64,000 nt of DNA, taken from Gammaproteobacteria bacterium (GTDB lineage: Bacteria; Pseudomonadota; Gammaproteobacteria; UBA4575). A program made the position numbers and the translations under genes. Every line of letters starts with the position of its first letter. Within the stretch, counting starts at the first letter, position 1. Below the pieces are notes generated by a model. That model was not told the origin of the DNA and did no database searches. It was given only the letters and a program-made list of their open reading frames with translations. Below are positions 1 to 64,000 of this stretch, piece after piece. Location of the stretch: positions 62,001 through 126,000 of the forward strand of contig WTFY01000010.1 of NCBI GenBank assembly GCA_011523795.1. Reading direction: 5' to 3'.

Positions 1-573
1 CCGTTTTTGCCACCCGGCCATGGCATCGGCCCAGCGGGACTGGAAGGAGGCAAGCCGCTCCCGGTAAGCGTCGGACCGCGAAGGGTCAATGCGCGCCAGG
101 CGATTGGCCAGTACATCTGCCAGGGTGGCGATGTTCCGAGGGTCGAGATGGACATGCGGATTCCCGCTCGGGTGAATATCTCCCAGGCTGCGGTCGATGA
201 CTTCAGGGCGTTCCATCACCTCGACATGGTCGGCCGCCATGATATGACCTGGTTGACCCGGCTGTACGATGCGCCGGGCACCCCTCTGCATAAGTACCGG
301 CAACCAGCCGACCTCGAGTTCTGCACCGGAACAGAACACGATGTCTGCAAGACGCACCTTTGCAATCAGGCTTGGACGCGCACGTATGTGATGTGCGTCC
401 TGGCGTCCATGGGTGGCCGAGTGAACGATTACATCGTCACCACCGATTTCCTCGGCGAGTGCGGCCCATTCCGGCTCACAGGCCAGTATCCTGACAGGCT
501 CCTGTGCCACTGCCGACAGGGGGAAGAGTGCCCCAAGGGTCACCACCAACAGCGTTGTGTACCAGGCTTTCAT
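1..573 (-). CDS. znuA: Zinc ABC transporter substrate-binding protein ZnuA (3' end outside window)
   Basis: Periplasmic zinc-binding lipocalin-unrelated cluster A-I receptor that delivers Zn2+ to the ZnuBC importer. The frame starts with an ATG at 573 followed by a signal peptide (MKAWYTTLLVVTLGALF, cleavage near VAQ-EP). The mature part reads VRILACEPEWAALAEEIGGD, the usual start of this family. It has the metal-site segments HGRQDAHHIRARPS (residues 55-68) and GNPHVHLDPRN (about 137-147), which supply the family's metal ligands. 191 codons are present and the frame runs off the left edge, so about a third of the protein is missing. It starts 3 nt after the stop of the porin gene at 577, so the two are cotranscribed and Zur control is expected. 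znuCB may lie beyond the edge. Confidence 0.9.
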   Translation of the reverse strand, partial: MKAWYTTLLVVTLGALFPLSAVAQEPVRILACEPEWAALAEEIGGDDVIVHSATHGRQDAHHIRARPSLIAKVRLADIVFCSGAELEVGWLPVLMQRGARRIVQPGQPGHIMAADHVEVMERPEVIDRSLGDIHPSGNPHVHLDPRNIATLADVLANRLARIDPSRSDAYRERLASFQSRWADAMAGWQKR

Positions 574-576
574 GGC

Positions 577-2130
577 TTAAAAGCTGTGGGCGCCGTGGGC
601 ACCAATGCTCATGATATATTGCAGCATGATCTGGTCATCGTCTTCCCCGTTAAAGGACTCCCGATTGTACTGGAGCCGTATTCGCCCGAACTCGCTGTTG
701 GTCCAGTCGACCATGGTACTCAGCGTATAGGGGTCGTCATCCAGGTCCGCATCATCGGGCGATGAAAGACGTGCATAGCGGGCACCGATCCGCCATTGAG
801 GCAGGAACTTGTACACCGCCTGTGCGTACCAGCCTTCGCTGTCACCGCTGAGTGACTCGGTGATATCATCCAGGTGTACCTCGCAGGTCGAAGGATCACT
901 CGGATCCGTGCACTCTTCATGTTCCTCCTGCAGCATGTAGTCGCCCGATTCATCGCGCCAGAAATACTCGCCCTGAAGGATCAGTTCACGATCCCGCGCA
1001 TTGCCCGTTGGCGCCCAGGTATAGCGGAAATCGATGCCGTAAAGGCGTGAATCCCCTGTAAATGCTCCATCGGATAGAAATTCGGCGAAATCCCCGTGCG
1101 CATGCTCCTCTTCTTCATGCTCGTGTTCCTCGTGTCCGTGTTCGTCTTCTTCATGCTCGTGTTCGTCTTCCTCGTGCGCATGCTCCTCTTCTTCATGCTC
1201 GTGTTCCTCCTCGCCGTGTCCATGACCGTCATCCCCATGGGCATGGGCTGCACCACTGCGGTTGCGGGCTTCTCCATCAAGAATGTAGCCTCCTATCCGC
1301 CATGCCGAGTTGTGGCCGATATCGCCACCCAGCCTTGCAAAGGCGGACCAGGCCTCGCGGCCGGACCGGGAACCCCTGAAAGGCGTGTCGTCGCCCCGGA
1401 AGATCCCACCGCCGATCTCTCCATACAGTTCACCGGGAAGCACGAGGGAAACCTCCAGGCCATCGTCATTGTATGCACCGTCCAGGTACGCCCGGTAAGG
1501 TAGGGGGCGGTCAGTGAAATCGTCTGAGTGCGCGTGCAACTCGTTCAGGTAACCGAATGTCCAGAGTGCCCGACCGGCCTTGACTCGAAGACCGTCCGGC
1601 AAGCCTGCACCGGGCAAGGTCTGGATATAGGCCTCCTCCAGTTCGAGTTCGACCGGTTCACCCGCATGGACACCAAGACCAAGCGTGAGGTTGCCGAAGA
1701 ACTTGTCGTCAATATTGCTGGAAAGTGTGATCTCGCTGTGGCCGAGAGTGAGGCCTTCATCCGGACGCTCGCCTTCGTGGCCAAGCTGAAAACCCGGAAT
1801 GCCGGACTGTTCTTCAGAATACTCCGAGACCATGGCATCCAGAACGACCCCGATGGCCGGATTGAAGCTGTTGTCACGAGCCGGCATGGAGGTGCGTACA
1901 CCTGGAGGGTCCGTGCGGTCAGTGGAGCGTGACTCGGCTTCCAGCGAGGCAAGCTGAGCTTCGAGCATTGCAATGCGCCTTTCGTAATCCTGTTTCAAAA
2001 CACTGATCTGTGCAGCCAACTCTTCTGTTGTGGGCGGATCCGATTGTGGATAAGCCGCCGAGGCAAGGATCAAAACCGGCAAGCCCATCACAGCCGCCCG
2101 TACGAACCCGATAATTTTCTGCATCGACAT
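577..2130 (-). CDS. Zur-regulated porin-like outer-membrane protein with His/Glu-rich loop
   Basis: Predicted outer-membrane beta-barrel that probably helps zinc cross the outer membrane; substrate not proven. It has a signal peptide (about residues 1-29), a short coiled coil (34-68: QISVLKQDYERRIAMLEAQL), then amphipathic strands rich in aromatic residues. It ends in GAHGAHSF, i.e. a terminal Phe as in barrel proteins. Residues 296-346 are almost only His, Glu, Asp, Gly and Ala, a likely metal-binding extracellular loop. GGGAGA touches the ATG at 2130 and lies 6 nt before a second in-frame ATG at 2124, so 2124 may be the real start. A Zur-type palindrome sits 44 nt upstream and znuA follows 3 nt downstream. 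517 aa; no close named family recognised. Confidence 0.8.
   Translation of the reverse strand: MSMQKIIGFVRAAVMGLPVLILASAAYPQSDPPTTEELAAQISVLKQDYERRIAMLEAQLASLEAESRSTDRTDPPGVRTSMPARDNSFNPAIGVVLDAMVSEYSEEQSGIPGFQLGHEGERPDEGLTLGHSEITLSSNIDDKFFGNLTLGLGVHAGEPVELELEEAYIQTLPGAGLPDGLRVKAGRALWTFGYLNELHAHSDDFTDRPLPYRAYLDGAYNDDGLEVSLVLPGELYGEIGGGIFRGDDTPFRGSRSGREAWSAFARLGGDIGHNSAWRIGGYILDGEARNRSGAAHAHGDDGHGHGEEEHEHEEEEHAHEEDEHEHEEDEHGHEEHEHEEEEHAHGDFAEFLSDGAFTGDSRLYGIDFRYTWAPTGNARDRELILQGEYFWRDESGDYMLQEEHEECTDPSDPSTCEVHLDDITESLSGDSEGWYAQAVYKFLPQWRIGARYARLSSPDDADLDDDPYTLSTMVDWTNSEFGRIRLQYNRESFNGEDDDQIMLQYIMSIGAHGAHSF
1093..1245 (-). repeat. Low-complexity tract encoding His/Glu-rich loop
   Basis: Imperfect tandem repetition of short units such as CATGCTCGTGTTCCTC and CATGCTCCTCTTCTT on the plus strand. 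It encodes repeated HEHEEEE, HAHEEDE and HGHEE units (residues 296-346 of the porin). The units differ by codon, so length variation by slippage is likely between strains. Confidence 0.8.
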
Positions 2131-2173
2131 TCTCCCAGAATTTCCCGTTGTTGATGAAAATAGGGCTGTATAA

Positions 2174-2191
2174 GTAATATTATAACATTAC
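2174..2191 (-). promoter_or_regulatory. Zur box overlapping -10 of the porin-znuA promoter
   Basis: GTAATATTATAACATTAC is palindromic at 16 of 18 positions. Read on the minus strand, GTAATGTTATAATATTAC resembles the gammaproteobacterial Zur consensus built on GTTATAATATAAC. It contains TATAAT on the minus strand (2179-2184), so bound Zur would block the promoter of the downstream zinc genes. The site call rests on consensus resemblance plus gene context. Confidence 0.8.
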
Positions 2192-2199
2192 AACCAAAG

Positions 2200-2218
2200 T
2201 AGAACAGTATAACATCAC
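2200..2218 (-). promoter_or_regulatory. Second, half-conserved Zur-like site
   Basis: On the minus strand the run GTGATGTTATAC (2207-2218) repeats the good half of the site at 2174-2191, while the other half is degenerate. A TTGACA on the minus strand lies at 2224-2229. Tandem Zur sites are known at some zinc promoters; this one is weaker. Confidence 0.45.
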
Positions 2219-2229
2219 TTACCTGTCAA

Positions 2230-2548
2230 AGTCTATGTGAAACGGCCTCGAACCTGTTCAGAAATACCGGGGTCGTCGCACGGGCTTTTGCGAAGCACGA
2301 ATTGGAACCGTGACAACTACGAGGATAAATCTATCGAGTACCAGATACTCAAGCCCGTACGTGCCGTCCGCTAGCAGACAGAAGGGCCTTCCTTCAAAGT
2401 AAAAACCGGATCGATTGGCAAAGAGGGACTACACCAGGCCTTCGATTGGGCAGTGAACTTTGCGCCGTTGACCCAGCACAACAGGTGTTTGGCAGTAATG
2501 TATAATTTACCATGACAATAGCCCCCGCTAACGGGCAAAATTACACGC
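2230..2548. other. Intergenic stretch without recognised gene
   Basis: No credible coding frame seen. Just before the ATP-grasp gene there is a TATAAT at 2501-2506 preceded directly by TG, a plausible -10 for the plus-strand operon, without a well-spaced -35 (TTGACC at 2468 is 27 nt away). No clear Shine-Dalgarno precedes the ATG at 2549. Confidence 0.4.
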
Positions 2549-4039
2549 ATGGAGATACCAACCCGAGTCCTGCATGCAAAGAGTCAAACCCCCGAGTCGG
2601 GTAAGAGCTTTTTTTCAGGCTATGAAGTTGACCCGTCCTGTTACGACGAGATGTTCAACTCCGATGGTGAGCCCCACGACCACTGCCGGAAGCTCTGGGA
2701 AGCGCTCGACCCCATGTCCCGTGCGGACATTGTGGCCATGCAGGAACGTGCCGAGCGTTCATTCCTGCATGAGGGAATCACTTTTGCAGTGTATGGGGAT
2801 GAGGGCGCACAGGAAAGAATCATCCCGATAGACCTGCTGCCGAGAGTTCTTGATGCCAAGACCTGGGAATTTATCGAACTCGGCCTGCGGCAACGACTGG
2901 ATGCACTGAATCTCTTCCTGGCCGACGTTTACGGCCCGGCACGCATTCTTGCCGACGGAATCCTGCCTGCTGACCTGGTATACAGTTGCCCCCAGTACAG
3001 AATCGAAATGCGTGGCGTGCAGGTGCCGCATGGAACCTATGTCTCACTCTGCGGAACAGACCTTGTTCGCACGCATGAAGGGTTCATGGTTCTGGAAGAC
3101 AATCTGCGTGTGCCATCCGGGGTTTCATACATGCTGGCCAACCGCAGGGCGCTGAAAACCAGCTTCCGCAACCTGTTCCGCCATTATCATGTGCGCAGCA
3201 TTGAGCATTACGGCCCGCTGCTTCGTCAAACCCTGTCTGAACTGGCTCCAAATGATGTCACCAACCCGTGCATGGTTCTCTTGACCCCGGGTGTTTACAA
3301 CTCGGCCTACTACGAGCACCTGTTTCTTGCACGTGAGATGGGTATCGAGCTTGTACAAGGCAGGGACCTTCTGGTCCACAACGGGTTTGTGTACATGCGC
3401 ACGACCGGCGGCATGCAACGCGTGGATGTGATCTATCGCAGGGTAGATGACGATTTCCTCGATCCACTGGCGTTCAGGCCCGACTCACAGCTTGGCGTGC
3501 CGGGCCTGTTCTATGCCTATCGACTGGGAAACGTCGCAATCGCCAATGCACCCGGCACGGGGGTCGCCGATGACAAGAGCATCTACCCGTATGTTCCCGA
3601 CATGATCCGGTACTACCTGGACGAGGAACCGCTTCTCGCAAATGTGGAAACACACCTTTGCCGCAACAAGGAAGGCCTCGAGTTCACGCTGGATAACCTG
3701 GAGCACCTCGTCGTCAAGATGGTTGGAAGCTCGGGCGGTTATGGGATGCTGGTAGGCCCCCATGCCACCCCCGCCGAGCGCAATGAGTATGCTGAAGAGA
3801 TTCGCAAAAACCCGGCCAACTTTGTTTCCCAGCCTACGCTCAACCTGTCCTGTGCACCCTGCCTGACGAGCGACGGAGCGGCTCCCCGGCATGTAGACCT
3901 GCGCCCTTTCGTATTGCGTGGCCTTGAAACACGGCTGGTTCCCGGAGCGTTTTGCAGGGTAGCCCTCACCCCCGGCTCCCTGGTGGTCAATTCAAGTCAA
4001 GGTGGCGGGGGCAAAGATTTTTGGGTGCTATCCTCGTAA
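2549..4039 (+). CDS. Circularly permuted type 2 ATP-grasp protein
   Basis: Member of the DUF404/DUF407 family, an ATP-grasp fold with permuted motifs; relatives are thought to make amide bonds but the substrate is unknown. Family features seen: FNSDGEPHDHCRKLWEAL near residue 35, RMGV-like block EMRGVQVPHGTYVSLCGTD (about 152-170), VLEDNLRVPSGVSYMLANR (about 181-199), HLVVKMVGSSGGYGMLVGP (about 386-404), and the end LVVNSSQGGGGKD. At 496 aa it has the usual length. It is followed 4 nt later by the alpha-E gene and then a transglutaminase, the arrangement in which this family nearly always occurs. Start ATG at 2549 fits the family N-terminus, although the ribosome-binding site is weak. Confidence 0.9.
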   Translation: MEIPTRVLHAKSQTPESGKSFFSGYEVDPSCYDEMFNSDGEPHDHCRKLWEALDPMSRADIVAMQERAERSFLHEGITFAVYGDEGAQERIIPIDLLPRVLDAKTWEFIELGLRQRLDALNLFLADVYGPARILADGILPADLVYSCPQYRIEMRGVQVPHGTYVSLCGTDLVRTHEGFMVLEDNLRVPSGVSYMLANRRALKTSFRNLFRHYHVRSIEHYGPLLRQTLSELAPNDVTNPCMVLLTPGVYNSAYYEHLFLAREMGIELVQGRDLLVHNGFVYMRTTGGMQRVDVIYRRVDDDFLDPLAFRPDSQLGVPGLFYAYRLGNVAIANAPGTGVADDKSIYPYVPDMIRYYLDEEPLLANVETHLCRNKEGLEFTLDNLEHLVVKMVGSSGGYGMLVGPHATPAERNEYAEEIRKNPANFVSQPTLNLSCAPCLTSDGAAPRHVDLRPFVLRGLETRLVPGAFCRVALTPGSLVVNSSQGGGGKDFWVLSS

Positions 4040-4043
4040 CGCC

Positions 4044-5021
4044 GTGCTGTCACGTAACGCACAGGGATTATACTGGATCAGCCGATACCTGGAACGTGCA
4101 GAGCATGGCTGTCGCCTGCTCGCAGACCAGCTGAAGGCGCTCGAAGACCGTCCGGTCGAGGACATCGACCGGGCATGGCGGCGCCTGTATGCCGCACTGG
4201 ACTGCAAACCGGTTGGCGGGAGCCTGGAGTCAAACCTCAATGACGAGGACTTCATGCTTGCAGACTCCTATACACTCGCTGACGACCTGACATTCGAGCC
4301 GAACAATCCCGATGCGATCCTGAGCTGTATCAGCGCGGCCCGCGAGAATGCCCGTCAAGTCCGCAACGTGATCGGCAAAGACATGTGGTACTGTCTCAAT
4401 ACTGCCTACCTGGAACTGCACAAGCTCGGTATCGGGGATATCTGGAGCAACCAGCCAGGTGAGTTTTACCTGCGTACCGGAGACGTCCTGCAAACGTTTT
4501 CCGGAACCGCTGCAAGCACGATGTACCGTGACAACGGCTGGCACTTTCTTCAAATCGGCCGTTTTATCGAAAGGACCCAGCTTCTGACCAAGCTGGTGGA
4601 TGCACAAATTGCAACTTTCCCGTTGACCGAGCCGCATATCGAATCCGACTGGCGTTCGCTCTTGCAGATCTGCGAGGCACAGGTTGCCTACAGTCACCGG
4701 TACTCGCTTGAATACCGCCCTGGCGATGTAGTCAATTTTCTTGTCTCCGATCCACGGCTTCCCCATTCGGTCCGCTACGCCCTGGCAAAGGTCTCGACAG
4801 CGCTTGATGTCATTTCCGTGCACCGGCCGGCGGTCGAGGCCAACCGGCTGGCCGGGCGCATGGCCGCGCTCATTGACTTTGACTGGCCTTCTCGTGACCC
4901 CGAGGATGACACGGCCACAAGAAATACACTCCAGAGCATCAGAAATTCCTGCCGCAGGCTCCATGAAGATATCCAGGCAACCTATTTTGACTATGAAGTC
5001 GAGGACAGGCCCGTTACATGA
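4044..5021 (+). CDS. Alpha-E domain protein (DUF403)
   Basis: All-helical protein of unknown biochemical role, always linked to the permuted ATP-grasp and transglutaminase genes. GTG at 4044 gives the family's standard N-terminus (LSRNAQGLYWISRYLERAE). A GTG at 4002 in the same frame would add 14 residues not typical of the family and overlap the upstream gene by 38 nt. 325 aa, normal length. The stop at 5019-5021 overlaps the next start as ATGA, so translation is coupled. Probably acts in a complex with its neighbours; this is inferred from conserved adjacency. Confidence 0.88.
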   Translation: MLSRNAQGLYWISRYLERAEHGCRLLADQLKALEDRPVEDIDRAWRRLYAALDCKPVGGSLESNLNDEDFMLADSYTLADDLTFEPNNPDAILSCISAARENARQVRNVIGKDMWYCLNTAYLELHKLGIGDIWSNQPGEFYLRTGDVLQTFSGTAASTMYRDNGWHFLQIGRFIERTQLLTKLVDAQIATFPLTEPHIESDWRSLLQICEAQVAYSHRYSLEYRPGDVVNFLVSDPRLPHSVRYALAKVSTALDVISVHRPAVEANRLAGRMAALIDFDWPSRDPEDDTATRNTLQSIRNSCRRLHEDIQATYFDYEVEDRPVT

Positions 5022-5983
5022 ATACTCCAGCAACCAGGAGATTTCTGGTCGAACACCAGTCAAGCTTTCATTATGCAGAACCGGCGCGAGGAAGCATGGT
5101 ACTGCTTCGACTCCAGCCGCAAGAGAACCCTGACCAGCGACTGCTGAAATACAGCCTCAGCATTGAGCCGGACGCTGCGACGAACGCCTTCGAAGACGCA
5201 TTCGGCAACACCTGTCACCTGTTCAACATTCATCGGGAACATGCGCATCTGACCGTGCTCTCACGGTCGCTGGTTGAAACATCCGTAAAACCACCCCCTG
5301 AGAAACACGTGGATGCAGACAACTGGAACACACTGGCGGAGACCGTTGACCGGGTTCGCTACTGGGAATACCTAAACCCCAGCCGTTTCGTGTACATGAG
5401 TTCCTCCTTGCAGGCATTCATGGATGAGAAAGACATCCGGCCCGGGACCTGTGTGCTTTCTGCACTCTTGGAAACCGCGTCCAAACTTCATGCAGCATTC
5501 CGCTACATGCCAGGAAGCACCAAAGTGGACTCTCCCATCGAGCATATCCTTGAGACCGGTGAAGGAGTCTGCCAGGACTACACGCATGTCCTGCTCGCCA
5601 TTGCGCGATCCTGGGGAATTCCCAGCCGCTATGTATCGGGGTACCTCCACCTGCTGGGGGCCACGGGTGACCAGGCTCCGGCCGGTGTAAGCCACTCCTG
5701 GGGGGAGTTCTGGCTCCCTGATTCAGGCTGGGTAGGCATCGACCCGACCAACAACTCACTTGCCAACGACCGTCATGTCCGGGTAGCCGTGGGCCGTGAC
5801 TATGCCGATGCAGCACCCACCCGGGGAACCTATTTCAGCGGCGGAACCTCCACGCTCGAGGTCACGGTGACCGTGGCAGAAAGCGATGAAACCGTGCCCA
5901 AGGCCACGTCGCAGGCCGAGCGCACGAACTTTCTGAATATCAGCCCGGTTGCCCGCACGCTGCAAGCCCGTCCTGATCAATGA
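5018..5983 (+). CDS. Transglutaminase-like cysteine protease family protein
   Basis: Protein with a bacterial transglutaminase N-terminal beta domain (about residues 5-90) and a papain-like transglutaminase core. The likely catalytic triad is intact: Cys185 in GEGVCQDYTHV, His226 in SHSWGEFW and Asp242 in GIDPTNN. No signal peptide, so cytoplasmic. Overlaps the alpha-E gene by 4 nt and closes the three-gene set. Relatives are presumed to be peptidases or amide-bond transferases working on the product of the ATP-grasp enzyme, but no substrate is established. 321 aa. Confidence 0.9.
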   Translation: MNTPATRRFLVEHQSSFHYAEPARGSMVLLRLQPQENPDQRLLKYSLSIEPDAATNAFEDAFGNTCHLFNIHREHAHLTVLSRSLVETSVKPPPEKHVDADNWNTLAETVDRVRYWEYLNPSRFVYMSSSLQAFMDEKDIRPGTCVLSALLETASKLHAAFRYMPGSTKVDSPIEHILETGEGVCQDYTHVLLAIARSWGIPSRYVSGYLHLLGATGDQAPAGVSHSWGEFWLPDSGWVGIDPTNNSLANDRHVRVAVGRDYADAAPTRGTYFSGGTSTLEVTVTVAESDETVPKATSQAERTNFLNISPVARTLQARPDQ

Positions 5984-6134
5984 CCTGCCTGCCAAGCCAG
6001 CCGGCAGCCGAGCCTTCCGGCCTGCTCTTGAGAGCCGCCCTTGGCGGGCGGGTGGAACCGTGTGACGCACGGAGTTGTACGCTTCAGATTCTTGCAGGCG
6101 CTGCACTGCACCGGGCAGATTGGGAAACCGAATA

Positions 6135-8573
6135 ATGGCCAGCAACCTCCCCGCACCGGACGTCGTCCTGCGTGACCCGGTCTGCGGCATGACCGTGGAC
6201 CCGGAAGCCGGCAGGCCCTGCCTCGAGCATGACGGGCAAGTTTTTCATTTTTGCCATGTTGGCTGCCGGGACAGGTTCACAATGGACCCCGATGCCTACA
6301 TCGAGGCGACAGACCCGGTCTGCGGCAGGCCCGTTAACCGGGCTACAGCGCGCTTCATGTCAAACCACATGAACCAGCACATTTATTTCTGTTCAGGCTC
6401 CTGCCAGGAGAAATTCAGGGCCAGGCCAGAGGCCTACCAGACAGCTCGCCCGGTACCACCTGTGCCGGAGGGAACACTTTACACGTGCCCGATGGATCCT
6501 GAAATCGTGCAGGAGGGACCGGGTGACTGCCCGGTCTGCGGCATGGCACTGGAACCGATGATGCCAGCGGCTGCGGCCGGACCGAACCCGGAACTTGCCG
6601 ATTTCCGGCGCAGGCTCTGGATCGGCCTGCCGCTTGCCCTCGCGGTTCTGCTGCTCGAGATGGGCGGGATGCTGGGCCTCCCATGGGACGACTGGCTTGG
6701 AGCCCCTGCAGTCCGCTGGCTTCAGTTCGCACTCGCCACACCGGTGGTAGCCTGGGTCGCACAGCCTTTTTTCAAACGCGGCTGGTCGTCCATCGTCACC
6801 GGGAACCTGAACATGTGGACGCTGATCGCGATCGGTACCGGCACCGCCTACGCCTTCAGCATCGTCTCGCTGATCACGCCCTGGATGCTGCCGGCGAGCC
6901 TGGGGGATCATCCACCGCTTTATTTCGAGGCGTCAGCGGTGATCCTGATCCTCGTTCTTGTCGGGCAGGTGCTGGAGTTGAACGCCCGGGACCGGACGGG
7001 TGATGCGATCCGGGCGCTGATGGACCTTTCGCCGAAAACCGTGCTGCGCGTCACGGAAGCGGGCGAGGAGGACGTGCCGCTTGAAGCCGTAAAGGCCGGT
7101 GAACGGCTGCGTGTGCGCCCCGGCGAGGCGGTCCCGGTGGACGGTGTGGTCATCGAGGGCCGCTCCTCGATTGACGAGAGCATGCTTACGGGAGAGCCCG
7201 TCCCGGTCGAGAAAAGCAAAGGCGGACCCGTGACCGGCGGCACGCTGAACAAGACCGGCTCCTTTGTAATGGAGGCCACGGCAGTGGGCAGCGACACGGT
7301 TTTGTCCCGCATCATCGCCATGGTCGCACAGGCACAGCGCTCCCGGGCGCCGGTCCAGGCACTGGCTGACAGGGTCGCCTCGTACTTTGTGCCGGCCGTG
7401 CTCGCGGTCTCCGCGCTCACCTTTGCAGCGTGGTGGATCCTGGGTCCGGTTCCTGCACTCGGTTACGCCGTCGTGACCGCCGTCAGCGTTCTCATCATTG
7501 CGTGCCCCTGTGCACTCGGCCTTGCCACGCCGATGTCGATCATGGTAGCGATGGGACGGGGTGCACAGGCCGGCGTGCTGATCCGTGATGCCGAGGCGCT
7601 GGAACGGTTCGCAAAAGTGGATGCCCTGATCGTCGACAAGACGGGTACCCTGACCGAGGGCCGGCCAAGCCTGACCGATGTGGCGGCATTTGGCGATGCA
7701 TCCGAGGACCGGGTGCTCACGCTTGCAGCCGCACTCGAGCGCGGCTCGGAGCACCCGCTGGCCGAGGCGATCCTCAAGGACGCGGACCAGCGGGGCGTGG
7801 AACGTCTCAAGGCGACGGACTTCGAGGCAGTGACCGGCCAGGGCGTGAAAGGCCAGGTCGACGGATTGCAGGTCGCGCTGGGCAACCCGGCCCTGATGGC
7901 CGGACTCGGCATCGATGTTTCCGCCGCAGACGCCCGGCTGGCCGGGTACCAGGGCGATGGCAAGACAGCGATGCTGCTGGCTGTGGACGGAACACTCTTC
8001 GGCATCATCGCCATTGCGGACCGGATCAAGGAAACGACTCCGGTCGCGATTCGCGCGCTGCACGCGGCAGGCATCAAGATCATCATGGCGACCGGCGACA
8101 GCCGGCGGACCGCCGAGGCAGTGGCCCGCGAACTCGAAATCGATGAAGTGCGCGCAGAGATTTCTCCCGAAGACAAGGCGGCACTCGTTGCCGAAATCCG
8201 TGCCAGCGGCCTCTCGGTCGCCATGGCGGGGGATGGCGTGAATGACGCCCCGGCACTGGCCGCTGCGGATGTGGGCATTGCCATGGGCACCGGCTCCGAT
8301 GTGGCGGTCGAAAGTGCAGGCGTGACACTGGTGAAAGGCGACCTTGGCGGCATTGTCCGGGCACGCCGCCTGGCGCAGGGGACGATGCTCAATATCCGCC
8401 AGAACCTCTTCTTCGCCTTCGTCTACAACAGTGCCGGCATCCCGGTGGCGGCCGGCGTGCTTTTCCCGGTTTTCGGAATGCTGCTGTCCCCGATGTTTGC
8501 CGCAGCCGCCATGAGCCTTTCTTCCGTCTCGGTCATTGGCAACGCACTGCGCCTGCGCAGGGCACGCCTGTAA
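6135..8573 (+). CDS. copA: Copper-translocating P1B-type ATPase with two YHS domains
   Basis: Inner-membrane pump exporting a soft metal, most likely Cu+. Order of parts: YHS domain 1 (residues 14-57, DPVCGMTV), YHS domain 2 (59-102, DPVCGRPV), heavy-metal-binding domain (116-142, YTCPMDPEI and [10 protein letters not shown]), then eight expected membrane helices. The CPC ion motif is at 457-459, the phosphorylation motif DKTGT starts at Asp501, SEHPLAEAI lies in the nucleotide-binding domain, and the hinge is GDGVNDAP. It has no HMA (GMTCxxC) domains; the YHS and metal-binding domains replace them. ATG at 6135 is preferred to an upstream TTG-type start because it leads straight into the YHS domain. 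A hairpin at 6035-6051 precedes it. Confidence 0.9.
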
Positions 8574-8668
8574 GGTCCGGCGCGATGTCCTGATCACCGG
8601 TACCCGGATCAAGTCCCGCGGCTGCATGCCCGGTCCCGGAAACAGGGCGGAACACGATCAGCTTGCGG

Positions 8669-9970
8669 TCACCCCCTCTTTTTGCCAGGGGGAGATTTGG
8701 ACCCGGCCCCGGTTTCCCGCCCGGCGGTCGGTACGATCGTCTGCCTGTGCCCGTACGGTTTCCAGGCGGGAGCAATCACGTTCGGCATCTCGGAACGCTG
8801 CATCAGGCTCGCCCGGGTCAGGGTGAATTCCCCGTAGCGGTCGTTGATCTCGTCCATCACCTGGTTCAGTCGATGACACCGGGTCTCCTCTTCCGTGAAC
8901 AGTTCCCCCTGGCCCCTTGCAGGCCGTGGGTCCAGGGCACTCACCTGCACCTGAAACACGCCTTCCCCGCGCCAGCATTCGTCCACCATCCGGTTGCACA
9001 ACTCGACCACATCGCGGCTGTCGTTGGTCGGAAAGGTCGTCTTCAGCCGGTTGCTCCGGATCCATCCTTCCTGGGTGCGCAGCCCGACCGCGTACTGCTG
9101 CGCCACCAGCGAATGCTGCCTCAGCCGTGCCCCGAGCTTTTCAGCCATGTGCACCAGATACATGCAAATCACGTCCCGGTCCGTTGTATCGGGAGGCATG
9201 ATTTTCCCGTGCCCAAGGCTCTTGGGTGGAGCCACCCGCGTTTCCACCGGTGCCGAATCCTCACCCCGGCACATCTGCCAGACACGTCGGCCCGGGTTGC
9301 CGAAACGGTCCCCCAGCACGCTGACCGGCAGCCTTGCAACCTCTCCGCAGGTCAGGGCTCCCCGCCGGGCCAGAAAGCCCGCGATGCCCCTGCCCACTCC
9401 GCATAAGCGGGCAACGGGTACGTCTTTCAACCGCTCCCGCGTCTCCCACGGTGGAATGATGGCCAGGCCATTTGGCTTTTGCTGCTTGGCGGCATACTTG
9501 GCCGTAGTCTTGTCCCCGCTCAGGCCCACGGTACAGGCAAGACCGGAGGCTTCGCGGACCAGTTCCTTGATGACTTTCCCCATCACCCCGGGCGGGCGGT
9601 TCCAGTACTTCTGGCAATGCGTGAGATCCAGGAATGCCTCATCGACCGAAAACACCTCCACATCCGGCGTGACCCGCCGCAGCACCTCCATGATCCTCGT
9701 TGACACCGCCGCATACCGCTCGGGACGGGAGGGCACCTGGATCAGGCCAGGACACAGTTGCCGGGCCTGCCTGAGACGCATCCCGATGTGAATGCCGAAT
9801 ACCCGGGCTTCATACGAACAGGTGATGAGACAGGTTCCTGTCCTGCCATTCGTGATCCCGATCGGCCTGCCGCGATATTCGGGACGGTCCCGCTGCTCAA
9901 CGGATGCGAAGAAGGCATCCATGTCCACGAAGGCAATCAGGCGGGGCCAGTACTGGGGATTGTCCGACAT
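8669..9970 (-). CDS. dinB: Y-family DNA polymerase (DinB/Pol IV-like)
   Basis: Error-prone translesion polymerase. Palm residues seen: FVDMDAFFASVE (Asp16, Asp18), SYEAR (52-56) and FSVDEAFLDL with Asp110-Glu111, all needed for catalysis. A helix-hairpin-helix region (VARLCGVGRGIAGFLARRG, about 195-213) and a little-finger domain follow. At 433 aa it is longer than E. coli Pol IV (351), with a C-terminal segment LNQVMDEINDRYGEFTLTRA typical of the longer DinB/UmuC-like branch. No beta-clamp motif was assigned with certainty. Convergent with copA; no LexA box seen in the 120 nt upstream. Confidence 0.88.
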   Translation of the reverse strand: MSDNPQYWPRLIAFVDMDAFFASVEQRDRPEYRGRPIGITNGRTGTCLITCSYEARVFGIHIGMRLRQARQLCPGLIQVPSRPERYAAVSTRIMEVLRRVTPDVEVFSVDEAFLDLTHCQKYWNRPPGVMGKVIKELVREASGLACTVGLSGDKTTAKYAAKQQKPNGLAIIPPWETRERLKDVPVARLCGVGRGIAGFLARRGALTCGEVARLPVSVLGDRFGNPGRRVWQMCRGEDSAPVETRVAPPKSLGHGKIMPPDTTDRDVICMYLVHMAEKLGARLRQHSLVAQQYAVGLRTQEGWIRSNRLKTTFPTNDSRDVVELCNRMVDECWRGEGVFQVQVSALDPRPARGQGELFTEEETRCHRLNQVMDEINDRYGEFTLTRASLMQRSEMPNVIAPAWKPYGHRQTIVPTAGRETGAGSKSPPGKKRG

Positions 9971-10090
9971 GGGGCATCCGATCCTAGTAAGTTACCGTGC
10001 ACGGATCAAGTGACCGGTTTTGTGGGCCACAGGCAGCCCTGGCCGCCCGAAGCCGCCGCCCGGAAGGCTGCAGGGAGAACAGCGAGACGC

Positions 10091-10786
10091 CTAGGCGGCC
10101 CTGGTCTTTGCCTGCCCCTGTAGAATATATCCCACGGCCTGGTCTGCAGAGAGCACCGGACACACGATGTTGTTGATCCTCTCCATGGTGGCAACATCGT
10201 TCTTCTGATCCTGGCAGGAGCAGGCATCGCCGATCACGATCGGGATGAACCCTTCGTCCCGCGCAGCCCGCGCATTGCCCTCGATACACCAGTCCAGGTG
10301 TATGCCGCACAGGACAATCGTCCTGATCCCCGCCCTTTCCAGCATCAGCTTGAGAGGGGTGCCTACGAACGAGCTCTGATGCGCATACTCGAAAAATTCC
10401 TCGTCTTCGGGATGCGCCAGCTCCCTGAGCTCATCGACCAGGTCCACATCCCATTTCTTTTGCTCGTCGGTCATTTCGCCCGAGCAAAATGCCTGGCTCC
10501 AAAACCCGTATTGCGCCTCATCCAGGATCGTCATCGGGTAGTCCTCACGAAACACATCGTAGCCGATCCAGAAAAACTTCATGTTCGCCCTGCGACAGGC
10601 CTTTGCAACCTTGACCGTGTTCTCCAGTGTTCCACGTTCCCACTGCCTTTCCCCTCCCTGCACGCCCTCGGGCCTGTACAGGCTGTTGCACTGGCTGATC
10701 GAAATGAATGCCGCAGGCTGGGCCAGGATGCCTGCGAAGTCCAGGTTTTTCCACTGCTCGGGTAATTCGGGTACATTGGATGGCAT
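10091..10786 (-). CDS. Isochorismatase-fold cysteine hydrolase homologue with altered active site
   Basis: 231-aa protein with the isochorismatase-like fold: N-terminal strand AAFISISQCNSLY, middle segment EFFEYAHQSSFVGTPLKL and C-terminal nucleophile loop LCGIHLDWCIEGNARAA. In the family the catalytic triad is Asp-Lys-Cys. Here the Asp of the usual DMQ motif is replaced by Ser and the Lys of the K-x-x-Y-S-A-F motif by Tyr, while the Cys is kept. It may be a divergent enzyme or a non-catalytic relative; substrate unknown. Divergent from sodC with a 272-nt gap. dinB lies downstream on the same strand, 120 nt away. Confidence 0.75.
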   Translation of the reverse strand: MPSNVPELPEQWKNLDFAGILAQPAAFISISQCNSLYRPEGVQGGERQWERGTLENTVKVAKACRRANMKFFWIGYDVFREDYPMTILDEAQYGFWSQAFCSGEMTDEQKKWDVDLVDELRELAHPEDEEFFEYAHQSSFVGTPLKLMLERAGIRTIVLCGIHLDWCIEGNARAARDEGFIPIVIGDACSCQDQKNDVATMERINNIVCPVLSADQAVGYILQGQAKTRAA

Positions 10787-11058
10787 GACTGTTGTTCCGG
10801 TTTTTATATGATCACACCGGAAATCTTATCGGAAGACCACTGCCGAAAGTAATCAATTCGATCGTTCTGCCGGATTAACCCATTTTATCTGGTGGCAACC
10901 GCCGGTCCCGCCCGGGTATTTCGGGCCCCGTCGCGAACTGCGGAAGTTGTGGCAGGGATCAGTAGTGATACACTTGGCGCATGACCAGAATGGAAACCCG
11001 GTATCGAAACACAACATCCGGCCCGCTCCAGTCCACAACAAAACCAAAGGAGTCAACC

Positions 11059-11574
11059 ATGAACACCAGACCATGTCTTCTTGCCTTCCTGTTTGCCGGT
11101 GTGTTCCTGCTGGCCTCACTGCAAACGGCAGGTGCGGCAGAACAGGCCCAGGCCCAAATGGCGAATGCGAGCGGGGAGGCGGTCGGGACGGTAGTCCTTC
11201 ACAAGACCCCGCAAGGCACACTCCTGCATGCGACCCTGCACGACCTGCCGGCAGGCGCGCACGCGTTCCATGTGCATGCGATTGGAAAATGCGAGGCGCC
11301 TTTCAAGTCGGCAGGCGGCCACTTCAATCCGGGCGGGAAGAAGCATGGCATCCGGAATCCGGAAGGCATGCACGCAGGGGACATGCCCAACATCCACGTC
11401 CCGGCATCCGGAAGCCTTGAAATCGAGGTCCTCAATGCCCTTCTCATGATGGATGCATCGCTTTTCGACGAGGATGGCGCAGCCATCGTGATCCATGAGG
11501 GGCCCGATGACTACGTGACCGACCCCGCAGGTGCGGCCGGACCGCGCATCGCCTGCGGCGTGATCACCAAGTAA
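11059..11574 (+). CDS. sodC: Periplasmic Cu/Zn superoxide dismutase
   Basis: Converts superoxide to O2 and H2O2 in the periplasm. Signal peptide 1-26 (cleavage near AGA-AE). Copper and zinc ligands are visible in HAFHVHAIGKCE, GGHFNPGGKKHG, the following HAGDMPNIHV loop and IVIHEGPDDY. The disulfide cysteines are in GKCEAP and RIACGVI. AAAGGAG 7 nt before the ATG at 11059 fixes the start; the frame is open further upstream but without coding character. 171 aa, normal for a bacterial SodC. Single-gene unit as far as seen. Confidence 0.93.
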   Translation: MNTRPCLLAFLFAGVFLLASLQTAGAAEQAQAQMANASGEAVGTVVLHKTPQGTLLHATLHDLPAGAHAFHVHAIGKCEAPFKSAGGHFNPGGKKHGIRNPEGMHAGDMPNIHVPASGSLEIEVLNALLMMDASLFDEDGAAIVIHEGPDDYVTDPAGAAGPRIACGVITK

Positions 11575-11720
11575 CGCGATTTACGCCCGGCATTCCCTGT
11601 GCGGTCCGGCCCCCGGGCCGGCCGTGCAGCGGACAACCCTCCTGCAGAATCGTGGACAAAAGGCACCCTGCAGGCGATGCTGCGGCATCCATCGTCCGGC
11701 CAGGGAGGGCCTTCGTCACA

Positions 11721-12533
11721 TCATTTCGGCGTTCGCAGGAAAGGCTGTGCCAGCAGATGATCCAGCCAGAGGTCACGTGATGTCCGGAAATACTCGATTC
11801 CTATCGTCATGCCAGTCTGTCCCTCCCGTGGCACGGCACGGTAGGTGCCGAACAGGTAGTCCCACCAGGGGACATTAAAACCGAAGTTGCTGTCGGTTTC
11901 CCTGCGGATCACCGAATGGTGGATCCGGTGCATGTCGGGCGTCACGATGAAATAGCGCAGGACACGGTCCACTTTTTCCGGAATGTAGATGTTGGCGTGA
12001 TTGAACAGTGACGTTGCGTTCAGCAGCACCTCAAAGAGTATCACCGCGGCGACCGGCGCGCCCAGCACGAGCACCGCTGCCATTTTTATCCCCATGGAGA
12101 GCACGATCTCGACAGGATGAAACCGCAGCCCTGTCGTGACATCCACCTCCAGGTCCGCATGGTGCATGCGATGCAGCCGCCACAGAAATTCCACATGGTG
12201 AAATGCCAGGTGCTGCAGGTACAGGATCAGGTCCAGGGCGATGACGGCCAAAACCATGGCCAGTCCCGCCGGCAGGTCCACCCGGTTCAGCAACCCCAGG
12301 TCCTGCTGTTGCGCAAAGACAGCCGTGCCCACCGCGGCCAGCGGGATGCCCAGACGCACGATCAGCCCGTTCAGGACGGTGAGTGCCAGATTGTTGAGCC
12401 AGCGCACGCCCCGCGAATGACGCTGGACCCTGCGCGGTGCCAGCAACTCCCAGACCGCAAACACCCCAAACACCCCGGCAAAGCTGGAGAGCCGAACCAG
12501 TATTTCTGTATCAAGAGTGATATCGGTTAACAT
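11721..12533 (-). CDS. Sterol desaturase / fatty acid hydroxylase family membrane protein
   Basis: Integral membrane di-iron oxygenase of the fatty acid hydroxylase superfamily. The eight-histidine signature is present: HLAFH (HxxxH, about residues 107-111), HRMHH (HxxHH, 120-124), a lone FNH-type His and HRIHH (about 202-206). Hydrophobic helices lie around 12-30, 50-72, 85-105 and 145-170. AGGA lies 7 nt before the ATG at 12533. Substrate unknown; family members hydroxylate or desaturate lipids. Divergent from the large operon that begins at 12689. 270 aa. Confidence 0.87.
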   Translation of the reverse strand: MLTDITLDTEILVRLSSFAGVFGVFAVWELLAPRRVQRHSRGVRWLNNLALTVLNGLIVRLGIPLAAVGTAVFAQQQDLGLLNRVDLPAGLAMVLAVIALDLILYLQHLAFHHVEFLWRLHRMHHADLEVDVTTGLRFHPVEIVLSMGIKMAAVLVLGAPVAAVILFEVLLNATSLFNHANIYIPEKVDRVLRYFIVTPDMHRIHHSVIRRETDSNFGFNVPWWDYLFGTYRAVPREGQTGMTIGIEYFRTSRDLWLDHLLAQPFLRTPK

Positions 12534-12569
12534 GAATCCTTTCTAGGTATACCGTGCAGGGATGTCAAT

Positions 12570-12583
12570 CATTTTCTAAAATG
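12570..12583. promoter_or_regulatory. Palindrome between divergent hydroxylase gene and envelope operon
   Basis: CATTTTCTAAAATG is an inverted repeat with 6-nt arms and a 2-nt centre, placed in the 155-nt gap between the divergent genes. A weak -10 (TATAGT, 12626-12631) with a distant TTGGGG (12601) follows for the operon. An operator is plausible; no regulator is known. Confidence 0.35.
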
Positions 12584-12688
12584 TCCTACAGACCTATAGA
12601 TTGGGGCTTTCATTCCCGTTTCAAGTATAGTGATGATGAAAAATTGCACCCGTACTCCGAACATCCGCACGGCGAGACTGCGGCAACC

Positions 12689-13429
12689 ATGACCATACGA
12701 CCCTTACTGCTGATACAGATCCTGGTTCTGGGTACACTGCTGGCTGCCTGCAGTCCCCCTGAACAGGCCTCACACCGAATGCCTACTCCACAAACGGAGC
12801 CTGCTGCGGAACAGCCGCCCGAATCCAAAGACCGCGCACATTCCGCGGACGAGCGGGGCACCGGGTCCCGGCAACGTGCCGCGGCGCAGGAAAGCCAGGA
12901 ACCGGATGCATCCGGGCCAACACAGCCTGAAGGAGAAACAGCCGCTGCCCGAACCGAGGACGAGAGGGTTGCCATCCTGGAGCAGAAACTCGAGGAAGAC
13001 CTGAGGAGATACGACGAGCAGATTCATGAGGAGTTCGAAAAGGCACAGGCCGAAAGGCAGGCCCATGAACCGGCCACCGGGGACGGGCTGGACCCTGCAC
13101 CCGGTCTGGAAGAGGACGGGCCAGCGCAGGGCCCGAACAAGGATGCCGGACCCGTCGCAAAGGCCGAATCCCCGCAACCCGAGGCCGGTTCAGACCCAGA
13201 GAAACGGGAAGAACATGCACAGGACCGCCTGGGCAAGGGCTCGCACAGCGTGCCGCTCCCCGCAGACCTTCCCAGCGGGGATGACGACGACGTCGTGGCC
13301 CGGCAACTGAGAGAGGCTGCACTCAAGGAACAGGATCCCGTGCTGCGTGAAAAACTGTGGGACGAGTACCGCGCGTACAAGAAACAACAGGCAAGCGTGA
13401 ACACGCCTCCATCCGGTGCGGAATACTGA
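12689..13429 (+). CDS. Lipoprotein, acidic and disordered, first gene of the motor/VWA operon
   Basis: 246-aa predicted lipoprotein with signal peptide MTIRPLLLIQILVLGTLLAAC and lipobox LAAC, lipidated Cys21. The residue after Cys is Ser, so sorting to the outer membrane is expected by the E. coli +2 rule. The mature part is rich in Pro, Glu, Gln, Ala and lacks recognised domains. Residues about 88-130 form a charged helix (DERVAILEQKLEEDLRRYDE) and 215-235 another. ATG at 12689 was chosen because it directly precedes the signal peptide; the frame is open upstream without coding character. Only 3 nt separate it from the next lipoprotein. Function unknown. Confidence 0.78.
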   Translation: MTIRPLLLIQILVLGTLLAACSPPEQASHRMPTPQTEPAAEQPPESKDRAHSADERGTGSRQRAAAQESQEPDASGPTQPEGETAAARTEDERVAILEQKLEEDLRRYDEQIHEEFEKAQAERQAHEPATGDGLDPAPGLEEDGPAQGPNKDAGPVAKAESPQPEAGSDPEKREEHAQDRLGKGSHSVPLPADLPSGDDDDVVARQLREAALKEQDPVLREKLWDEYRAYKKQQASVNTPPSGAEY

Positions 13430-13432
13430 GCC

Positions 13433-14599
13433 ATGCCAAGACACTGCATCCCGTACCTGCTGATCTTCCTTTTCCTTCAGGGATGCGCCACCGACCCGCA
13501 CCGGGTACGGGACGGGGAGAAGATCGAAACCGAAAGCGTGCAACTGCAGGAAAGCCAGCTGCTGGACGTAGGCATCCTGCTGTTCGAACAGGGGGAGCAC
13601 ACGGAAAAGGAAAAGGAACAAAACATCCACGAGGATATCCGTGCGGCGGAGTCACGCTACATGGCCTACCACCTGAAAGAAACCCTGGAGCAGGTACACG
13701 GCTGGGGCGCGGTACGGGTCCTGCCTGCAGCCTCCCACATTGCCGACGTGACCGTACAGGGCACCCTCCTCGCCTCGGACGGCGAGAAGCTGGAAGTCCG
13801 GGCCCGTGTCTCGGACAGTACGGGCGCACTGTGGTTCGAGAAACTGTACCGGGCCGAAATCGACGAAACCACCTACCTGGATATCGAGCCCGGTGAAGAC
13901 GTGTACCAGCATGTCTACAACCGCATCGCCAACGACATGTCCCGGCACCGAAAGAAGCTGTCCGGCCGGGAACGGACCATGATCCGGAACACCTCGGAGA
14001 TGCGCTATGCAGCCGGGGTGTCACCCGACCCGTTCTCGGAATACCTGCAATGGAAGCCTGACGGACAGACAGAACTGCTCAGGCTGCCGGCCCGCGACGA
14101 CCCCATGCTGCTGCGTGTACGCAAGATCCGGGAGCGTGAGTTCCTGTTCATCGACACGATCAACGAGTACTACGCAAATTTCCATGCCCGGATGTACCGC
14201 CCGTATGAGAACTGGCGAAGGTATTCCCTCGTTGAAGTCCTGCAGAAACGCGCCATTGAACGCCGCGCAAACCGCACCAAGTTCGCCGCCGCCGCCATCA
14301 TGCTGGTAGGCCTGCTCAGGGACTACCCGGGCCTGCTCACCACCGGCGCCCTGCTGTACAAGGACGGGATGGACATTGCCCGGGAGGCGGAAATCCATGA
14401 TGCCGCGATTCGTGAACTGGGTGAGTCGCTCAAAACCGAAGTGGCCCCGATGGTGCTGGACATCGAGGGTCGCACGATCGAGATCACCGGCACCATCGAA
14501 CAGCAGTATGAAAAATGGCGCGCCCTGCTGCGCGAGATTCACGCGAACGAATCGGCTCCGGTCATGGATGACCGCGTGCCAGCCGGCACGAGCCTGTAA
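13433..14599 (+). CDS. Lipoprotein of unknown function
   Basis: 388-aa predicted lipoprotein: signal peptide MPRHCIPYLLIFLFLQGC with lipidated Cys18 followed by Ala. The mature region is mixed alpha/beta with the blocks LLDVGILLFEQG, VRVLPAASHIADVTVQGTLLASDG (a domain start seen in outer-membrane-associated lipoproteins) and a hydrophobic stretch at about 284-312 (TKFAAAAIMLVGLLRDYPG). No named domain recognised. Starts 3 nt after the previous stop and precedes the TPR gene by 57 nt; together they look like the outer-membrane end of the system. Function unknown. Confidence 0.78.
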   Translation: MPRHCIPYLLIFLFLQGCATDPHRVRDGEKIETESVQLQESQLLDVGILLFEQGEHTEKEKEQNIHEDIRAAESRYMAYHLKETLEQVHGWGAVRVLPAASHIADVTVQGTLLASDGEKLEVRARVSDSTGALWFEKLYRAEIDETTYLDIEPGEDVYQHVYNRIANDMSRHRKKLSGRERTMIRNTSEMRYAAGVSPDPFSEYLQWKPDGQTELLRLPARDDPMLLRVRKIREREFLFIDTINEYYANFHARMYRPYENWRRYSLVEVLQKRAIERRANRTKFAAAAIMLVGLLRDYPGLLTTGALLYKDGMDIAREAEIHDAAIRELGESLKTEVAPMVLDIEGRTIEITGTIEQQYEKWRALLREIHANESAPVMDDRVPAGTSL

Positions 14600-14656
14600 T
14601 TCCGGCAGGACTCTCCGGTCTTGGGCGATTCGTCACATCGCTTTACCTTGAGTACG

Positions 14657-16198
14657 ATGCAAAAAGACGGCTCCACACCTATCCGGGCAATCGACCCCTC
14701 TTCGCTTCACGGGCCATCCTCCCGGGTGGGCGCCCGGCGTTCTCCTGTCGCGGTGCGCATGCTTGTCGCCCTGGTGTTCATCGTGCTGGCCGGATGCGTA
14801 GTGGTCGTATTTCTGGTACTGCCGGAATACGTGAACGAGGCGCGTCAGCCGGACGAGACGGTCAGCAGCCCGGCGCGCACCGAAGACACGCCTCGTGAAA
14901 CCGCATCACCGCCTGCCAGGGCCGTGCCCGTCGTTCCGGATGCCCCTGCACAGTCCGGGCCCGCACAGCAAGCCATGAAACGCCAGGCTGAAGCCCTGCT
15001 GCTGGACATCATCGAAAAACAGGAATGGCTCCGGCAGCGAGGCGTCAGCCTCTGGGCAGCCGGCGAGTACGACCTAGCGGCATCGGCCGGCCAGGCAGGG
15101 GACGAGGCCTTTCGAACCCGGGCATTCTCCGAAGCCGTCCGCCATTACGAGCAGGCCGTGCACGCGTTGCATGAACTTGAAAGGCGGGCTGCACAGGTTC
15201 TCGGCGAACAGCTGGCGCTGGGAGAAGAGGCCCTTGAGCGCAACCAGGGTGAAACCGCGATGCGGCATTTTGAGCTGGCCCAGGCCATCGATCCGCGAAA
15301 TCCGCGGGTCATGAACGGGCTGAAGCGGGCGAACACGATCCATGCGCTGTTCTCACTGCTGGAAAAAGGCGGCAACCTTGAGGCCGCCGGGCGGTTCGAG
15401 GAGGCCGAACGGACCTACCGGCAAGCCGTGGAACTGGACCCGCTTGCAGCGGATGCCCGGACCGCCTTGCAGCGGGTGACTGCCCAGCTCACCGAGGAAC
15501 AGTTCAGAAAACTTGTCGCACAGGGGTATGCCTGGCTGGATGCGCGCCGGTTCCAGGATGCCCGCGAGGCATTCAGAAAAGCACACAAGCTGATGCCGGA
15601 TTCAAAGCAGCCTGTCAAGGGACTGGCCAGCGTGGACCAGGCTGTGCATGATGAAAAGGTCGAGTCCCTGAAAATCGAGGCGGAACATTTTGAACTGCAG
15701 CAGGAATGGGGCCTGGCCTTGCAAAGCTGGCAACAGCTCCTGGACCTTGAACCCGGTGCCGGTTATGCCGTGGAGGGCGCTGCGCGCGCCCGGCTGCGTG
15801 ATGCACTGCTGGAACGACTCGAAAATCACATCCGTGCCCCGCAGCGCCTGAGTTCAGCCGGTGTAGCGGCCGAGGCCCGCGCGCTGCTGGACGAGGTCGC
15901 GGCGGTGAAAGGCGGGCCCGGCAACCGGATCCTGGACAGGGCTGGCGTCCTTGAAGAAACCCTGATCCTTGCAAACCGGCCGGTCCCGATCACGCTGCAG
16001 TCTGACAACGAGACCGATGTGACCCTTCTCAGGGTGGGCAGGCTGGGGCGTTTCCAGCGCCATGAAATCCTGCTCAAGCCGGGCCGGTATACCCTCGTCG
16101 GGTCACGTCCGGGCTACCGCGACATCAGGAAAATTCTTGATGTGACCCTGGGCATGGAAACCGGCCGCCTCACGATTCGCTGCGAAGAGACGATATGA
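14657..16198 (+). CDS. Membrane-anchored TPR protein with PEGA-like C-terminus
   Basis: 513-aa protein: short cytoplasmic N-terminus, one membrane helix (about 34-55, RMLVALVFIVLAGCVVVVFL), a Pro/Ala linker, then TPR-type helix pairs (about 105-390, e.g. AAGRFEEAERTYRQAVELDP and DARRFQDAREAFRKAHKLMP). A C-terminal beta domain (about 420-513, HEILLKPGRYTLVGSRPGYR) resembles a PEGA domain. The helix contains LAGC but continues hydrophobic past the Cys, so I read it as a membrane anchor and not a lipobox. ATG at 14657 is preferred to an upstream TTG (14621). Probably a periplasmic scaffold; inferred. Confidence 0.8.
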   Translation: MQKDGSTPIRAIDPSSLHGPSSRVGARRSPVAVRMLVALVFIVLAGCVVVVFLVLPEYVNEARQPDETVSSPARTEDTPRETASPPARAVPVVPDAPAQSGPAQQAMKRQAEALLLDIIEKQEWLRQRGVSLWAAGEYDLAASAGQAGDEAFRTRAFSEAVRHYEQAVHALHELERRAAQVLGEQLALGEEALERNQGETAMRHFELAQAIDPRNPRVMNGLKRANTIHALFSLLEKGGNLEAAGRFEEAERTYRQAVELDPLAADARTALQRVTAQLTEEQFRKLVAQGYAWLDARRFQDAREAFRKAHKLMPDSKQPVKGLASVDQAVHDEKVESLKIEAEHFELQQEWGLALQSWQQLLDLEPGAGYAVEGAARARLRDALLERLENHIRAPQRLSSAGVAAEARALLDEVAAVKGGPGNRILDRAGVLEETLILANRPVPITLQSDNETDVTLLRVGRLGRFQRHEILLKPGRYTLVGSRPGYRDIRKILDVTLGMETGRLTIRCEETI

Positions 16199-16213
16199 CC
16201 CGGCAGGCGCACC

Positions 16214-18625
16214 GTGTCGGCTAGGCCCGTCCGGCAGGTCTGTATCGCCGACGTGCGAGGACCCCGGTTTTACACGCACACGGACTTTCCGCTGGCCATC
16301 GGCATCGGCCCGGACTCGGGCGTGTGTATCGGGGACCCCGAGCCTTCCAGTATTGTCGCCTTCCTGGTCTTCCTGGCAGACCGGGTCCGTGTCGAACTGC
16401 AGGACCGGGGCGGTTTGATCCGGGTGAACGGGCAGCTTCCCGCGCAGCGCCAGGCACTTGAGCACGACGATCGCCTGCAGGTCGGGGATTCCACCTTCCA
16501 CGTCGAGCATATCGGTGACACATTTTCCCTGTCCCTGCATGAAGACCCTTCCCTGGCCCCGTCGCAGCCGCGCCTGGCGGGGCACGGAGAACTGATCGAG
16601 CCGGTTGCCCCGGCAACCGAAGCCCGGAAGCAGCGAGGGAAAAAGCGTCCGGGCGTACTGGGCTGGGCGGCAGCCCTCATCTTTTCGGCGCTGGCCCTGG
16701 TTTTGCTCCACGTGTTCACGGCCAAGAGCCTGCTGATCGAAATCTATCCCGAGCCCGAGCAGATGACCCTGCACGGCAAGATATGGCCGCTCAGGATCCA
16801 GGGGCGCTACCTGGTGCAGCCGGGAGAATACTCGCTTGAAGTGGAAAAGGCCGGCTACCGGCCACTGAAACGCAAGATCCAGGTCACCCGCCAGGCGTCC
16901 CAGGCCCTGGCATTCACCCTGATCAAGCAACCGGGCTACCTGAACCTCACGAGCCTGCCCGAACAGGGAGTCTCCATCACGATCAACCACAAGGCATACG
17001 GGACCACGCCCCTGGAAAACCTGGAGCTGCCTGCAGGCACCTACGTGCTGCAGGCGAGCGCGGACCGGTACCAGCCCTACGCCACCCAGCTGGTCATCGA
17101 AGGCAAGCAGGTGTCGCAGGATCTTCACATCCAGCTGCAGCCTGGCTGGTCGGCCGTTTCCATCGACTCCAGGCCCCAGGCGGCGGAAGTCTGGCTGAAT
17201 GGCTCGCTGGAAGGCACCACACCGCTGAAACGGGACCTCCTGGCAGGGTTGTACAGCCTGGAACTGCGCCATCCCGACTACCTGCCCTACAGGACAGACT
17301 TCCTGGTAAATGCCAACGAACCGCTGGTGCTGCCCACGGCAGAACTTTTCGGCAGCAAGAGCCAGCTGGTCATCACCAGCATCCCTCCGCAGGCCACGGT
17401 ATATGCCGCCGGCAAGGAGCTGGGCCGCACCCCGCTGACAGCAGGGCTCCATCCCAACACCGAGCACAGCATCACGCTTGCCAAACCCGGATACCGCAGC
17501 AGCCAGCAGGCCGTCCTGATGAAGCCAGGCGAAAAACAGACGCTCACGATCCATCTCGAGGCGATCCTCGGAACCGTGATCGTGCATGCCGATCCCGAAG
17601 GTTCGGAAGTGTTCGTGCAGGACCGGCTTGCCGGCCAGGGTACCGTGAAACTGACACTGCCCAGCACCCCCCAACGCCTGGAGGTCCGAAAACCGGGATA
17701 CGAAATCCACCGGCAGCTGATTACACCGGCCCCGGGCGCACCGCAGGTCATCCATGTCCATCTCCACCGCAAGGCGCGGCCTGCCGTCCCCCGGGCTCCG
17801 GAACGGGTCCGTACCAGCCAGGCACAGGAGCTGGTGCTGATCCGGGGCGGAACCTTCGCCATGGGGGCACCACGCCGGGAGCAGGGCCGACGGACCAACG
17901 AGACGCAGCACACGGTGATACTGCAAAAACCGTTCTACGTGTCCACGACCGAGGTCACCAATGCCCGGTTTGCAGCGTTCATGCCCTCCCATCATTCCGG
18001 GGCGTACCGGGGGCACGACCTGTCCGCCCCGGATCTTCCGGTCGCGAATGTCCGCTGGGAAGATGCCGCACGCTACTGCAACTGGCTGAGTGAGCGTGAA
18101 GGGCTGGAGAGCGTGTACCAGGAACGAAACGGCACGTGGGTAGCCAAAAACCCCCTCCCTTCCGGGTACCGCCTGCCCACGGAAAGCGAGTGGGAATGGG
18201 TCGCTCGCGTGCGCCAGGACGGTACGCTGAAGAAATATGCCTGGGACAGCGGATTCCCTCCCGTCGAGCGCTTTGGAAACTATGCCGACCGGTCTGCGGC
18301 AGGCATCCTCTCCGCCACGATCGGCGATTATGACGACGGATTCGCAGCCGCCTCACCGGTGGGCAGCTTCGAGGCCAACTCCCTTGGCATTTTCGACCTG
18401 GACGGCAACGTGGCAGAGTGGTGCCACGACTACCACAGCGTCTATCCGGCCCTGAGCGAGGAATCGTACGTGGACCCGACCGGCCCCGAATCGGGAAGCA
18501 AGCACGTCATCCGCGGGGCATCGTGGATGCGCAGCACCCTCGCCAACACTCGACTCAGCTACCGGGATCAGGATAATACTCCACGTATGGACGTAGGTTT
18601 TCGTATTGCCCGGTACCCGGACTGA
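16214..18625 (+). CDS. FHA-like / PEGA-repeat / formylglycine-enzyme-like membrane protein
   Basis: 803 aa. Residues 1-110 resemble a divergent FHA domain (VELQDRGGLIRVNG, then LQVGDSTF). One membrane helix at about 149-170 follows, then about five PEGA repeats (172-530; units such as GTTPLENLELPAGTYVLQ, GTTPLKRDLLAGLYSLEL, GRTPLTAGL). The last part is a SUMF1/FGE-like domain (536-803; LVLIRGGTFAMGAP, YRLPTESEWEWVAR, DLDGNVAEWCHDY, VIRGASWMRST, DVGFRIARYPD). True FGE needs two cysteines just after the RGGSW motif. Here that stretch is RGASWMRSTLANTRLSYRD without Cys, so sulfatase activation is unlikely and a binding role more likely. GTG start, 15 nt after the TPR gene. Confidence 0.85.
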   Translation: MSARPVRQVCIADVRGPRFYTHTDFPLAIGIGPDSGVCIGDPEPSSIVAFLVFLADRVRVELQDRGGLIRVNGQLPAQRQALEHDDRLQVGDSTFHVEHIGDTFSLSLHEDPSLAPSQPRLAGHGELIEPVAPATEARKQRGKKRPGVLGWAAALIFSALALVLLHVFTAKSLLIEIYPEPEQMTLHGKIWPLRIQGRYLVQPGEYSLEVEKAGYRPLKRKIQVTRQASQALAFTLIKQPGYLNLTSLPEQGVSITINHKAYGTTPLENLELPAGTYVLQASADRYQPYATQLVIEGKQVSQDLHIQLQPGWSAVSIDSRPQAAEVWLNGSLEGTTPLKRDLLAGLYSLELRHPDYLPYRTDFLVNANEPLVLPTAELFGSKSQLVITSIPPQATVYAAGKELGRTPLTAGLHPNTEHSITLAKPGYRSSQQAVLMKPGEKQTLTIHLEAILGTVIVHADPEGSEVFVQDRLAGQGTVKLTLPSTPQRLEVRKPGYEIHRQLITPAPGAPQVIHVHLHRKARPAVPRAPERVRTSQAQELVLIRGGTFAMGAPRREQGRRTNETQHTVILQKPFYVSTTEVTNARFAAFMPSHHSGAYRGHDLSAPDLPVANVRWEDAARYCNWLSEREGLESVYQERNGTWVAKNPLPSGYRLPTESEWEWVARVRQDGTLKKYAWDSGFPPVERFGNYADRSAAGILSATIGDYDDGFAAASPVGSFEANSLGIFDLDGNVAEWCHDYHSVYPALSEESYVDPTGPESGSKHVIRGASWMRSTLANTRLSYRDQDNTPRMDVGFRIARYPD

Positions 18626-18629
18626 ATCC

Positions 18630-18869
18630 GTGAGAATTCAAACCGCGCTGCTGGCCATGATGCTCGGATTCGTTCCGGGAGGAGTACCGGTCCATGCACA
18701 AGAACCCGCCGACGAGGCGCAACACACCGAATCCCGGGCGGAAACGACCGATGGCAGCAAGACCCGTGAAGGAAAGCCTGGCCGCCACCCGGTCAGGACC
18801 CTTGAGGAATTCATCCCCAGTGAGGAAATTTCCGCTGACAAGCCCGTCAGCTTCCCGGCGGATATCTGA
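18630..18869 (+). CDS. Small secreted protein with C-terminal SFPADI
   Basis: 79-aa protein beginning with GTG at 18630. Signal peptide about 1-26 (MRIQTALLAMMLGFVPGG, cleavage near VHA-QE). The mature part of about 53 residues is hydrophilic and ends FIPSEEISADKPVSFPADI. It starts 4 nt after the FGE-like gene and ends 6 nt before the ExbB-like gene, so it is part of the same transcript. The compact, ordered-looking C-terminus suggests a docking peptide. No family recognised; function unknown. The tight spacing and signal peptide are the main support. Confidence 0.68.
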   Translation: MRIQTALLAMMLGFVPGGVPVHAQEPADEAQHTESRAETTDGSKTREGKPGRHPVRTLEEFIPSEEISADKPVSFPADI

Positions 18870-18875
18870 CTGCCC

Positions 18876-19673
18876 ATGAAGAAACCGTTTTCCTCCGAAC
18901 TCGTATACCAGCTTTTCAGCCTGCTGGTCATCATCATCATCGTGCACGCCGTGTACGTGACCGTCATCCGGCCCACTGCGCAGGTCGAACTCGAACTGCA
19001 GGCCGAGCAGATCAACCTGGACAGGAACTTCGTGCCGAAACGCTCGGTGTACGTGCTGGTTCGCGATTACGAGCAGGAGGCCTGTTTCATCCTGATGCTG
19101 TGGGCCCTGGTCATCATGGGCCACAAGGCTGCCCGGCTGTTCAGGGAACGGGGCATGCTGGAACTGGACATCCTGCACGCGAAGGAAGGCATCAAGTTCC
19201 TGCCGCAGGACATGCACAGGCTCTCCAGGCAGATCCAGTCCCTGCCTTCCGACCAGCAGGACTACCTGCTTCCCCGGGCGCTGCTGACGGCCCTGCACCG
19301 CTTCGGTTCCACGCAGAACGTCCAGGACGTTTCCTCCGCGACCGGCACCGTGTGCGAGTCGGAGTCCGAGCGCCTGGATTCCGAGCTGTCCATCATCCGC
19401 TACACCACCTGGGCCATTCCCTCGATCGGCTTCCTGGGAACCGTGCGGGGTATCGGGGATGCCCTGGGCCAGGCACACAAGGCCGTGGAGGGCGATATCG
19501 CGGGAGTTACGGAAAGCCTTGGCGTGGCGTTCAATTCCACCCTGATTGCCCTGTGCATCAGCATCGTGCTGATGTTCGTGGTTCACCAGCTGCAGCGGCT
19601 GCAGGAAAGGCTGATCCTGGATACGCAAAACTACTGCAACGACCACCTGATTCGCCACCTGCAGGCCAAGTGA
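18876..19673 (+). CDS. MotA/TolQ/ExbB family ion channel protein
   Basis: 265-aa inner-membrane protein of the proton-channel family that powers ExbB-ExbD, TolQ-TolR and flagellar stators. Helices at about 10-31, 67-85, 176-193 and 214-238. The conserved core is clear: AIPSIGFLGTVRGIGDAL (Thr189) and SLGVAFNSTLIALCISIVLM (Thr222), corresponding to the pore helices of TolQ/ExbB. The cytoplasmic loop of about 90 residues lies between helices 2 and 3, as in the family. No ExbD/TolR gene is adjacent; the two VWA proteins downstream carry the matching helix instead. Confidence 0.9.
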   Translation: MKKPFSSELVYQLFSLLVIIIIVHAVYVTVIRPTAQVELELQAEQINLDRNFVPKRSVYVLVRDYEQEACFILMLWALVIMGHKAARLFRERGMLELDILHAKEGIKFLPQDMHRLSRQIQSLPSDQQDYLLPRALLTALHRFGSTQNVQDVSSATGTVCESESERLDSELSIIRYTTWAIPSIGFLGTVRGIGDALGQAHKAVEGDIAGVTESLGVAFNSTLIALCISIVLMFVVHQLQRLQERLILDTQNYCNDHLIRHLQAK

Positions 19674-19686
19674 AGGGTCCCGCGCG

Positions 19687-21054
19687 ATGTCCATGCTAGT
19701 CATTGACCTGTACGACAGCGGCATCCTGGTCAGTGACGGGGACCGCGTGCTTGCAGACAGCACCAGCTGTGCGCTCATCGAACCCGGCCAGCCCATCCAA
19801 ACGGGTCACAGGGCCGCGCAGCAGGCCTGCTTTCGTCCCCAAGACATCTGCACCCAATTCTGGAGCCGGCTGCCGGACCGCAGTGCAACACGCCACGAGG
19901 TCCCCCATGCGGAAATCGCGCTGCACCACCTGCAGTCCGTCTGGGAACGGCTCGACCGGCCGGATCATGCGGCGATCCTGGTGGTTTCCGGCATGCTGGA
20001 CAGGCAAGACCTGGGACTGGTGCTGGGCATCTGCGAAAAGCTTTCCATCCCGGTACGGGGCATCGTCAGCCGTGCCGCGCTGGCCCTGCCCGGCCCCGCC
20101 CCGGTACGTACGCTGGCCTGGCTGGACGTGCTGCAGACCCATGCAATCCTGTCCGAGCTTCAGCAGGATCACAAGGGGGTGTCCGCCCTCGCTCCCGTCA
20201 CACTCATCCCCCAGGGCCTGCCGGCCCTGAACCACATCCTGGCCAAGCGGATCACCAGGCTGTTCATCGCCAGGACCCGCTTTGACCCCATGCAAAAGCC
20301 CGACGACGAACGGCAGTTTCTCGAGAAACTGCCGCGCTGGCTGGCCACCCTGGAGCAAGAGGAATCCGTTGTGTGCAGGTTGCAGGGCACCGGACAGGCC
20401 CTTCGAATCCGGCTGGACAGGCATGAGGTGCTGGACATGAACCGGCCCGTGTTCGAGGCCATCGCCCTGCGCCTGGCCGGCCTGTTCCAGGACCGGGACG
20501 CGGTCGCAGTCGTCTGCGCCCCCTCCTGCAGGCAGGTGTTCGGCCTGGAAGGATTCCTGAAGGGCCTGCCGGGTTGTGCGGTTCTCGGCACCGAACCGCT
20601 GCAGCTGGCCCGGCAGGCCCTGCGGTACCGGGAACAGATCACTGCCCGGCATGCCGCGGTGCACTATACAACCTCCCTGGAGTGGGACCGGGACACGTCC
20701 CCGCTGACCCTGGACATTCATCCGGGCACGCTCGCCGAACTGAATAACCGCCCCACGCACCTGCTGATTGGCGACCAGGCCTGGCCGCTCGACCGCGAGG
20801 TGTGCCTGTCAGCACGAAACGGCACGCATGGGCTGGACCTGGACCCTGCCTGCGGAGAAGGCGGCCTGTGCCGGATTGCAAGCTCAGGCTGGCTGATCGA
20901 GGTACGGGCCCTGCACGGCCATGCCGTCAGGCTGAACGGAAACCCCCTGACCGCACCCCGGTCCGTGCAGCCGGGAGATGCCCTGGACATCGAGGGACAC
21001 CCGGATGCCTTGCGGTTCATCCGGGTTTGCGAACATGAAACGCCGGACGTTTAA
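19687..21054 (+). CDS. Operon protein with actin-fold-like N-terminus and FHA-like C-terminus
   Basis: 455-aa soluble protein without signal peptide or membrane helix. The start MLVIDLYDSGILVSDGDRVL resembles the first phosphate-binding hairpin of the actin/Hsp70 superfamily. AILVVSGMLDRQDLGLVLG and GIVSRAALAL follow the usual layout of that fold, but key motifs were not found with confidence. The C-terminal 100 residues (CLSARNGTHGLDLDPA, WLIEVRALHGHAVRLNG, SVQPGDALDIEG) resemble an FHA domain. Its end overlaps the first VWA gene by 20 nt. Probably a cytoplasmic regulator or assembly ATPase of the machine; this is inference. Confidence 0.72.
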   Translation: MSMLVIDLYDSGILVSDGDRVLADSTSCALIEPGQPIQTGHRAAQQACFRPQDICTQFWSRLPDRSATRHEVPHAEIALHHLQSVWERLDRPDHAAILVVSGMLDRQDLGLVLGICEKLSIPVRGIVSRAALALPGPAPVRTLAWLDVLQTHAILSELQQDHKGVSALAPVTLIPQGLPALNHILAKRITRLFIARTRFDPMQKPDDERQFLEKLPRWLATLEQEESVVCRLQGTGQALRIRLDRHEVLDMNRPVFEAIALRLAGLFQDRDAVAVVCAPSCRQVFGLEGFLKGLPGCAVLGTEPLQLARQALRYREQITARHAAVHYTTSLEWDRDTSPLTLDIHPGTLAELNNRPTHLLIGDQAWPLDREVCLSARNGTHGLDLDPACGEGGLCRIASSGWLIEVRALHGHAVRLNGNPLTAPRSVQPGDALDIEGHPDALRFIRVCEHETPDV

Positions 21055-22126
21055 CGCATTCAGCCTCTCGTTCCTGGACGTGATGTTCTGCGGGTTCGGG
21101 GCCGTCATCCTGTTTTTCATGATCATCAACGCCGACACCCAGGCCCGCAGGCAGGACCTGCATGACACAAGTCGCAACGAGGCGGACCGCCTGCAGACGG
21201 AAGTGCTGGAGGCCGAGCGGCATGCGGCGCAGACCAGGAACACGCTGCAGGACCTGGACGACACGCTGGTACAGACCCGTGGACGGACAGTCCAGGTCAT
21301 CGAAACCATCGACACGCGGAATGTCCAGCTTGCACGACTGCAGGAAGAAACCCTGGCCAGGCTGCAGCATATCGAGGCCCTCAAGGCCGACCTGAAATCA
21401 CTGGAACAGGATTTTCGCCGCCTGGAAGCCGGTGCAAAGCCGTCGCCGGACCAAGGAGACCGCCTGCGCCGGTTCACCGGGCAGGGACAGCGGCAGTACC
21501 TGAGCGGCCTCAGAATGGGAGGCGAGCGGATCCTGATCCTGGTGGACAGTTCCGCGAGCATGCTGGCGGACCGCATCATCAACGTGCTGCGGTTCAGAAA
21601 CCTGCCCCCCGGGGAACGGGTGCGTGCGGCCAAGTGGCAGCAGGTCCTGCACACGGTCGACTGGATCACCACCCGCATCCCGACTGAAAGCAGCTTCCAG
21701 CTCTACGCGTTCAACGAAACCAGTGCACCCGTGTACGCGCTCCCCGACAGCGCATGGCTCGACGGGGGCAATGTACGGCACCTGGATGCCGCGGTGGATC
21801 GCCTGTACGGGATCGCGCCCGAAAAGGGCACGAGCCTTTACCGGGCCTTCGAATCGATCGGTCAGCTTTCCCCGCCCCCGGATACCGTCTACCTGCTCAC
21901 GGACGGCCTGCCGACGCAGGGCAAATCCAGGCCTCTCGGAAGCAAGGTCTCCGCAAAGGCCCGCAAAAAACTGTTCCGGGCCGCACTGGAGATGCTGCCC
22001 GGGGACATCCCCGTCAACATCATCCTGTTTAACATGGAAGGGGATCCGGATGCCTCCAGTGAATACTGGAAACTGGCACGCAGTACCCGGGGAAGTTTTT
22101 TCAGCCCTTCCAGGGACTGGCCCTGA
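21035..22126 (+). CDS. VWA-domain protein 1 with ExbD/TolR-like membrane helix
   Basis: 363 aa. A short basic N-terminus (MKRRTFNAF) is followed by a membrane helix at 8-32, SLSFLDVMFCGFGAVIL, with Asp15 inside it. A coiled coil (about 38-132) and a von Willebrand A domain (about 164-363) with MIDAS DSSAS (171-175) and LTDGLPTQG complete it. Topology predicts the VWA domain in the periplasm. The Asp sits as in ExbD/TolR (FIDVM, LLDVL), where it carries the proton. ATG at 21035 gives exactly the N-terminus seen in the next gene; upstream residues in this frame belong to the overlapping gene. Followed by VWA protein 2 after 3 nt. Confidence 0.87.
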   Translation: MKRRTFNAFSLSFLDVMFCGFGAVILFFMIINADTQARRQDLHDTSRNEADRLQTEVLEAERHAAQTRNTLQDLDDTLVQTRGRTVQVIETIDTRNVQLARLQEETLARLQHIEALKADLKSLEQDFRRLEAGAKPSPDQGDRLRRFTGQGQRQYLSGLRMGGERILILVDSSASMLADRIINVLRFRNLPPGERVRAAKWQQVLHTVDWITTRIPTESSFQLYAFNETSAPVYALPDSAWLDGGNVRHLDAAVDRLYGIAPEKGTSLYRAFESIGQLSPPPDTVYLLTDGLPTQGKSRPLGSKVSAKARKKLFRAALEMLPGDIPVNIILFNMEGDPDASSEYWKLARSTRGSFFSPSRDWP

Positions 22127-22129
22127 GCC

Positions 22130-23137
22130 ATGAAGCCGCGCAGAAGCATCGAGATTTTCAGCCTGTCCTTCCTGGACTGTGTCTGCTGCGGTTTCGGCGC
22201 ACTGATCCTGTTGCTGGTACTATCCAAGACGGCGGAACCGGTCATCTTCGACCAGTACGGCGAGGACCTGGACCGGACGATCGCAGCATTGCAGCAGCAA
22301 CTGCACGAGCTGCGTGGTGAAAGCCACGTGCTCAACCGCGAACTGGTGAGCAAAAAACAGCAGCTCGCCGAGGAAGAGAAAAGGATCGCACGCCTGCAGG
22401 CCGACCTGTCTGCCATACGGGGCAGGTTCTCCGCCTCCAGCGAAGACGCATCCGTACAGAACAGGATCGAAGACCAGTTGCTGCAGGCACGCCAGATGCT
22501 GACCGAAGCGATGCGCCGGCTGCAGCAGCAGGATCCTCCCCGAACCCTGCCAGAGGAAGACACCATCGCAGGCATACCGGTCGACAGCGAATACGTCATC
22601 TTCATTATCGACACTTCCGGCAGCATGCTGAATCACGGCTGGACCTCGGTCCAGCAGAAGCTGACCGAGGCGCTGGATGCGTACCCGAAAGTCAAGGGCA
22701 TGCAGGTCATGAATGACATGGGCGAATACATGTTCAGCCAGTATGCCGGCAGGTGGATTCCCGACACGCCTGCACGCCGCCAGGCGGTACTCAGGCGCCT
22801 GCGCGACTGGCAGCCATTCAGCAACAGCAGCCCGGTCGAGGGCATCACCACGGCCATCCGCACATTCCAGGCGCAGGACCGGCGCATCAGCCTGTACGTG
22901 TTCGGCGACGAGTTCACCGGACCTTCCATCGAGTCCGTGTTGCGCGAAGTGAGCACGATCAACCGCAAGGACCTGCAGGGAAACCGGAGGGTGCGCATCC
23001 ATGCCGTAGGCTTCCCGATCCAGTTTTCCCGCCCGGAATCCGAGCAGGTCAGCGGGGTCCGCTTCGCTACCCTGATGCGCGCCCTGTGCGAGCAGAACGG
23101 CGGAACGTTCATCGGCCTCGACTCCCACATACCCTGA
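22130..23137 (+). CDS. VWA-domain protein 2 with ExbD/TolR-like membrane helix
   Basis: 335 aa with the same plan as the preceding gene: basic N-terminus, helix at 10-32 with SLSFLDCVCCGFGALIL and Asp16, long coiled coil (about 48-133), then a VWA domain with perfect MIDAS DTSGS (161-165) starting near residue 153 (SEYVIFIIDTSGSM). The shared FSLSFLD..CGFGA..L helix indicates gene duplication, while the VWA domains differ strongly, so a heterodimer in the channel is plausible. Last gene of the operon; no clear terminator found in the 207 nt that follow. Confidence 0.87.
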   Translation: MKPRRSIEIFSLSFLDCVCCGFGALILLLVLSKTAEPVIFDQYGEDLDRTIAALQQQLHELRGESHVLNRELVSKKQQLAEEEKRIARLQADLSAIRGRFSASSEDASVQNRIEDQLLQARQMLTEAMRRLQQQDPPRTLPEEDTIAGIPVDSEYVIFIIDTSGSMLNHGWTSVQQKLTEALDAYPKVKGMQVMNDMGEYMFSQYAGRWIPDTPARRQAVLRRLRDWQPFSNSSPVEGITTAIRTFQAQDRRISLYVFGDEFTGPSIESVLREVSTINRKDLQGNRRVRIHAVGFPIQFSRPESEQVSGVRFATLMRALCEQNGGTFIGLDSHIP

Positions 23138-23217
23138 ATACGCGACGGCCCGGAAACGGTGCGGGTAGCCTGTTCCCTGCCGGAAAATGTGGGGACAGCG
23201 GCCTGCGCCGCAGCGCC

Positions 23218-23331
23218 CGGAAATCCTCGCGTGTCAGGGTGCAGGGCCCGCCCCAGGGCATGCAGTCGCCGCTGCACCGCATTCACTGTCGTCGACTTGC
23301 CCGAACCGGGCAGGCCCGTGAACCATAGGAC
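23218..23331 (-). pseudogene. Fragment resembling the P-loop start of an adenylylsulfate (APS) kinase
   Basis: On the minus strand, directly after the stop of glmS, a frame reads VLWFTGLPGSGKSTTVNAVQ and RRLHALGRALHPDTRGFP. WFTGLxGSGKST is the hallmark start of CysC-type APS kinases. After about 38 codons the similarity ends: the following DGDNVR-type substrate motif is missing. No proper start codon or ribosome-binding site is visible. I read it as a remnant of a once larger gene. Confidence 0.5.
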
Positions 23332-23344
23332 ACAGGCCGCAGGG

Positions 23345-25174
23345 CTATTCAACCGTGACCGACTTGGCCAGGTTTCGCGGCTGGTCGACATCGGTTCCCT
23401 TGAGTGTCGCCACATGGTAGGCAAGCAGTTGCAGCGGGATGGTGAAGACGATCGGAGCCACCGCATTGTCCGGTGCATCCACTTCAATGCCCACCGTGTC
23501 GGGGCCCGACTCGAAGCCTGAACGGATGTCGGCAAACACGTGCAGCACGCCGCCCCGGGCCCGGACCTCCTCCAGGTTGGACTTCAGTTTTTCCAGCAGC
23601 TCGTCGTTGGGCGCGACCGCGATGACCGGGATCTTGTCATCGACCAGCGCAATCGGGCCGTGCTTCAGCTCCCCCGCGGGATAGGCCTCGGCATGGATGT
23701 ATGAGACCTCCTTGAGTTTCAGCGCCCCCTCCATTGCAACGGGATAATGGATTCCCCTGCCCAGAAACAGTGAATGCTGCTTGCTATCGTAACTGCCGGC
23801 GAGCGCACGGATTTCATCCTCCCGTTCCAGCACCCGGTTGATCCGTGTGGGCAGGTTGGTCAGCTGCTCGACGAGCCGGCTCTCCAGCTCTTCTGGCATG
23901 CCGTGGCGACGCCCTGCGAGGATTGCCAGCATCAGCAGCGCCACCAGTTGCGTGGTAAAGGCCTTGGTGGAAGCGACACCGATTTCCGGCCCCGCATGGG
24001 TCATCAGCGCCAGGTCGGACTCGCGGACCAGTGAACTCTCCGGCACGTTGCAAATCGTCAGGGATCCCACGTAGGGTTCCCGGCTGGCCTGGCGCTGGGC
24101 AGCCAGGGTGTCTGCCGTCTCTCCGGACTGCGAGATCGTGACGAACAGCGTGCCCGGCTGGGCTAGGTGCTTGCGGTAACGGAACTCGCTGGCAATATCG
24201 ACCAGGCAAGGAATGCCTGCAAGCTCCTCGAACCAGAATCTTGCAATCAGCCCCGCATGATAGCTGCTGCCGCAGGCGACGATCTGCACGGCCCGCGTCC
24301 CGTCCAGCAACTGTTCCGCCATGGGCCCGAGGATCTGGTCCGCAATGCGGCCATTCACCAGCCTGCCTTCAAGGGTGTCGGCAACGGCCCGCGGCTGCTC
24401 GTGAATCTCCTTGAGCATGTAATGGGGATACCCGTTTTTCCCTGTGGCGTCTGCCGTCAGGTCGCTCATCCTGGATTCGCGCCTGACCTCGGCACCGCCC
24501 GCATCGAGCACGCGGATACCATCGCGTCCCATGTCGACGATGTCGCCGTTTTCAAGAAACACGAACTCCCGGGTTTCTTTCAGCAGCGCCTGCACGTCGG
24601 AAGCGATGAAGTTCTCGTCCCTGCCGAGGCCCACCACGAGGGGGCTGCCGCTGCGCGTGGCAACCAGTCTGTCAGGTTCCAGCTTGTCGATCACGCCCAG
24701 CGCATAGGCCCCCTTCAGATCCTGCACGGTGGCCCGCACGGCACCCGGGAGGTCATGCCCCCGGTCGAGATACAGCACGATCTGGTGGGCGATGACCTCG
24801 GTGTCCGTATCCGAGGTAAAGGTGAACCCCTGGTCTACCTGTCTTTGCTTGAGATCCCTGAAGTTCTCGATGATGCCGTTGTGCACGATTGCGATGCGGC
24901 TGTTGCAGATGTGCGGGTGCGCATTGTTTTCTGCCGGCACGCCATGTGTAGCCCAGCGTGTATGGGCAATTCCGAGTTGGCCGGTGAGCGTGGCCTCTTC
25001 CAGCACCCTGTCCAGCTCGTTCACCTTGCCTGGCCTGCGGATCCGCTGGATCGATCCGTTCGTTAGCACGGCCATGCCGGCCGAGTCGTAACCACGGTAT
25101 TCCAGGCGGTACAGGCCTTCCAGCAGTACAGGGCAGACATTCCGGTTCGCGATGGCCCCTACAATCCCGCACAT
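23345..25174 (-). CDS. glmS: Glutamine-fructose-6-phosphate aminotransferase
   Basis: Makes glucosamine-6-phosphate from fructose-6-phosphate and glutamine, the first step to UDP-GlcNAc. N-terminal glutaminase with nucleophile Cys2 (MCGIVGAIANR) and RLEYRGYDSAG; two SIS domains with CGSSYHAGL, ISQSGETADTLAA and the C-terminal DQPRNLAKSVTVE. 609 aa, standard length. Lies 3 nt after glmU, with which it forms one unit. No GlmY/GlmZ site was looked for successfully, and a ribozyme like that of Gram-positives is not expected. Confidence 0.96.
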   Translation of the reverse strand: MCGIVGAIANRNVCPVLLEGLYRLEYRGYDSAGMAVLTNGSIQRIRRPGKVNELDRVLEEATLTGQLGIAHTRWATHGVPAENNAHPHICNSRIAIVHNGIIENFRDLKQRQVDQGFTFTSDTDTEVIAHQIVLYLDRGHDLPGAVRATVQDLKGAYALGVIDKLEPDRLVATRSGSPLVVGLGRDENFIASDVQALLKETREFVFLENGDIVDMGRDGIRVLDAGGAEVRRESRMSDLTADATGKNGYPHYMLKEIHEQPRAVADTLEGRLVNGRIADQILGPMAEQLLDGTRAVQIVACGSSYHAGLIARFWFEELAGIPCLVDIASEFRYRKHLAQPGTLFVTISQSGETADTLAAQRQASREPYVGSLTICNVPESSLVRESDLALMTHAGPEIGVASTKAFTTQLVALLMLAILAGRRHGMPEELESRLVEQLTNLPTRINRVLEREDEIRALAGSYDSKQHSLFLGRGIHYPVAMEGALKLKEVSYIHAEAYPAGELKHGPIALVDDKIPVIAVAPNDELLEKLKSNLEEVRARGGVLHVFADIRSGFESGPDTVGIEVDAPDNAVAPIVFTIPLQLLAYHVATLKGTDVDQPRNLAKSVTVE

Positions 25175-25177
25175 GAC

Positions 25178-26539
25178 TTATTCTTTTTCCGGGCGTTTCC
25201 AGTGTTTTATGCTGACCTGCTTGCTGCGCGCAAGCGTCAGCGTGTCGCCGGGAGCATTCTTGGTAATCGTTGATCCGGCACCGATCGTGGCGCCGTCCCC
25301 GATGGCCACCGGTGCGACCAGCTGGGTATCGGATCCCACGAACACGCGGTTGCCGATGACCGTTCGATGCTTCCTCGACCCGTCATAGTTGCAGGTGATG
25401 ACCCCCGCCCCCACATTGACCTGCTCGCCCACGTCGGCATCCCCGACGTAGCTCAGATGGTTGATCTTGCTCCCCGTTCTGATATCAGACTTCTTGATCT
25501 CGACAAAGTTTCCTATCCTGACATCGTCTGCCAGCCGGGTGCCCGGGCGAATCCTGGCATAGGGTCCCAGGCTGCAGTCACTGCCGATCACGGCATTTTC
25601 GATGTGGCAGTTCGGGTGGATACGGGTACCGTTTCCGACGGAGGTGTTGACCAGGATGCTGTTGGCACCGATGCTGACCCGGTCTCCGAGGCAATTGTTT
25701 CCCTCGAACACCGTGTTGACATCGATCACGACATCCCTGCCGGTCACCAGATCGCCGCGCACGTCAACCCGTCCAGGGTCCAGCAGCGTCACGCCCAGCG
25801 CCATCAGCTGGTCGGCCGTGCGTCGCTGGCAGATCCGTTCGGCCTGCATCAGCTGGTGCTTGTCATTGACGCCGAGCACTTCCTCCGCATTCTCGCAGAC
25901 CATGGCCTCCACCCGGTATCCGCCTGTCACGGCCAGCCCGATACAGTCGGTCAGGTAGTACTCTCCCTGCGCGTTTCCGGTTTCGATTCCGGCCAGCCAC
26001 TGCTTCAGCAGGGCGGAGCGCGTGGCCAGCACCCCCGTGTTCACCTCGCGAATGCCCAGGGTCTGCGGGTCCGCATCTTGCTCTTCTGCGATCCTCAAGA
26101 CCCTGCCCTGCGCATCGCGCACGATCCGCCCGTAGCCGGACGGGTCGGCCAGCTCTGCAGACAGCAGCACCAGGTCTTTGCCGGGCAACTCCCGGATGAC
26201 TGCCTGCAGGGTGGCAGGTGCCAGCAGGGGTACATCGCCGTACAGTACCAGCACGGCATGATCCTCCTGCAACCCGGGGAGCGCCTGCTGCACGGCATGG
26301 CCCGTTCCCTGCTGCTCGGCCTGATACCACCAGCGAATGGAATCGTCCTGGGTGACCGCCTTGACCTCTTCGGCCCCGTATCCGACCACCACGTGGATGT
26401 GGTGCGGGGACAAGGCCCGGGCACACCCGATCACGCGGGCCAGCATGGGCTGGCCCGCAACCCGGTGCAGCACCTTGGGCAAGTTGCTGTACATGCGTGA
26501 GCCCTGCCCGGCGGCAAGTATGATGATGTCCAGTTTCAT
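25178..26539 (-). CDS. glmU: Bifunctional N-acetylglucosamine-1-phosphate uridyltransferase / glucosamine-1-phosphate acetyltransferase
   Basis: Completes UDP-GlcNAc synthesis for peptidoglycan and LPS. N-terminal nucleotidyltransferase with LAAGQGSRMYSNLPKVLH (residues 8-25) and the C-terminal left-handed beta-helix of hexapeptide repeats (about 250-440, e.g. VSIGANSILVNTSVGNGTRI and the catalytic-site region NYDGSRKHRTVIGN). 453 aa, normal. Directly upstream of glmS; the start codon is followed on the 5' side by a hairpin at 26541-26563, and no good Shine-Dalgarno is visible. Confidence 0.96.
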   Translation of the reverse strand: MKLDIIILAAGQGSRMYSNLPKVLHRVAGQPMLARVIGCARALSPHHIHVVVGYGAEEVKAVTQDDSIRWWYQAEQQGTGHAVQQALPGLQEDHAVLVLYGDVPLLAPATLQAVIRELPGKDLVLLSAELADPSGYGRIVRDAQGRVLRIAEEQDADPQTLGIREVNTGVLATRSALLKQWLAGIETGNAQGEYYLTDCIGLAVTGGYRVEAMVCENAEEVLGVNDKHQLMQAERICQRRTADQLMALGVTLLDPGRVDVRGDLVTGRDVVIDVNTVFEGNNCLGDRVSIGANSILVNTSVGNGTRIHPNCHIENAVIGSDCSLGPYARIRPGTRLADDVRIGNFVEIKKSDIRTGSKINHLSYVGDADVGEQVNVGAGVITCNYDGSRKHRTVIGNRVFVGSDTQLVAPVAIGDGATIGAGSTITKNAPGDTLTLARSKQVSIKHWKRPEKE

Positions 26540-26540
26540 G

Positions 26541-26563
26541 AGGCTTTTCGGATACCCAAGCCT
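26541..26563 (-). other. Hairpin just upstream of glmU start
   Basis: AGGCTT and AAGCCT form a 6-bp stem with an 11-nt loop in the transcript, ending 1 nt before the glmU ATG. It could affect initiation of glmU. There is no U-tract, so it is not a terminator. Confidence 0.35.
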
Positions 26564-26638
26564 AACAGGTTAAGGGGCATTGTGCCTGCCCGCCTTCACT
26601 GCAGCGGACACACGGTCGGCAATGCGCCCTCGCGGCAC

Positions 26639-27061
26639 CTACCTTCGCTGCTTGCGCATCCTTTGGATCATGCGCAGCTGCTCCGCAGCCCTCACCAGTT
26701 CGGCCTGGGCCTTGGCAGCATCCAGGTCCCCCTTCCTGTCCTTGAGGGCATCTTCCGCACGCTGCTTGGCTTCAAGGGCCTTGGCTTCGTCGAGGTCTTC
26801 GGCACGGATAGCCGTATCCGACAGCACGGTCACGACATGTGGCTGGACTTCCAGGATGCCCCCCGACACATAGAGGTACTGGTCCTCCTGGCCCTCCACT
26901 TCAATTTTCAGTTCCCCCGGCCTCAGACTGGTCACCAGGGGGGTATGACGCGGGTAGATCCCGACATCACCCATCTTGGCCGGTGCGAAGACCGCCGAGA
27001 CGGTGCCGGAAAAGATTTCCTTCTCCGCGCTCACCACGTCGAGGTGCAGGGTCATGGCCAT
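26639..27061 (-). CDS. atpC: ATP synthase F1 subunit epsilon
   Basis: Central-stalk subunit that couples rotation and can inhibit ATP hydrolysis. N-terminal beta-sandwich ([41 protein letters not shown]) and a C-terminal helical hairpin (about 88-138). 140 aa. Last gene of the atp operon, 6 nt after atpD; glmU follows after 99 nt. Confidence 0.95.
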
Positions 27062-27067
27062 GCCGGC

Positions 27068-28456
<1,389 letters not shown>

Positions 28457-28483
28457 TTACAAGTATTGAATGTATCTCAATGT

Positions 28484-29347
28484 TCAAACCGCGGCGGCAC
28501 CGCCGACGATTTCTGAAATTTCCTGGGTGATCGCCGCCTGCCGCGCCTTGTTGTAGGCCAGCTGCAACTCTGCAATCAGCTCCCCGGCATTGTCCGATGC
28601 GCTTTTCATGGCAATCATCCTCGCCGCCATTTCACAGGCGACGTTCTCGACCACGCCCTGGTATACGATCGATTCGATATACCGGGTCAGCAGTTCATCC
28701 AGCACGGCCTTCGCATCCGGCTCGTAGATATAGTCCCAGTGGTGCTGCAGCGCATCGTTTTCCTCCGGCACCAGGGGTAACAACGTGAGCACCTTCGGCC
28801 TTTGCGTCATGGTGTTGACAAACTCGTTCTCGACCAGGAACAGGCGGTCGATGGTGCCTTGCGTGTAGGCATCCAGCATGGTCTTGACCGTACCGATCAA
28901 CTCGCTGATCCGGATCGTGTCGCCCAGGTTGGACACCTGGGCGACGATGTTGTCTGAAATTCTTTTGAAGAACGCGGTGCCCTTGGCCCCGATCAGGCAC
29001 AGGTCGATCTCGACGTGTTTTTCCTGCCATGCCTGCATGGCTTTCAGCGCCGACTTGAAGGTGTTGATGTTGAGTCCGCCGCAAAGCCCGCGGTCCGTGG
29101 AAACAATGATGAACCCAACGCGCCTCACCTCCGGGTGCTCGATCAGGAACGGGTGCTTGTACTCGGAGCGGGCATGGGCAAGATGGCCGATCACGTTCAG
29201 CATCTTCTGCGAGTAGGGACGGGTGGCACTCATGCGGTCCTGTGCCTTGCGCATCTTGCTTGCCGCCACCATCTCCATCGCCTTGGTGATCTTCTGAGTA
29301 TTCTTGATACTCGCGATCTGCGTGCGGATTTCTTTCTCGCCGGGCAT
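28484..29347 (-). CDS. atpG: ATP synthase F1 subunit gamma
   Basis: Rotating central stalk. The N-terminal helix [20 protein letters not shown] and the C-terminal helix [35 protein letters not shown] are the parts that pass through the alpha3beta3 ring. [10 protein letters not shown] (about 84-93) is the conserved loop. 287 aa. 12 nt from atpA. Confidence 0.96.
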
Positions 29348-29359
29348 GACTGCAGCTTC

Positions 29360-30901
29360 CTACCAGGTTCCCTTGGCCTTGAAATCCTCTACCGCCCGGC
29401 GCAGGCCCGCCTCGGTCTCATCATCGTATTCGCCCGTGCGGTTGATGGTATCCAGCAGCTCCCGGTGCTGCGAGCGTACGAAATCATGCATGGCTTTCTC
29501 GAAACGCACCACCTCGCCGACCTCGACGTCGTCCACGTACCCCTGGTCCACGGCAAACAGCGACACCGCCATTTCCGCGACCGTCAGCGGCGTGTACTGG
29601 GGCTGCTTCATCAGCTCCATGACCCGCTCGCCACGCTCCAGCTGCTTGCGTGTCTGCTCGTCCAGGTCGGAAGCGAACTGCGAAAACGCCGCCAGTTCAC
29701 GGTATTGCGCCAGGGCCAGGCGAACCCCGCCGCCCAGCTTCTTGATGATCTTGGTCTGGGCGGCCCCGCCGACACGCGACACCGACAGGCCCGCATTGAT
29801 CGCCGGCCGGAATCCCGCGTTGAACAGGTCGCTCTCCAGGAAAATCTGGCCGTCCGTGATCGAGATGACATTGGTCGGCACAAAGGCCGACACGTCCCCG
29901 GCCTGCGTTTCGATGATCGGCAGTGCCGTCAGGGACCCGGTGCGCCCGGTGACCTCACCGCCGGTGAAGCGTTCCACGTAATCGGCGTTCACCCTCGATG
30001 CCCGCTCCAGCAGGCGCGAGTGCAGGTAGAATACATCCCCCGGGTAGGCCTCCCGACCCGGCGGGCGTCTCAGCAGCAGGGACACCTGGCGGTAGGCCCA
30101 GGCCTGCTTGGTCAGGTCATCGTATATGATCAGCGCATCCTCGCCCCGGTCCCGGAAATACTCGCCCATCGCGCATCCCGAATACGGTGCGATGTACTGC
30201 ATGGCCGCGGAGTCCGAAGCGCTGGCCGCGACGACGATGGTATGCTCCATGGCCCCGTGCTCTTCCAGCTTGCGGACCACGTTGGCAATCGAGGAGTTCT
30301 TCTGCCCGATCGCCACGTAAATGCACTTGATGCCCGTGCCCTTCTGGTTGATGATGGTGTCCACGGCCAGGGCGGTCTTGCCGGTCTGGCGGTCACCGAT
30401 GATCAGTTCCCGCTGGCCGCGGCCGATGGGCACCATGGAGTCGATGGACTTCAGCCCGGTCTGCACCGGCTGGCTGACGGACTGGCGCTCGATGACGCCG
30501 GGGGCAATCTTTTCAATCGCGGACGAGGCGTCGCACTCCACCGGGCCCTTGCCGTCAATGCCGTTGCCCAGGGAATCCACCACCCGGCCCAGCATTTCAG
30601 GGCCGACCGGCACTTCCAGGATCCTGCTGGTACAGGAGACCTTGTCGCCTTCCTTGATATGCCGGTATTCACCGAGCACGACCGCACCCACCGAGTCGCG
30701 CTCCAGGTTCAGGGCCAGGCCGAACGTGTTCTGCGGGAACTCTAGCATCTCGCCGGCCATCACGTCCGCCAGGCCATGGATGCGCACGATGCCATCCGTG
30801 ACGCCGACCACCGTGCCTTCGGTGCGCGCTTGGGCAGCCGTATCGAAACTCTCGATACGCTGCTTGATCAATTCACTGATTTCAGTTGGGTTAAGTTGCA
30901 T
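29360..30901 (-). CDS. atpA: ATP synthase F1 subunit alpha
   Basis: Non-catalytic nucleotide-binding subunit. P-loop [49 protein letters not shown] region, and the VGGAAQTK arginine-finger vicinity. ATG at 30901 ([16 protein letters not shown]) with GAGGA 8 nt upstream is the family start; the frame extends 15 codons further without support. 513 aa. Follows atpH by 34 nt. Confidence 0.97.
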
Positions 30902-30935
30902 GTTCGAATCCTCTTGTTTGCCCTGTCCTGTGCAT

Positions 30936-31472
30936 TCAGTGCGCAAGGGCGGCAGAAAGCTTGTCGAGCCGTCCCCGAACGGACCCGTCGATTACCAGAT
31001 CGCCTGCCCGGATGACCGCCCCGCCGATCAGGGACGAATCGATGCGCGAGGCCAGCCGTATCTCTTTGCCCAGGCGACGCTTCAGTGCCGTCGAGATGCT
31101 TGCCAGCTGCGCCTCGTTCACGGCGCTGGCCGAAATCACCTCGGCATCGACGGTCCCCTCCGCATCGGCCCGGTACTGCCGGTACAGTGCCGCGATCTCG
31201 CCCAGCAGGTGCATGCGGGCATTCTCGGCCAGCAGCCGGATGAAGTTTGCTCCCTGTTCACTGACCTGCCCCTCACAAACTGAAATGAACAGGTCCGCGG
31301 CCTGCTGCCTTGACAGCACGGGGCTGTCCAGCAGCGCGCGCATGACCGGGTCACCGGCCACGACCTCCATGAAGGCCAGCATGTCGGTCCACTGCTGCTG
31401 CGCACCGCCGGCCACCGCGACTTCAAAGGCGGCGCGGGCGTACGGTCTTGCGGCGGTGGCTTGTTCCGACAT
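30936..31472 (-). CDS. atpH: ATP synthase F1 subunit delta
   Basis: Peripheral-stalk subunit joining F1 to the b dimer. N-terminal helical bundle beginning [15 protein letters not shown] and the C-terminal motif [30 protein letters not shown]. 178 aa. Follows atpF by 11 nt. Confidence 0.95.
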
Positions 31473-31483
31473 CTATCCCGGCC

Positions 31484-31954
31484 TCAGATCTGTGCCGCCA
31501 GTTCGTCCAGGATGTCCTGGTGGGCGCCGGCGTCGATTTCCTTTTTCAAAATCCGCTCCGCACCCGCCACGGCGACCGCCGAGACCTGGACCCTGAGCTG
31601 CTCGGTGGCACGGTGGACTTCCTTCTCCACCTCGGCATGGGCCGCCTCCTTGATCCGGTTTCCTTCCTCTACCGCCGCCATCTTGGCGTCTTCCACGATT
31701 TCATTGGCTCGCTTGTGCGCCTGGTTCAGGATGTCGTTGGCCTGCTGCTTGGCTTCAGACAGTTTCTGTTCCGCGTTCCGCTCGGCCAGCTCCTGCTGCT
31801 TGAAGCCGCGTTCCGCCTCGGCCAGCCCATCCGCAATCTTCTTCTTGCGCTCGTTCAGCGCGGTCATGATCGGGGGCCACACGAATTTCATGCAGAACAG
31901 GACAAATACGATAAATGCAATGGTTTGACCGAGTAATGTAAGACCTATATTCAT
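31484..31954 (-). CDS. atpF: ATP synthase Fo subunit b
   Basis: Peripheral-stalk subunit with one N-terminal membrane helix (about 5-25, LTLLGQTIAFIVFVLFCMKF) followed by VWPPIMTAL-type sequence and a long charged coiled coil to residue 156. Length 156 equals the E. coli protein. Follows atpE by 49 nt. Confidence 0.95.
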   Translation of the reverse strand: MNIGLTLLGQTIAFIVFVLFCMKFVWPPIMTALNERKKKIADGLAEAERGFKQQELAERNAEQKLSEAKQQANDILNQAHKRANEIVEDAKMAAVEEGNRIKEAAHAEVEKEVHRATEQLRVQVSAVAVAGAERILKKEIDAGAHQDILDELAAQI

Positions 31955-32003
31955 GTCCGGGCTCTATCTCGTAGTGATCAGGGAAAGGGTCCGCCAGGCG
32001 GGC

Positions 32004-33155
<1,152 letters not shown>

Positions 33156-33563
33156 TCAGGATGCTTTTTGGATGAACGGATCAGGCTTGATTAACGGAAC
33201 CACCCAGTTGCAGGAGTAGGTCGTGAAATAGGCGACCAGCAGTGCCAGAGGATGAACTTCCTTATACTGTATAAAAACTACCGCAAACAATATTAACGTC
33301 AGGACGATCTTGACGATCTCCACACCAAACGCGGACCATACCAGGCCCTGCAGCTGCACGCTGCGCCTTCTTGCAAACAGCTGCCGTGCAAAAAACATGT
33401 TCGGCAGCACGCAGATCAGTCCGCCCAGCAGCACGGACAGGGCCCATTCACGCTTGACCGCGAACAGGACCGCTCCTGCACACAGGGTCACGGCCCACTG
33501 GACAGCCAGAATCCAGCCTACCTGCGAAGGCAGTCCCGGCTTTCGAGCCACATTTCGTTTCAT
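33156..33563 (-). CDS. atpI: ATP synthase subunit I
   Basis: Small four-helix membrane protein that assists assembly of the c ring. ATG at 33563 gives MKRNVARKPGLPSQVGWILA and 135 aa with helices at about 15-35, 40-57, 73-95 and 100-120. PNMFFARQLFARRRS in the loop is typical of AtpI. The open frame extends upstream to 33656 without support. First gene of the atp operon; the promoter is at 33666-33694. Confidence 0.88.
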   Translation of the reverse strand: MKRNVARKPGLPSQVGWILAVQWAVTLCAGAVLFAVKREWALSVLLGGLICVLPNMFFARQLFARRRSVQLQGLVWSAFGVEIVKIVLTLILFAVVFIQYKEVHPLALLVAYFTTYSCNWVVPLIKPDPFIQKAS

Positions 33564-33665
33564 CTCTGGATGCCTGCCCGCAGCACTCCCCGTTCCGTGC
33601 GCCTGGCAGCCACCGGTCCGCCCTTCTTCTTGAACGACAGGCCTGATCTTGTACAAGAGGCGCGA

Positions 33666-33694
33666 AGTATACGGTCAAGCCAGCAAAATCTCAA
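33666..33694 (-). promoter_or_regulatory. Promoter of the atp operon
   Basis: On the minus strand TTGAGA (33689-33694), a 17-nt spacer and TATACT (33666-33671), about 100 nt before atpI. Both hexamers and the spacing fit sigma-70. Confidence 0.72.
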
Positions 33695-33810
33695 CCGTGT
33701 GAGCCGGCCGGTTCACGGGTTTCATGCCGCCCGTCTCCCGCCATCCCGGTCCCCCGCGATGCCTCGCCTGCCCGCTGCGGCCAGGGCGCAATCCGGACCG
33801 TGTCCGGGGG

Positions 33811-34677
33811 TTACGTGTCCGGCGCCAGTTTCCTGACGATCCCGTCGAATTCGTCCAGGCTGGCATAGCGGATCTGTACCCGGCCGCTGCCGTCTCGACG
33901 GTGCTGGATCGCCACGTTCGTTCCGAGCCGTTCCGAAAGCCTGCGTTCCATGCGCCGGATATCCGGGTCCGGATCCGCGGCCTCGCCCCCGTGCTTGTCT
34001 TGCCCGGACTGGAGCTTCCTGACCAGCGCCTCGGTGGCCCGCACCGACAGCTTGCGCCGCACGACCTCCTGTGCCGCGGCGAGTGCCCGGGCCGCCTCCA
34101 GGGCCAGCAGGGCGCGTGCATGGCCCATCTCGATCTGTCCCCGGTCCAGCAGGTCCTGTACGCCTGCCGGCAGGGACAGCAGTCGCAGGCTGTTGCTGAC
34201 CGCGGCACGGGACCGTCCCACGGCTTCCCCGACTTCCTGGTGCGTGAGGCCGAACTGCTCGACCAGGCCCGAGTAGGCCCTGGCCTCTTCCAGCGGGTTC
34301 AGGTCCTCGCGCTGCAGGTTTTCCACCAGCGCCAGCGCGGCCGCCTCCTGGTCGTCGGCGTCCCGGATCACCGCCGGGATCTCCAGCAGTCCCGCCTGCT
34401 GCGCCGCACGCCAGCGCCGCTCCCCCGCAATCAGCTGGTATTCCCCCTCGACCCTGCGCACGACGACCGGCTGCAGGATGCCCTGGCGGCGGATGGAATC
34501 CGCCAGTTCCTCCAGGGCCTCGGGGCTCACTTGCCTGCGCGGCTGGTACGGGCTGCGGTGGATCAGCTCAACCGGCAGTGTGCGCAGGGAGGCGTCCCCG
34601 GCTGGCGGGGCCGGACCCCCCGTACTCAGCAGCACATCGATTCCCAGCGCCCCCAGTCCCGGTTTTTTCTTCTTCAT
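33811..34677 (-). CDS. parB: Chromosome partitioning protein ParB
   Basis: CTP-dependent DNA clamp that loads at parS near the origin. ParB/Srx CTPase domain with YQPRRQVSPEALEELADSI and GERRWRAAQQAGL (arginine motif), then a helix-turn-helix (LTHQEVGEAVGRSRAAVSNSLRLL) and a C-terminal dimerisation region with RKLQSG. 288 aa. Follows parA by 7 nt. Two matching parS sites lie within recF at 45154 and 45777. Confidence 0.95.
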   Translation of the reverse strand: MKKKKPGLGALGIDVLLSTGGPAPPAGDASLRTLPVELIHRSPYQPRRQVSPEALEELADSIRRQGILQPVVVRRVEGEYQLIAGERRWRAAQQAGLLEIPAVIRDADDQEAAALALVENLQREDLNPLEEARAYSGLVEQFGLTHQEVGEAVGRSRAAVSNSLRLLSLPAGVQDLLDRGQIEMGHARALLALEAARALAAAQEVVRRKLSVRATEALVRKLQSGQDKHGGEAADPDPDIRRMERRLSERLGTNVAIQHRRDGSGRVQIRYASLDEFDGIVRKLAPDT

Positions 34678-34684
34678 GGCGACC

Positions 34685-35482
34685 TCAACCCTGTACCCGA
34701 GGTTCCGGCACGCCGGTGTCCCCGTTGCGCTGCAGCAGTTCGCTGGCGAGATTCAGGTAGGCCAGGGCGCCCCGTGAACGCTCGTCATACAGCAGCACCG
34801 GCAGGCCGTGGCTGGGCGCTTCCGCCAGCGTGACGTTGCGCGGGATGATGGTGCGGTAGACGCTCTCGCCGAAATGCGAGGTGAGTTGCGTGGAGACATC
34901 GTTGGCCAGGTTGTTGCGCGAGTCGAACATGGTGCGCAACAGGCCCTCGATCCTGAGTCCCGGGTTTGCGCTCTGGCGAACCCGCTCGATGGTCTGCATC
35001 AGTGCAGACAGCCCCTCGAGGGCGTAGTACTCGCACTGCGTCGGGATGATGACGCTGTCGGCGGCCACCAGGCCATTGAGCGTAAGCATGTTCAGCGAGG
35101 GCGGACAATCGATAAAGACGTAATCATACTGGTCGCCCAGCGCTCCCCGCAAGGCCCCGCGCAGCCTGTATTCCCTTTGCTCCAGCTCCAGCAGCCTGAC
35201 CTCCGCCACGGTCAGGGCCTCGTTGCCGGGCATCAGGTCGTAGCCGCCCTTGCAGCCCCGGATGATGCACTCGGGCGCGGCCGCCTCCTGCAGCAGCACC
35301 TGCGCGGTCGTGTATTCCACGGTGCGCTTGTCCACCCCGGAACCCATGGTGGCGTTGCCCTGCGGATCCAGGTCGATGAGCAGGACCCTGCGCCGCACGC
35401 TGACCATGGCCGCGGCAAGGTTTACCGAAGTGGTGGTCTTGCCGACGCCCCCTTTCTGGTTTGTCACGGAAACCGTTTTCAT
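34685..35482 (-). CDS. parA: Chromosome partitioning ATPase ParA (Soj)
   Basis: Walker-type ATPase that moves ParB-parS complexes. Deviant Walker A KGGVGKTTTSVNLA (residues 10-23), Walker A' DLDPQGNAT and Walker B YDYVFIDCPPSLN. 265 aa. Its ATG overlaps the rsmG stop (ATGA). It differs from the orphan ParA homologue at 49303, which is shorter and more divergent. Confidence 0.95.
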   Translation of the reverse strand: MKTVSVTNQKGGVGKTTTSVNLAAAMVSVRRRVLLIDLDPQGNATMGSGVDKRTVEYTTAQVLLQEAAAPECIIRGCKGGYDLMPGNEALTVAEVRLLELEQREYRLRGALRGALGDQYDYVFIDCPPSLNMLTLNGLVAADSVIIPTQCEYYALEGLSALMQTIERVRQSANPGLRIEGLLRTMFDSRNNLANDVSTQLTSHFGESVYRTIIPRNVTLAEAPSHGLPVLLYDERSRGALAYLNLASELLQRNGDTGVPEPRVQG

Positions 35483-36096
35483 GCGCCCTTTTCAACCGTT
35501 GCGATATGCCGGTGCGTCTTCACGCCCGGGATGCGGGCCGGGTACATTCCCGTCAACCGGTATCCCGAAGGCAGGTCCGTCAACCCGGGCTCCCTGCCCA
35601 GCATCAGGACCACCCGGCCCCGGTCCAGCAGGTGATCCACCGACGCGAACAGCGCCCCGCCGGGAGCAAAGGCGCGGCTCACCACCGTATCGAACCCGTT
35701 CTCCGGCACATACTGCTCCACCCTCTGCTGGCACACCCTTGCGTTCTTCAGCCCGATTTCAATGATCGCCTGCCGCATGAACCGGGTTTTCCTGGCATTG
35801 GCATCCAGCAGCACGAACTCCCTTTCGCCGCACAGGATGGCCAGCACGAGACCGGGGAGCCCGGCCCCGCTGCCGACATCAATCACGCGGCGGCCCTCGA
35901 TGTACGGCATCACGGTCAGGCTGTCAAAGACGTGCCTGCGGATAATCTCGCAGGAGCCCCGTGTCGCCGTGAGATTGTAGACCCGGTTCCATTTCTGCAG
36001 CAGTCGGACAAATTGTAGCAGTGCCTGCCTCTGGTTGACATCGGCACTTGCGCACATCTCCCGCAGGCCTGTCCCGAGCAGCTGCGCATCATCCAT
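35479..36096 (-). CDS. rsmG: 16S rRNA (guanine527-N7)-methyltransferase
   Basis: Uses S-adenosylmethionine to methylate G527 of 16S rRNA. Class I methyltransferase with RVIDVGSGAGLPGLVLAI (motif I) and WNRVYNLTATRGSCEIIRRHVFDSL near the N-terminus, both typical of RsmG. 205 aa. Overlaps parA by 4 nt and follows mnmG by 35 nt. Confidence 0.95.
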   Translation of the reverse strand: MDDAQLLGTGLREMCASADVNQRQALLQFVRLLQKWNRVYNLTATRGSCEIIRRHVFDSLTVMPYIEGRRVIDVGSGAGLPGLVLAILCGEREFVLLDANARKTRFMRQAIIEIGLKNARVCQQRVEQYVPENGFDTVVSRAFAPGGALFASVDHLLDRGRVVLMLGREPGLTDLPSGYRLTGMYPARIPGVKTHRHIATVEKGA

Positions 36097-36131
36097 GACC
36101 GGTTCGGGGTCCGGGGGCGCTGCCGCAGTCT

Positions 36132-38012
36132 TCAGGCACTTCGCTTCAGCCGCTCCCGGGCTTTCAGGTGAACCAGCAGCAGCGACAGCGTGGCGGCGGT
36201 GATGCCCGGAATCCGGGCGGCATGGCCCAGGGTCCGGGGGCGCACCTCGACCAGTTTCTGCCGGGCCTCGTTGGACAGGCCCGCGATCGATGCATACTCC
36301 AGGTCTTCCGGCAGCCGCACATGTTCCTGCTGCGAAAGGTGACGGGCCTGCGCCTTCTGGCGCTCGATGTAGCCTGCGTACCGGGCCTGGATCTCGATCT
36401 GTTCGGCGACTTCCGCCGGGATCTCGCCCAGTTCGGGCACGATCCGGCTCAGGGTCCGCAGGTCCGCCTCCGGCCTTCGCAGCAGCTCGTACAGGCTGTA
36501 TTCCCGCTTGAGTTCACTGCCCAGCACCTGCCCGCACTGCCGGGCCCGGTCTGCGCCCGGCCGGAGAACCGCCTGTTTCAGGTACCGGGTGTGTGCGTCG
36601 ATGGCCTCCCGCTTGCGCACGAAGGCCTGCCACCGCTCTTCCGGCAGGCATCCCAGCCGGCGGGCCGTTTCACTGAGGCGCAGGTCCGCGTTGTCCTGGC
36701 GCAGGATCAGGCGAAACTCGGCCCGGCTGGTAAACATGCGGTACGGTTCCACGGTGCCCCGGGTGACCAGGTCATCCACCATGACCCCGATGTAGGCCTG
36801 GTCGCGCCCGACCACCCAGGGCTCCCGGTCCTGCACCTGGCGTGCGGCGTTGATCCCGGCCAGCAGGCCCTGGGCCGCGGCTTCCTCGTAGCCGGTGGTG
36901 CCGTTGATCTGGCCCGCAAAATACAGGCCGCGGATGGCGCGGGTCTGCAGGCTGGGCTGCAGGTCACGGGGATCGAAATAGTCGTATTCTATGGCGTATC
37001 CCGGGCGCGTGATGTGCGCCCGCTCGAGTCCCCTGATCGACTGCACCAGCCTGCATTGCGTCTCGTACGGCAGGCTGGTCGAAAGCCCGTTCGGGTAGAC
37101 CTCGTGGGTCTGCAGGCCTTCGGGCTCGATAAACACCTGGTGCTGCGTGCGCTCGGCGAAGCGGGTCACCTTGTCCTCGATGGAAGGGCAGTACCGTGGC
37201 CCGACACTCTCGATGCGGCCGTTGTACATGGGCGAGCGGTGCAGGTCGCGGCGGATGATGGCGTGCGTGGCTTCGCCGGTATGCGTGATGTGGCAGTGGA
37301 CCTGGCGCGGATGCATCGCGGCGGTTCCCATGAACGAGAACACCGGAACCGGAACTTCTCCCGGCTGGGGCTCCGTGCGGCGGTAATCGATGGTCCGTCC
37401 GTCCAGACGGGGTGGCGTGCCGGTCTTCAGGCGGCCGGTGCGGAACGGCAATTCCCGCAGGCGCTGCGCCAGCGTCCGGGCCGGCGGATCCCCGGCGCGC
37501 CCGGCCGCGTACTGGTTGTCGCCCACATGGACCCTGCCGTCCAGGAACGTGCCCGCGGTCAGCACCACGGCGGGGGCCTCGAACCGGATCCCGGCCTGGG
37601 TCAGCACCCCGCGCACGGCATCCTGCTCCAGAAGCAGGTCCTCCACGGGCTGCTGGAAGACCTGCAGGTTGGCCTGGTTCTCGATCTGTTCGCGGATGGC
37701 CGCCTTGTACAGCACACGGTCCGCCTGCGCGCGCGTGGCCCGCACGGCCGGCCCCTTGCTCGAATTGAGGATGCGGAACTGGATGCCGGCACGGTCCGCG
37801 GCCAGTGCCATGGCGCCTCCCATGGCGTCGATCTCGCGCACCAGGTGGCTCTTGCCGATGCCGCCGATGGCCGGATTGCAGCTCATCTGGCCGATGGTCT
37901 CGATGTTGTGCGTCACCAGCAGCGTGCGGCATCCCATGCGGGCGGCCGCAAGCGCCGCCTCGGTGCCGGCGTGGCCGCCCCCGACCACGATGACCTCGTA
38001 GCGCCCGCTCAT
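36132..38012 (-). CDS. mnmG: tRNA uridine-5-carboxymethylaminomethyl modification enzyme MnmG
   Basis: FAD-dependent partner of MnmE that modifies U34 of several tRNAs. FAD motif [21 protein letters not shown] (residues 7-27), [20 protein letters not shown], and [20 protein letters not shown] near residue 370. 626 aa from the ATG at 38012 ([13 protein letters not shown]); the frame is open to 38108 without a supporting start. Follows mnmE by 123 nt. Confidence 0.96.
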
Positions 38013-38135
38013 GGCCTGCGCGCCCTGTGTAGTAGGTGAATCGACATCTGACTTTCCCGTGTTCCGGACCGGCCGGCTGCGGTGGTGCACGGCCTGCCCG
38101 GAGCCCATTGTACTGGACCCCGTATCCAGACTCGA

Positions 38136-39479
38136 CTACTTTCCGATGCAGAATTCACTGAAGATGCTGCCCAGCAGGTCGTCGGAACTGAATTCCCCCG
38201 TGATCTCGCCCAGTGCCTGCTGGGCCAGGCGCAGGTCCTCGCCCGCCAGTTCCAGGTCCTGTCCCCGGTGGAGACACTGCAGGGCGCTGCGAACGTGGGC
38301 CTGCGTGCGCTGCAGGGCGTCCAGGTGGCGTGCGCGGGCCAGAAAGGGCGTGCTGGCCTGCTCACGGCCCAGCACCCGCTCCCGGATCCGTTCCACCAGG
38401 GCCTCCATCCCGGACCCCGTCTTCACGGACAGGTAGACCTCCTGCCGGCCGGCCTCGGCATGCCGGGCCACCAGGTCGGTCTTGTTGTGTACCCGGATCA
38501 CCCTGGAGGCCTCGACCCCCTCCGGGGCCGGGCCGGCCGGGTCCGGCTGCGAGAGGTCGTCCAGCCACAGCACCAGGTCTGCCTCGGCGAGGATGCGCCG
38601 GGTACGCTCGATGCCCAGCTGTTCCACCTCGTCACCGGTCGTGCGCAAGCCCGCCGTGTCCACCAGCCGCACCGGCAAGCCGTGAACCTCGATATCCGCC
38701 ACGACCGGGTCGCGCGTGGTACCCGGAAGCGCCGTCACGATCGCAATCTCGCTTTGTGCGAGGGCATTGATCAGGCTGGACTTGCCGACATTGGGCGCCC
38801 CGACAATCGCAACGGTCGCCCCGGCGTGCAGGCGTTCACCCGAACGGGCCTGTTCCAGCAGTTCATCCAGCTCCCCGTCGAGGGCCGACAGCGGCCCGTG
38901 CAGCGCCTTTCCCGGAAGCGCCCCGCTGTCCTCGTCCGGAAAGTCGAGGCAGGCCTCGACGCCGGTGCGCACCCCCACCAGACCCTCCAGCACCTCCTTC
39001 ACACGCCTCGAGAAGGCGCCCTGCAGGGACCGTCCCGCCGTGCGCACGCACTGTTCCGTGGTGCTGGAGATGAGGTCCGCGATGGCCTCGGCCTGGGCCA
39101 GGTCAAGCTTGTTGTTGAGGAAGGCGCGCAGGCTGAACTCGCCGGGTTCCGCACGCCGCGCGCCCTGTGCGCACAGCGCATCCATCAGCATCTCGCACAC
39201 GACCGGGTTGCCGTGGCAATGGAACTCCACCAGGTCCTCGCCCGTGAACGAGGCAGGCGCCTGGAAATAGAGGGCCAGCCCCTGGTCAATCCTCTCGCCG
39301 TTGCCGTCACGAAAGCCGGTCAGGACCGCCTTGCGCGGAATCAGCTCCTTGCGCGTGACCCGCCCGGCGATGACCCGGGCACCGCGCCCGGACAGGCGGA
39401 CCACGGCCAGGGCGCCGCGCCCGGGCGGGGTGGCGACGGCACAGATCGGATCGTCAGGGGACGGAGGGACGCCGGGCAC
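38136..39479 (-). CDS. mnmE: tRNA modification GTPase MnmE
   Basis: GTPase acting with MnmG in tRNA U34 modification. N-terminal folate-binding domain (ICAVATPPGRGALAVVRLSG), central helical part, G domain with IVGAPNVGKSSLINAL, TRDPV and DTAGLR, and NKTDL, and the C-terminal FCIGK with the catalytic Cys. 447 aa. 29 nt after yidC. Confidence 0.96.
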   Translation of the reverse strand: MPGVPPSPDDPICAVATPPGRGALAVVRLSGRGARVIAGRVTRKELIPRKAVLTGFRDGNGERIDQGLALYFQAPASFTGEDLVEFHCHGNPVVCEMLMDALCAQGARRAEPGEFSLRAFLNNKLDLAQAEAIADLISSTTEQCVRTAGRSLQGAFSRRVKEVLEGLVGVRTGVEACLDFPDEDSGALPGKALHGPLSALDGELDELLEQARSGERLHAGATVAIVGAPNVGKSSLINALAQSEIAIVTALPGTTRDPVVADIEVHGLPVRLVDTAGLRTTGDEVEQLGIERTRRILAEADLVLWLDDLSQPDPAGPAPEGVEASRVIRVHNKTDLVARHAEAGRQEVYLSVKTGSGMEALVERIRERVLGREQASTPFLARARHLDALQRTQAHVRSALQCLHRGQDLELAGEDLRLAQQALGEITGEFSSDDLLGSIFSEFCIGK

Positions 39480-39508
39480 GGCGGGCTCTCTGTTTTACCG
39501 GCCCGCAC

Positions 39509-41191
39509 CTAGCGGTCCGCCTTCTCAATACGTTTCGTGATCACGTATTGCTGGGCAATCGACAGGATATTGTTCATCAGCCAGTACAGGACCAGGCCGG
39601 CCGGGAAAAAGGCCATGAACGCCGTCATCATGATGGGCATCATGGCGAACACCTTGGCCTGGATGGGGTCCGGCGGGGTGGGGTTGAGCTTGAACTGGAT
39701 GTACATGCTGACGCCCATCAGCAGCGGCAGCACGAAGATCGGGTCCCGTATGGAAAGGTCGCTGATCCAGAATATGAACGGCGCCTGGCGCAGTTCGACG
39801 CTTTCCACCAGCACCCAGTACAGGGCCAGGAACACGGGCATCTGTACCAGGATGGGCAGGCAACCGCCGAGCGGGTTGATCTTTTCCCTCTTGTACAGTT
39901 CCATCAGGGCCTTGTTCATCTTCTGCTTGTCCTCGGCATAACGCTCCCGCAGCACCTTGAACTTCGGCTGGATCTTGCGCATGCGGGCCATGGACTTGTA
40001 GCTGGTTTCCGACAGCTTGTAGAACACCAGCTTGACCACGAGCGTCACCAGTATGATGGCGACCCCCCAGTTGCCGGCCAGCTTGTGAAACCACTCCAGC
40101 AGCCAGAACAGCGGCTTGGAAAGGATCGAAAACATGCCGTAGTCCACGCTGAGTTCAAGGCCGGGCGCGATCTTTTCCATGCGGCGCTGCAGCTTGGGCC
40201 CGGCGTACAGCCTGCGTTGGAACTCGCCCTCGCTGCCGGACGGGACGGTTTTCGACGGGGACAGCATGCCGATCAGGTACTGCTGTTCCCCGGGTGCGCT
40301 CACGCGCTTGCTGTAGAAGCGGTTCTCCTGCTCGTCTTGTGCAATCCAGGCCGAGACGAAATAGTGCTGCAGCATGGCGGTCCAGCCGCCGGTGACCTGC
40401 ATGTTGAAGGGCGCATCGTCAATGTCGTTGAACGAGTGCTTGTGATACGCGCCGTCATAGTACGCCGTGCCGGTGTAGGTCGGCAGGCGCAGCCAGCTTC
40501 GGTCCTCCGGTATGGGGCTGTGCCGCAGCTGCTGGTACTGCCGGCCGGTCCATGCGGAAGGTCCGCGGTTGACCACGCGATGGGCGATGTCGATCACGAA
40601 GGCATCGCGGTAGAAGGTGAAGCGCTTCTCCACACGGATCCCCTGTTCGCCCTCCCACACGAGCTTCACCTCCATGCTGTCCTGGTTCTCGCCGAGCACG
40701 TAGCGGGAGCGTTCGGCCGCGTAGAGGTCATGGTGGGTCGGTGCGAGCCCGGACGGGTCCGGCCCGCCCCGGATGCGGTCATGGCGCAGGCCGGACTGGG
40801 CAATGTACGTCCGGTTGTCGCTGTGCAGCAGCCGGAAGGGCTCGTCTTTCCTTTTCAGGGAAACCGGGTAGGTGGGAAGGTCCAGCTGGCGGATATCGCC
40901 CCCCCGGGTGTCAATCAGGACCTCCATGACATCCGTGCTGACCTGCACGTGCCGGCTCGGCACGATCTCCCGGCGGGGCGCTTCAGGCTCCTCCGGTATG
41001 CGCACCTCCGCGGCGCTCGGCACCTGGACGTCGGGCAGGTCCTCGGCGGGGGCCGCGGTTTCTTCCCGGGGTGCCGGCTGCGTGACGGAGGCCACCGGCG
41101 GCGGCATGGCATGCTCCTTCTGCCAGGTCAGCCAGATCATGTACAGCACGAAGGCGAGCGCCGTATACAGGAAAAAGCGCTGGCTAATCAC
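39509..41191 (-). CDS. yidC: Membrane protein insertase YidC
   Basis: Inserts membrane proteins, alone or with SecYEG. First helix 2-20 ([20 protein letters not shown]), large periplasmic beta domain (about 60-345), and the conserved C-terminal five-helix core with [21 protein letters not shown] and [26 protein letters not shown] at 41191 gives 560 aa and the normal N-terminus, and overlaps the yidD end by 8 nt; the frame stays open upstream inside yidD. Confidence 0.95.
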
Positions 41192-41435
41192 GGGGTTCGG
41201 GTTCCGGTACGGGGTCCAGCCCCCCCTCGTGCCAGGGGTGGCAGCAGGCCAGGCGCCGGGCGGCCAGCCAGGTTCCGCGCAGCGCGCCGTGGCGCTGCAG
41301 GGCCTCGATGGCATAGGCCGAGCAACTGGGATGAAAGCGGCAATGGTGCCCGAGCCACGGGCTGAGCAGGAACCGGTACGCGCGGATCACCAGGATGAGT
41401 GCCCGGCTAAGATGCCGGTTCAGGATTGCGTACAT
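41184..41435 (-). CDS. yidD: Membrane protein insertion efficiency factor YidD
   Basis: 83-aa protein with the family's cysteine-rich core: [40 protein letters not shown] and [15 protein letters not shown]. Sits between rnpA and yidC, overlapping both (16 nt with rnpA, 8 nt with yidC), the usual arrangement. Confidence 0.94.
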
Positions 41436-41773
41436 CGCGTCCAGAGCCCCGTCAACTGCTTTCTCAGAATGTCTCGCTGTGCCGGGCCGGCCGGCTGTTT
41501 CAGGATCACCACGTAATCGCTGGCAGGCAGTCCCGCCTTGTGGGTGCGAAAGCTTTCCCGAATCATGCGCTTCACCATGTTCCTGTCCACCGCACGCCGG
41601 GCCTTGCGCTTGGCCACGACCATGCCCAGGCGCGGGTAGCCTACCGTGTTTTCCCTCGACAGCAGGACAAACGCCTTGCTGCCGGACCGGTTCGCCCGGT
41701 CAAACACCCGCTGGAACTGGCGGGCGGTATGCAGCCGTTCGCGGTATGAAAACGAAAAATCTGCCGCAGGCAA
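41420..41773 (-). CDS. rnpA: Ribonuclease P protein component
   Basis: Protein subunit of RNase P, which trims the 5' ends of tRNA precursors. The RNR motif region is present: [29 protein letters not shown] (split here as [12 protein letters not shown] and [11 protein letters not shown]). TTG at 41773 is the best start, 4 nt after the rpmH stop, giving 117 aa; no ATG exists near it. Such rare starts are known for this gene. Confidence 0.93.
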
Positions 41774-41777
41774 GAAA

Positions 41778-41912
41778 CTACGGGCACAAGCGCGCGCGGC
41801 CGCGTGCGCGCCGGGCGTTGATGACCGCCCGGCCGCCCTTTGTCCTCATTCTGGCCCGGAACCCGTGCGTGCGGGCACGTTTCAGGTTACTGGGTTGATA
41901 GGTACGTTTCAC
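41778..41912 (-). CDS. rpmH: 50S ribosomal protein L34
   Basis: 44-aa basic ribosomal protein: [20 protein letters not shown] followed by [20 protein letters not shown] and the end RLCP. The start codon is GTG (41910-41912), unusual for such a highly expressed gene; the sequence otherwise matches L34 throughout. Promoter at 41963-41991. Confidence 0.95.
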
Positions 41913-41962
41913 GGCTGGTTCTAATTTTCGGGTACTTGGAGCAGAAACCTTCTACAGTGCGC

Positions 41963-41991
41963 AAAATAATCCCGCTATCTGCATTTGTCAA
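41963..41991 (-). promoter_or_regulatory. Promoter of rpmH-rnpA
   Basis: Minus strand TTGACA (41986-41991), 17-nt spacer, TATTTT (41963-41968). Perfect -35 and correct spacing, 51 nt before the rpmH start. Confidence 0.75.
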
Positions 41992-42013
41992 CGTCTGTTC
42001 CGTGCATACCGGC

Positions 42014-42022
42014 TGTGGATAA
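42014..42022 (+). promoter_or_regulatory. DnaA box upstream of dnaA
   Basis: TGTGGATAA, a perfect match to the DnaA box (TTATCCACA on the other strand), 76 nt before dnaA. A -10-like TAGACT at 42038-42043 places it at the -35 position, which suits autoregulation of dnaA. Confidence 0.8.
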
Positions 42023-42097
42023 ACCCGCAGTTAGTGCTAGACTGCACCTCAGGCACTGCCCGCATAATAAAACAAAAAACGCCCTGGAGTTTCCTAC

Positions 42098-43420
42098 ATG
42101 ACAAGCCCGCTCTGGAATTCATGCATCCACCAGCTTGAATCCGAGTTGAGCGAGCAGCAACTCAATACCTGGATCCGCCCCCTGCACGCGATCGAGCAGA
42201 ACGGGGCGCTGACGCTGCTGGCGCCCAATCGGTTCGTGCTGGACTGGGTGAGAAGCCACTTCCTGGACCGAATCGACGAACTGGTGCATCCCGGCCAGGA
42301 AGGCACCGAGGCCCACGTGCTGCTGAAAATCGGCAGTAACGACCCGCCGCAGGGGGCCGCGGTTGCGCCCGAGCCGGAAAAAAGTGCCCAGGAATGCTTC
42401 TTTCACAACATCAACCCGAATTTCACGTTCGACACCTTCGTGGAAGGAAAGTCCAACCAGCTGCCGAGGGCGGCCGCCCTCCAGGTGGCCCAGCACCCGG
42501 GCGGCACCTACAACCCCCTGCTGATCTACGGCGGGGTAGGCCTGGGCAAGACTCACCTGCTGCATGCCATCGGCAACCACATCCTGGACAACCGTTCGGT
42601 CACCCGCATCACGTACCTGCACTCCGAGCGTTTTGTCGCCGACATGGTCAAGGCCCTGCAGCACAATACCATCAATGATTTCAAGCAGTTCTACCGCTCG
42701 ATCGACGTGCTGCTGATCGACGACATCCAGTTTTTCGCAGGCAAGGAACGCTCCCAGGAGGAATTCTTTCATACCTTCAACTCCCTGCTTGAAGGACAGC
42801 GGCAGGTGATCCTGACCTGCGACCGGTACCCGAAGGACGTGGAAGGGCTGGAGGAAAGGCTCCGGTCCCGCTTCAGCTGGGGTCTCACGCAGGCGATCGA
42901 ACCTCCCGAACTGGAAACGAGGGTTGCCATCGTGCAGAGCAAGGCGGAGCAGATGGGCGTCAACCTGCCGAGCGACGTGGCTTTCTTCATCGGGCGATGC
43001 ATCCATTCCAACATCCGCGAGCTGGAAGGGGCCCTGCGACGGGTGATCGCCAACGCCCAGTTCACGGGAACGAGCGTGACACTCGACTTTGCCAAACACG
43101 CACTGCAGGACCTGCTGGCCTCCCAGGCGAGGCTGATCACGCTTGACAACATCCAGAAAACCGTTGCGGGGTATTTCCGCATCCGCGTCTCCGACCTGCA
43201 CTCCGCAAGGCGCTCACGCACCGTCACACGCCCCCGCCAAGTGGCCATGTACCTGGCTAAGGAGCTGACCAGCCACAGCCTACCGGAGATCGGCAATGCC
43301 TTCGGGGGGCGGGACCACACGACCGTTCTCCACGCCTGCAGGAAGATCGTCGAGCTGCGCGAGGGTGATGAACAGATCGACAGTGACTGCATCAACCTGC
43401 TGCGACTGCTTTCCGGTTAA
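42098..43420 (+). CDS. dnaA: Chromosomal replication initiator DnaA
   Basis: Initiates replication at oriC. Domain I 1-80 ([20 protein letters not shown]), short domain II, AAA+ domain III with [20 protein letters not shown] and [21 protein letters not shown], and domain IV with the DnaA signature [16 protein letters not shown]. 440 aa, slightly shorter than E. coli (467) through a short domain II. ATG at 42098 preceded by CTGGAG. DnaA boxes lie on both sides. Confidence 0.97.
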
Positions 43421-43620
43421 ATACCTGTGGATAAACAGTGCTACAATCGGGATAGAAACCAGACCGTTCCCTTATACACGACCCATACAGTAGAATAGAG
43501 AAGACATCCACGGGAAATCAACAGCCATAAACATAATAACTATTTGATAGACAAAGTAATAAAAAGGTTATCCACACAGAAATTGAGCCTTAAAAACAAC
43601 TACTAGATAGTAAACAGATT
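43421..43620. other. oriC: Probable replication origin oriC (dnaA-dnaN intergenic)
   Basis: 200 nt between dnaA and dnaN with two perfect 9-mer DnaA boxes, TGTGGATAA at 43426-43434 and TTATCCACA at 43568-43576, and an 8/9 match TTATACACG at 43472-43480. An AT-rich stretch (about 43530-43566) could be the unwinding element. Location matches the origin in pseudomonads and relatives; strand polarity of genes switches at this point. Confidence 0.75.
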
Positions 43621-44721
43621 ATGCAGTTATCCATGACAAAAGAAGATTTACTTCGACCCATCCAGCAGGTCATCGGTGCCGTAGAACGACAGCAGACCAT
43701 CCCTGCCCTGAGCCACCTGCTGCTGCAGGAAAACGAGGAGGGACTGACCTTCACTGCGACCGATCTGGAGATCGAGCTTGTCGCGCACCATGCCATGTCC
43801 CGTGAAGGCATCGAAAGTGTCACGATCCCGGCCCGCAAGCTGCTGGACATCTGCCAGTCCTTCGCCAAGGACGCCCAGGTCGACATCCGGTCCAGCGACA
43901 GCCGCGTGGAAGTCAGCTCCGGGCGTAGCCGCTTTTCCCTGTCCTGCATTCCCGTGGAGGACTTTCCCTACCTGCATGACATCGAGCTGGACGTGAGCCT
44001 GTCCCTGCAGCAGGATGAACTCAAGGGCCTGATTGACCGAGCCTCCTTTGCCATGGCCCAGCAGGACGTGCGGTATTACCTGAACGGCCTGCTGCTGGAG
44101 GTCGAGGCCAGTGAAATACGGGCCGTGGCGACGGACGGGCACCGCCTGGCCCTGACGCAGCTCGCCCGGGAAAGCGACGTGGAAGGGCCCCGGCAGATCA
44201 TCGTGCCGCGCAAGGGGGTGCACGAGCTCCAGCGCCTGCTGTCACCGGAAGGCGGGGAAGTGACCCTGTCGCTGGGCAAGAACCACGTCCGGGTGGAGAT
44301 GGAAGGGCTCCAGTTTACCTCCAAGCTGATCGACGGGCGCTTTCCGGAGTACCAGCGCGTGCTGCCGGAGCAGGAAGGGAACTGTGTGAAGGTGGACCGG
44401 CAGGCCCTGAGACAGTCGCTGACGCGCGTGGCCATCCTGTGCAACGAGAAGTATCGGGGGATCCGCCTAATCTTGGACTGCGATTCGCTGCGTGTCCAGA
44501 CGCACAACCCGAGCCAGGAGGAAGCCGAGGACGAGCTCGGCGCCGAGTACAGCGGCGAGAAGATCGAGGTGGGCTTCAACGTGCAGTACCTGCTGGATGT
44601 CCTGGGTGTAATCGGCTCGGAGAAAGTCGAGCTGTACGTGCAGGACGGCAGCAGCAGTGTGCTGATCCTATCGGCGGAGGATCCGCAGAGCCGCTACGTG
44701 ATCATGCCCATGCGCCTGTAG
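43621..44721 (+). CDS. dnaN: DNA polymerase III subunit beta (sliding clamp)
   Basis: Ring-shaped processivity clamp. Three repeated clamp domains; N-terminal MQLSMTKEDLLRPIQQVIGA, conserved ATDGHRLAL, and the end SRYVIMPMRL. 366 aa, exactly the usual length. Followed by recF after 19 nt. Confidence 0.97.
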   Translation: MQLSMTKEDLLRPIQQVIGAVERQQTIPALSHLLLQENEEGLTFTATDLEIELVAHHAMSREGIESVTIPARKLLDICQSFAKDAQVDIRSSDSRVEVSSGRSRFSLSCIPVEDFPYLHDIELDVSLSLQQDELKGLIDRASFAMAQQDVRYYLNGLLLEVEASEIRAVATDGHRLALTQLARESDVEGPRQIIVPRKGVHELQRLLSPEGGEVTLSLGKNHVRVEMEGLQFTSKLIDGRFPEYQRVLPEQEGNCVKVDRQALRQSLTRVAILCNEKYRGIRLILDCDSLRVQTHNPSQEEAEDELGAEYSGEKIEVGFNVQYLLDVLGVIGSEKVELYVQDGSSSVLILSAEDPQSRYVIMPMRL

Positions 44722-44740
44722 AGGGCGCCTGTTCACGCAG

Positions 44741-48279
<3,539 letters not shown>

Positions 48280-48329
48280 CCGCATCGGCCTGCCCGGAAC
48301 GCCTGATCCCGGACCTCGAGGCCTGCAAG

Positions 48330-49097
48330 GTGAGAATCGCATCCTGGAACGTCAATTCACTGCGCGTGCGCCTGGAACAGGTCCTGGACTGGCTGCAGGA
48401 CAACCCGGTCGAGGTGCTGGCGCTGCAGGAGACCAAGCTCGTGGACGAGGAGTTCCCGGTCGACGCGGTCCGGGAGGCGGGGTATCACGCCGCCTATTCC
48501 GGTCAGAAAACCTATAACGGGGTGGCCGTCCTGACCCGGCAGCCGGTGCGCGACGTGCGTACGGAAATCGAGGGGCTGGACGACCCGCAGCGGCGGATTC
48601 TTGCCGTGACGGCCGGGGAGGTGCGGGTGCTCAACCTGTATGTCGTGAACGGTTCGGAGGTGGGGTCCGACAAGTACGCCTACAAGCTGGCGTGGCTGCG
48701 CAAGGTGACCGCGTTTCTCCGCCAGGACCTGCAGCGCTTTCCCCGCTACGTGGTCCTGGGCGACTTCAACATCGCCCCGGAAGACCAGGATGTGCATGAC
48801 CCGGCGGCCTGGGAAGAGAAGATCCTTTGCAGCACGGCGGAACGGGAGGCCCTGAAAGCCATGCTGGACCTGGGCCTGGTGGACACGTTCCGGCTGTTCG
48901 AGCAGGAACCGGACAGCTTCAGCTGGTGGGACTACCGCGCCGGTGCGTTCCGCCGCAACCGGGGTCTGCGCATCGACCTGATCCTGGCGAGCAAGCCACT
49001 GGAGGCCCTGTGCCATTTCAGTGTCATCGACAAGGCGCCGCGCCGGCACGCCCGGCCCTCTGACCATGCACCGGTAATTGCAGAATTTGGCGGCTAA
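48330..49097 (+). CDS. xthA: Exodeoxyribonuclease III (first copy)
   Basis: AP endonuclease and 3'-5' exonuclease for base-excision repair. EEP fold: ASWNVNSLRVRLEQVLDWL, LQETKL (catalytic Glu), GDFNIAPED, DLILAS and the catalytic end RPSDHAPVIAEF. GTG at 48330 gives the standard N-terminus MRIASWNVNS and 255 aa. 50 nt after gyrB. A second family member lies at 52661. Confidence 0.93.
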   Translation: MRIASWNVNSLRVRLEQVLDWLQDNPVEVLALQETKLVDEEFPVDAVREAGYHAAYSGQKTYNGVAVLTRQPVRDVRTEIEGLDDPQRRILAVTAGEVRVLNLYVVNGSEVGSDKYAYKLAWLRKVTAFLRQDLQRFPRYVVLGDFNIAPEDQDVHDPAAWEEKILCSTAEREALKAMLDLGLVDTFRLFEQEPDSFSWWDYRAGAFRRNRGLRIDLILASKPLEALCHFSVIDKAPRRHARPSDHAPVIAEFGG

Positions 49098-49228
49098 AAT
49101 TCGCTAAAACACATCGATCTGCTGTGAAGTTCGAAAAACACGCACAATGCGGGCACCCGCCCTGCCGGCCACCCGCCGGGGACGGCCGGATTGCAGAATC
49201 TCGCCCGTTTTGCTAAAAGACTCCTGAA

Positions 49229-49284
49229 GCCAGGCGCCTCGTATCCGGCGGGTTTCCGCCGCAGGCGGCCTGGCTCAGGTTTTT
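49229..49284 (+). terminator. Rho-independent terminator before the orphan parA-like gene
   Basis: GCCAGGCGCC (49229-49238) pairs with GGCGGCCTGGC (49264-49274) with one bulge, and TCAGGTTTTT follows. It ends 18 nt before the ATG of the next gene, so it could end the gyrB-xthA transcript or act as an attenuator of the downstream gene. Confidence 0.7.
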
Positions 49285-49302
49285 AATCCCGGGAGGTAGG
49301 TC

Positions 49303-49941
49303 ATGCGCACGATCATGGTAATGAATTCCAAGGGGGGGTCCGGCAAATCCACGGTGGCGACGAATCTTGCCTCGTACTTTGCGACGAGGGACAAGAAGGT
49401 GGTGCTGCTGGATTTCGACCCGCAGGGTTCCAGCCTGGCATGGCTGGCCGCCCGCCCGCCGGCCCGGGCGCCGATTCGCGGCATCGCGGCCTACGGGGAG
49501 AACACCCAGCGCGCGGGGCGCAACACGGACTACGCGATCATGGACGTTCCGGCCGGCCTGCATGGTGCGGCACTGGGCAGGCTGGCCAGCCGGGCGCAGA
49601 GCATCCTGATTCCCGTGCTGCCCTCCCCGATGGACATGCGCGCGGCCGCGGACTTCATCGACGAGATCCGAAGCACCGCACACGTGCAGCGGAAAAGGGC
49701 CAAGCTCGCGCTGCTGGCAAACCGGTCACGGGATTTCACCAGGATCTACTGGGAACTCGACGACTTCCTGCGCCGGCAGAAAATTCCCTTCCTGACCATG
49801 CTGCGGGACAGCCAGCATTACATCCGTGCGGCCGAGCGCGGCCTGGGGATCTTCGAACTGGGCCCGGCTGCGACTGCCGTGGACCGCGAGCAGTGGCAGC
49901 CCATCCTCAAATGGATCCGGAGCAAGCGTAGCCAGCCGTAG
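49303..49941 (+). CDS. Orphan ParA/MinD-like ATPase
   Basis: 212-aa deviant Walker A ATPase: MVMNSKGGSGKSTVATNLAS (residues 5-24), VVLLDFDPQGSSLAWLAARPP and YAIMDVPAGLHG. Clearly smaller than the chromosomal ParA and without an adjacent ParB or cargo gene. Good ribosome-binding site (GGGAGGTAGG). Small orphan ParA proteins often position cellular cargo (chemoreceptors, polar organelles); which one cannot be told here. It sits directly downstream of a terminator/attenuator. Confidence 0.85.
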   Translation: MRTIMVMNSKGGSGKSTVATNLASYFATRDKKVVLLDFDPQGSSLAWLAARPPARAPIRGIAAYGENTQRAGRNTDYAIMDVPAGLHGAALGRLASRAQSILIPVLPSPMDMRAAADFIDEIRSTAHVQRKRAKLALLANRSRDFTRIYWELDDFLRRQKIPFLTMLRDSQHYIRAAERGLGIFELGPAATAVDREQWQPILKWIRSKRSQP

Positions 49942-50111
49942 GCCTTCCTGTCACGGGAATTGCATGTAAATCAAAGGGTTAACACCCTTGCAGGGCGCTT
50001 CAAACGGTTCAGGCCGGCCTGAAGGCGCGGAGACCCCCGGTTTCATTTCATTCTGAGACCCAGCCGGCTGCGGCACGCAGCACGCCCTGCAACGTGCATC
50101 AGACGGGAAGT

Positions 50112-51170
50112 TCATTCCCGGGTCACTCTTGCAATCATTTCTTCCACATCGTCTGTGGTATGTACGCGATGGAGCACGACATCCGGGTGCCGGTTCCTGT
50201 ACACACGGAAAATTTCGTCTGCGAAGGCCTGCCCGATGAAGGCAATGTCTTGGAAATCCAGCACCACCTCTCGAAACTGGTCTGTTCGTGACAGCAGGCG
50301 CTTGGCCTGGGACCTGGAGAGCAGTTTCCCGTTTTCATGGCGAAGCAAACCCAGCACCACATGTGTCCGGGTGAACCCCCAGCCTGCGTCTTCAGAGGCA
50401 TACTCATCAAACACTTCTTTCATCTCCCGCTCACTATCCTCTGAAATTTCCATGTATACACAGGTCCCTTTTACAGACTGTTTTACCCCGTCTGCCTGGG
50501 TCAGCCATCCATCGCCCTTGAAACGTCTTGCAAAGAAGAAGTTTTCCGACCAGAGGCTGAATACATCGAACATTCTCGAGGTAAAGAAAATTCCTTCACC
50601 GGTATGGCGGGAGGGGTCCGAGGTCAGCTTTCCCTTGCTGAGTTCCAGCAACGCGTGACGGGGATCGTGCAGGCTGAAATCGTCCTGTATTTTTTTGAAG
50701 ATCCCGATTCCCTCATCGTGTACCTGTAACCGGGTTCTCCCTGCTGAGCGTTTTACCGACACAGACAAGGTTTCAGAGCCGGAATGGGAAATGACGTTGT
50801 TTACCATTTCCGTGAATCCATACTCACAGAGGTCCAAGACGTTCTCTTTTGAACCCGTCAGCAGGGGCTGGATGGAATCACTCCAGATCACGTCCTCGGC
50901 ACTGTTGCGGTCCACCGCAAGCCTGAAATGCTCGTCAATAGATTTGCGCAACCTGAATTCCCGGCGCCTGGTCTGCCCCGTAACGGTAAGCAAACCTTCT
51001 TTTACAAGGTCATTCAGGTGCCTTGAAACCGCCTGGCGGGAAATCCCGAACCGTTCGGCCGAGCGCGTGCCTATCCCTGTGGGATGTTGCGCAACATTAT
51101 TCAAAATGAACCTGCGCAACGCCTTGGTTTTTTCAGAGTGCCTTCGCATGACAGTCCGCACTTGAGGCAT
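50112..51170 (-). CDS. HTH - GHKL ATPase - STAS-like (DUF4325) regulator
   Basis: 352-aa three-part protein. Winged HTH (about 14-75, FGISRQAVSRHLNDLVKEGL); histidine-kinase-type ATPase (about 100-245) with N box EYGFTEMVNNVISHS, G1 VHDEGIGIF and G2 HTGEGIFF; STAS-like DUF4325 (about 268-350, VVLDFQDIAFIGQAFADEIF). It has no dimerisation/phosphoacceptor His, so it is more like an anti-sigma-type kinase joined to its own antagonist and a DNA-binding domain. Start ATG at 51170 lies inside the palindrome at 51165-51180. Targets unknown. Confidence 0.85.
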   Translation of the reverse strand: MPQVRTVMRRHSEKTKALRRFILNNVAQHPTGIGTRSAERFGISRQAVSRHLNDLVKEGLLTVTGQTRRREFRLRKSIDEHFRLAVDRNSAEDVIWSDSIQPLLTGSKENVLDLCEYGFTEMVNNVISHSGSETLSVSVKRSAGRTRLQVHDEGIGIFKKIQDDFSLHDPRHALLELSKGKLTSDPSRHTGEGIFFTSRMFDVFSLWSENFFFARRFKGDGWLTQADGVKQSVKGTCVYMEISEDSEREMKEVFDEYASEDAGWGFTRTHVVLGLLRHENGKLLSRSQAKRLLSRTDQFREVVLDFQDIAFIGQAFADEIFRVYRNRHPDVVLHRVHTTDDVEEMIARVTRE

Positions 51171-51180
51171 TGAAATGCCT
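51165..51180. promoter_or_regulatory. Palindrome covering the regulator's start codon
   Basis: AGGCATT-GA-AATGCCT, a perfect 7-bp inverted repeat. It includes the ATG of the HTH-ATPase-STAS gene, so binding there would block its expression; autoregulation is plausible. Confidence 0.5.
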
Positions 51181-51203
51181 TTTTGTTAACCTGCTTGATT
51201 TGA

Positions 51204-51232
51204 TTTAAAACATTTTATGAATAGATTGTCAA
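51204..51232 (-). promoter_or_regulatory. Promoter of the HTH-ATPase-STAS gene
   Basis: Minus strand TTGACA (51227-51232), 17-nt spacer, TTTAAA (51204-51209), 34 nt before the start codon. Confidence 0.65.
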
Positions 51233-51255
51233 CATAATGAGGGAAGTTTTTAAAC

Positions 51256-51278
51256 ATCTTGACAGTTTTTGTCAACAT
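51256..51278. promoter_or_regulatory. Inverted repeat TTGACA-N5-TGTCAA near the regulator promoter
   Basis: AT-N-TTGACA-GTTTT-TGTCAA-N-AT is palindromic. The half TTGTCAACAT (51269-51278) recurs as a direct repeat at 51226-51235, over the -35 of the regulator. Likely an operator cluster. Confidence 0.45.
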
Positions 51279-51332
51279 CAGGAGACGGTAAACCGGCCCG
51301 GATGGGCCTCGGGCAGGCGAATGCCGGACCGG

Positions 51333-52664
51333 TCAGGGTTCAGTGCGCACGGCCCCCTGGAACCTGTCTTTGCGGGACATCAGGTAGATGGCCAGCAGCA
51401 CGGCGGGAATCCCGAGCAGTCCGGCATAGAGAAAGAAAAGGATGTAGCCGTACTCGTCCACGACCTTGCCTGAAAACCCGCCTATGAACTTGGCGGGAAG
51501 CAGCATCAGTGAACTGAACAGGGCGTACTGGGTGGCCGTGTAGGCACGGTTGGTCAGGCTGGACAGGTAGGCGATGAACGTCGAGCCCGCAATGCCGCCG
51601 CTCAGGTTGTCCGCGGTGATGACCAGGGCCAGCCAGACGATCTCCGGGCCCAGGGTGGACAGCCAGGCAAACACCAGGTTGGTGGTCACGACGAGCACGG
51701 CCGCGACGATCAGCATGGGTAGGATTCCGTAGCGCATCACCAGCACCCCGCCAAGCAGGGCCCCCACGATCGTGACGATGATCCCGAAGGTCTTGGAGAC
51801 CCAGCCGATCTGCTCGTCCGTGAAGCCCATGTCCACATACAGCGGGCCGGTCATGACGCCCATGGTGATGTCACTGATGCGGAACAGGCCGATGAACAGC
51901 AGGATCACGAGGGCCATCGCACCGTTGCGCTTGAAAAACTCGACGAAGGGAAACACCACCGCTTCGACGAACCAGACCCCGAGCCGGTGCAGCGCGTGCG
52001 TGTGCCGGGGGGAGGCCGGCGCGCGGGCCGGGTGCTGGGGTTCACTGACCAGCAGGGTGGTCAGCATGCCGATGAGCATGGCACATCCCATGGTGAAGTA
52101 CGCGAGGTTCCAGGAACTGTTGCCCGCAATCACCAGGGCACCGCCTCCGGCTAGGATCAGTCCCAGGCGGTAGCCGAGCTGGTACGTGCCGGCCATGGCC
52201 CCCTGCAGGTCCACGGGGACCGCCTCGATGCGCCAGGCGTCGATGCTGATGTCCTGGGTGGCGGAACTGAATGCCACGAGCAGGGCAGCGGCCACCAGGG
52301 TGTTCAGCGAGGCGGCCGGATTGTTCGCGGCCATCAGCCACAGGCCGGCCAGCACCCCGCATTGCGCAAGCAGCATCCAGCTGCGCCGCTGGCCCAGCCA
52401 GGCGGTCAGCAGCGGCAGCGGCAGGCGGTCGACGAGCGGCGCCCACACGAACTTGAACCCGTACAGGATGGCGACCCAGGAGACGAAACCGATGGTCGTG
52501 CGGTCGATCCCCTCGCGTCGCAGCCACACGGAAAGCGTGCCGAACACGAGAAACAGCGGCAGCCCCGCGGAAAAGCCCAGAAACAGCATGGCGATGACCC
52601 GGGGCCGGGTGTACACGCCGAAGGCGTTTCCCCACAACAGGAGCTTGTCTTTTGACAGGATCAA
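51333..52664 (-). CDS. ampG: AmpG-type muropeptide permease (MFS)
   Basis: Inner-membrane transporter with about 12 helices that imports anhydro-muropeptides for peptidoglycan recycling. Family features: RPRVIAMLFLGFSAGLPLFL at the N-terminus, FSSATQDISIDAWRIE (residues about 140-155), TTIGFVSWVAILYGFKFVWAPLVDR and GFSGKVVDEYGY. TTG at 52664 overlaps the exonuclease stop (ATTTGA) and gives 443 aa; a GTG at 52616 is the alternative. Next to vanX-like and exonuclease genes. Confidence 0.87.
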   Translation of the reverse strand: MILSKDKLLLWGNAFGVYTRPRVIAMLFLGFSAGLPLFLVFGTLSVWLRREGIDRTTIGFVSWVAILYGFKFVWAPLVDRLPLPLLTAWLGQRRSWMLLAQCGVLAGLWLMAANNPAASLNTLVAAALLVAFSSATQDISIDAWRIEAVPVDLQGAMAGTYQLGYRLGLILAGGGALVIAGNSSWNLAYFTMGCAMLIGMLTTLLVSEPQHPARAPASPRHTHALHRLGVWFVEAVVFPFVEFFKRNGAMALVILLFIGLFRISDITMGVMTGPLYVDMGFTDEQIGWVSKTFGIIVTIVGALLGGVLVMRYGILPMLIVAAVLVVTTNLVFAWLSTLGPEIVWLALVITADNLSGGIAGSTFIAYLSSLTNRAYTATQYALFSSLMLLPAKFIGGFSGKVVDEYGYILFFLYAGLLGIPAVLLAIYLMSRKDRFQGAVRTEP

Positions 52665-53437
52665 ATCGCGAGGTCGTAGTCTATGGTGAGTGGCGCATGG
52701 TCGGAAAACCTTTCCTTGAGGTAGATGCCGGCACGCAGCGCCTTGCCTTCCAGGCCGGGGGACGCGACGTGGTAGTCGATGCGCCAGCCGACGTTCTTGG
52801 CCCAGGCTTGGCCGCGGTTGGACCACCAGGTGTACTGGTCTTCCTGCTGGTTGATCTCACGGAACACGTCCAGGTAGCCCACCCTGCCAAACAGGGTGTC
52901 CAGCCAGGCACGCTCTTCCGGCAGGAAGCCGGAATTCTTCCGGTTGCCGCGCCAGTTCTTGAGGTCGATCTCCCGGTGCGCGATGTTCCAGTCCCCGCAC
53001 AGGATGTAGGGCCTGCGCCGGCGCTTGAGCTTTTTCAGGTGCTGCATGAAGCTGTCCATGAAGCGGTACTTGGCCTGCTGGCGTGCATCGCTGGAAGACC
53101 CGGAGGGCGCGTACACGGAAACCACCGCGAGGGTGCCGAACTGCAGTTCCAGGTAGCGTCCCTCCTCGTCGAATTCGCGGTCACCGTAGCCGCTGAGGAT
53201 CCGCTGCGGCCAGTGGCGGCTGTACACCGCCACCCCGCTGTAGCCTTTTTTCAGTGCATCCGCGTAATGGCAGTGGTATCCGGCGGGGAAGTAGATCGTA
53301 TCCTGCTCCAGCTGGTGTCGCTGCGCCTTGGTTTCCTGCAGGCAGACCAGGTCCGCGTCCTGCCGGGCCAGCCAGGCGAAAAATCCCTTGCGGGCGGCCG
53401 CCCGGATGCCGTTCACGTTCAGGGTGATGATGCGCAT
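52661..53437 (-). CDS. Exodeoxyribonuclease III (second copy, Crc-like branch)
   Basis: 258-aa EEP-fold nuclease. Overall closer to the branch that includes pseudomonad Crc (ITLNVNGIRAAARKGFFAWL, WGNRKNSGFLPEERAWLD-like stretch RGNRKNSGFLPEERAWLDTL, WWSNRGQAW), but unlike Crc the catalytic residues remain: LQETK, CGDWNIAH and SDHAPLTIDY. So it is probably an active nuclease. ATG at 53437 is used in preference to a TTG three codons upstream. It overlaps ampG by 4 nt. Its vicinity to pyrE recalls the crc-pyrE pairing. Confidence 0.9.
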   Translation of the reverse strand: MRIITLNVNGIRAAARKGFFAWLARQDADLVCLQETKAQRHQLEQDTIYFPAGYHCHYADALKKGYSGVAVYSRHWPQRILSGYGDREFDEEGRYLELQFGTLAVVSVYAPSGSSSDARQQAKYRFMDSFMQHLKKLKRRRRPYILCGDWNIAHREIDLKNWRGNRKNSGFLPEERAWLDTLFGRVGYLDVFREINQQEDQYTWWSNRGQAWAKNVGWRIDYHVASPGLEGKALRAGIYLKERFSDHAPLTIDYDLAI

Positions 53438-53515
53438 GGGATGCAAGCATAATGGCTGCGGCCCCGTAATGCACGGCCGGGGAATTCTCCCCGGTGCGCA
53501 CGGCGATACGGTGCA

Positions 53516-54214
53516 TCACGGCGAACCCTGGATCGTGAAGTCGAAGTACGTGTCCGGGTAGGGCTCGTCGCGAAGCGTGAAATGCCACCATTCCTGGTCG
53601 TAGGGAACGAAGCCGTGTGCCTTCATCAGGTTCTGCAGGAGCATGCGGTGGGCGCGCTGTGCGGCCGGGATCGCGGCGTTGTCCGGCCAGGACCGCTTGC
53701 CGAAGAAGTCGAAGCGAGAGCCCATGTCGAGTTCGCGCACCCGGCCGGCACGGTCCCGGTAGACGATCGTCAGGTCCACCGTGCTGCCCCGCGAGTGGCT
53801 GGAGCGGGCCGCGATGTAGCCCAGCTTGAACAGGTCCTCCTTCGCGACATCGGGGTAATACTCCGGCTTGGCCCGCTGGTCCTGCAGGTCCCTGCCCCAG
53901 CGCACGAAGTGATCGACCGCGTGCTGGGGGCGGTAGGCATCGAAGACCTTGAGCCCCAGGCCGAATGGCCGCAGTGCGGCCTGAACCCCGGCCAGTGCCT
54001 CTGCGGCGGGTGCGGTCAGGACCGCCCGGGCATGCCGGTAGCCGTCGACCGGCTGCCCGACGAAGTTGTCCGGGGTGGCATAACGCAACTCAATGACCAG
54101 CTCGGGTATGGCCTGGTCCAGGTAGACAAAACCGTCCGGCAGGGCCGGGCGCTCCGCGGCCGCCTCGGCCAGCGCCAGGGAGGCGGCAAGAAAGGGACCG
54201 AGCGTGTAGTTCAT
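53516..54214 (-). CDS. D-alanyl-D-alanine dipeptidase, VanX/DdpX family
   Basis: Zinc peptidase of the M15D family that cleaves D-Ala-D-Ala. Zinc and catalytic residues: SSHSRGSTVDLTIV (His and Asp, SxHxxGxxxD), and EWWHF (catalytic Glu and zinc His). A short signal-like N-terminus (GPFLAASLALAEAAA) suggests export or an inner position. There are no vanR/S/H/A genes nearby; with ampG two genes away it probably serves peptidoglycan recycling and not resistance. 232 aa. Confidence 0.88.
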   Translation of the reverse strand: MNYTLGPFLAASLALAEAAAERPALPDGFVYLDQAIPELVIELRYATPDNFVGQPVDGYRHARAVLTAPAAEALAGVQAALRPFGLGLKVFDAYRPQHAVDHFVRWGRDLQDQRAKPEYYPDVAKEDLFKLGYIAARSSHSRGSTVDLTIVYRDRAGRVRELDMGSRFDFFGKRSWPDNAAIPAAQRAHRMLLQNLMKAHGFVPYDQEWWHFTLRDEPYPDTYFDFTIQGSP

Positions 54215-54388
54215 CGGGAAATCACCGTCGAGTAGTGGATCCTGGTTTTACGGCACATTGTGCACGGCTGCGGGGTTTTGTCCAGCCGCAGGGCCCGGGC
54301 CGGCGCCGTGCCCTTTACGGTTTGTCCTGCAGGACGGTACACTCGGGGCACCGACTGCGGCCGTACCACGAGGCCCGGAGGATTGGAC

Positions 54389-55405
54389 ATGAATGAAATG
54401 AGGCCATTTATCGACAGCCTTCCCAAGGCAGAACTGCACATGCATATCGAGGGCAGTCTTGAGCCGGAGATGATGTTCGCGCTGGCCGAGCGCAATGGCG
54501 TGCGCCTGCGCTTCGGCTCGGTGGAGGAGACGCGCGCCGCCTACCGCTTCGGCTGCCTGCAGGAGTTTCTGGATCTCTTTTTCCAGGGCATGGCGGTGCT
54601 GCGCAGCGAGCAGGATTTCTACGACCTGACCTGGGCCTATTTCGAGCGGGCCCATGGCGACTGCGTGCGCCACGCGGAGATCTTCTTCGACCCGCAGGGA
54701 CACACTTCCCGCGGCATCGCGTTCGAGACCTTCATGCAGGGTATCCAGCAGGCCCGTATCGATGCCGGAAAGGTGTTCGGCATCACGTCTGAACTGATCA
54801 TGTGTTTCTGGCGCCACCTGTCCGAACGGGAGGCGCTGGAGGTGCTGGAGGCGGCCGCCCCTTTCCGTGACGGGATCACCGGCGTGGGCCTGGATGCGGC
54901 GGAACGGGGCCATCCGCCGGGCAAGTTTGCCGGCGTCTACCGGCGTGCCCGCGAGCAGGGCTACAGGCTGCTGGCCCATGCCGGGGAAGAGGGCCCGGCC
55001 TCCTATGTCCGGGAAGCCGTCGAGGTGCTCGGCATCGACCGGATCGACCATGGCAACGCCGCCCTCGATGATCCGGAACTGACCCGGCGCCTGGCCCGGG
55101 AAGGCAAGGTGCTCACGGTATGCCCCCTGTCGAACGTGCGGCTTGCCGTGGTCGACTGCATGGCCCGCCATCCCCTGAAAACCATGCTGGACCGGGGGCT
55201 TGCCGTGACCGTCAACTCGGACGACCCGGCCTATTTTGGCGGCTACATCAATGACAATTACGCCGCGGTCCAGGAAGCGCTCGGGCTGACGGGCGAGGAG
55301 CTGCACCGCATCGCGCGCAACTCGTTCACCGGCTCCTTTCTCGATGAATCTTCCAAGGCCGCCCGACTTGCCGAGCTGGACGCCTATGTTGAACGGTATC
55401 ACTGA
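54389..55405 (+). CDS. add: Adenine deaminase (adenosine deaminase superfamily)
   Basis: Zn-dependent amidohydrolase. Metal and active-site motifs: AELHMHIEGSLEP (HxH), LLAHAGEEGPASYV (His/Glu), IDHGNAALDD and VNSDDPAYFGGYINDNY. The SDDPAYFGGY form marks the adenine deaminase branch and not classical adenosine deaminase. CCCGGAGGAT 5 nt before ATG at 54389 sets the start; 338 aa. The frame is open upstream of it. Confidence 0.9.
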   Translation: MNEMRPFIDSLPKAELHMHIEGSLEPEMMFALAERNGVRLRFGSVEETRAAYRFGCLQEFLDLFFQGMAVLRSEQDFYDLTWAYFERAHGDCVRHAEIFFDPQGHTSRGIAFETFMQGIQQARIDAGKVFGITSELIMCFWRHLSEREALEVLEAAAPFRDGITGVGLDAAERGHPPGKFAGVYRRAREQGYRLLAHAGEEGPASYVREAVEVLGIDRIDHGNAALDDPELTRRLAREGKVLTVCPLSNVRLAVVDCMARHPLKTMLDRGLAVTVNSDDPAYFGGYINDNYAAVQEALGLTGEELHRIARNSFTGSFLDESSKAARLAELDAYVERYH

Positions 55406-55573
55406 ACCGCAGGGCGCGCCTTGTGCGGGCGGTCCCGTGAGCCTGGAATTTTCGCAGGCACTTTTGCATCCAGTGCGGTATCCTTTCGCCCGGAACATCA
55501 ATCGCCGCCGCCCGCCGGAGAGGGTTGCGGGCAGGCAGTGTGCACAGGGAGGAGGCCGAGAACCGGCCAGTCC

Positions 55574-56224
55574 ATGACTAACAGCCAGGAATTCATCCGG
55601 TTTGCCATAGAGAAGAAGGTCATCCTGTTCGGCGAGTTCACGCTCAAGTCCGGGCGGGTGGCCCCCTATTTTTTCAATACCGGGCTGTTCAACGACGGCC
55701 AGTCCCTGGACAGGCTGAGCCGGTTTTACGCCCAGGCCATCAACCAGTCAGGCATCCAGGCGGACATGCTGTACGGGCCCGCCTACAAGGGCATCCCGCT
55801 GGTCGCCACGGTGGCCACGGCCCTGTCCAGCCGGCATTGCGTGAACATGCCCTACGCGTTCAACCGCAAGGAGCACAAGGACTACGGGGACACCGGCAGC
55901 CTGATTGGCGCCCCCCTGCAGGGCCGGGTGCTGATCGTGGACGATGTCATCACGGCCGGCACCGCCGTCCGGGAGTCGATTGCAGTCATCCGCGAGCACG
56001 GCGCCGAGCCGCTGGGACTGGTCATCGCCTTCGACCGCATGGAGTGGGGGACATCGCAGGAGCTGTCCGCGGTGGAGGAAGTCAAGCAGCAGCACGGGAT
56101 CGAGGTGATTGCCGTGGCCGATATCCAGGACCTGATCCAGTACGCGGCATCCGACTCGCGCTACCGCAAGCCGGTCGAACAGATCCGCGAGTACACGAAG
56201 CGTTTCGGGGGCCAGGCTTCCTGA
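55574..56224 (+). CDS. pyrE: Orotate phosphoribosyltransferase
   Basis: Converts orotate and PRPP to OMP in pyrimidine synthesis. N-terminal LFGEFTLKSGRVAPYFFNTG and PRPP loop VLIVDDVITAGTAVRESI. ATG at 55574 gives 216 aa (usual 213-214). The open frame upstream to 55421 is not coding. Next gene argB is convergent. Confidence 0.95.
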   Translation: MTNSQEFIRFAIEKKVILFGEFTLKSGRVAPYFFNTGLFNDGQSLDRLSRFYAQAINQSGIQADMLYGPAYKGIPLVATVATALSSRHCVNMPYAFNRKEHKDYGDTGSLIGAPLQGRVLIVDDVITAGTAVRESIAVIREHGAEPLGLVIAFDRMEWGTSQELSAVEEVKQQHGIEVIAVADIQDLIQYAASDSRYRKPVEQIREYTKRFGGQAS

Positions 56225-56240
56225 ACCGTATGCGCCCGGA

Positions 56241-58573
<2,333 letters not shown>

Positions 58574-58602
<29 letters not shown>

Positions 58603-59047
58603 CGGTGCCGCGCTCGGACGCGGTGAACGCCTCCACGATCTCGAACTCGGTGTGCACGACCGGGAGCATGACCAGCTGGGCGATGCGGTCTCCGATGTTC
58701 ACGTCGAACGGGCGTGTGCCGCGGTTCCAGAGGGAGACCATGAGCGGACCCTGGTAGTCGGAGTCGATCAGGCCCACCAGGTTTCCCAGCACGATCCCGT
58801 GCTTGTGGCCCAGCCCGGAACGCGGCAGGATCGTGGCCGTCAGGCCGGGGTCCCGGATGTGGATGGAAATTCCGGTCGGGACCAGGACCGTTTCACCGGG
58901 CGCCAGGCGCACGGGACTGTCCAGGCAGGCGCGCAGGTCCATGCCTGCCGAGCCGGAGGTGGCGTAGGCAGGAAGGGGAATCTCCCTGCCGATGCGGTCG
59001 TCAAGAATTCTGACTTCGGTCTTTGACTTTTTTAAGGACTGTGACAT
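58574..59047 (-). CDS. dut: Deoxyuridine 5'-triphosphate nucleotidohydrolase
   Basis: Hydrolyses dUTP to dUMP. All five dUTPase motifs: [56 protein letters not shown], and [13 protein letters not shown] at 59047 ([15 protein letters not shown]) gives 157 aa; overlaps coaBC by 47 nt and algC by 29 nt. Upstream ATG at 59083 would add 12 residues. Confidence 0.95.
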
Positions 59048-60257
59048 TGCCCCGCTTGTGCGTGCTGGCGTAACGTTTGGCAATCACGCTGACCAGCGCG
59101 CGCGCGATCTTGGGTTTGGTGTCCTGCGCCAGCGAGCGGTGCCCGCCCGGCCAGTAGACTTCCAGCGCATTTTCCTCGCTGTCGAACCCGCATCGGGGGT
59201 CCGTCACGTCGTTGCAGGCGATCATGTCGAGCTGCTTGCTGGCCAGTTTCTGCAGCGCGTGCTTTTCGTGCGCCCGGGTTTCGGCGGCAAAGCCCACCAC
59301 GAAGGGCCGGTCCTCGAGCTGGGTGATCTCGGAAATGATGTCCGGGTTGCGCATCAGCGGCAGGGACAGGGCATCCTGCAGTTTCTTGATCTTTTCAGGC
59401 TGCCTGGATGCCGGCCGGTAATCCGCGACGGCCGCGCAGCCGATAAAGATGTGCTGGCGCGCGATGGCTTCCCGCACGGCCTCCAGCATTTCCTGTGCCG
59501 TGTCGACGTGCCTGCAACGGATGTCTTCTCCGGCCTGCAGGGCCACCGGGCCTGAAACCAGTTCCACGGCGGCGCCGGCATCGCGGGCCGCCTCGGCCAG
59601 CGCGTAGCCCATGCGCCCGGAACTGCGGTTGCTGAGGTAGCGTACCGGGTCAATGGGCTCCCGGGTCGGCCCGGCCGTGACCAGCACGTTCAGCCCCTCG
59701 AGTTCGCCGGTGCTGAAAAGCCCGCTGAGCGAAAGCAGCAGCTGGTGCGCCTCGAACATTCTGCCTTCTCCGATCTCCCCGCACGCCTGCTTGCCGGAGG
59801 CCGGACCCAGCAGCATGACGCCGCGCTTTTCAAGCGTTTCACAGTTGCTCTGGGTGGCGTGATGGGACCACATGGCCTGGTTCATGGCCGGGGCCAGGGC
59901 GATCGGGGCGCGGGTCGCCAGGCAGACGGTGCTCAACAGGTCATCCGCCCTGCCATGGGTGAGCTTGGCAAGCGTGTTGGCGCTGGCCGGGGCAATCAGT
60001 ACCGCATCGGCCCAGCGTGCCAGGGCGATGTGGTCCATGCCGTGCCCGGCCTGGGAGAAATCCGCCTCGTCCGTGGCCACCGGGTGTCCGGACAGGGCCT
60101 GGAAAGTCAGCGGGGTGACGAATTCCCGTGCCTTGCGGGTCATGGCCACGCGCACCCGGGCACCGGCCTCCACCAGTTCGCGCACGAGTTCCGCGCTCTT
60201 GTAGGCCGCGATACCGCCGGTCACGCCCAGCAGGATGTTCTTGTTGGCAAGTGACAT
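59001..60257 (-). CDS. coaBC: Bifunctional phosphopantothenoylcysteine decarboxylase / phosphopantothenate-cysteine ligase
   Basis: Two steps of coenzyme A synthesis. N-terminal CoaC flavoprotein ([28 protein letters not shown]) and C-terminal CoaB ([30 protein letters not shown]; cut here as [18 protein letters not shown] and [11 protein letters not shown]). 418 aa. The neighbour upstream (beyond 60257) is not the radC gene often found there. Confidence 0.95.
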
Positions 60258-60594
60258 GGCGCCAGTTTACCAGATTCGACGCTGCCTGGATGCCGTGCAC
60301 GGTCCGACCAGGCCGGATCTTCGCGATTCCAGGCGTCAGTCCGGCACGTGCCCGTACCGGCATAACCGGCATTGAATCGACATGACATCCAGTTTTTCAG
60401 ATTTTTGATCCATTCCGAATTTCAAATTTTTACAGTGGAAAATATGGGATGTAATTGGAAATTATAGGACAACTCAAATTACTGTAATGAGGATTGAAAG
60501 GAAACGTAACGTACTGCATTTAACGAAGTTAGTTGCCCCAATATTTTGGTAAGGGGATTATAGACCTTACTAACCGAATAGCCTTTTAGCGGAC
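60258..60594. other. Intergenic, AT-rich from about 60385; no gene seen
   Basis: GC drops sharply near 60385 to about 35-40 %. T-rich runs (CAGTTTTTCAGATTTTTGATC) occur but no hairpin terminator or coding frame is convincing. The change of composition marks the left edge of an inserted or decayed segment. Confidence 0.4.
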
Positions 60595-60810
60595 TTATAT
60601 ATTTAACTCCATCATAAACAGCGTCACGCCCAAGATCATCACACATGCAGTAAGGGCGAAGATGATAAACACAATCTGCCAAAAGGGTATGGCTTCGACC
60701 ATCGTGTTATACCGATCCAACAGGTTAAGGAACCACTCTGGAGTGGGTTTCTTCTTGTATGGCTTGGCCTGAACTTTCTTTTTGTCCATAAGGAGAAAGT
60801 ATGCAGCCAA
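60595..60810 (-). CDS. Small membrane protein remnant or gene, low-GC island
   Basis: The frame encodes a basic segment (KKKVQAKPYKKKPTPEWFLN) and one membrane helix (FWQIVFIIFALTACVMILGV) near its end. TTG at 60810 gives 71 aa, ATG at 60789 gives 64. The frame stays open to 61008 on the 5' side and reads like protein (DFSTLLCVLSGRPPIVHVCR, DDARERLLLQASQFEPPIPQ) but has no ATG, GTG or TTG, so the gene may be 5'-truncated. No family recognised; composition unlike the surrounding chromosome. Confidence 0.4.
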   Translation of the reverse strand: MAAYFLLMDKKKVQAKPYKKKPTPEWFLNLLDRYNTMVEAIPFWQIVFIIFALTACVMILGVTLFMMELNI

Positions 60811-61010
60811 GGGATCGGGCTGAGGAATCGGTGGCTCAAACTGGCTTGCTTGAAGAAGAAGCCGCTCCCTTGCATCGTCACCCTTGGCTACTTTTGTCCT
60901 GCCAGACCGGCAAACATGAACAATTGGGGGACGGCCAGACAGGACACAGAGCAGTGTACTAAAGTCTTTGTGAGTGTTATGTGAGGCATGCAGGAAATAT
61001 CGTGAGGATT

Positions 61011-61371
61011 ATGTAAAACTACTGAGGCTAGGTAGTTAAGTATGTAGGCCCCTTTGGTAACATACCGTCATCGATACTGAAATTTCTTTTGGTTGGAAAT
61101 CGAACTTGAACTCGCTCCATTGAAACGGCTGGTTCATATTCATTACCCAGGCTAAATTTAACAGTTGCTCAGCTTTCCTGCCCCTCTCTACAGGGATTTA
61201 TCATGCCATTCTCACAAACGTTTTGGTCCAATTTATTGGGGAACACCAATTCCCAGGGGGCTTGACCTTAAACGTTCATCTGCCTCATTTGTTTGAAAAC
61301 GGACAACACCTTGACTGAGTCAATGCAAGCACCCATCATTTACGTATCGTAAACTGATAAGCGGAAGAGAA
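61011..61371. other. Intergenic low-GC segment with GYD-gene promoter
   Basis: No convincing coding frame. The right end carries TTGACT (61311-61316), a 17-nt spacer and CATCAT (61334-61339), and two palindromes TTGACTGAGTCAA (61311-61323) and TTTACG-TAT-CGTAAA (61339-61353), one over the -35 and one just past the -10. This looks like a regulated promoter for the gene at 61372. Confidence 0.5.
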
Positions 61372-61692
61372 ATGGCTAAGTATCTGTTTCGAACAAGTTA
61401 CACCCAGGCAGGCATTAAAGGTCTGGTCAAAGAGGGCGGCACAGGACGGAGGGATGCTCTCAGGCAAACCGTGGAGGAGTTAGGGGGCACGCTCGAAGGC
61501 TTCTATTATGCTTTCGGAGACGACGACCTCCTGCTGATTGCCGATTTTCCCAATGAAGAGGAGGCAGCCGCGTTCTCGATGTTCGTCAGCGCTGCTGGGG
61601 CTTTGACCGTGTCCTGTACCGTACTGATGACACCGGAGATCATTGACGGGGCTGTGAAAAAGAGCGTGACCTACAGACCGCCAGGCAACTGA
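61372..61692 (+). CDS. GYD-domain protein
   Basis: 106-aa protein of the GYD family: KYLFRTSYTQAGIKGLVKEGGT, GGTLEGFYYAFGDDDLLLIADFP and VLMTPEIIDGAVKKSVTYRPPGN, i.e. a small ferredoxin-like alpha/beta fold with no known activity. GGAAGAGA 4 nt before ATG at 61372 fixes the start. Its tail is immediately followed by a transposase remnant, so the gene sits at the edge of the mobile island. Confidence 0.85.
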   Translation: MAKYLFRTSYTQAGIKGLVKEGGTGRRDALRQTVEELGGTLEGFYYAFGDDDLLLIADFPNEEEAAAFSMFVSAAGALTVSCTVLMTPEIIDGAVKKSVTYRPPGN

Positions 61693-61850
61693 ACTGCACA
61701 CTCACGGTACGGAGTGTGCTGAATGCGGAAGCCTTTTACTCACTGAACGAAGCACGGTGTGTGATCACACAATGGGTGCATCAGTACCACCACACCCTGC
61801 CCCATCAATCACTGGATAACTGGCCGCCTATTCGCGCATTTTTCGGGTAA
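61692..61850 (+). pseudogene. C-terminal fragment of an IS3-family transposase
   Basis: Frame reading VRSVLNAEAFYSLNEARCVI and TQWVHQYHHTLPHQSLDNWP ends with TAA at 61848-61850. This matches the end of IS3-type OrfB integrases (LNxExFYSLxEAxxVIxxW..YNxxRPHxSL). The catalytic part and the terminal inverted repeats are gone. Confidence 0.75.
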
Positions 61851-61882
61851 TATCCCAAAGAACACCCTGACAGGAGAGGACC

Positions 61883-62458
61883 ATGCGCATATTCCCGACC
61901 GCGATCGCGATGGCGGTCGCTCTCTGCGGCGCTACGGCGGCGTTCGCCGACGAGGACATCGCGGCACGCATCGGCGCCAGCCGGGAGGCCATCAAGTCGT
62001 TCGCCGGCGCCTTGCAGGAGCAGCTGGTGTCGGCCATGACCGCCGGCGGTCCCACCGCCGCGATCGAGGTGTGCAAGATCGCTGCACCGGACATCGCGGC
62101 GGAGGCATCGGACGAGCGGGGTTGGCACATCGGGCGCACGAGCTTGAAGCTGCGCAACCCCGCCAACGCGCCCGATGCGTGGGAACTCGCCGTGCTGCGC
62201 GGCTTCGAGACTCGCAAGGCCGCCGGCGAAGACCCTGCCGGGATTGACCACGCCGAGTTCGTGGTCCGCGACGGGCAGCGAACCTTCCGCTACATGAAGG
62301 CCATCGGCACGCAGCCGGTGTGCACGATGTGCCACGGCACCGGCATCACGCCGGAGGTCGCCGCGGCGCTCGACGCCCTGTACCCGGAAGATCAGGCACG
62401 CGGATTCGAGGTCGGTGACATCCGAGGCGCCTTTTCGATCGCTCAACCGGCACCCTGA
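61883..62458 (+). CDS. Heme-binding DUF3365 (Tll0287-like) periplasmic protein
   Basis: 191-aa exported protein: signal peptide MRIFPTAIAMAVALCGATAA with cleavage near AFA-DE, then helical sensor-type domain and a single c-type heme site CTMCHG (about 150-155). GRTSLKLRNPANAPDAWE is typical of DUF3365. AGGAGAGGA gives a strong start. Could be a redox or gas sensor; function unknown. High GC again, unlike the island to its left. Confidence 0.85.
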   Translation: MRIFPTAIAMAVALCGATAAFADEDIAARIGASREAIKSFAGALQEQLVSAMTAGGPTAAIEVCKIAAPDIAAEASDERGWHIGRTSLKLRNPANAPDAWELAVLRGFETRKAAGEDPAGIDHAEFVVRDGQRTFRYMKAIGTQPVCTMCHGTGITPEVAAALDALYPEDQARGFEVGDIRGAFSIAQPAP

Positions 62459-62611
62459 TCTAGATGTGCGGGCCTCGCCGGGCCGGACGCGGCACTGCTC
62501 GACATGCATTGACGGCGTGCAGCTGGTCAGTGCCCCCATGGCCGAATGCCTCTCCTGGTCCGAAGAACCGCTGGTAATTCACGATCTGGACACTAGGGTT
62601 CCTTGCTCGGC
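62459..62611. other. Intergenic between DUF3365 gene and bioF
   Basis: Convergent genes; no terminator with a U-tract was seen. Confidence 0.3.
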
Positions 62612-63796
62612 TTAAGTGGCCGAATGGCTCGTCTCGTCGTGATTGGTCCTGGCAGGCTGCAAGGCCTTTGCCAAGGTCTCGACCAGGCGGTCGATGTGCG
62701 TCTCGGTGTGCATGGCGGAAAACGTCACCCGCAGGCGGGCCTGCCCCCTGGCGACGGTCGGCGGGCGTATGGCGGGGACCAGGATTCCATGCTCGTGCAG
62801 GGTCTGGCTGAGCCTGAGCGCTGCATCCGCCGAACCGGTCATCACGGGCTGGATCGGCGTGACCGATGCGGTGACCGGCAGGGCCTGCTCTGCTGCACAC
62901 TTGCGGAAGTAGCCGACCAGTGCATGCAGCCTTTCCCTGCGCCAGGGTTCCTCGCGGATCAGTTGCAGGGCTGCACGGGCCGCATCGGCCAGGGGTGGGG
63001 GCAGGGCCGTGGTGTAGGCATAGCTCCTGGCCCGCTGGACACACCATTCGATGCTGTCCCCCGGGCCGGCGACGAATGCGCCGAAGGTGCCGAAGGCCTT
63101 TCCCAGGGTACCGACGACGAGCGTGTCCTTTTCGAGCCGGCCCTCCGTACAGCCTTTCCCATGCGGACCCAGCACGCCGATGCCGTGCGCATCGTCGATG
63201 ACGAGCCTGGCGCTGCAGACCCGGGCGATCTCCTGCAGGCGCTTCACCGGGCAGACGGTCCCGTCCATGCTGAATACGCCGTCGCTTGCAATCAGCCCGG
63301 GATGACCCGATACCGCTTCCAGCTTCTGCTGCAGTTCCTCCGTGTCCAGGTGCCGGTAGCGCTTCAGCCGGGCCCGGGCCAGCACGGCCGCATCGATCAG
63401 CGATGCATGGTTGAGGCGGTCCTCGAACACGACGGACGTGCGCCCGGCGAAGGCCCCGACGACCCCCAGGTTGGCCATGTACCCCGTTGAAAACAGCAGG
63501 GCCCGCTCGCAGCCCATGAACTCCGCAAGCTCCTCTTCCAGCGCATGGTGGCTCGTGTGATGGCCGGTGATGAGGTGCGAGGCCCCGCTGCCCACGCCGG
63601 ACTCGCTGGCCGTGCGCACCAGGCGCTCGGTGATCCGGGGATGGCTGGCCAGCCCAAGGTAGTCGTTGCTGCAGAACGACAGCACCTTTTTGCCGTCGAT
63701 GACCGGTTCGATCTCCTGGGCGGAAGACCGCACGCGCCGGGTGCGCAGCAGGTGCCCGGCCTGCAGCCGCTCAAGTTCCGTGGGCAGGTCGTCCAT
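62612..63796 (-). CDS. bioF: 8-amino-7-oxononanoate synthase
   Basis: PLP enzyme making KAPA from pimeloyl thioester and alanine in biotin synthesis. SNDYLGLASHPRITERL, SGVGSGASHLITGHHTSHHALE, IDDAHGIGVLGPHGKG and the PLP lysine motif GTLGKAFGTFGAFV. ATG at 63796 (MDDLPTELERLQAGHLLRTR) gives 394 aa; starts 11 nt after the bioB stop. Confidence 0.94.
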   Translation of the reverse strand: MDDLPTELERLQAGHLLRTRRVRSSAQEIEPVIDGKKVLSFCSNDYLGLASHPRITERLVRTASESGVGSGASHLITGHHTSHHALEEELAEFMGCERALLFSTGYMANLGVVGAFAGRTSVVFEDRLNHASLIDAAVLARARLKRYRHLDTEELQQKLEAVSGHPGLIASDGVFSMDGTVCPVKRLQEIARVCSARLVIDDAHGIGVLGPHGKGCTEGRLEKDTLVVGTLGKAFGTFGAFVAGPGDSIEWCVQRARSYAYTTALPPPLADAARAALQLIREEPWRRERLHALVGYFRKCAAEQALPVTASVTPIQPVMTGSADAALRLSQTLHEHGILVPAIRPPTVARGQARLRVTFSAMHTETHIDRLVETLAKALQPARTNHDETSHSAT

Positions 63797-63807
63797 GCAG
63801 GCCCGGT

Positions 63808-64000
63808 TCAGGCCTGTCCGGGTGCGCGTGAGGCGGTGAGCCGGTCGGCCTCGATGCCGAGACGGGAAAACAGCAAGCGGTCCTTTTCCGGGGCCGGGTT
63901 GCCGGCCGTAAGCAGGGTGTCGCCGTAGAAGACCGAATTGGCCCCGGCAAAAAAGCACAGCGCCTGGGTCTGCTCGTTCATGTCATCGCGTCCGGCGGAC
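63808..64000 (-). CDS. bioB: Biotin synthase BioB (C-terminal end)
   Basis: Only the last 63 codons lie in the window: [40 protein letters not shown] and [14 protein letters not shown], which match the BioB C-terminus. The upstream part is cut off. Pairs with bioF. Confidence 0.93.

Follow-up and report, generated by a model that had tools for sequence, protein, structure and literature searches.

In the known 5:2 motors of the bacterial envelope, a pentamer encircles a dimeric axle whose membrane Asp is conserved (PMC9389320). Pairs of vWA proteins whose transpore helix bears an Asp (TPH-vWA) have been reported to adjoin tolQ-like genes in the absence of tolR or exbD, and AF3 models in the same work join the vWA pair, as a dimer, to a TolQ-like pentamer, with the Asp placed in the Thr ring (Mol Biol Evol 2025, msaf138; PMC12204202). 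The idea of a motor core in which a VWA axle sits in a TolQ-like pentamer is therefore already known as a published prediction. Among characterised systems, the nearest that combines a channel, two axle proteins, and FHA and TPR parts is the Agl–Glt core of Myxococcus, whose cluster also occurs in Gammaproteobacteria, where its function is unknown (PMC3169522).

The window, by which we mean the whole 64-kb stretch of DNA that was analysed, contains in its ORF translations nine tightly packed plus-strand genes at 12689-23137:

12689-13429, plus strand: gene 1, lipoprotein 1, 246 aa, lipobox LAAC
13433-14599, plus strand: gene 2, lipoprotein 2, 388 aa, lipobox LQGC
14657-16198, plus strand: gene 3, membrane TPR protein, 513 aa, one N-terminal TM helix
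16214-18625, plus strand: gene 4, FHA-TM-PEGA(x5)-FGE-like protein, 803 aa
18630-18869, plus strand: gene 5, small secreted protein, 79 aa, GTG start, signal peptide
18876-19673, plus strand: gene 6, MotA/TolQ/ExbB-type channel, 265 aa
19687-21054, plus strand: gene 7, soluble Hsp70/actin-fold protein with a C-terminal FHA-like domain, 455 aa
21035-22126, plus strand: gene 8, VWA1, 363 aa, overlapping gene 7 by 20 nt
22130-23137, plus strand: gene 9, VWA2, 335 aa

The intergenic gaps are, in order, 3, 57, 15, 4, 6, 13, −20 and 3 nt. The first-pass annotation had described nine plus-strand genes with tight gaps or overlaps, and a re-reading of coordinates and spacing agrees with it; the protein types that it listed (lipoproteins, TPR, PEGA/FGE, secreted, channel and VWA proteins) were recovered by Pfam, motifs and predicted folds. 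Within the operon, consensus promoters and terminators were no more numerous than in shuffled sequence. The flanking genes, read from their translations, look ordinary: a Cu-transporting ATPase, DinB, SodC and a desaturase-like gene lie upstream, and glmS, glmU and atp genes lie downstream on the other strand. A mobile element was rejected, as a search of 72,556 plasmids returned no match to the operon.

When one genome was scanned for each species, the channel gene proved to have at least 591 relatives; loci were compared for the best 80 of these. The 80 belong to Gammaproteobacteria (many of them marine MAGs, and including Microbulbifer, Exilibacterium, Aestuariicella, Pseudomaricurvus, Marinibactrum, Porticoccus and Woeseiaceae), to Desulfobacterales and to one MAG labelled Acidobacteria. 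A genome search for the same gene set, which had been proposed as a check on the first reading, showed the nine-gene order to be identical in nearly all complete loci examined, in Gammaproteobacteria and Desulfobacterales alike. Matches to VWA1 and VWA2 were present in 75 of the best 80 loci, the PEGA/FGE gene in 77 and gene 7 in 74, absences falling mostly at contig ends; relatives of lipoprotein 1 were present in 63/80, most of the other loci being cut by contig ends. Median spacing between neighbouring genes across relatives ranges from −11 to 93 nt. Of the 19 genomes in the window's own family, 13 contain a clear relative of the channel, and most of these have the full nine-gene order. In genome G229 the channel lies on a different contig from the rest of the operon, and in genome G108 it is positioned after VWA2. 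The conservation of order and spacing in dozens of loci from distant genomes places the architecture of the operon beyond chance, and the operon is widespread among bacteria and as yet unstudied.

In more divergent lineages, represented by the g2 genomes, by G136 and by G265 (the last from another class), gene 7 and the small gene are missing, and the other seven genes retain their order. We therefore regard lipoproteins 1 and 2, the TPR protein, the PEGA/FGE protein, the channel, VWA1 and VWA2 as a seven-gene core. Many relatives add a TPR gene upstream (40 loci) and two conserved lipoprotein genes after VWA2 (47 and 45 loci). Pairwise correlations between the divergences of seven of the gene products lie at r 0.77–0.94 over 51 loci; this is consistent with inheritance as a unit and would be given equally by plain vertical descent.

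The channel and the VWA proteins occur in exactly the same 16 of 229 Gammaproteobacteria genomes (channel presence being a close match, E below 1e-70), so that all 16 positive genomes carry both and none carries one alone; homologues in genomes without the channel were sought in this set and none was found. Among 299 Pseudomonadota, 15 were positive; a single family of another class accounts for 13 of these, and in a 60-genome sample lipoprotein 2 was present in all three tested VWA-pair genomes of that family.

The channel matches MotA_ExbB at 53.9 bits (Pfam cut-off 22.9). Its two conserved Thr residues, and the membrane helices and Asp residues of the VWA proteins considered with them, are encoded as follows:

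19440-19442, plus strand: codon of channel Thr189 (GFLGT), at the site of the first TolQ pore Thr
19539-19541, plus strand: codon of channel Thr222 (AFNST), at the site of the second pore Thr
21059-21133, plus strand: N-terminal membrane helix of VWA1, with the Asp15 codon at 21077-21079
22157-22228, plus strand: N-terminal membrane helix of VWA2, with the Asp16 codon at 22175-22177

Thr189 and Thr222, which from a reading of the TolQ sequence we take to correspond to the pore Thr residues of TolQ/ExbB, are each invariant in 87/87 sequences and, by analogy with TolQ, would face the lumen. The channel, VWA2 and lipoprotein 2 were also compared as profiles with the PDB, which gave nothing useful.

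VWA1 and VWA2 are built alike: a short basic segment at the N-terminus leads into a hydrophobic TM helix, which is followed by a coiled coil and the VWA domain. The N-terminal helix of each carries the motif SF(L/I)DxxxCGFGA, in which the Asp is invariant (72/72 for VWA1 Asp15 and 72/72 for VWA2 Asp16). Their VWA_2 Pfam matches are below threshold (17.9 and 22.5 bits, cut-off 27). The DxSxS metal-site motif is complete in both proteins, and DxSxS and a further metal-site Asp are invariant in relatives; in VWA2 the site is complete, with D161, S163, S165, S233 and D260 invariant. The two proteins are about 24–30% identical over the aligned part, and both are present in complete loci. Pfam found no ExbD/TolR/MotB gene in the operon (no PF02472 match), and the PF02472 matches of this genome are on other contigs (C12 and C22). 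Comparison of the VWA N-termini with ExbD/TolR profiles by hhalign was not significant and no better than with control helices. Profile comparison thus gives no support for ExbD homology of these helices, and what we claim is likeness in working parts rather than proven common descent. The first-pass annotation had assigned the VWA proteins as partners of the channel; because the operon has no ExbD, TolR or MotB, because both helices bear an invariant Asp, and because co-occurrence with the channel is perfect (16/16), they are indeed the best candidates for its motor partner.

In these respects the locus resembles TPH-vWA, which has an unlike vWA pair beside a TolQ-like gene with no tolR or exbD, an N-terminal transpore helix with a conserved Asp, and a pore Thr ring in the channel, a likeness drawn from the paper's description, which uses Idiomarina sequences (PMC12204202). 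It differs in its further genes, as the main text of that paper covers the channel and vWA genes alone and does not mention the others, although neighbours may be drawn among the clusters of its figure 4c. No other paper combining PEGA, vWA, FHA, FGE and ExbB was found in the open-licence literature, and a description may exist elsewhere. The original statement that no named system with this gene set was known to the annotator thus holds for the remaining genes, which we did not find described, and gives way for the motor core, which the 2025 paper had predicted; the full parts list and the folds of the operon appear undescribed.

The Agl–Glt core has, like the operon, a channel with two unlike axle proteins (AglR, AglQ and AglS), an FHA membrane protein (GltG) and TPR proteins (PMC3169522). 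However, AglQ and AglS belong to the ExbD/TolR family (PF02472) and lack VWA domains, GltG has a TonB-like part, and there is no PEGA, FGE-like or Hsp70-like gene. The operon lacks two PF02472 axle proteins and an FHA–TonB GltG, and is not a member of the Agl–Glt core.

Lipoprotein 1 consists of an acidic low-complexity linker followed by a conserved C-terminal motif, VARQLREAA..DP.LREKLWDEYR.YK, and its lipobox is present in 47/74 relatives. Lipoprotein 2 is predicted (pLDDT 83.6) to have a folded domain at about residues 33–181 followed by long helices. This N-terminal domain resembles FlgT, PelC, CsgG, PqiC, TolB-N and TraT (Z about 8–12), and many of these proteins build outer-membrane rings or associate with them. 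The residue after the lipidated Cys (+2) is never Asp among the 64 relatives scored; under the Lol rule, absence of Asp at this position is expected for outer-membrane sorting. From its modelled fold and its +2 residue, lipoprotein 2 is a likely outer-membrane ring component. The same two observations lend partial support to the earlier suggestion that a periplasmic scaffold ends at the outer membrane.

The TPR protein (TPR_2, 56.5 bits) has one N-terminal TM helix, and its repeats are presumably periplasmic. Gene 4 encodes one TM helix, five copies of PEGA (166.5 bits) and an FGE-sulfatase domain (152.2 bits), and these TPR, PEGA and FGE matches all exceed the Pfam cut-off; family profiles also find an N-terminal FHA domain, which is missing in many relatives. 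Among 29 relatives, no Cys or His occurs in the invariant columns of the FGE-like domain, which is therefore most likely structural. FGE or EgtB-type enzyme activity was rejected, as neither the conserved catalytic Cys pair nor the His metal ligands were found. The small secreted protein encoded by gene 5 has a conserved C-terminal tail.

Pfam gave no match to the window copy of gene 7. The earlier designation of this soluble protein as actin/FHA-like is nevertheless supported by an AlphaFold2 model (pLDDT 93.2) with an Hsp70/actin-type fold, whose N-terminal 320 residues align with DnaK 2v7y at Z 25.6, 3.4 Å and 13% identity, and by family profiles that find a C-terminal FHA domain, degenerate in the window copy and intact in some relatives (L048 and L091). 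The nucleotide motifs of DnaK are glycine-rich phosphate motifs, and these are missing from the gene 7 family consensus, which speaks against an active Hsp70-type ATPase; because of their loss we consider the protein probably a scaffold. Control by Ser/Thr phosphorylation was rejected as a general rule, since the gene 7 FHA domain is degenerate in the window, that of gene 4 is often missing, and no Ser/Thr kinase (Pkinase) scores over the cut-off in this genome.

We propose, with a probability of about 0.7, that the operon encodes an ion-driven trans-envelope machine with a VWA1/VWA2 axle and a framework directed towards the outer membrane. Five copies of the channel would form a ring around an axle to which VWA1 and VWA2 each contribute one helix, with the invariant Asp residues lying within the channel Thr ring, where they would take up and release ions. 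Pentamer and axle would turn relative to one another in the manner of ExbBD and MotAB. The axle would extend into the periplasm as a coiled-coil stalk capped by the two metal-binding VWA heads, and these would act on a periplasmic framework of the PEGA/FGE and TPR proteins that may reach lipoprotein 2, the likely outer-membrane ring component. The Hsp70-like/FHA protein may serve as a cytoplasmic assembly or regulatory platform. Direct support comes from the gene set, its order, co-occurrence, the invariant residues and the predicted folds of genes 2 and 7; from these we infer the 5:2 (5:1:1) stoichiometry, ion use, rotation, contacts and outer-membrane end of the machine. Most likely, then, this is an ion-driven machine, the candidate purposes of which are export or assembly, tethering, or movement.

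A more specific reading falls somewhat short of an even chance. The seven-gene core and its accessories may constitute a distinct and undescribed trans-envelope nanomachine, composed of a VWA heterodimer axle, a MotA-like pentamer that turns it, a PEGA/TPR/lipoprotein-ring conduit on which the axle works and a catalytically inactive Hsp70-like/FHA protein as the cytoplasmic platform, and used for secretion, surface assembly or movement; its class would be neither Ton, Tol, Agl–Glt, T9SS nor flagellar.

Two alternatives differ from the ion-driven machine proposed above in purpose, not in motor. The first, possible if doubtful, is a secretion or surface-assembly machine of T9SS or curli/Pel kind, in which a protein or polysaccharide destined for the surface would be exported or moved by the motor through a lipoprotein 2 ring. 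The PelC/CsgG/TraT/FlgT ring-lipoprotein fold of that protein fits such a role, and a cytoplasmic platform of actin fold and FHA domain may resemble secretion platforms in general. The GldLM motor and GldK ring of T9SS and gliding offer a parallel in an ion-driven inner-membrane motor, a long periplasmic shaft and an FGE-like partner, and the gene 4 domain is of the GldK/GldJ kind, scoring 103.7 bits against the GldK model TIGR03525. However, the cut-off of that model, 350, lies far above this score, and FGE-like domains occur commonly; the domain is carried by an inner-membrane PEGA protein, not by a lipoprotein, and the operon contains no GldL or GldM match, so that it does not belong to the T9SS motor and ring. 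Moreover, no beta-barrel, secretin, pilin, active ATPase, glycosyltransferase or obvious cargo is found in the operon or conserved beside it.

The second, which we judge unlikely, is a tether like Tol–Pal, in which the motor would pull on lipoprotein 2 and so hold or invaginate the outer membrane, with no cargo moved or exported. As in Tol–Pal and Ton, the channel is of TolQ/ExbB type and lipoprotein 2 has a TolB N-terminal-type fold, and a chromosomal operon that adjoins glmS, glmU and atp genes and has no plasmid copies would suit this role. Against this, other contigs of the genome carry genes of TolQ/ExbB and TolR/ExbD type, so that the job would be done twice, and only 16 of 229 Gammaproteobacteria carry the operon, most lacking it. 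The operon has no TolA/TonB, TolR/ExbD or Pal and no OmpA-type peptidoglycan-binding domain, and its axle bears VWA heads; with a channel score of 26.8 bits against the curated TolQ model TIGR02796, far below its cut-off of 221, and no match to TolR, TolA or Pal, it is not a Tol–Pal system.

Less probable still is a passive structural or signalling complex, in which the MotA-like protein would merely position the VWA proteins and no ion-driven motion would occur. The lack of statistical support for ExbD homology of the VWA helices, the degenerate nucleotide motifs and FHA residues of gene 7 in the window copy, and a genome with no Ser/Thr kinase over the cut-off are compatible with it. Both pore Thr residues and both helix Asp residues are, however, invariant over wide divergence, and a passive anchor would not need them; the published AF3 models also put the Asp inside the Thr ring (PMC12204202). 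An anti-phage system of the Zorya (ZorAB) kind, with which the operon shares a MotA-like channel, is highly improbable and was rejected, because ZorA matches of the channel are weak (16.2 bits), the ZorB-type peptidoglycan-binding axle, ZorC, ZorD, nuclease and other effector genes are missing, PADLOC gives no other match of weight, and the gene order is conserved and co-inherited over families.

No experiments on any relative of the operon were found in the open-licence literature. If the proposal of an ion-driven envelope machine is correct, hundreds of bacterial species, cultivable Microbulbifer included, carry such a machine whole; its parts list is now defined, and its purpose has seemingly never been tested by anyone. 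The vWA motor predicted in 2025 would thereby take concrete form as a system of nine genes, with candidate partners named for the inner and the outer membrane.

Lipoprotein 1, the product of the first gene of the operon, is mostly unconserved and keeps a short C-terminal motif (window 13330-13429); conservation is likewise mostly absent from the small secreted protein encoded by gene 5, save for a short C-terminal motif (window 18810-18869). These motifs look like docking peptides.

In many relatives, VWA2 is followed by two more conserved lipoprotein genes (L084 14398-15865, L060 14992-15651 and ∼45 other loci), neither of which gave a Pfam match; the gene after these often resembles, from its reading, one for an M48-type metallopeptidase. 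The bin names of several of the closest relatives (L027-L031, L049, L088, L096) are suggestive of sponge metagenomes; as a guess from these names alone, the source of the window may be a sponge-associated bacterium.

Further MotA_ExbB-type sequences lie elsewhere in the window's genome (G000), and a distant channel relative occurs in compared genomes:

G000:C22:306234-307491 (L108, L109, L111), additional channel gene, then two ExbD-type genes
G000:C18:354294-354464, fourth MotA_ExbB match, a weak one, within a frame of 331 aa on the contig that holds the window
L025 8078-17952 (G053), also L155 (G107) and L026 (G050), separate cluster with the distant channel relative

The C22 genes have the same layout as those of AglRQS, the Myxococcus gliding motor. 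In the separate cluster, the channel, which is of the same kind as that of the operon and ∼30% identical to it, is accompanied by an FHA protein, a PP2C phosphatase, trypsin-like proteins, a Ser/Thr kinase and a single VWA protein, whose membrane helix has SALDLFASALGAFIL. This cluster looks like a relative of the VWA motor under phosphorylation control.
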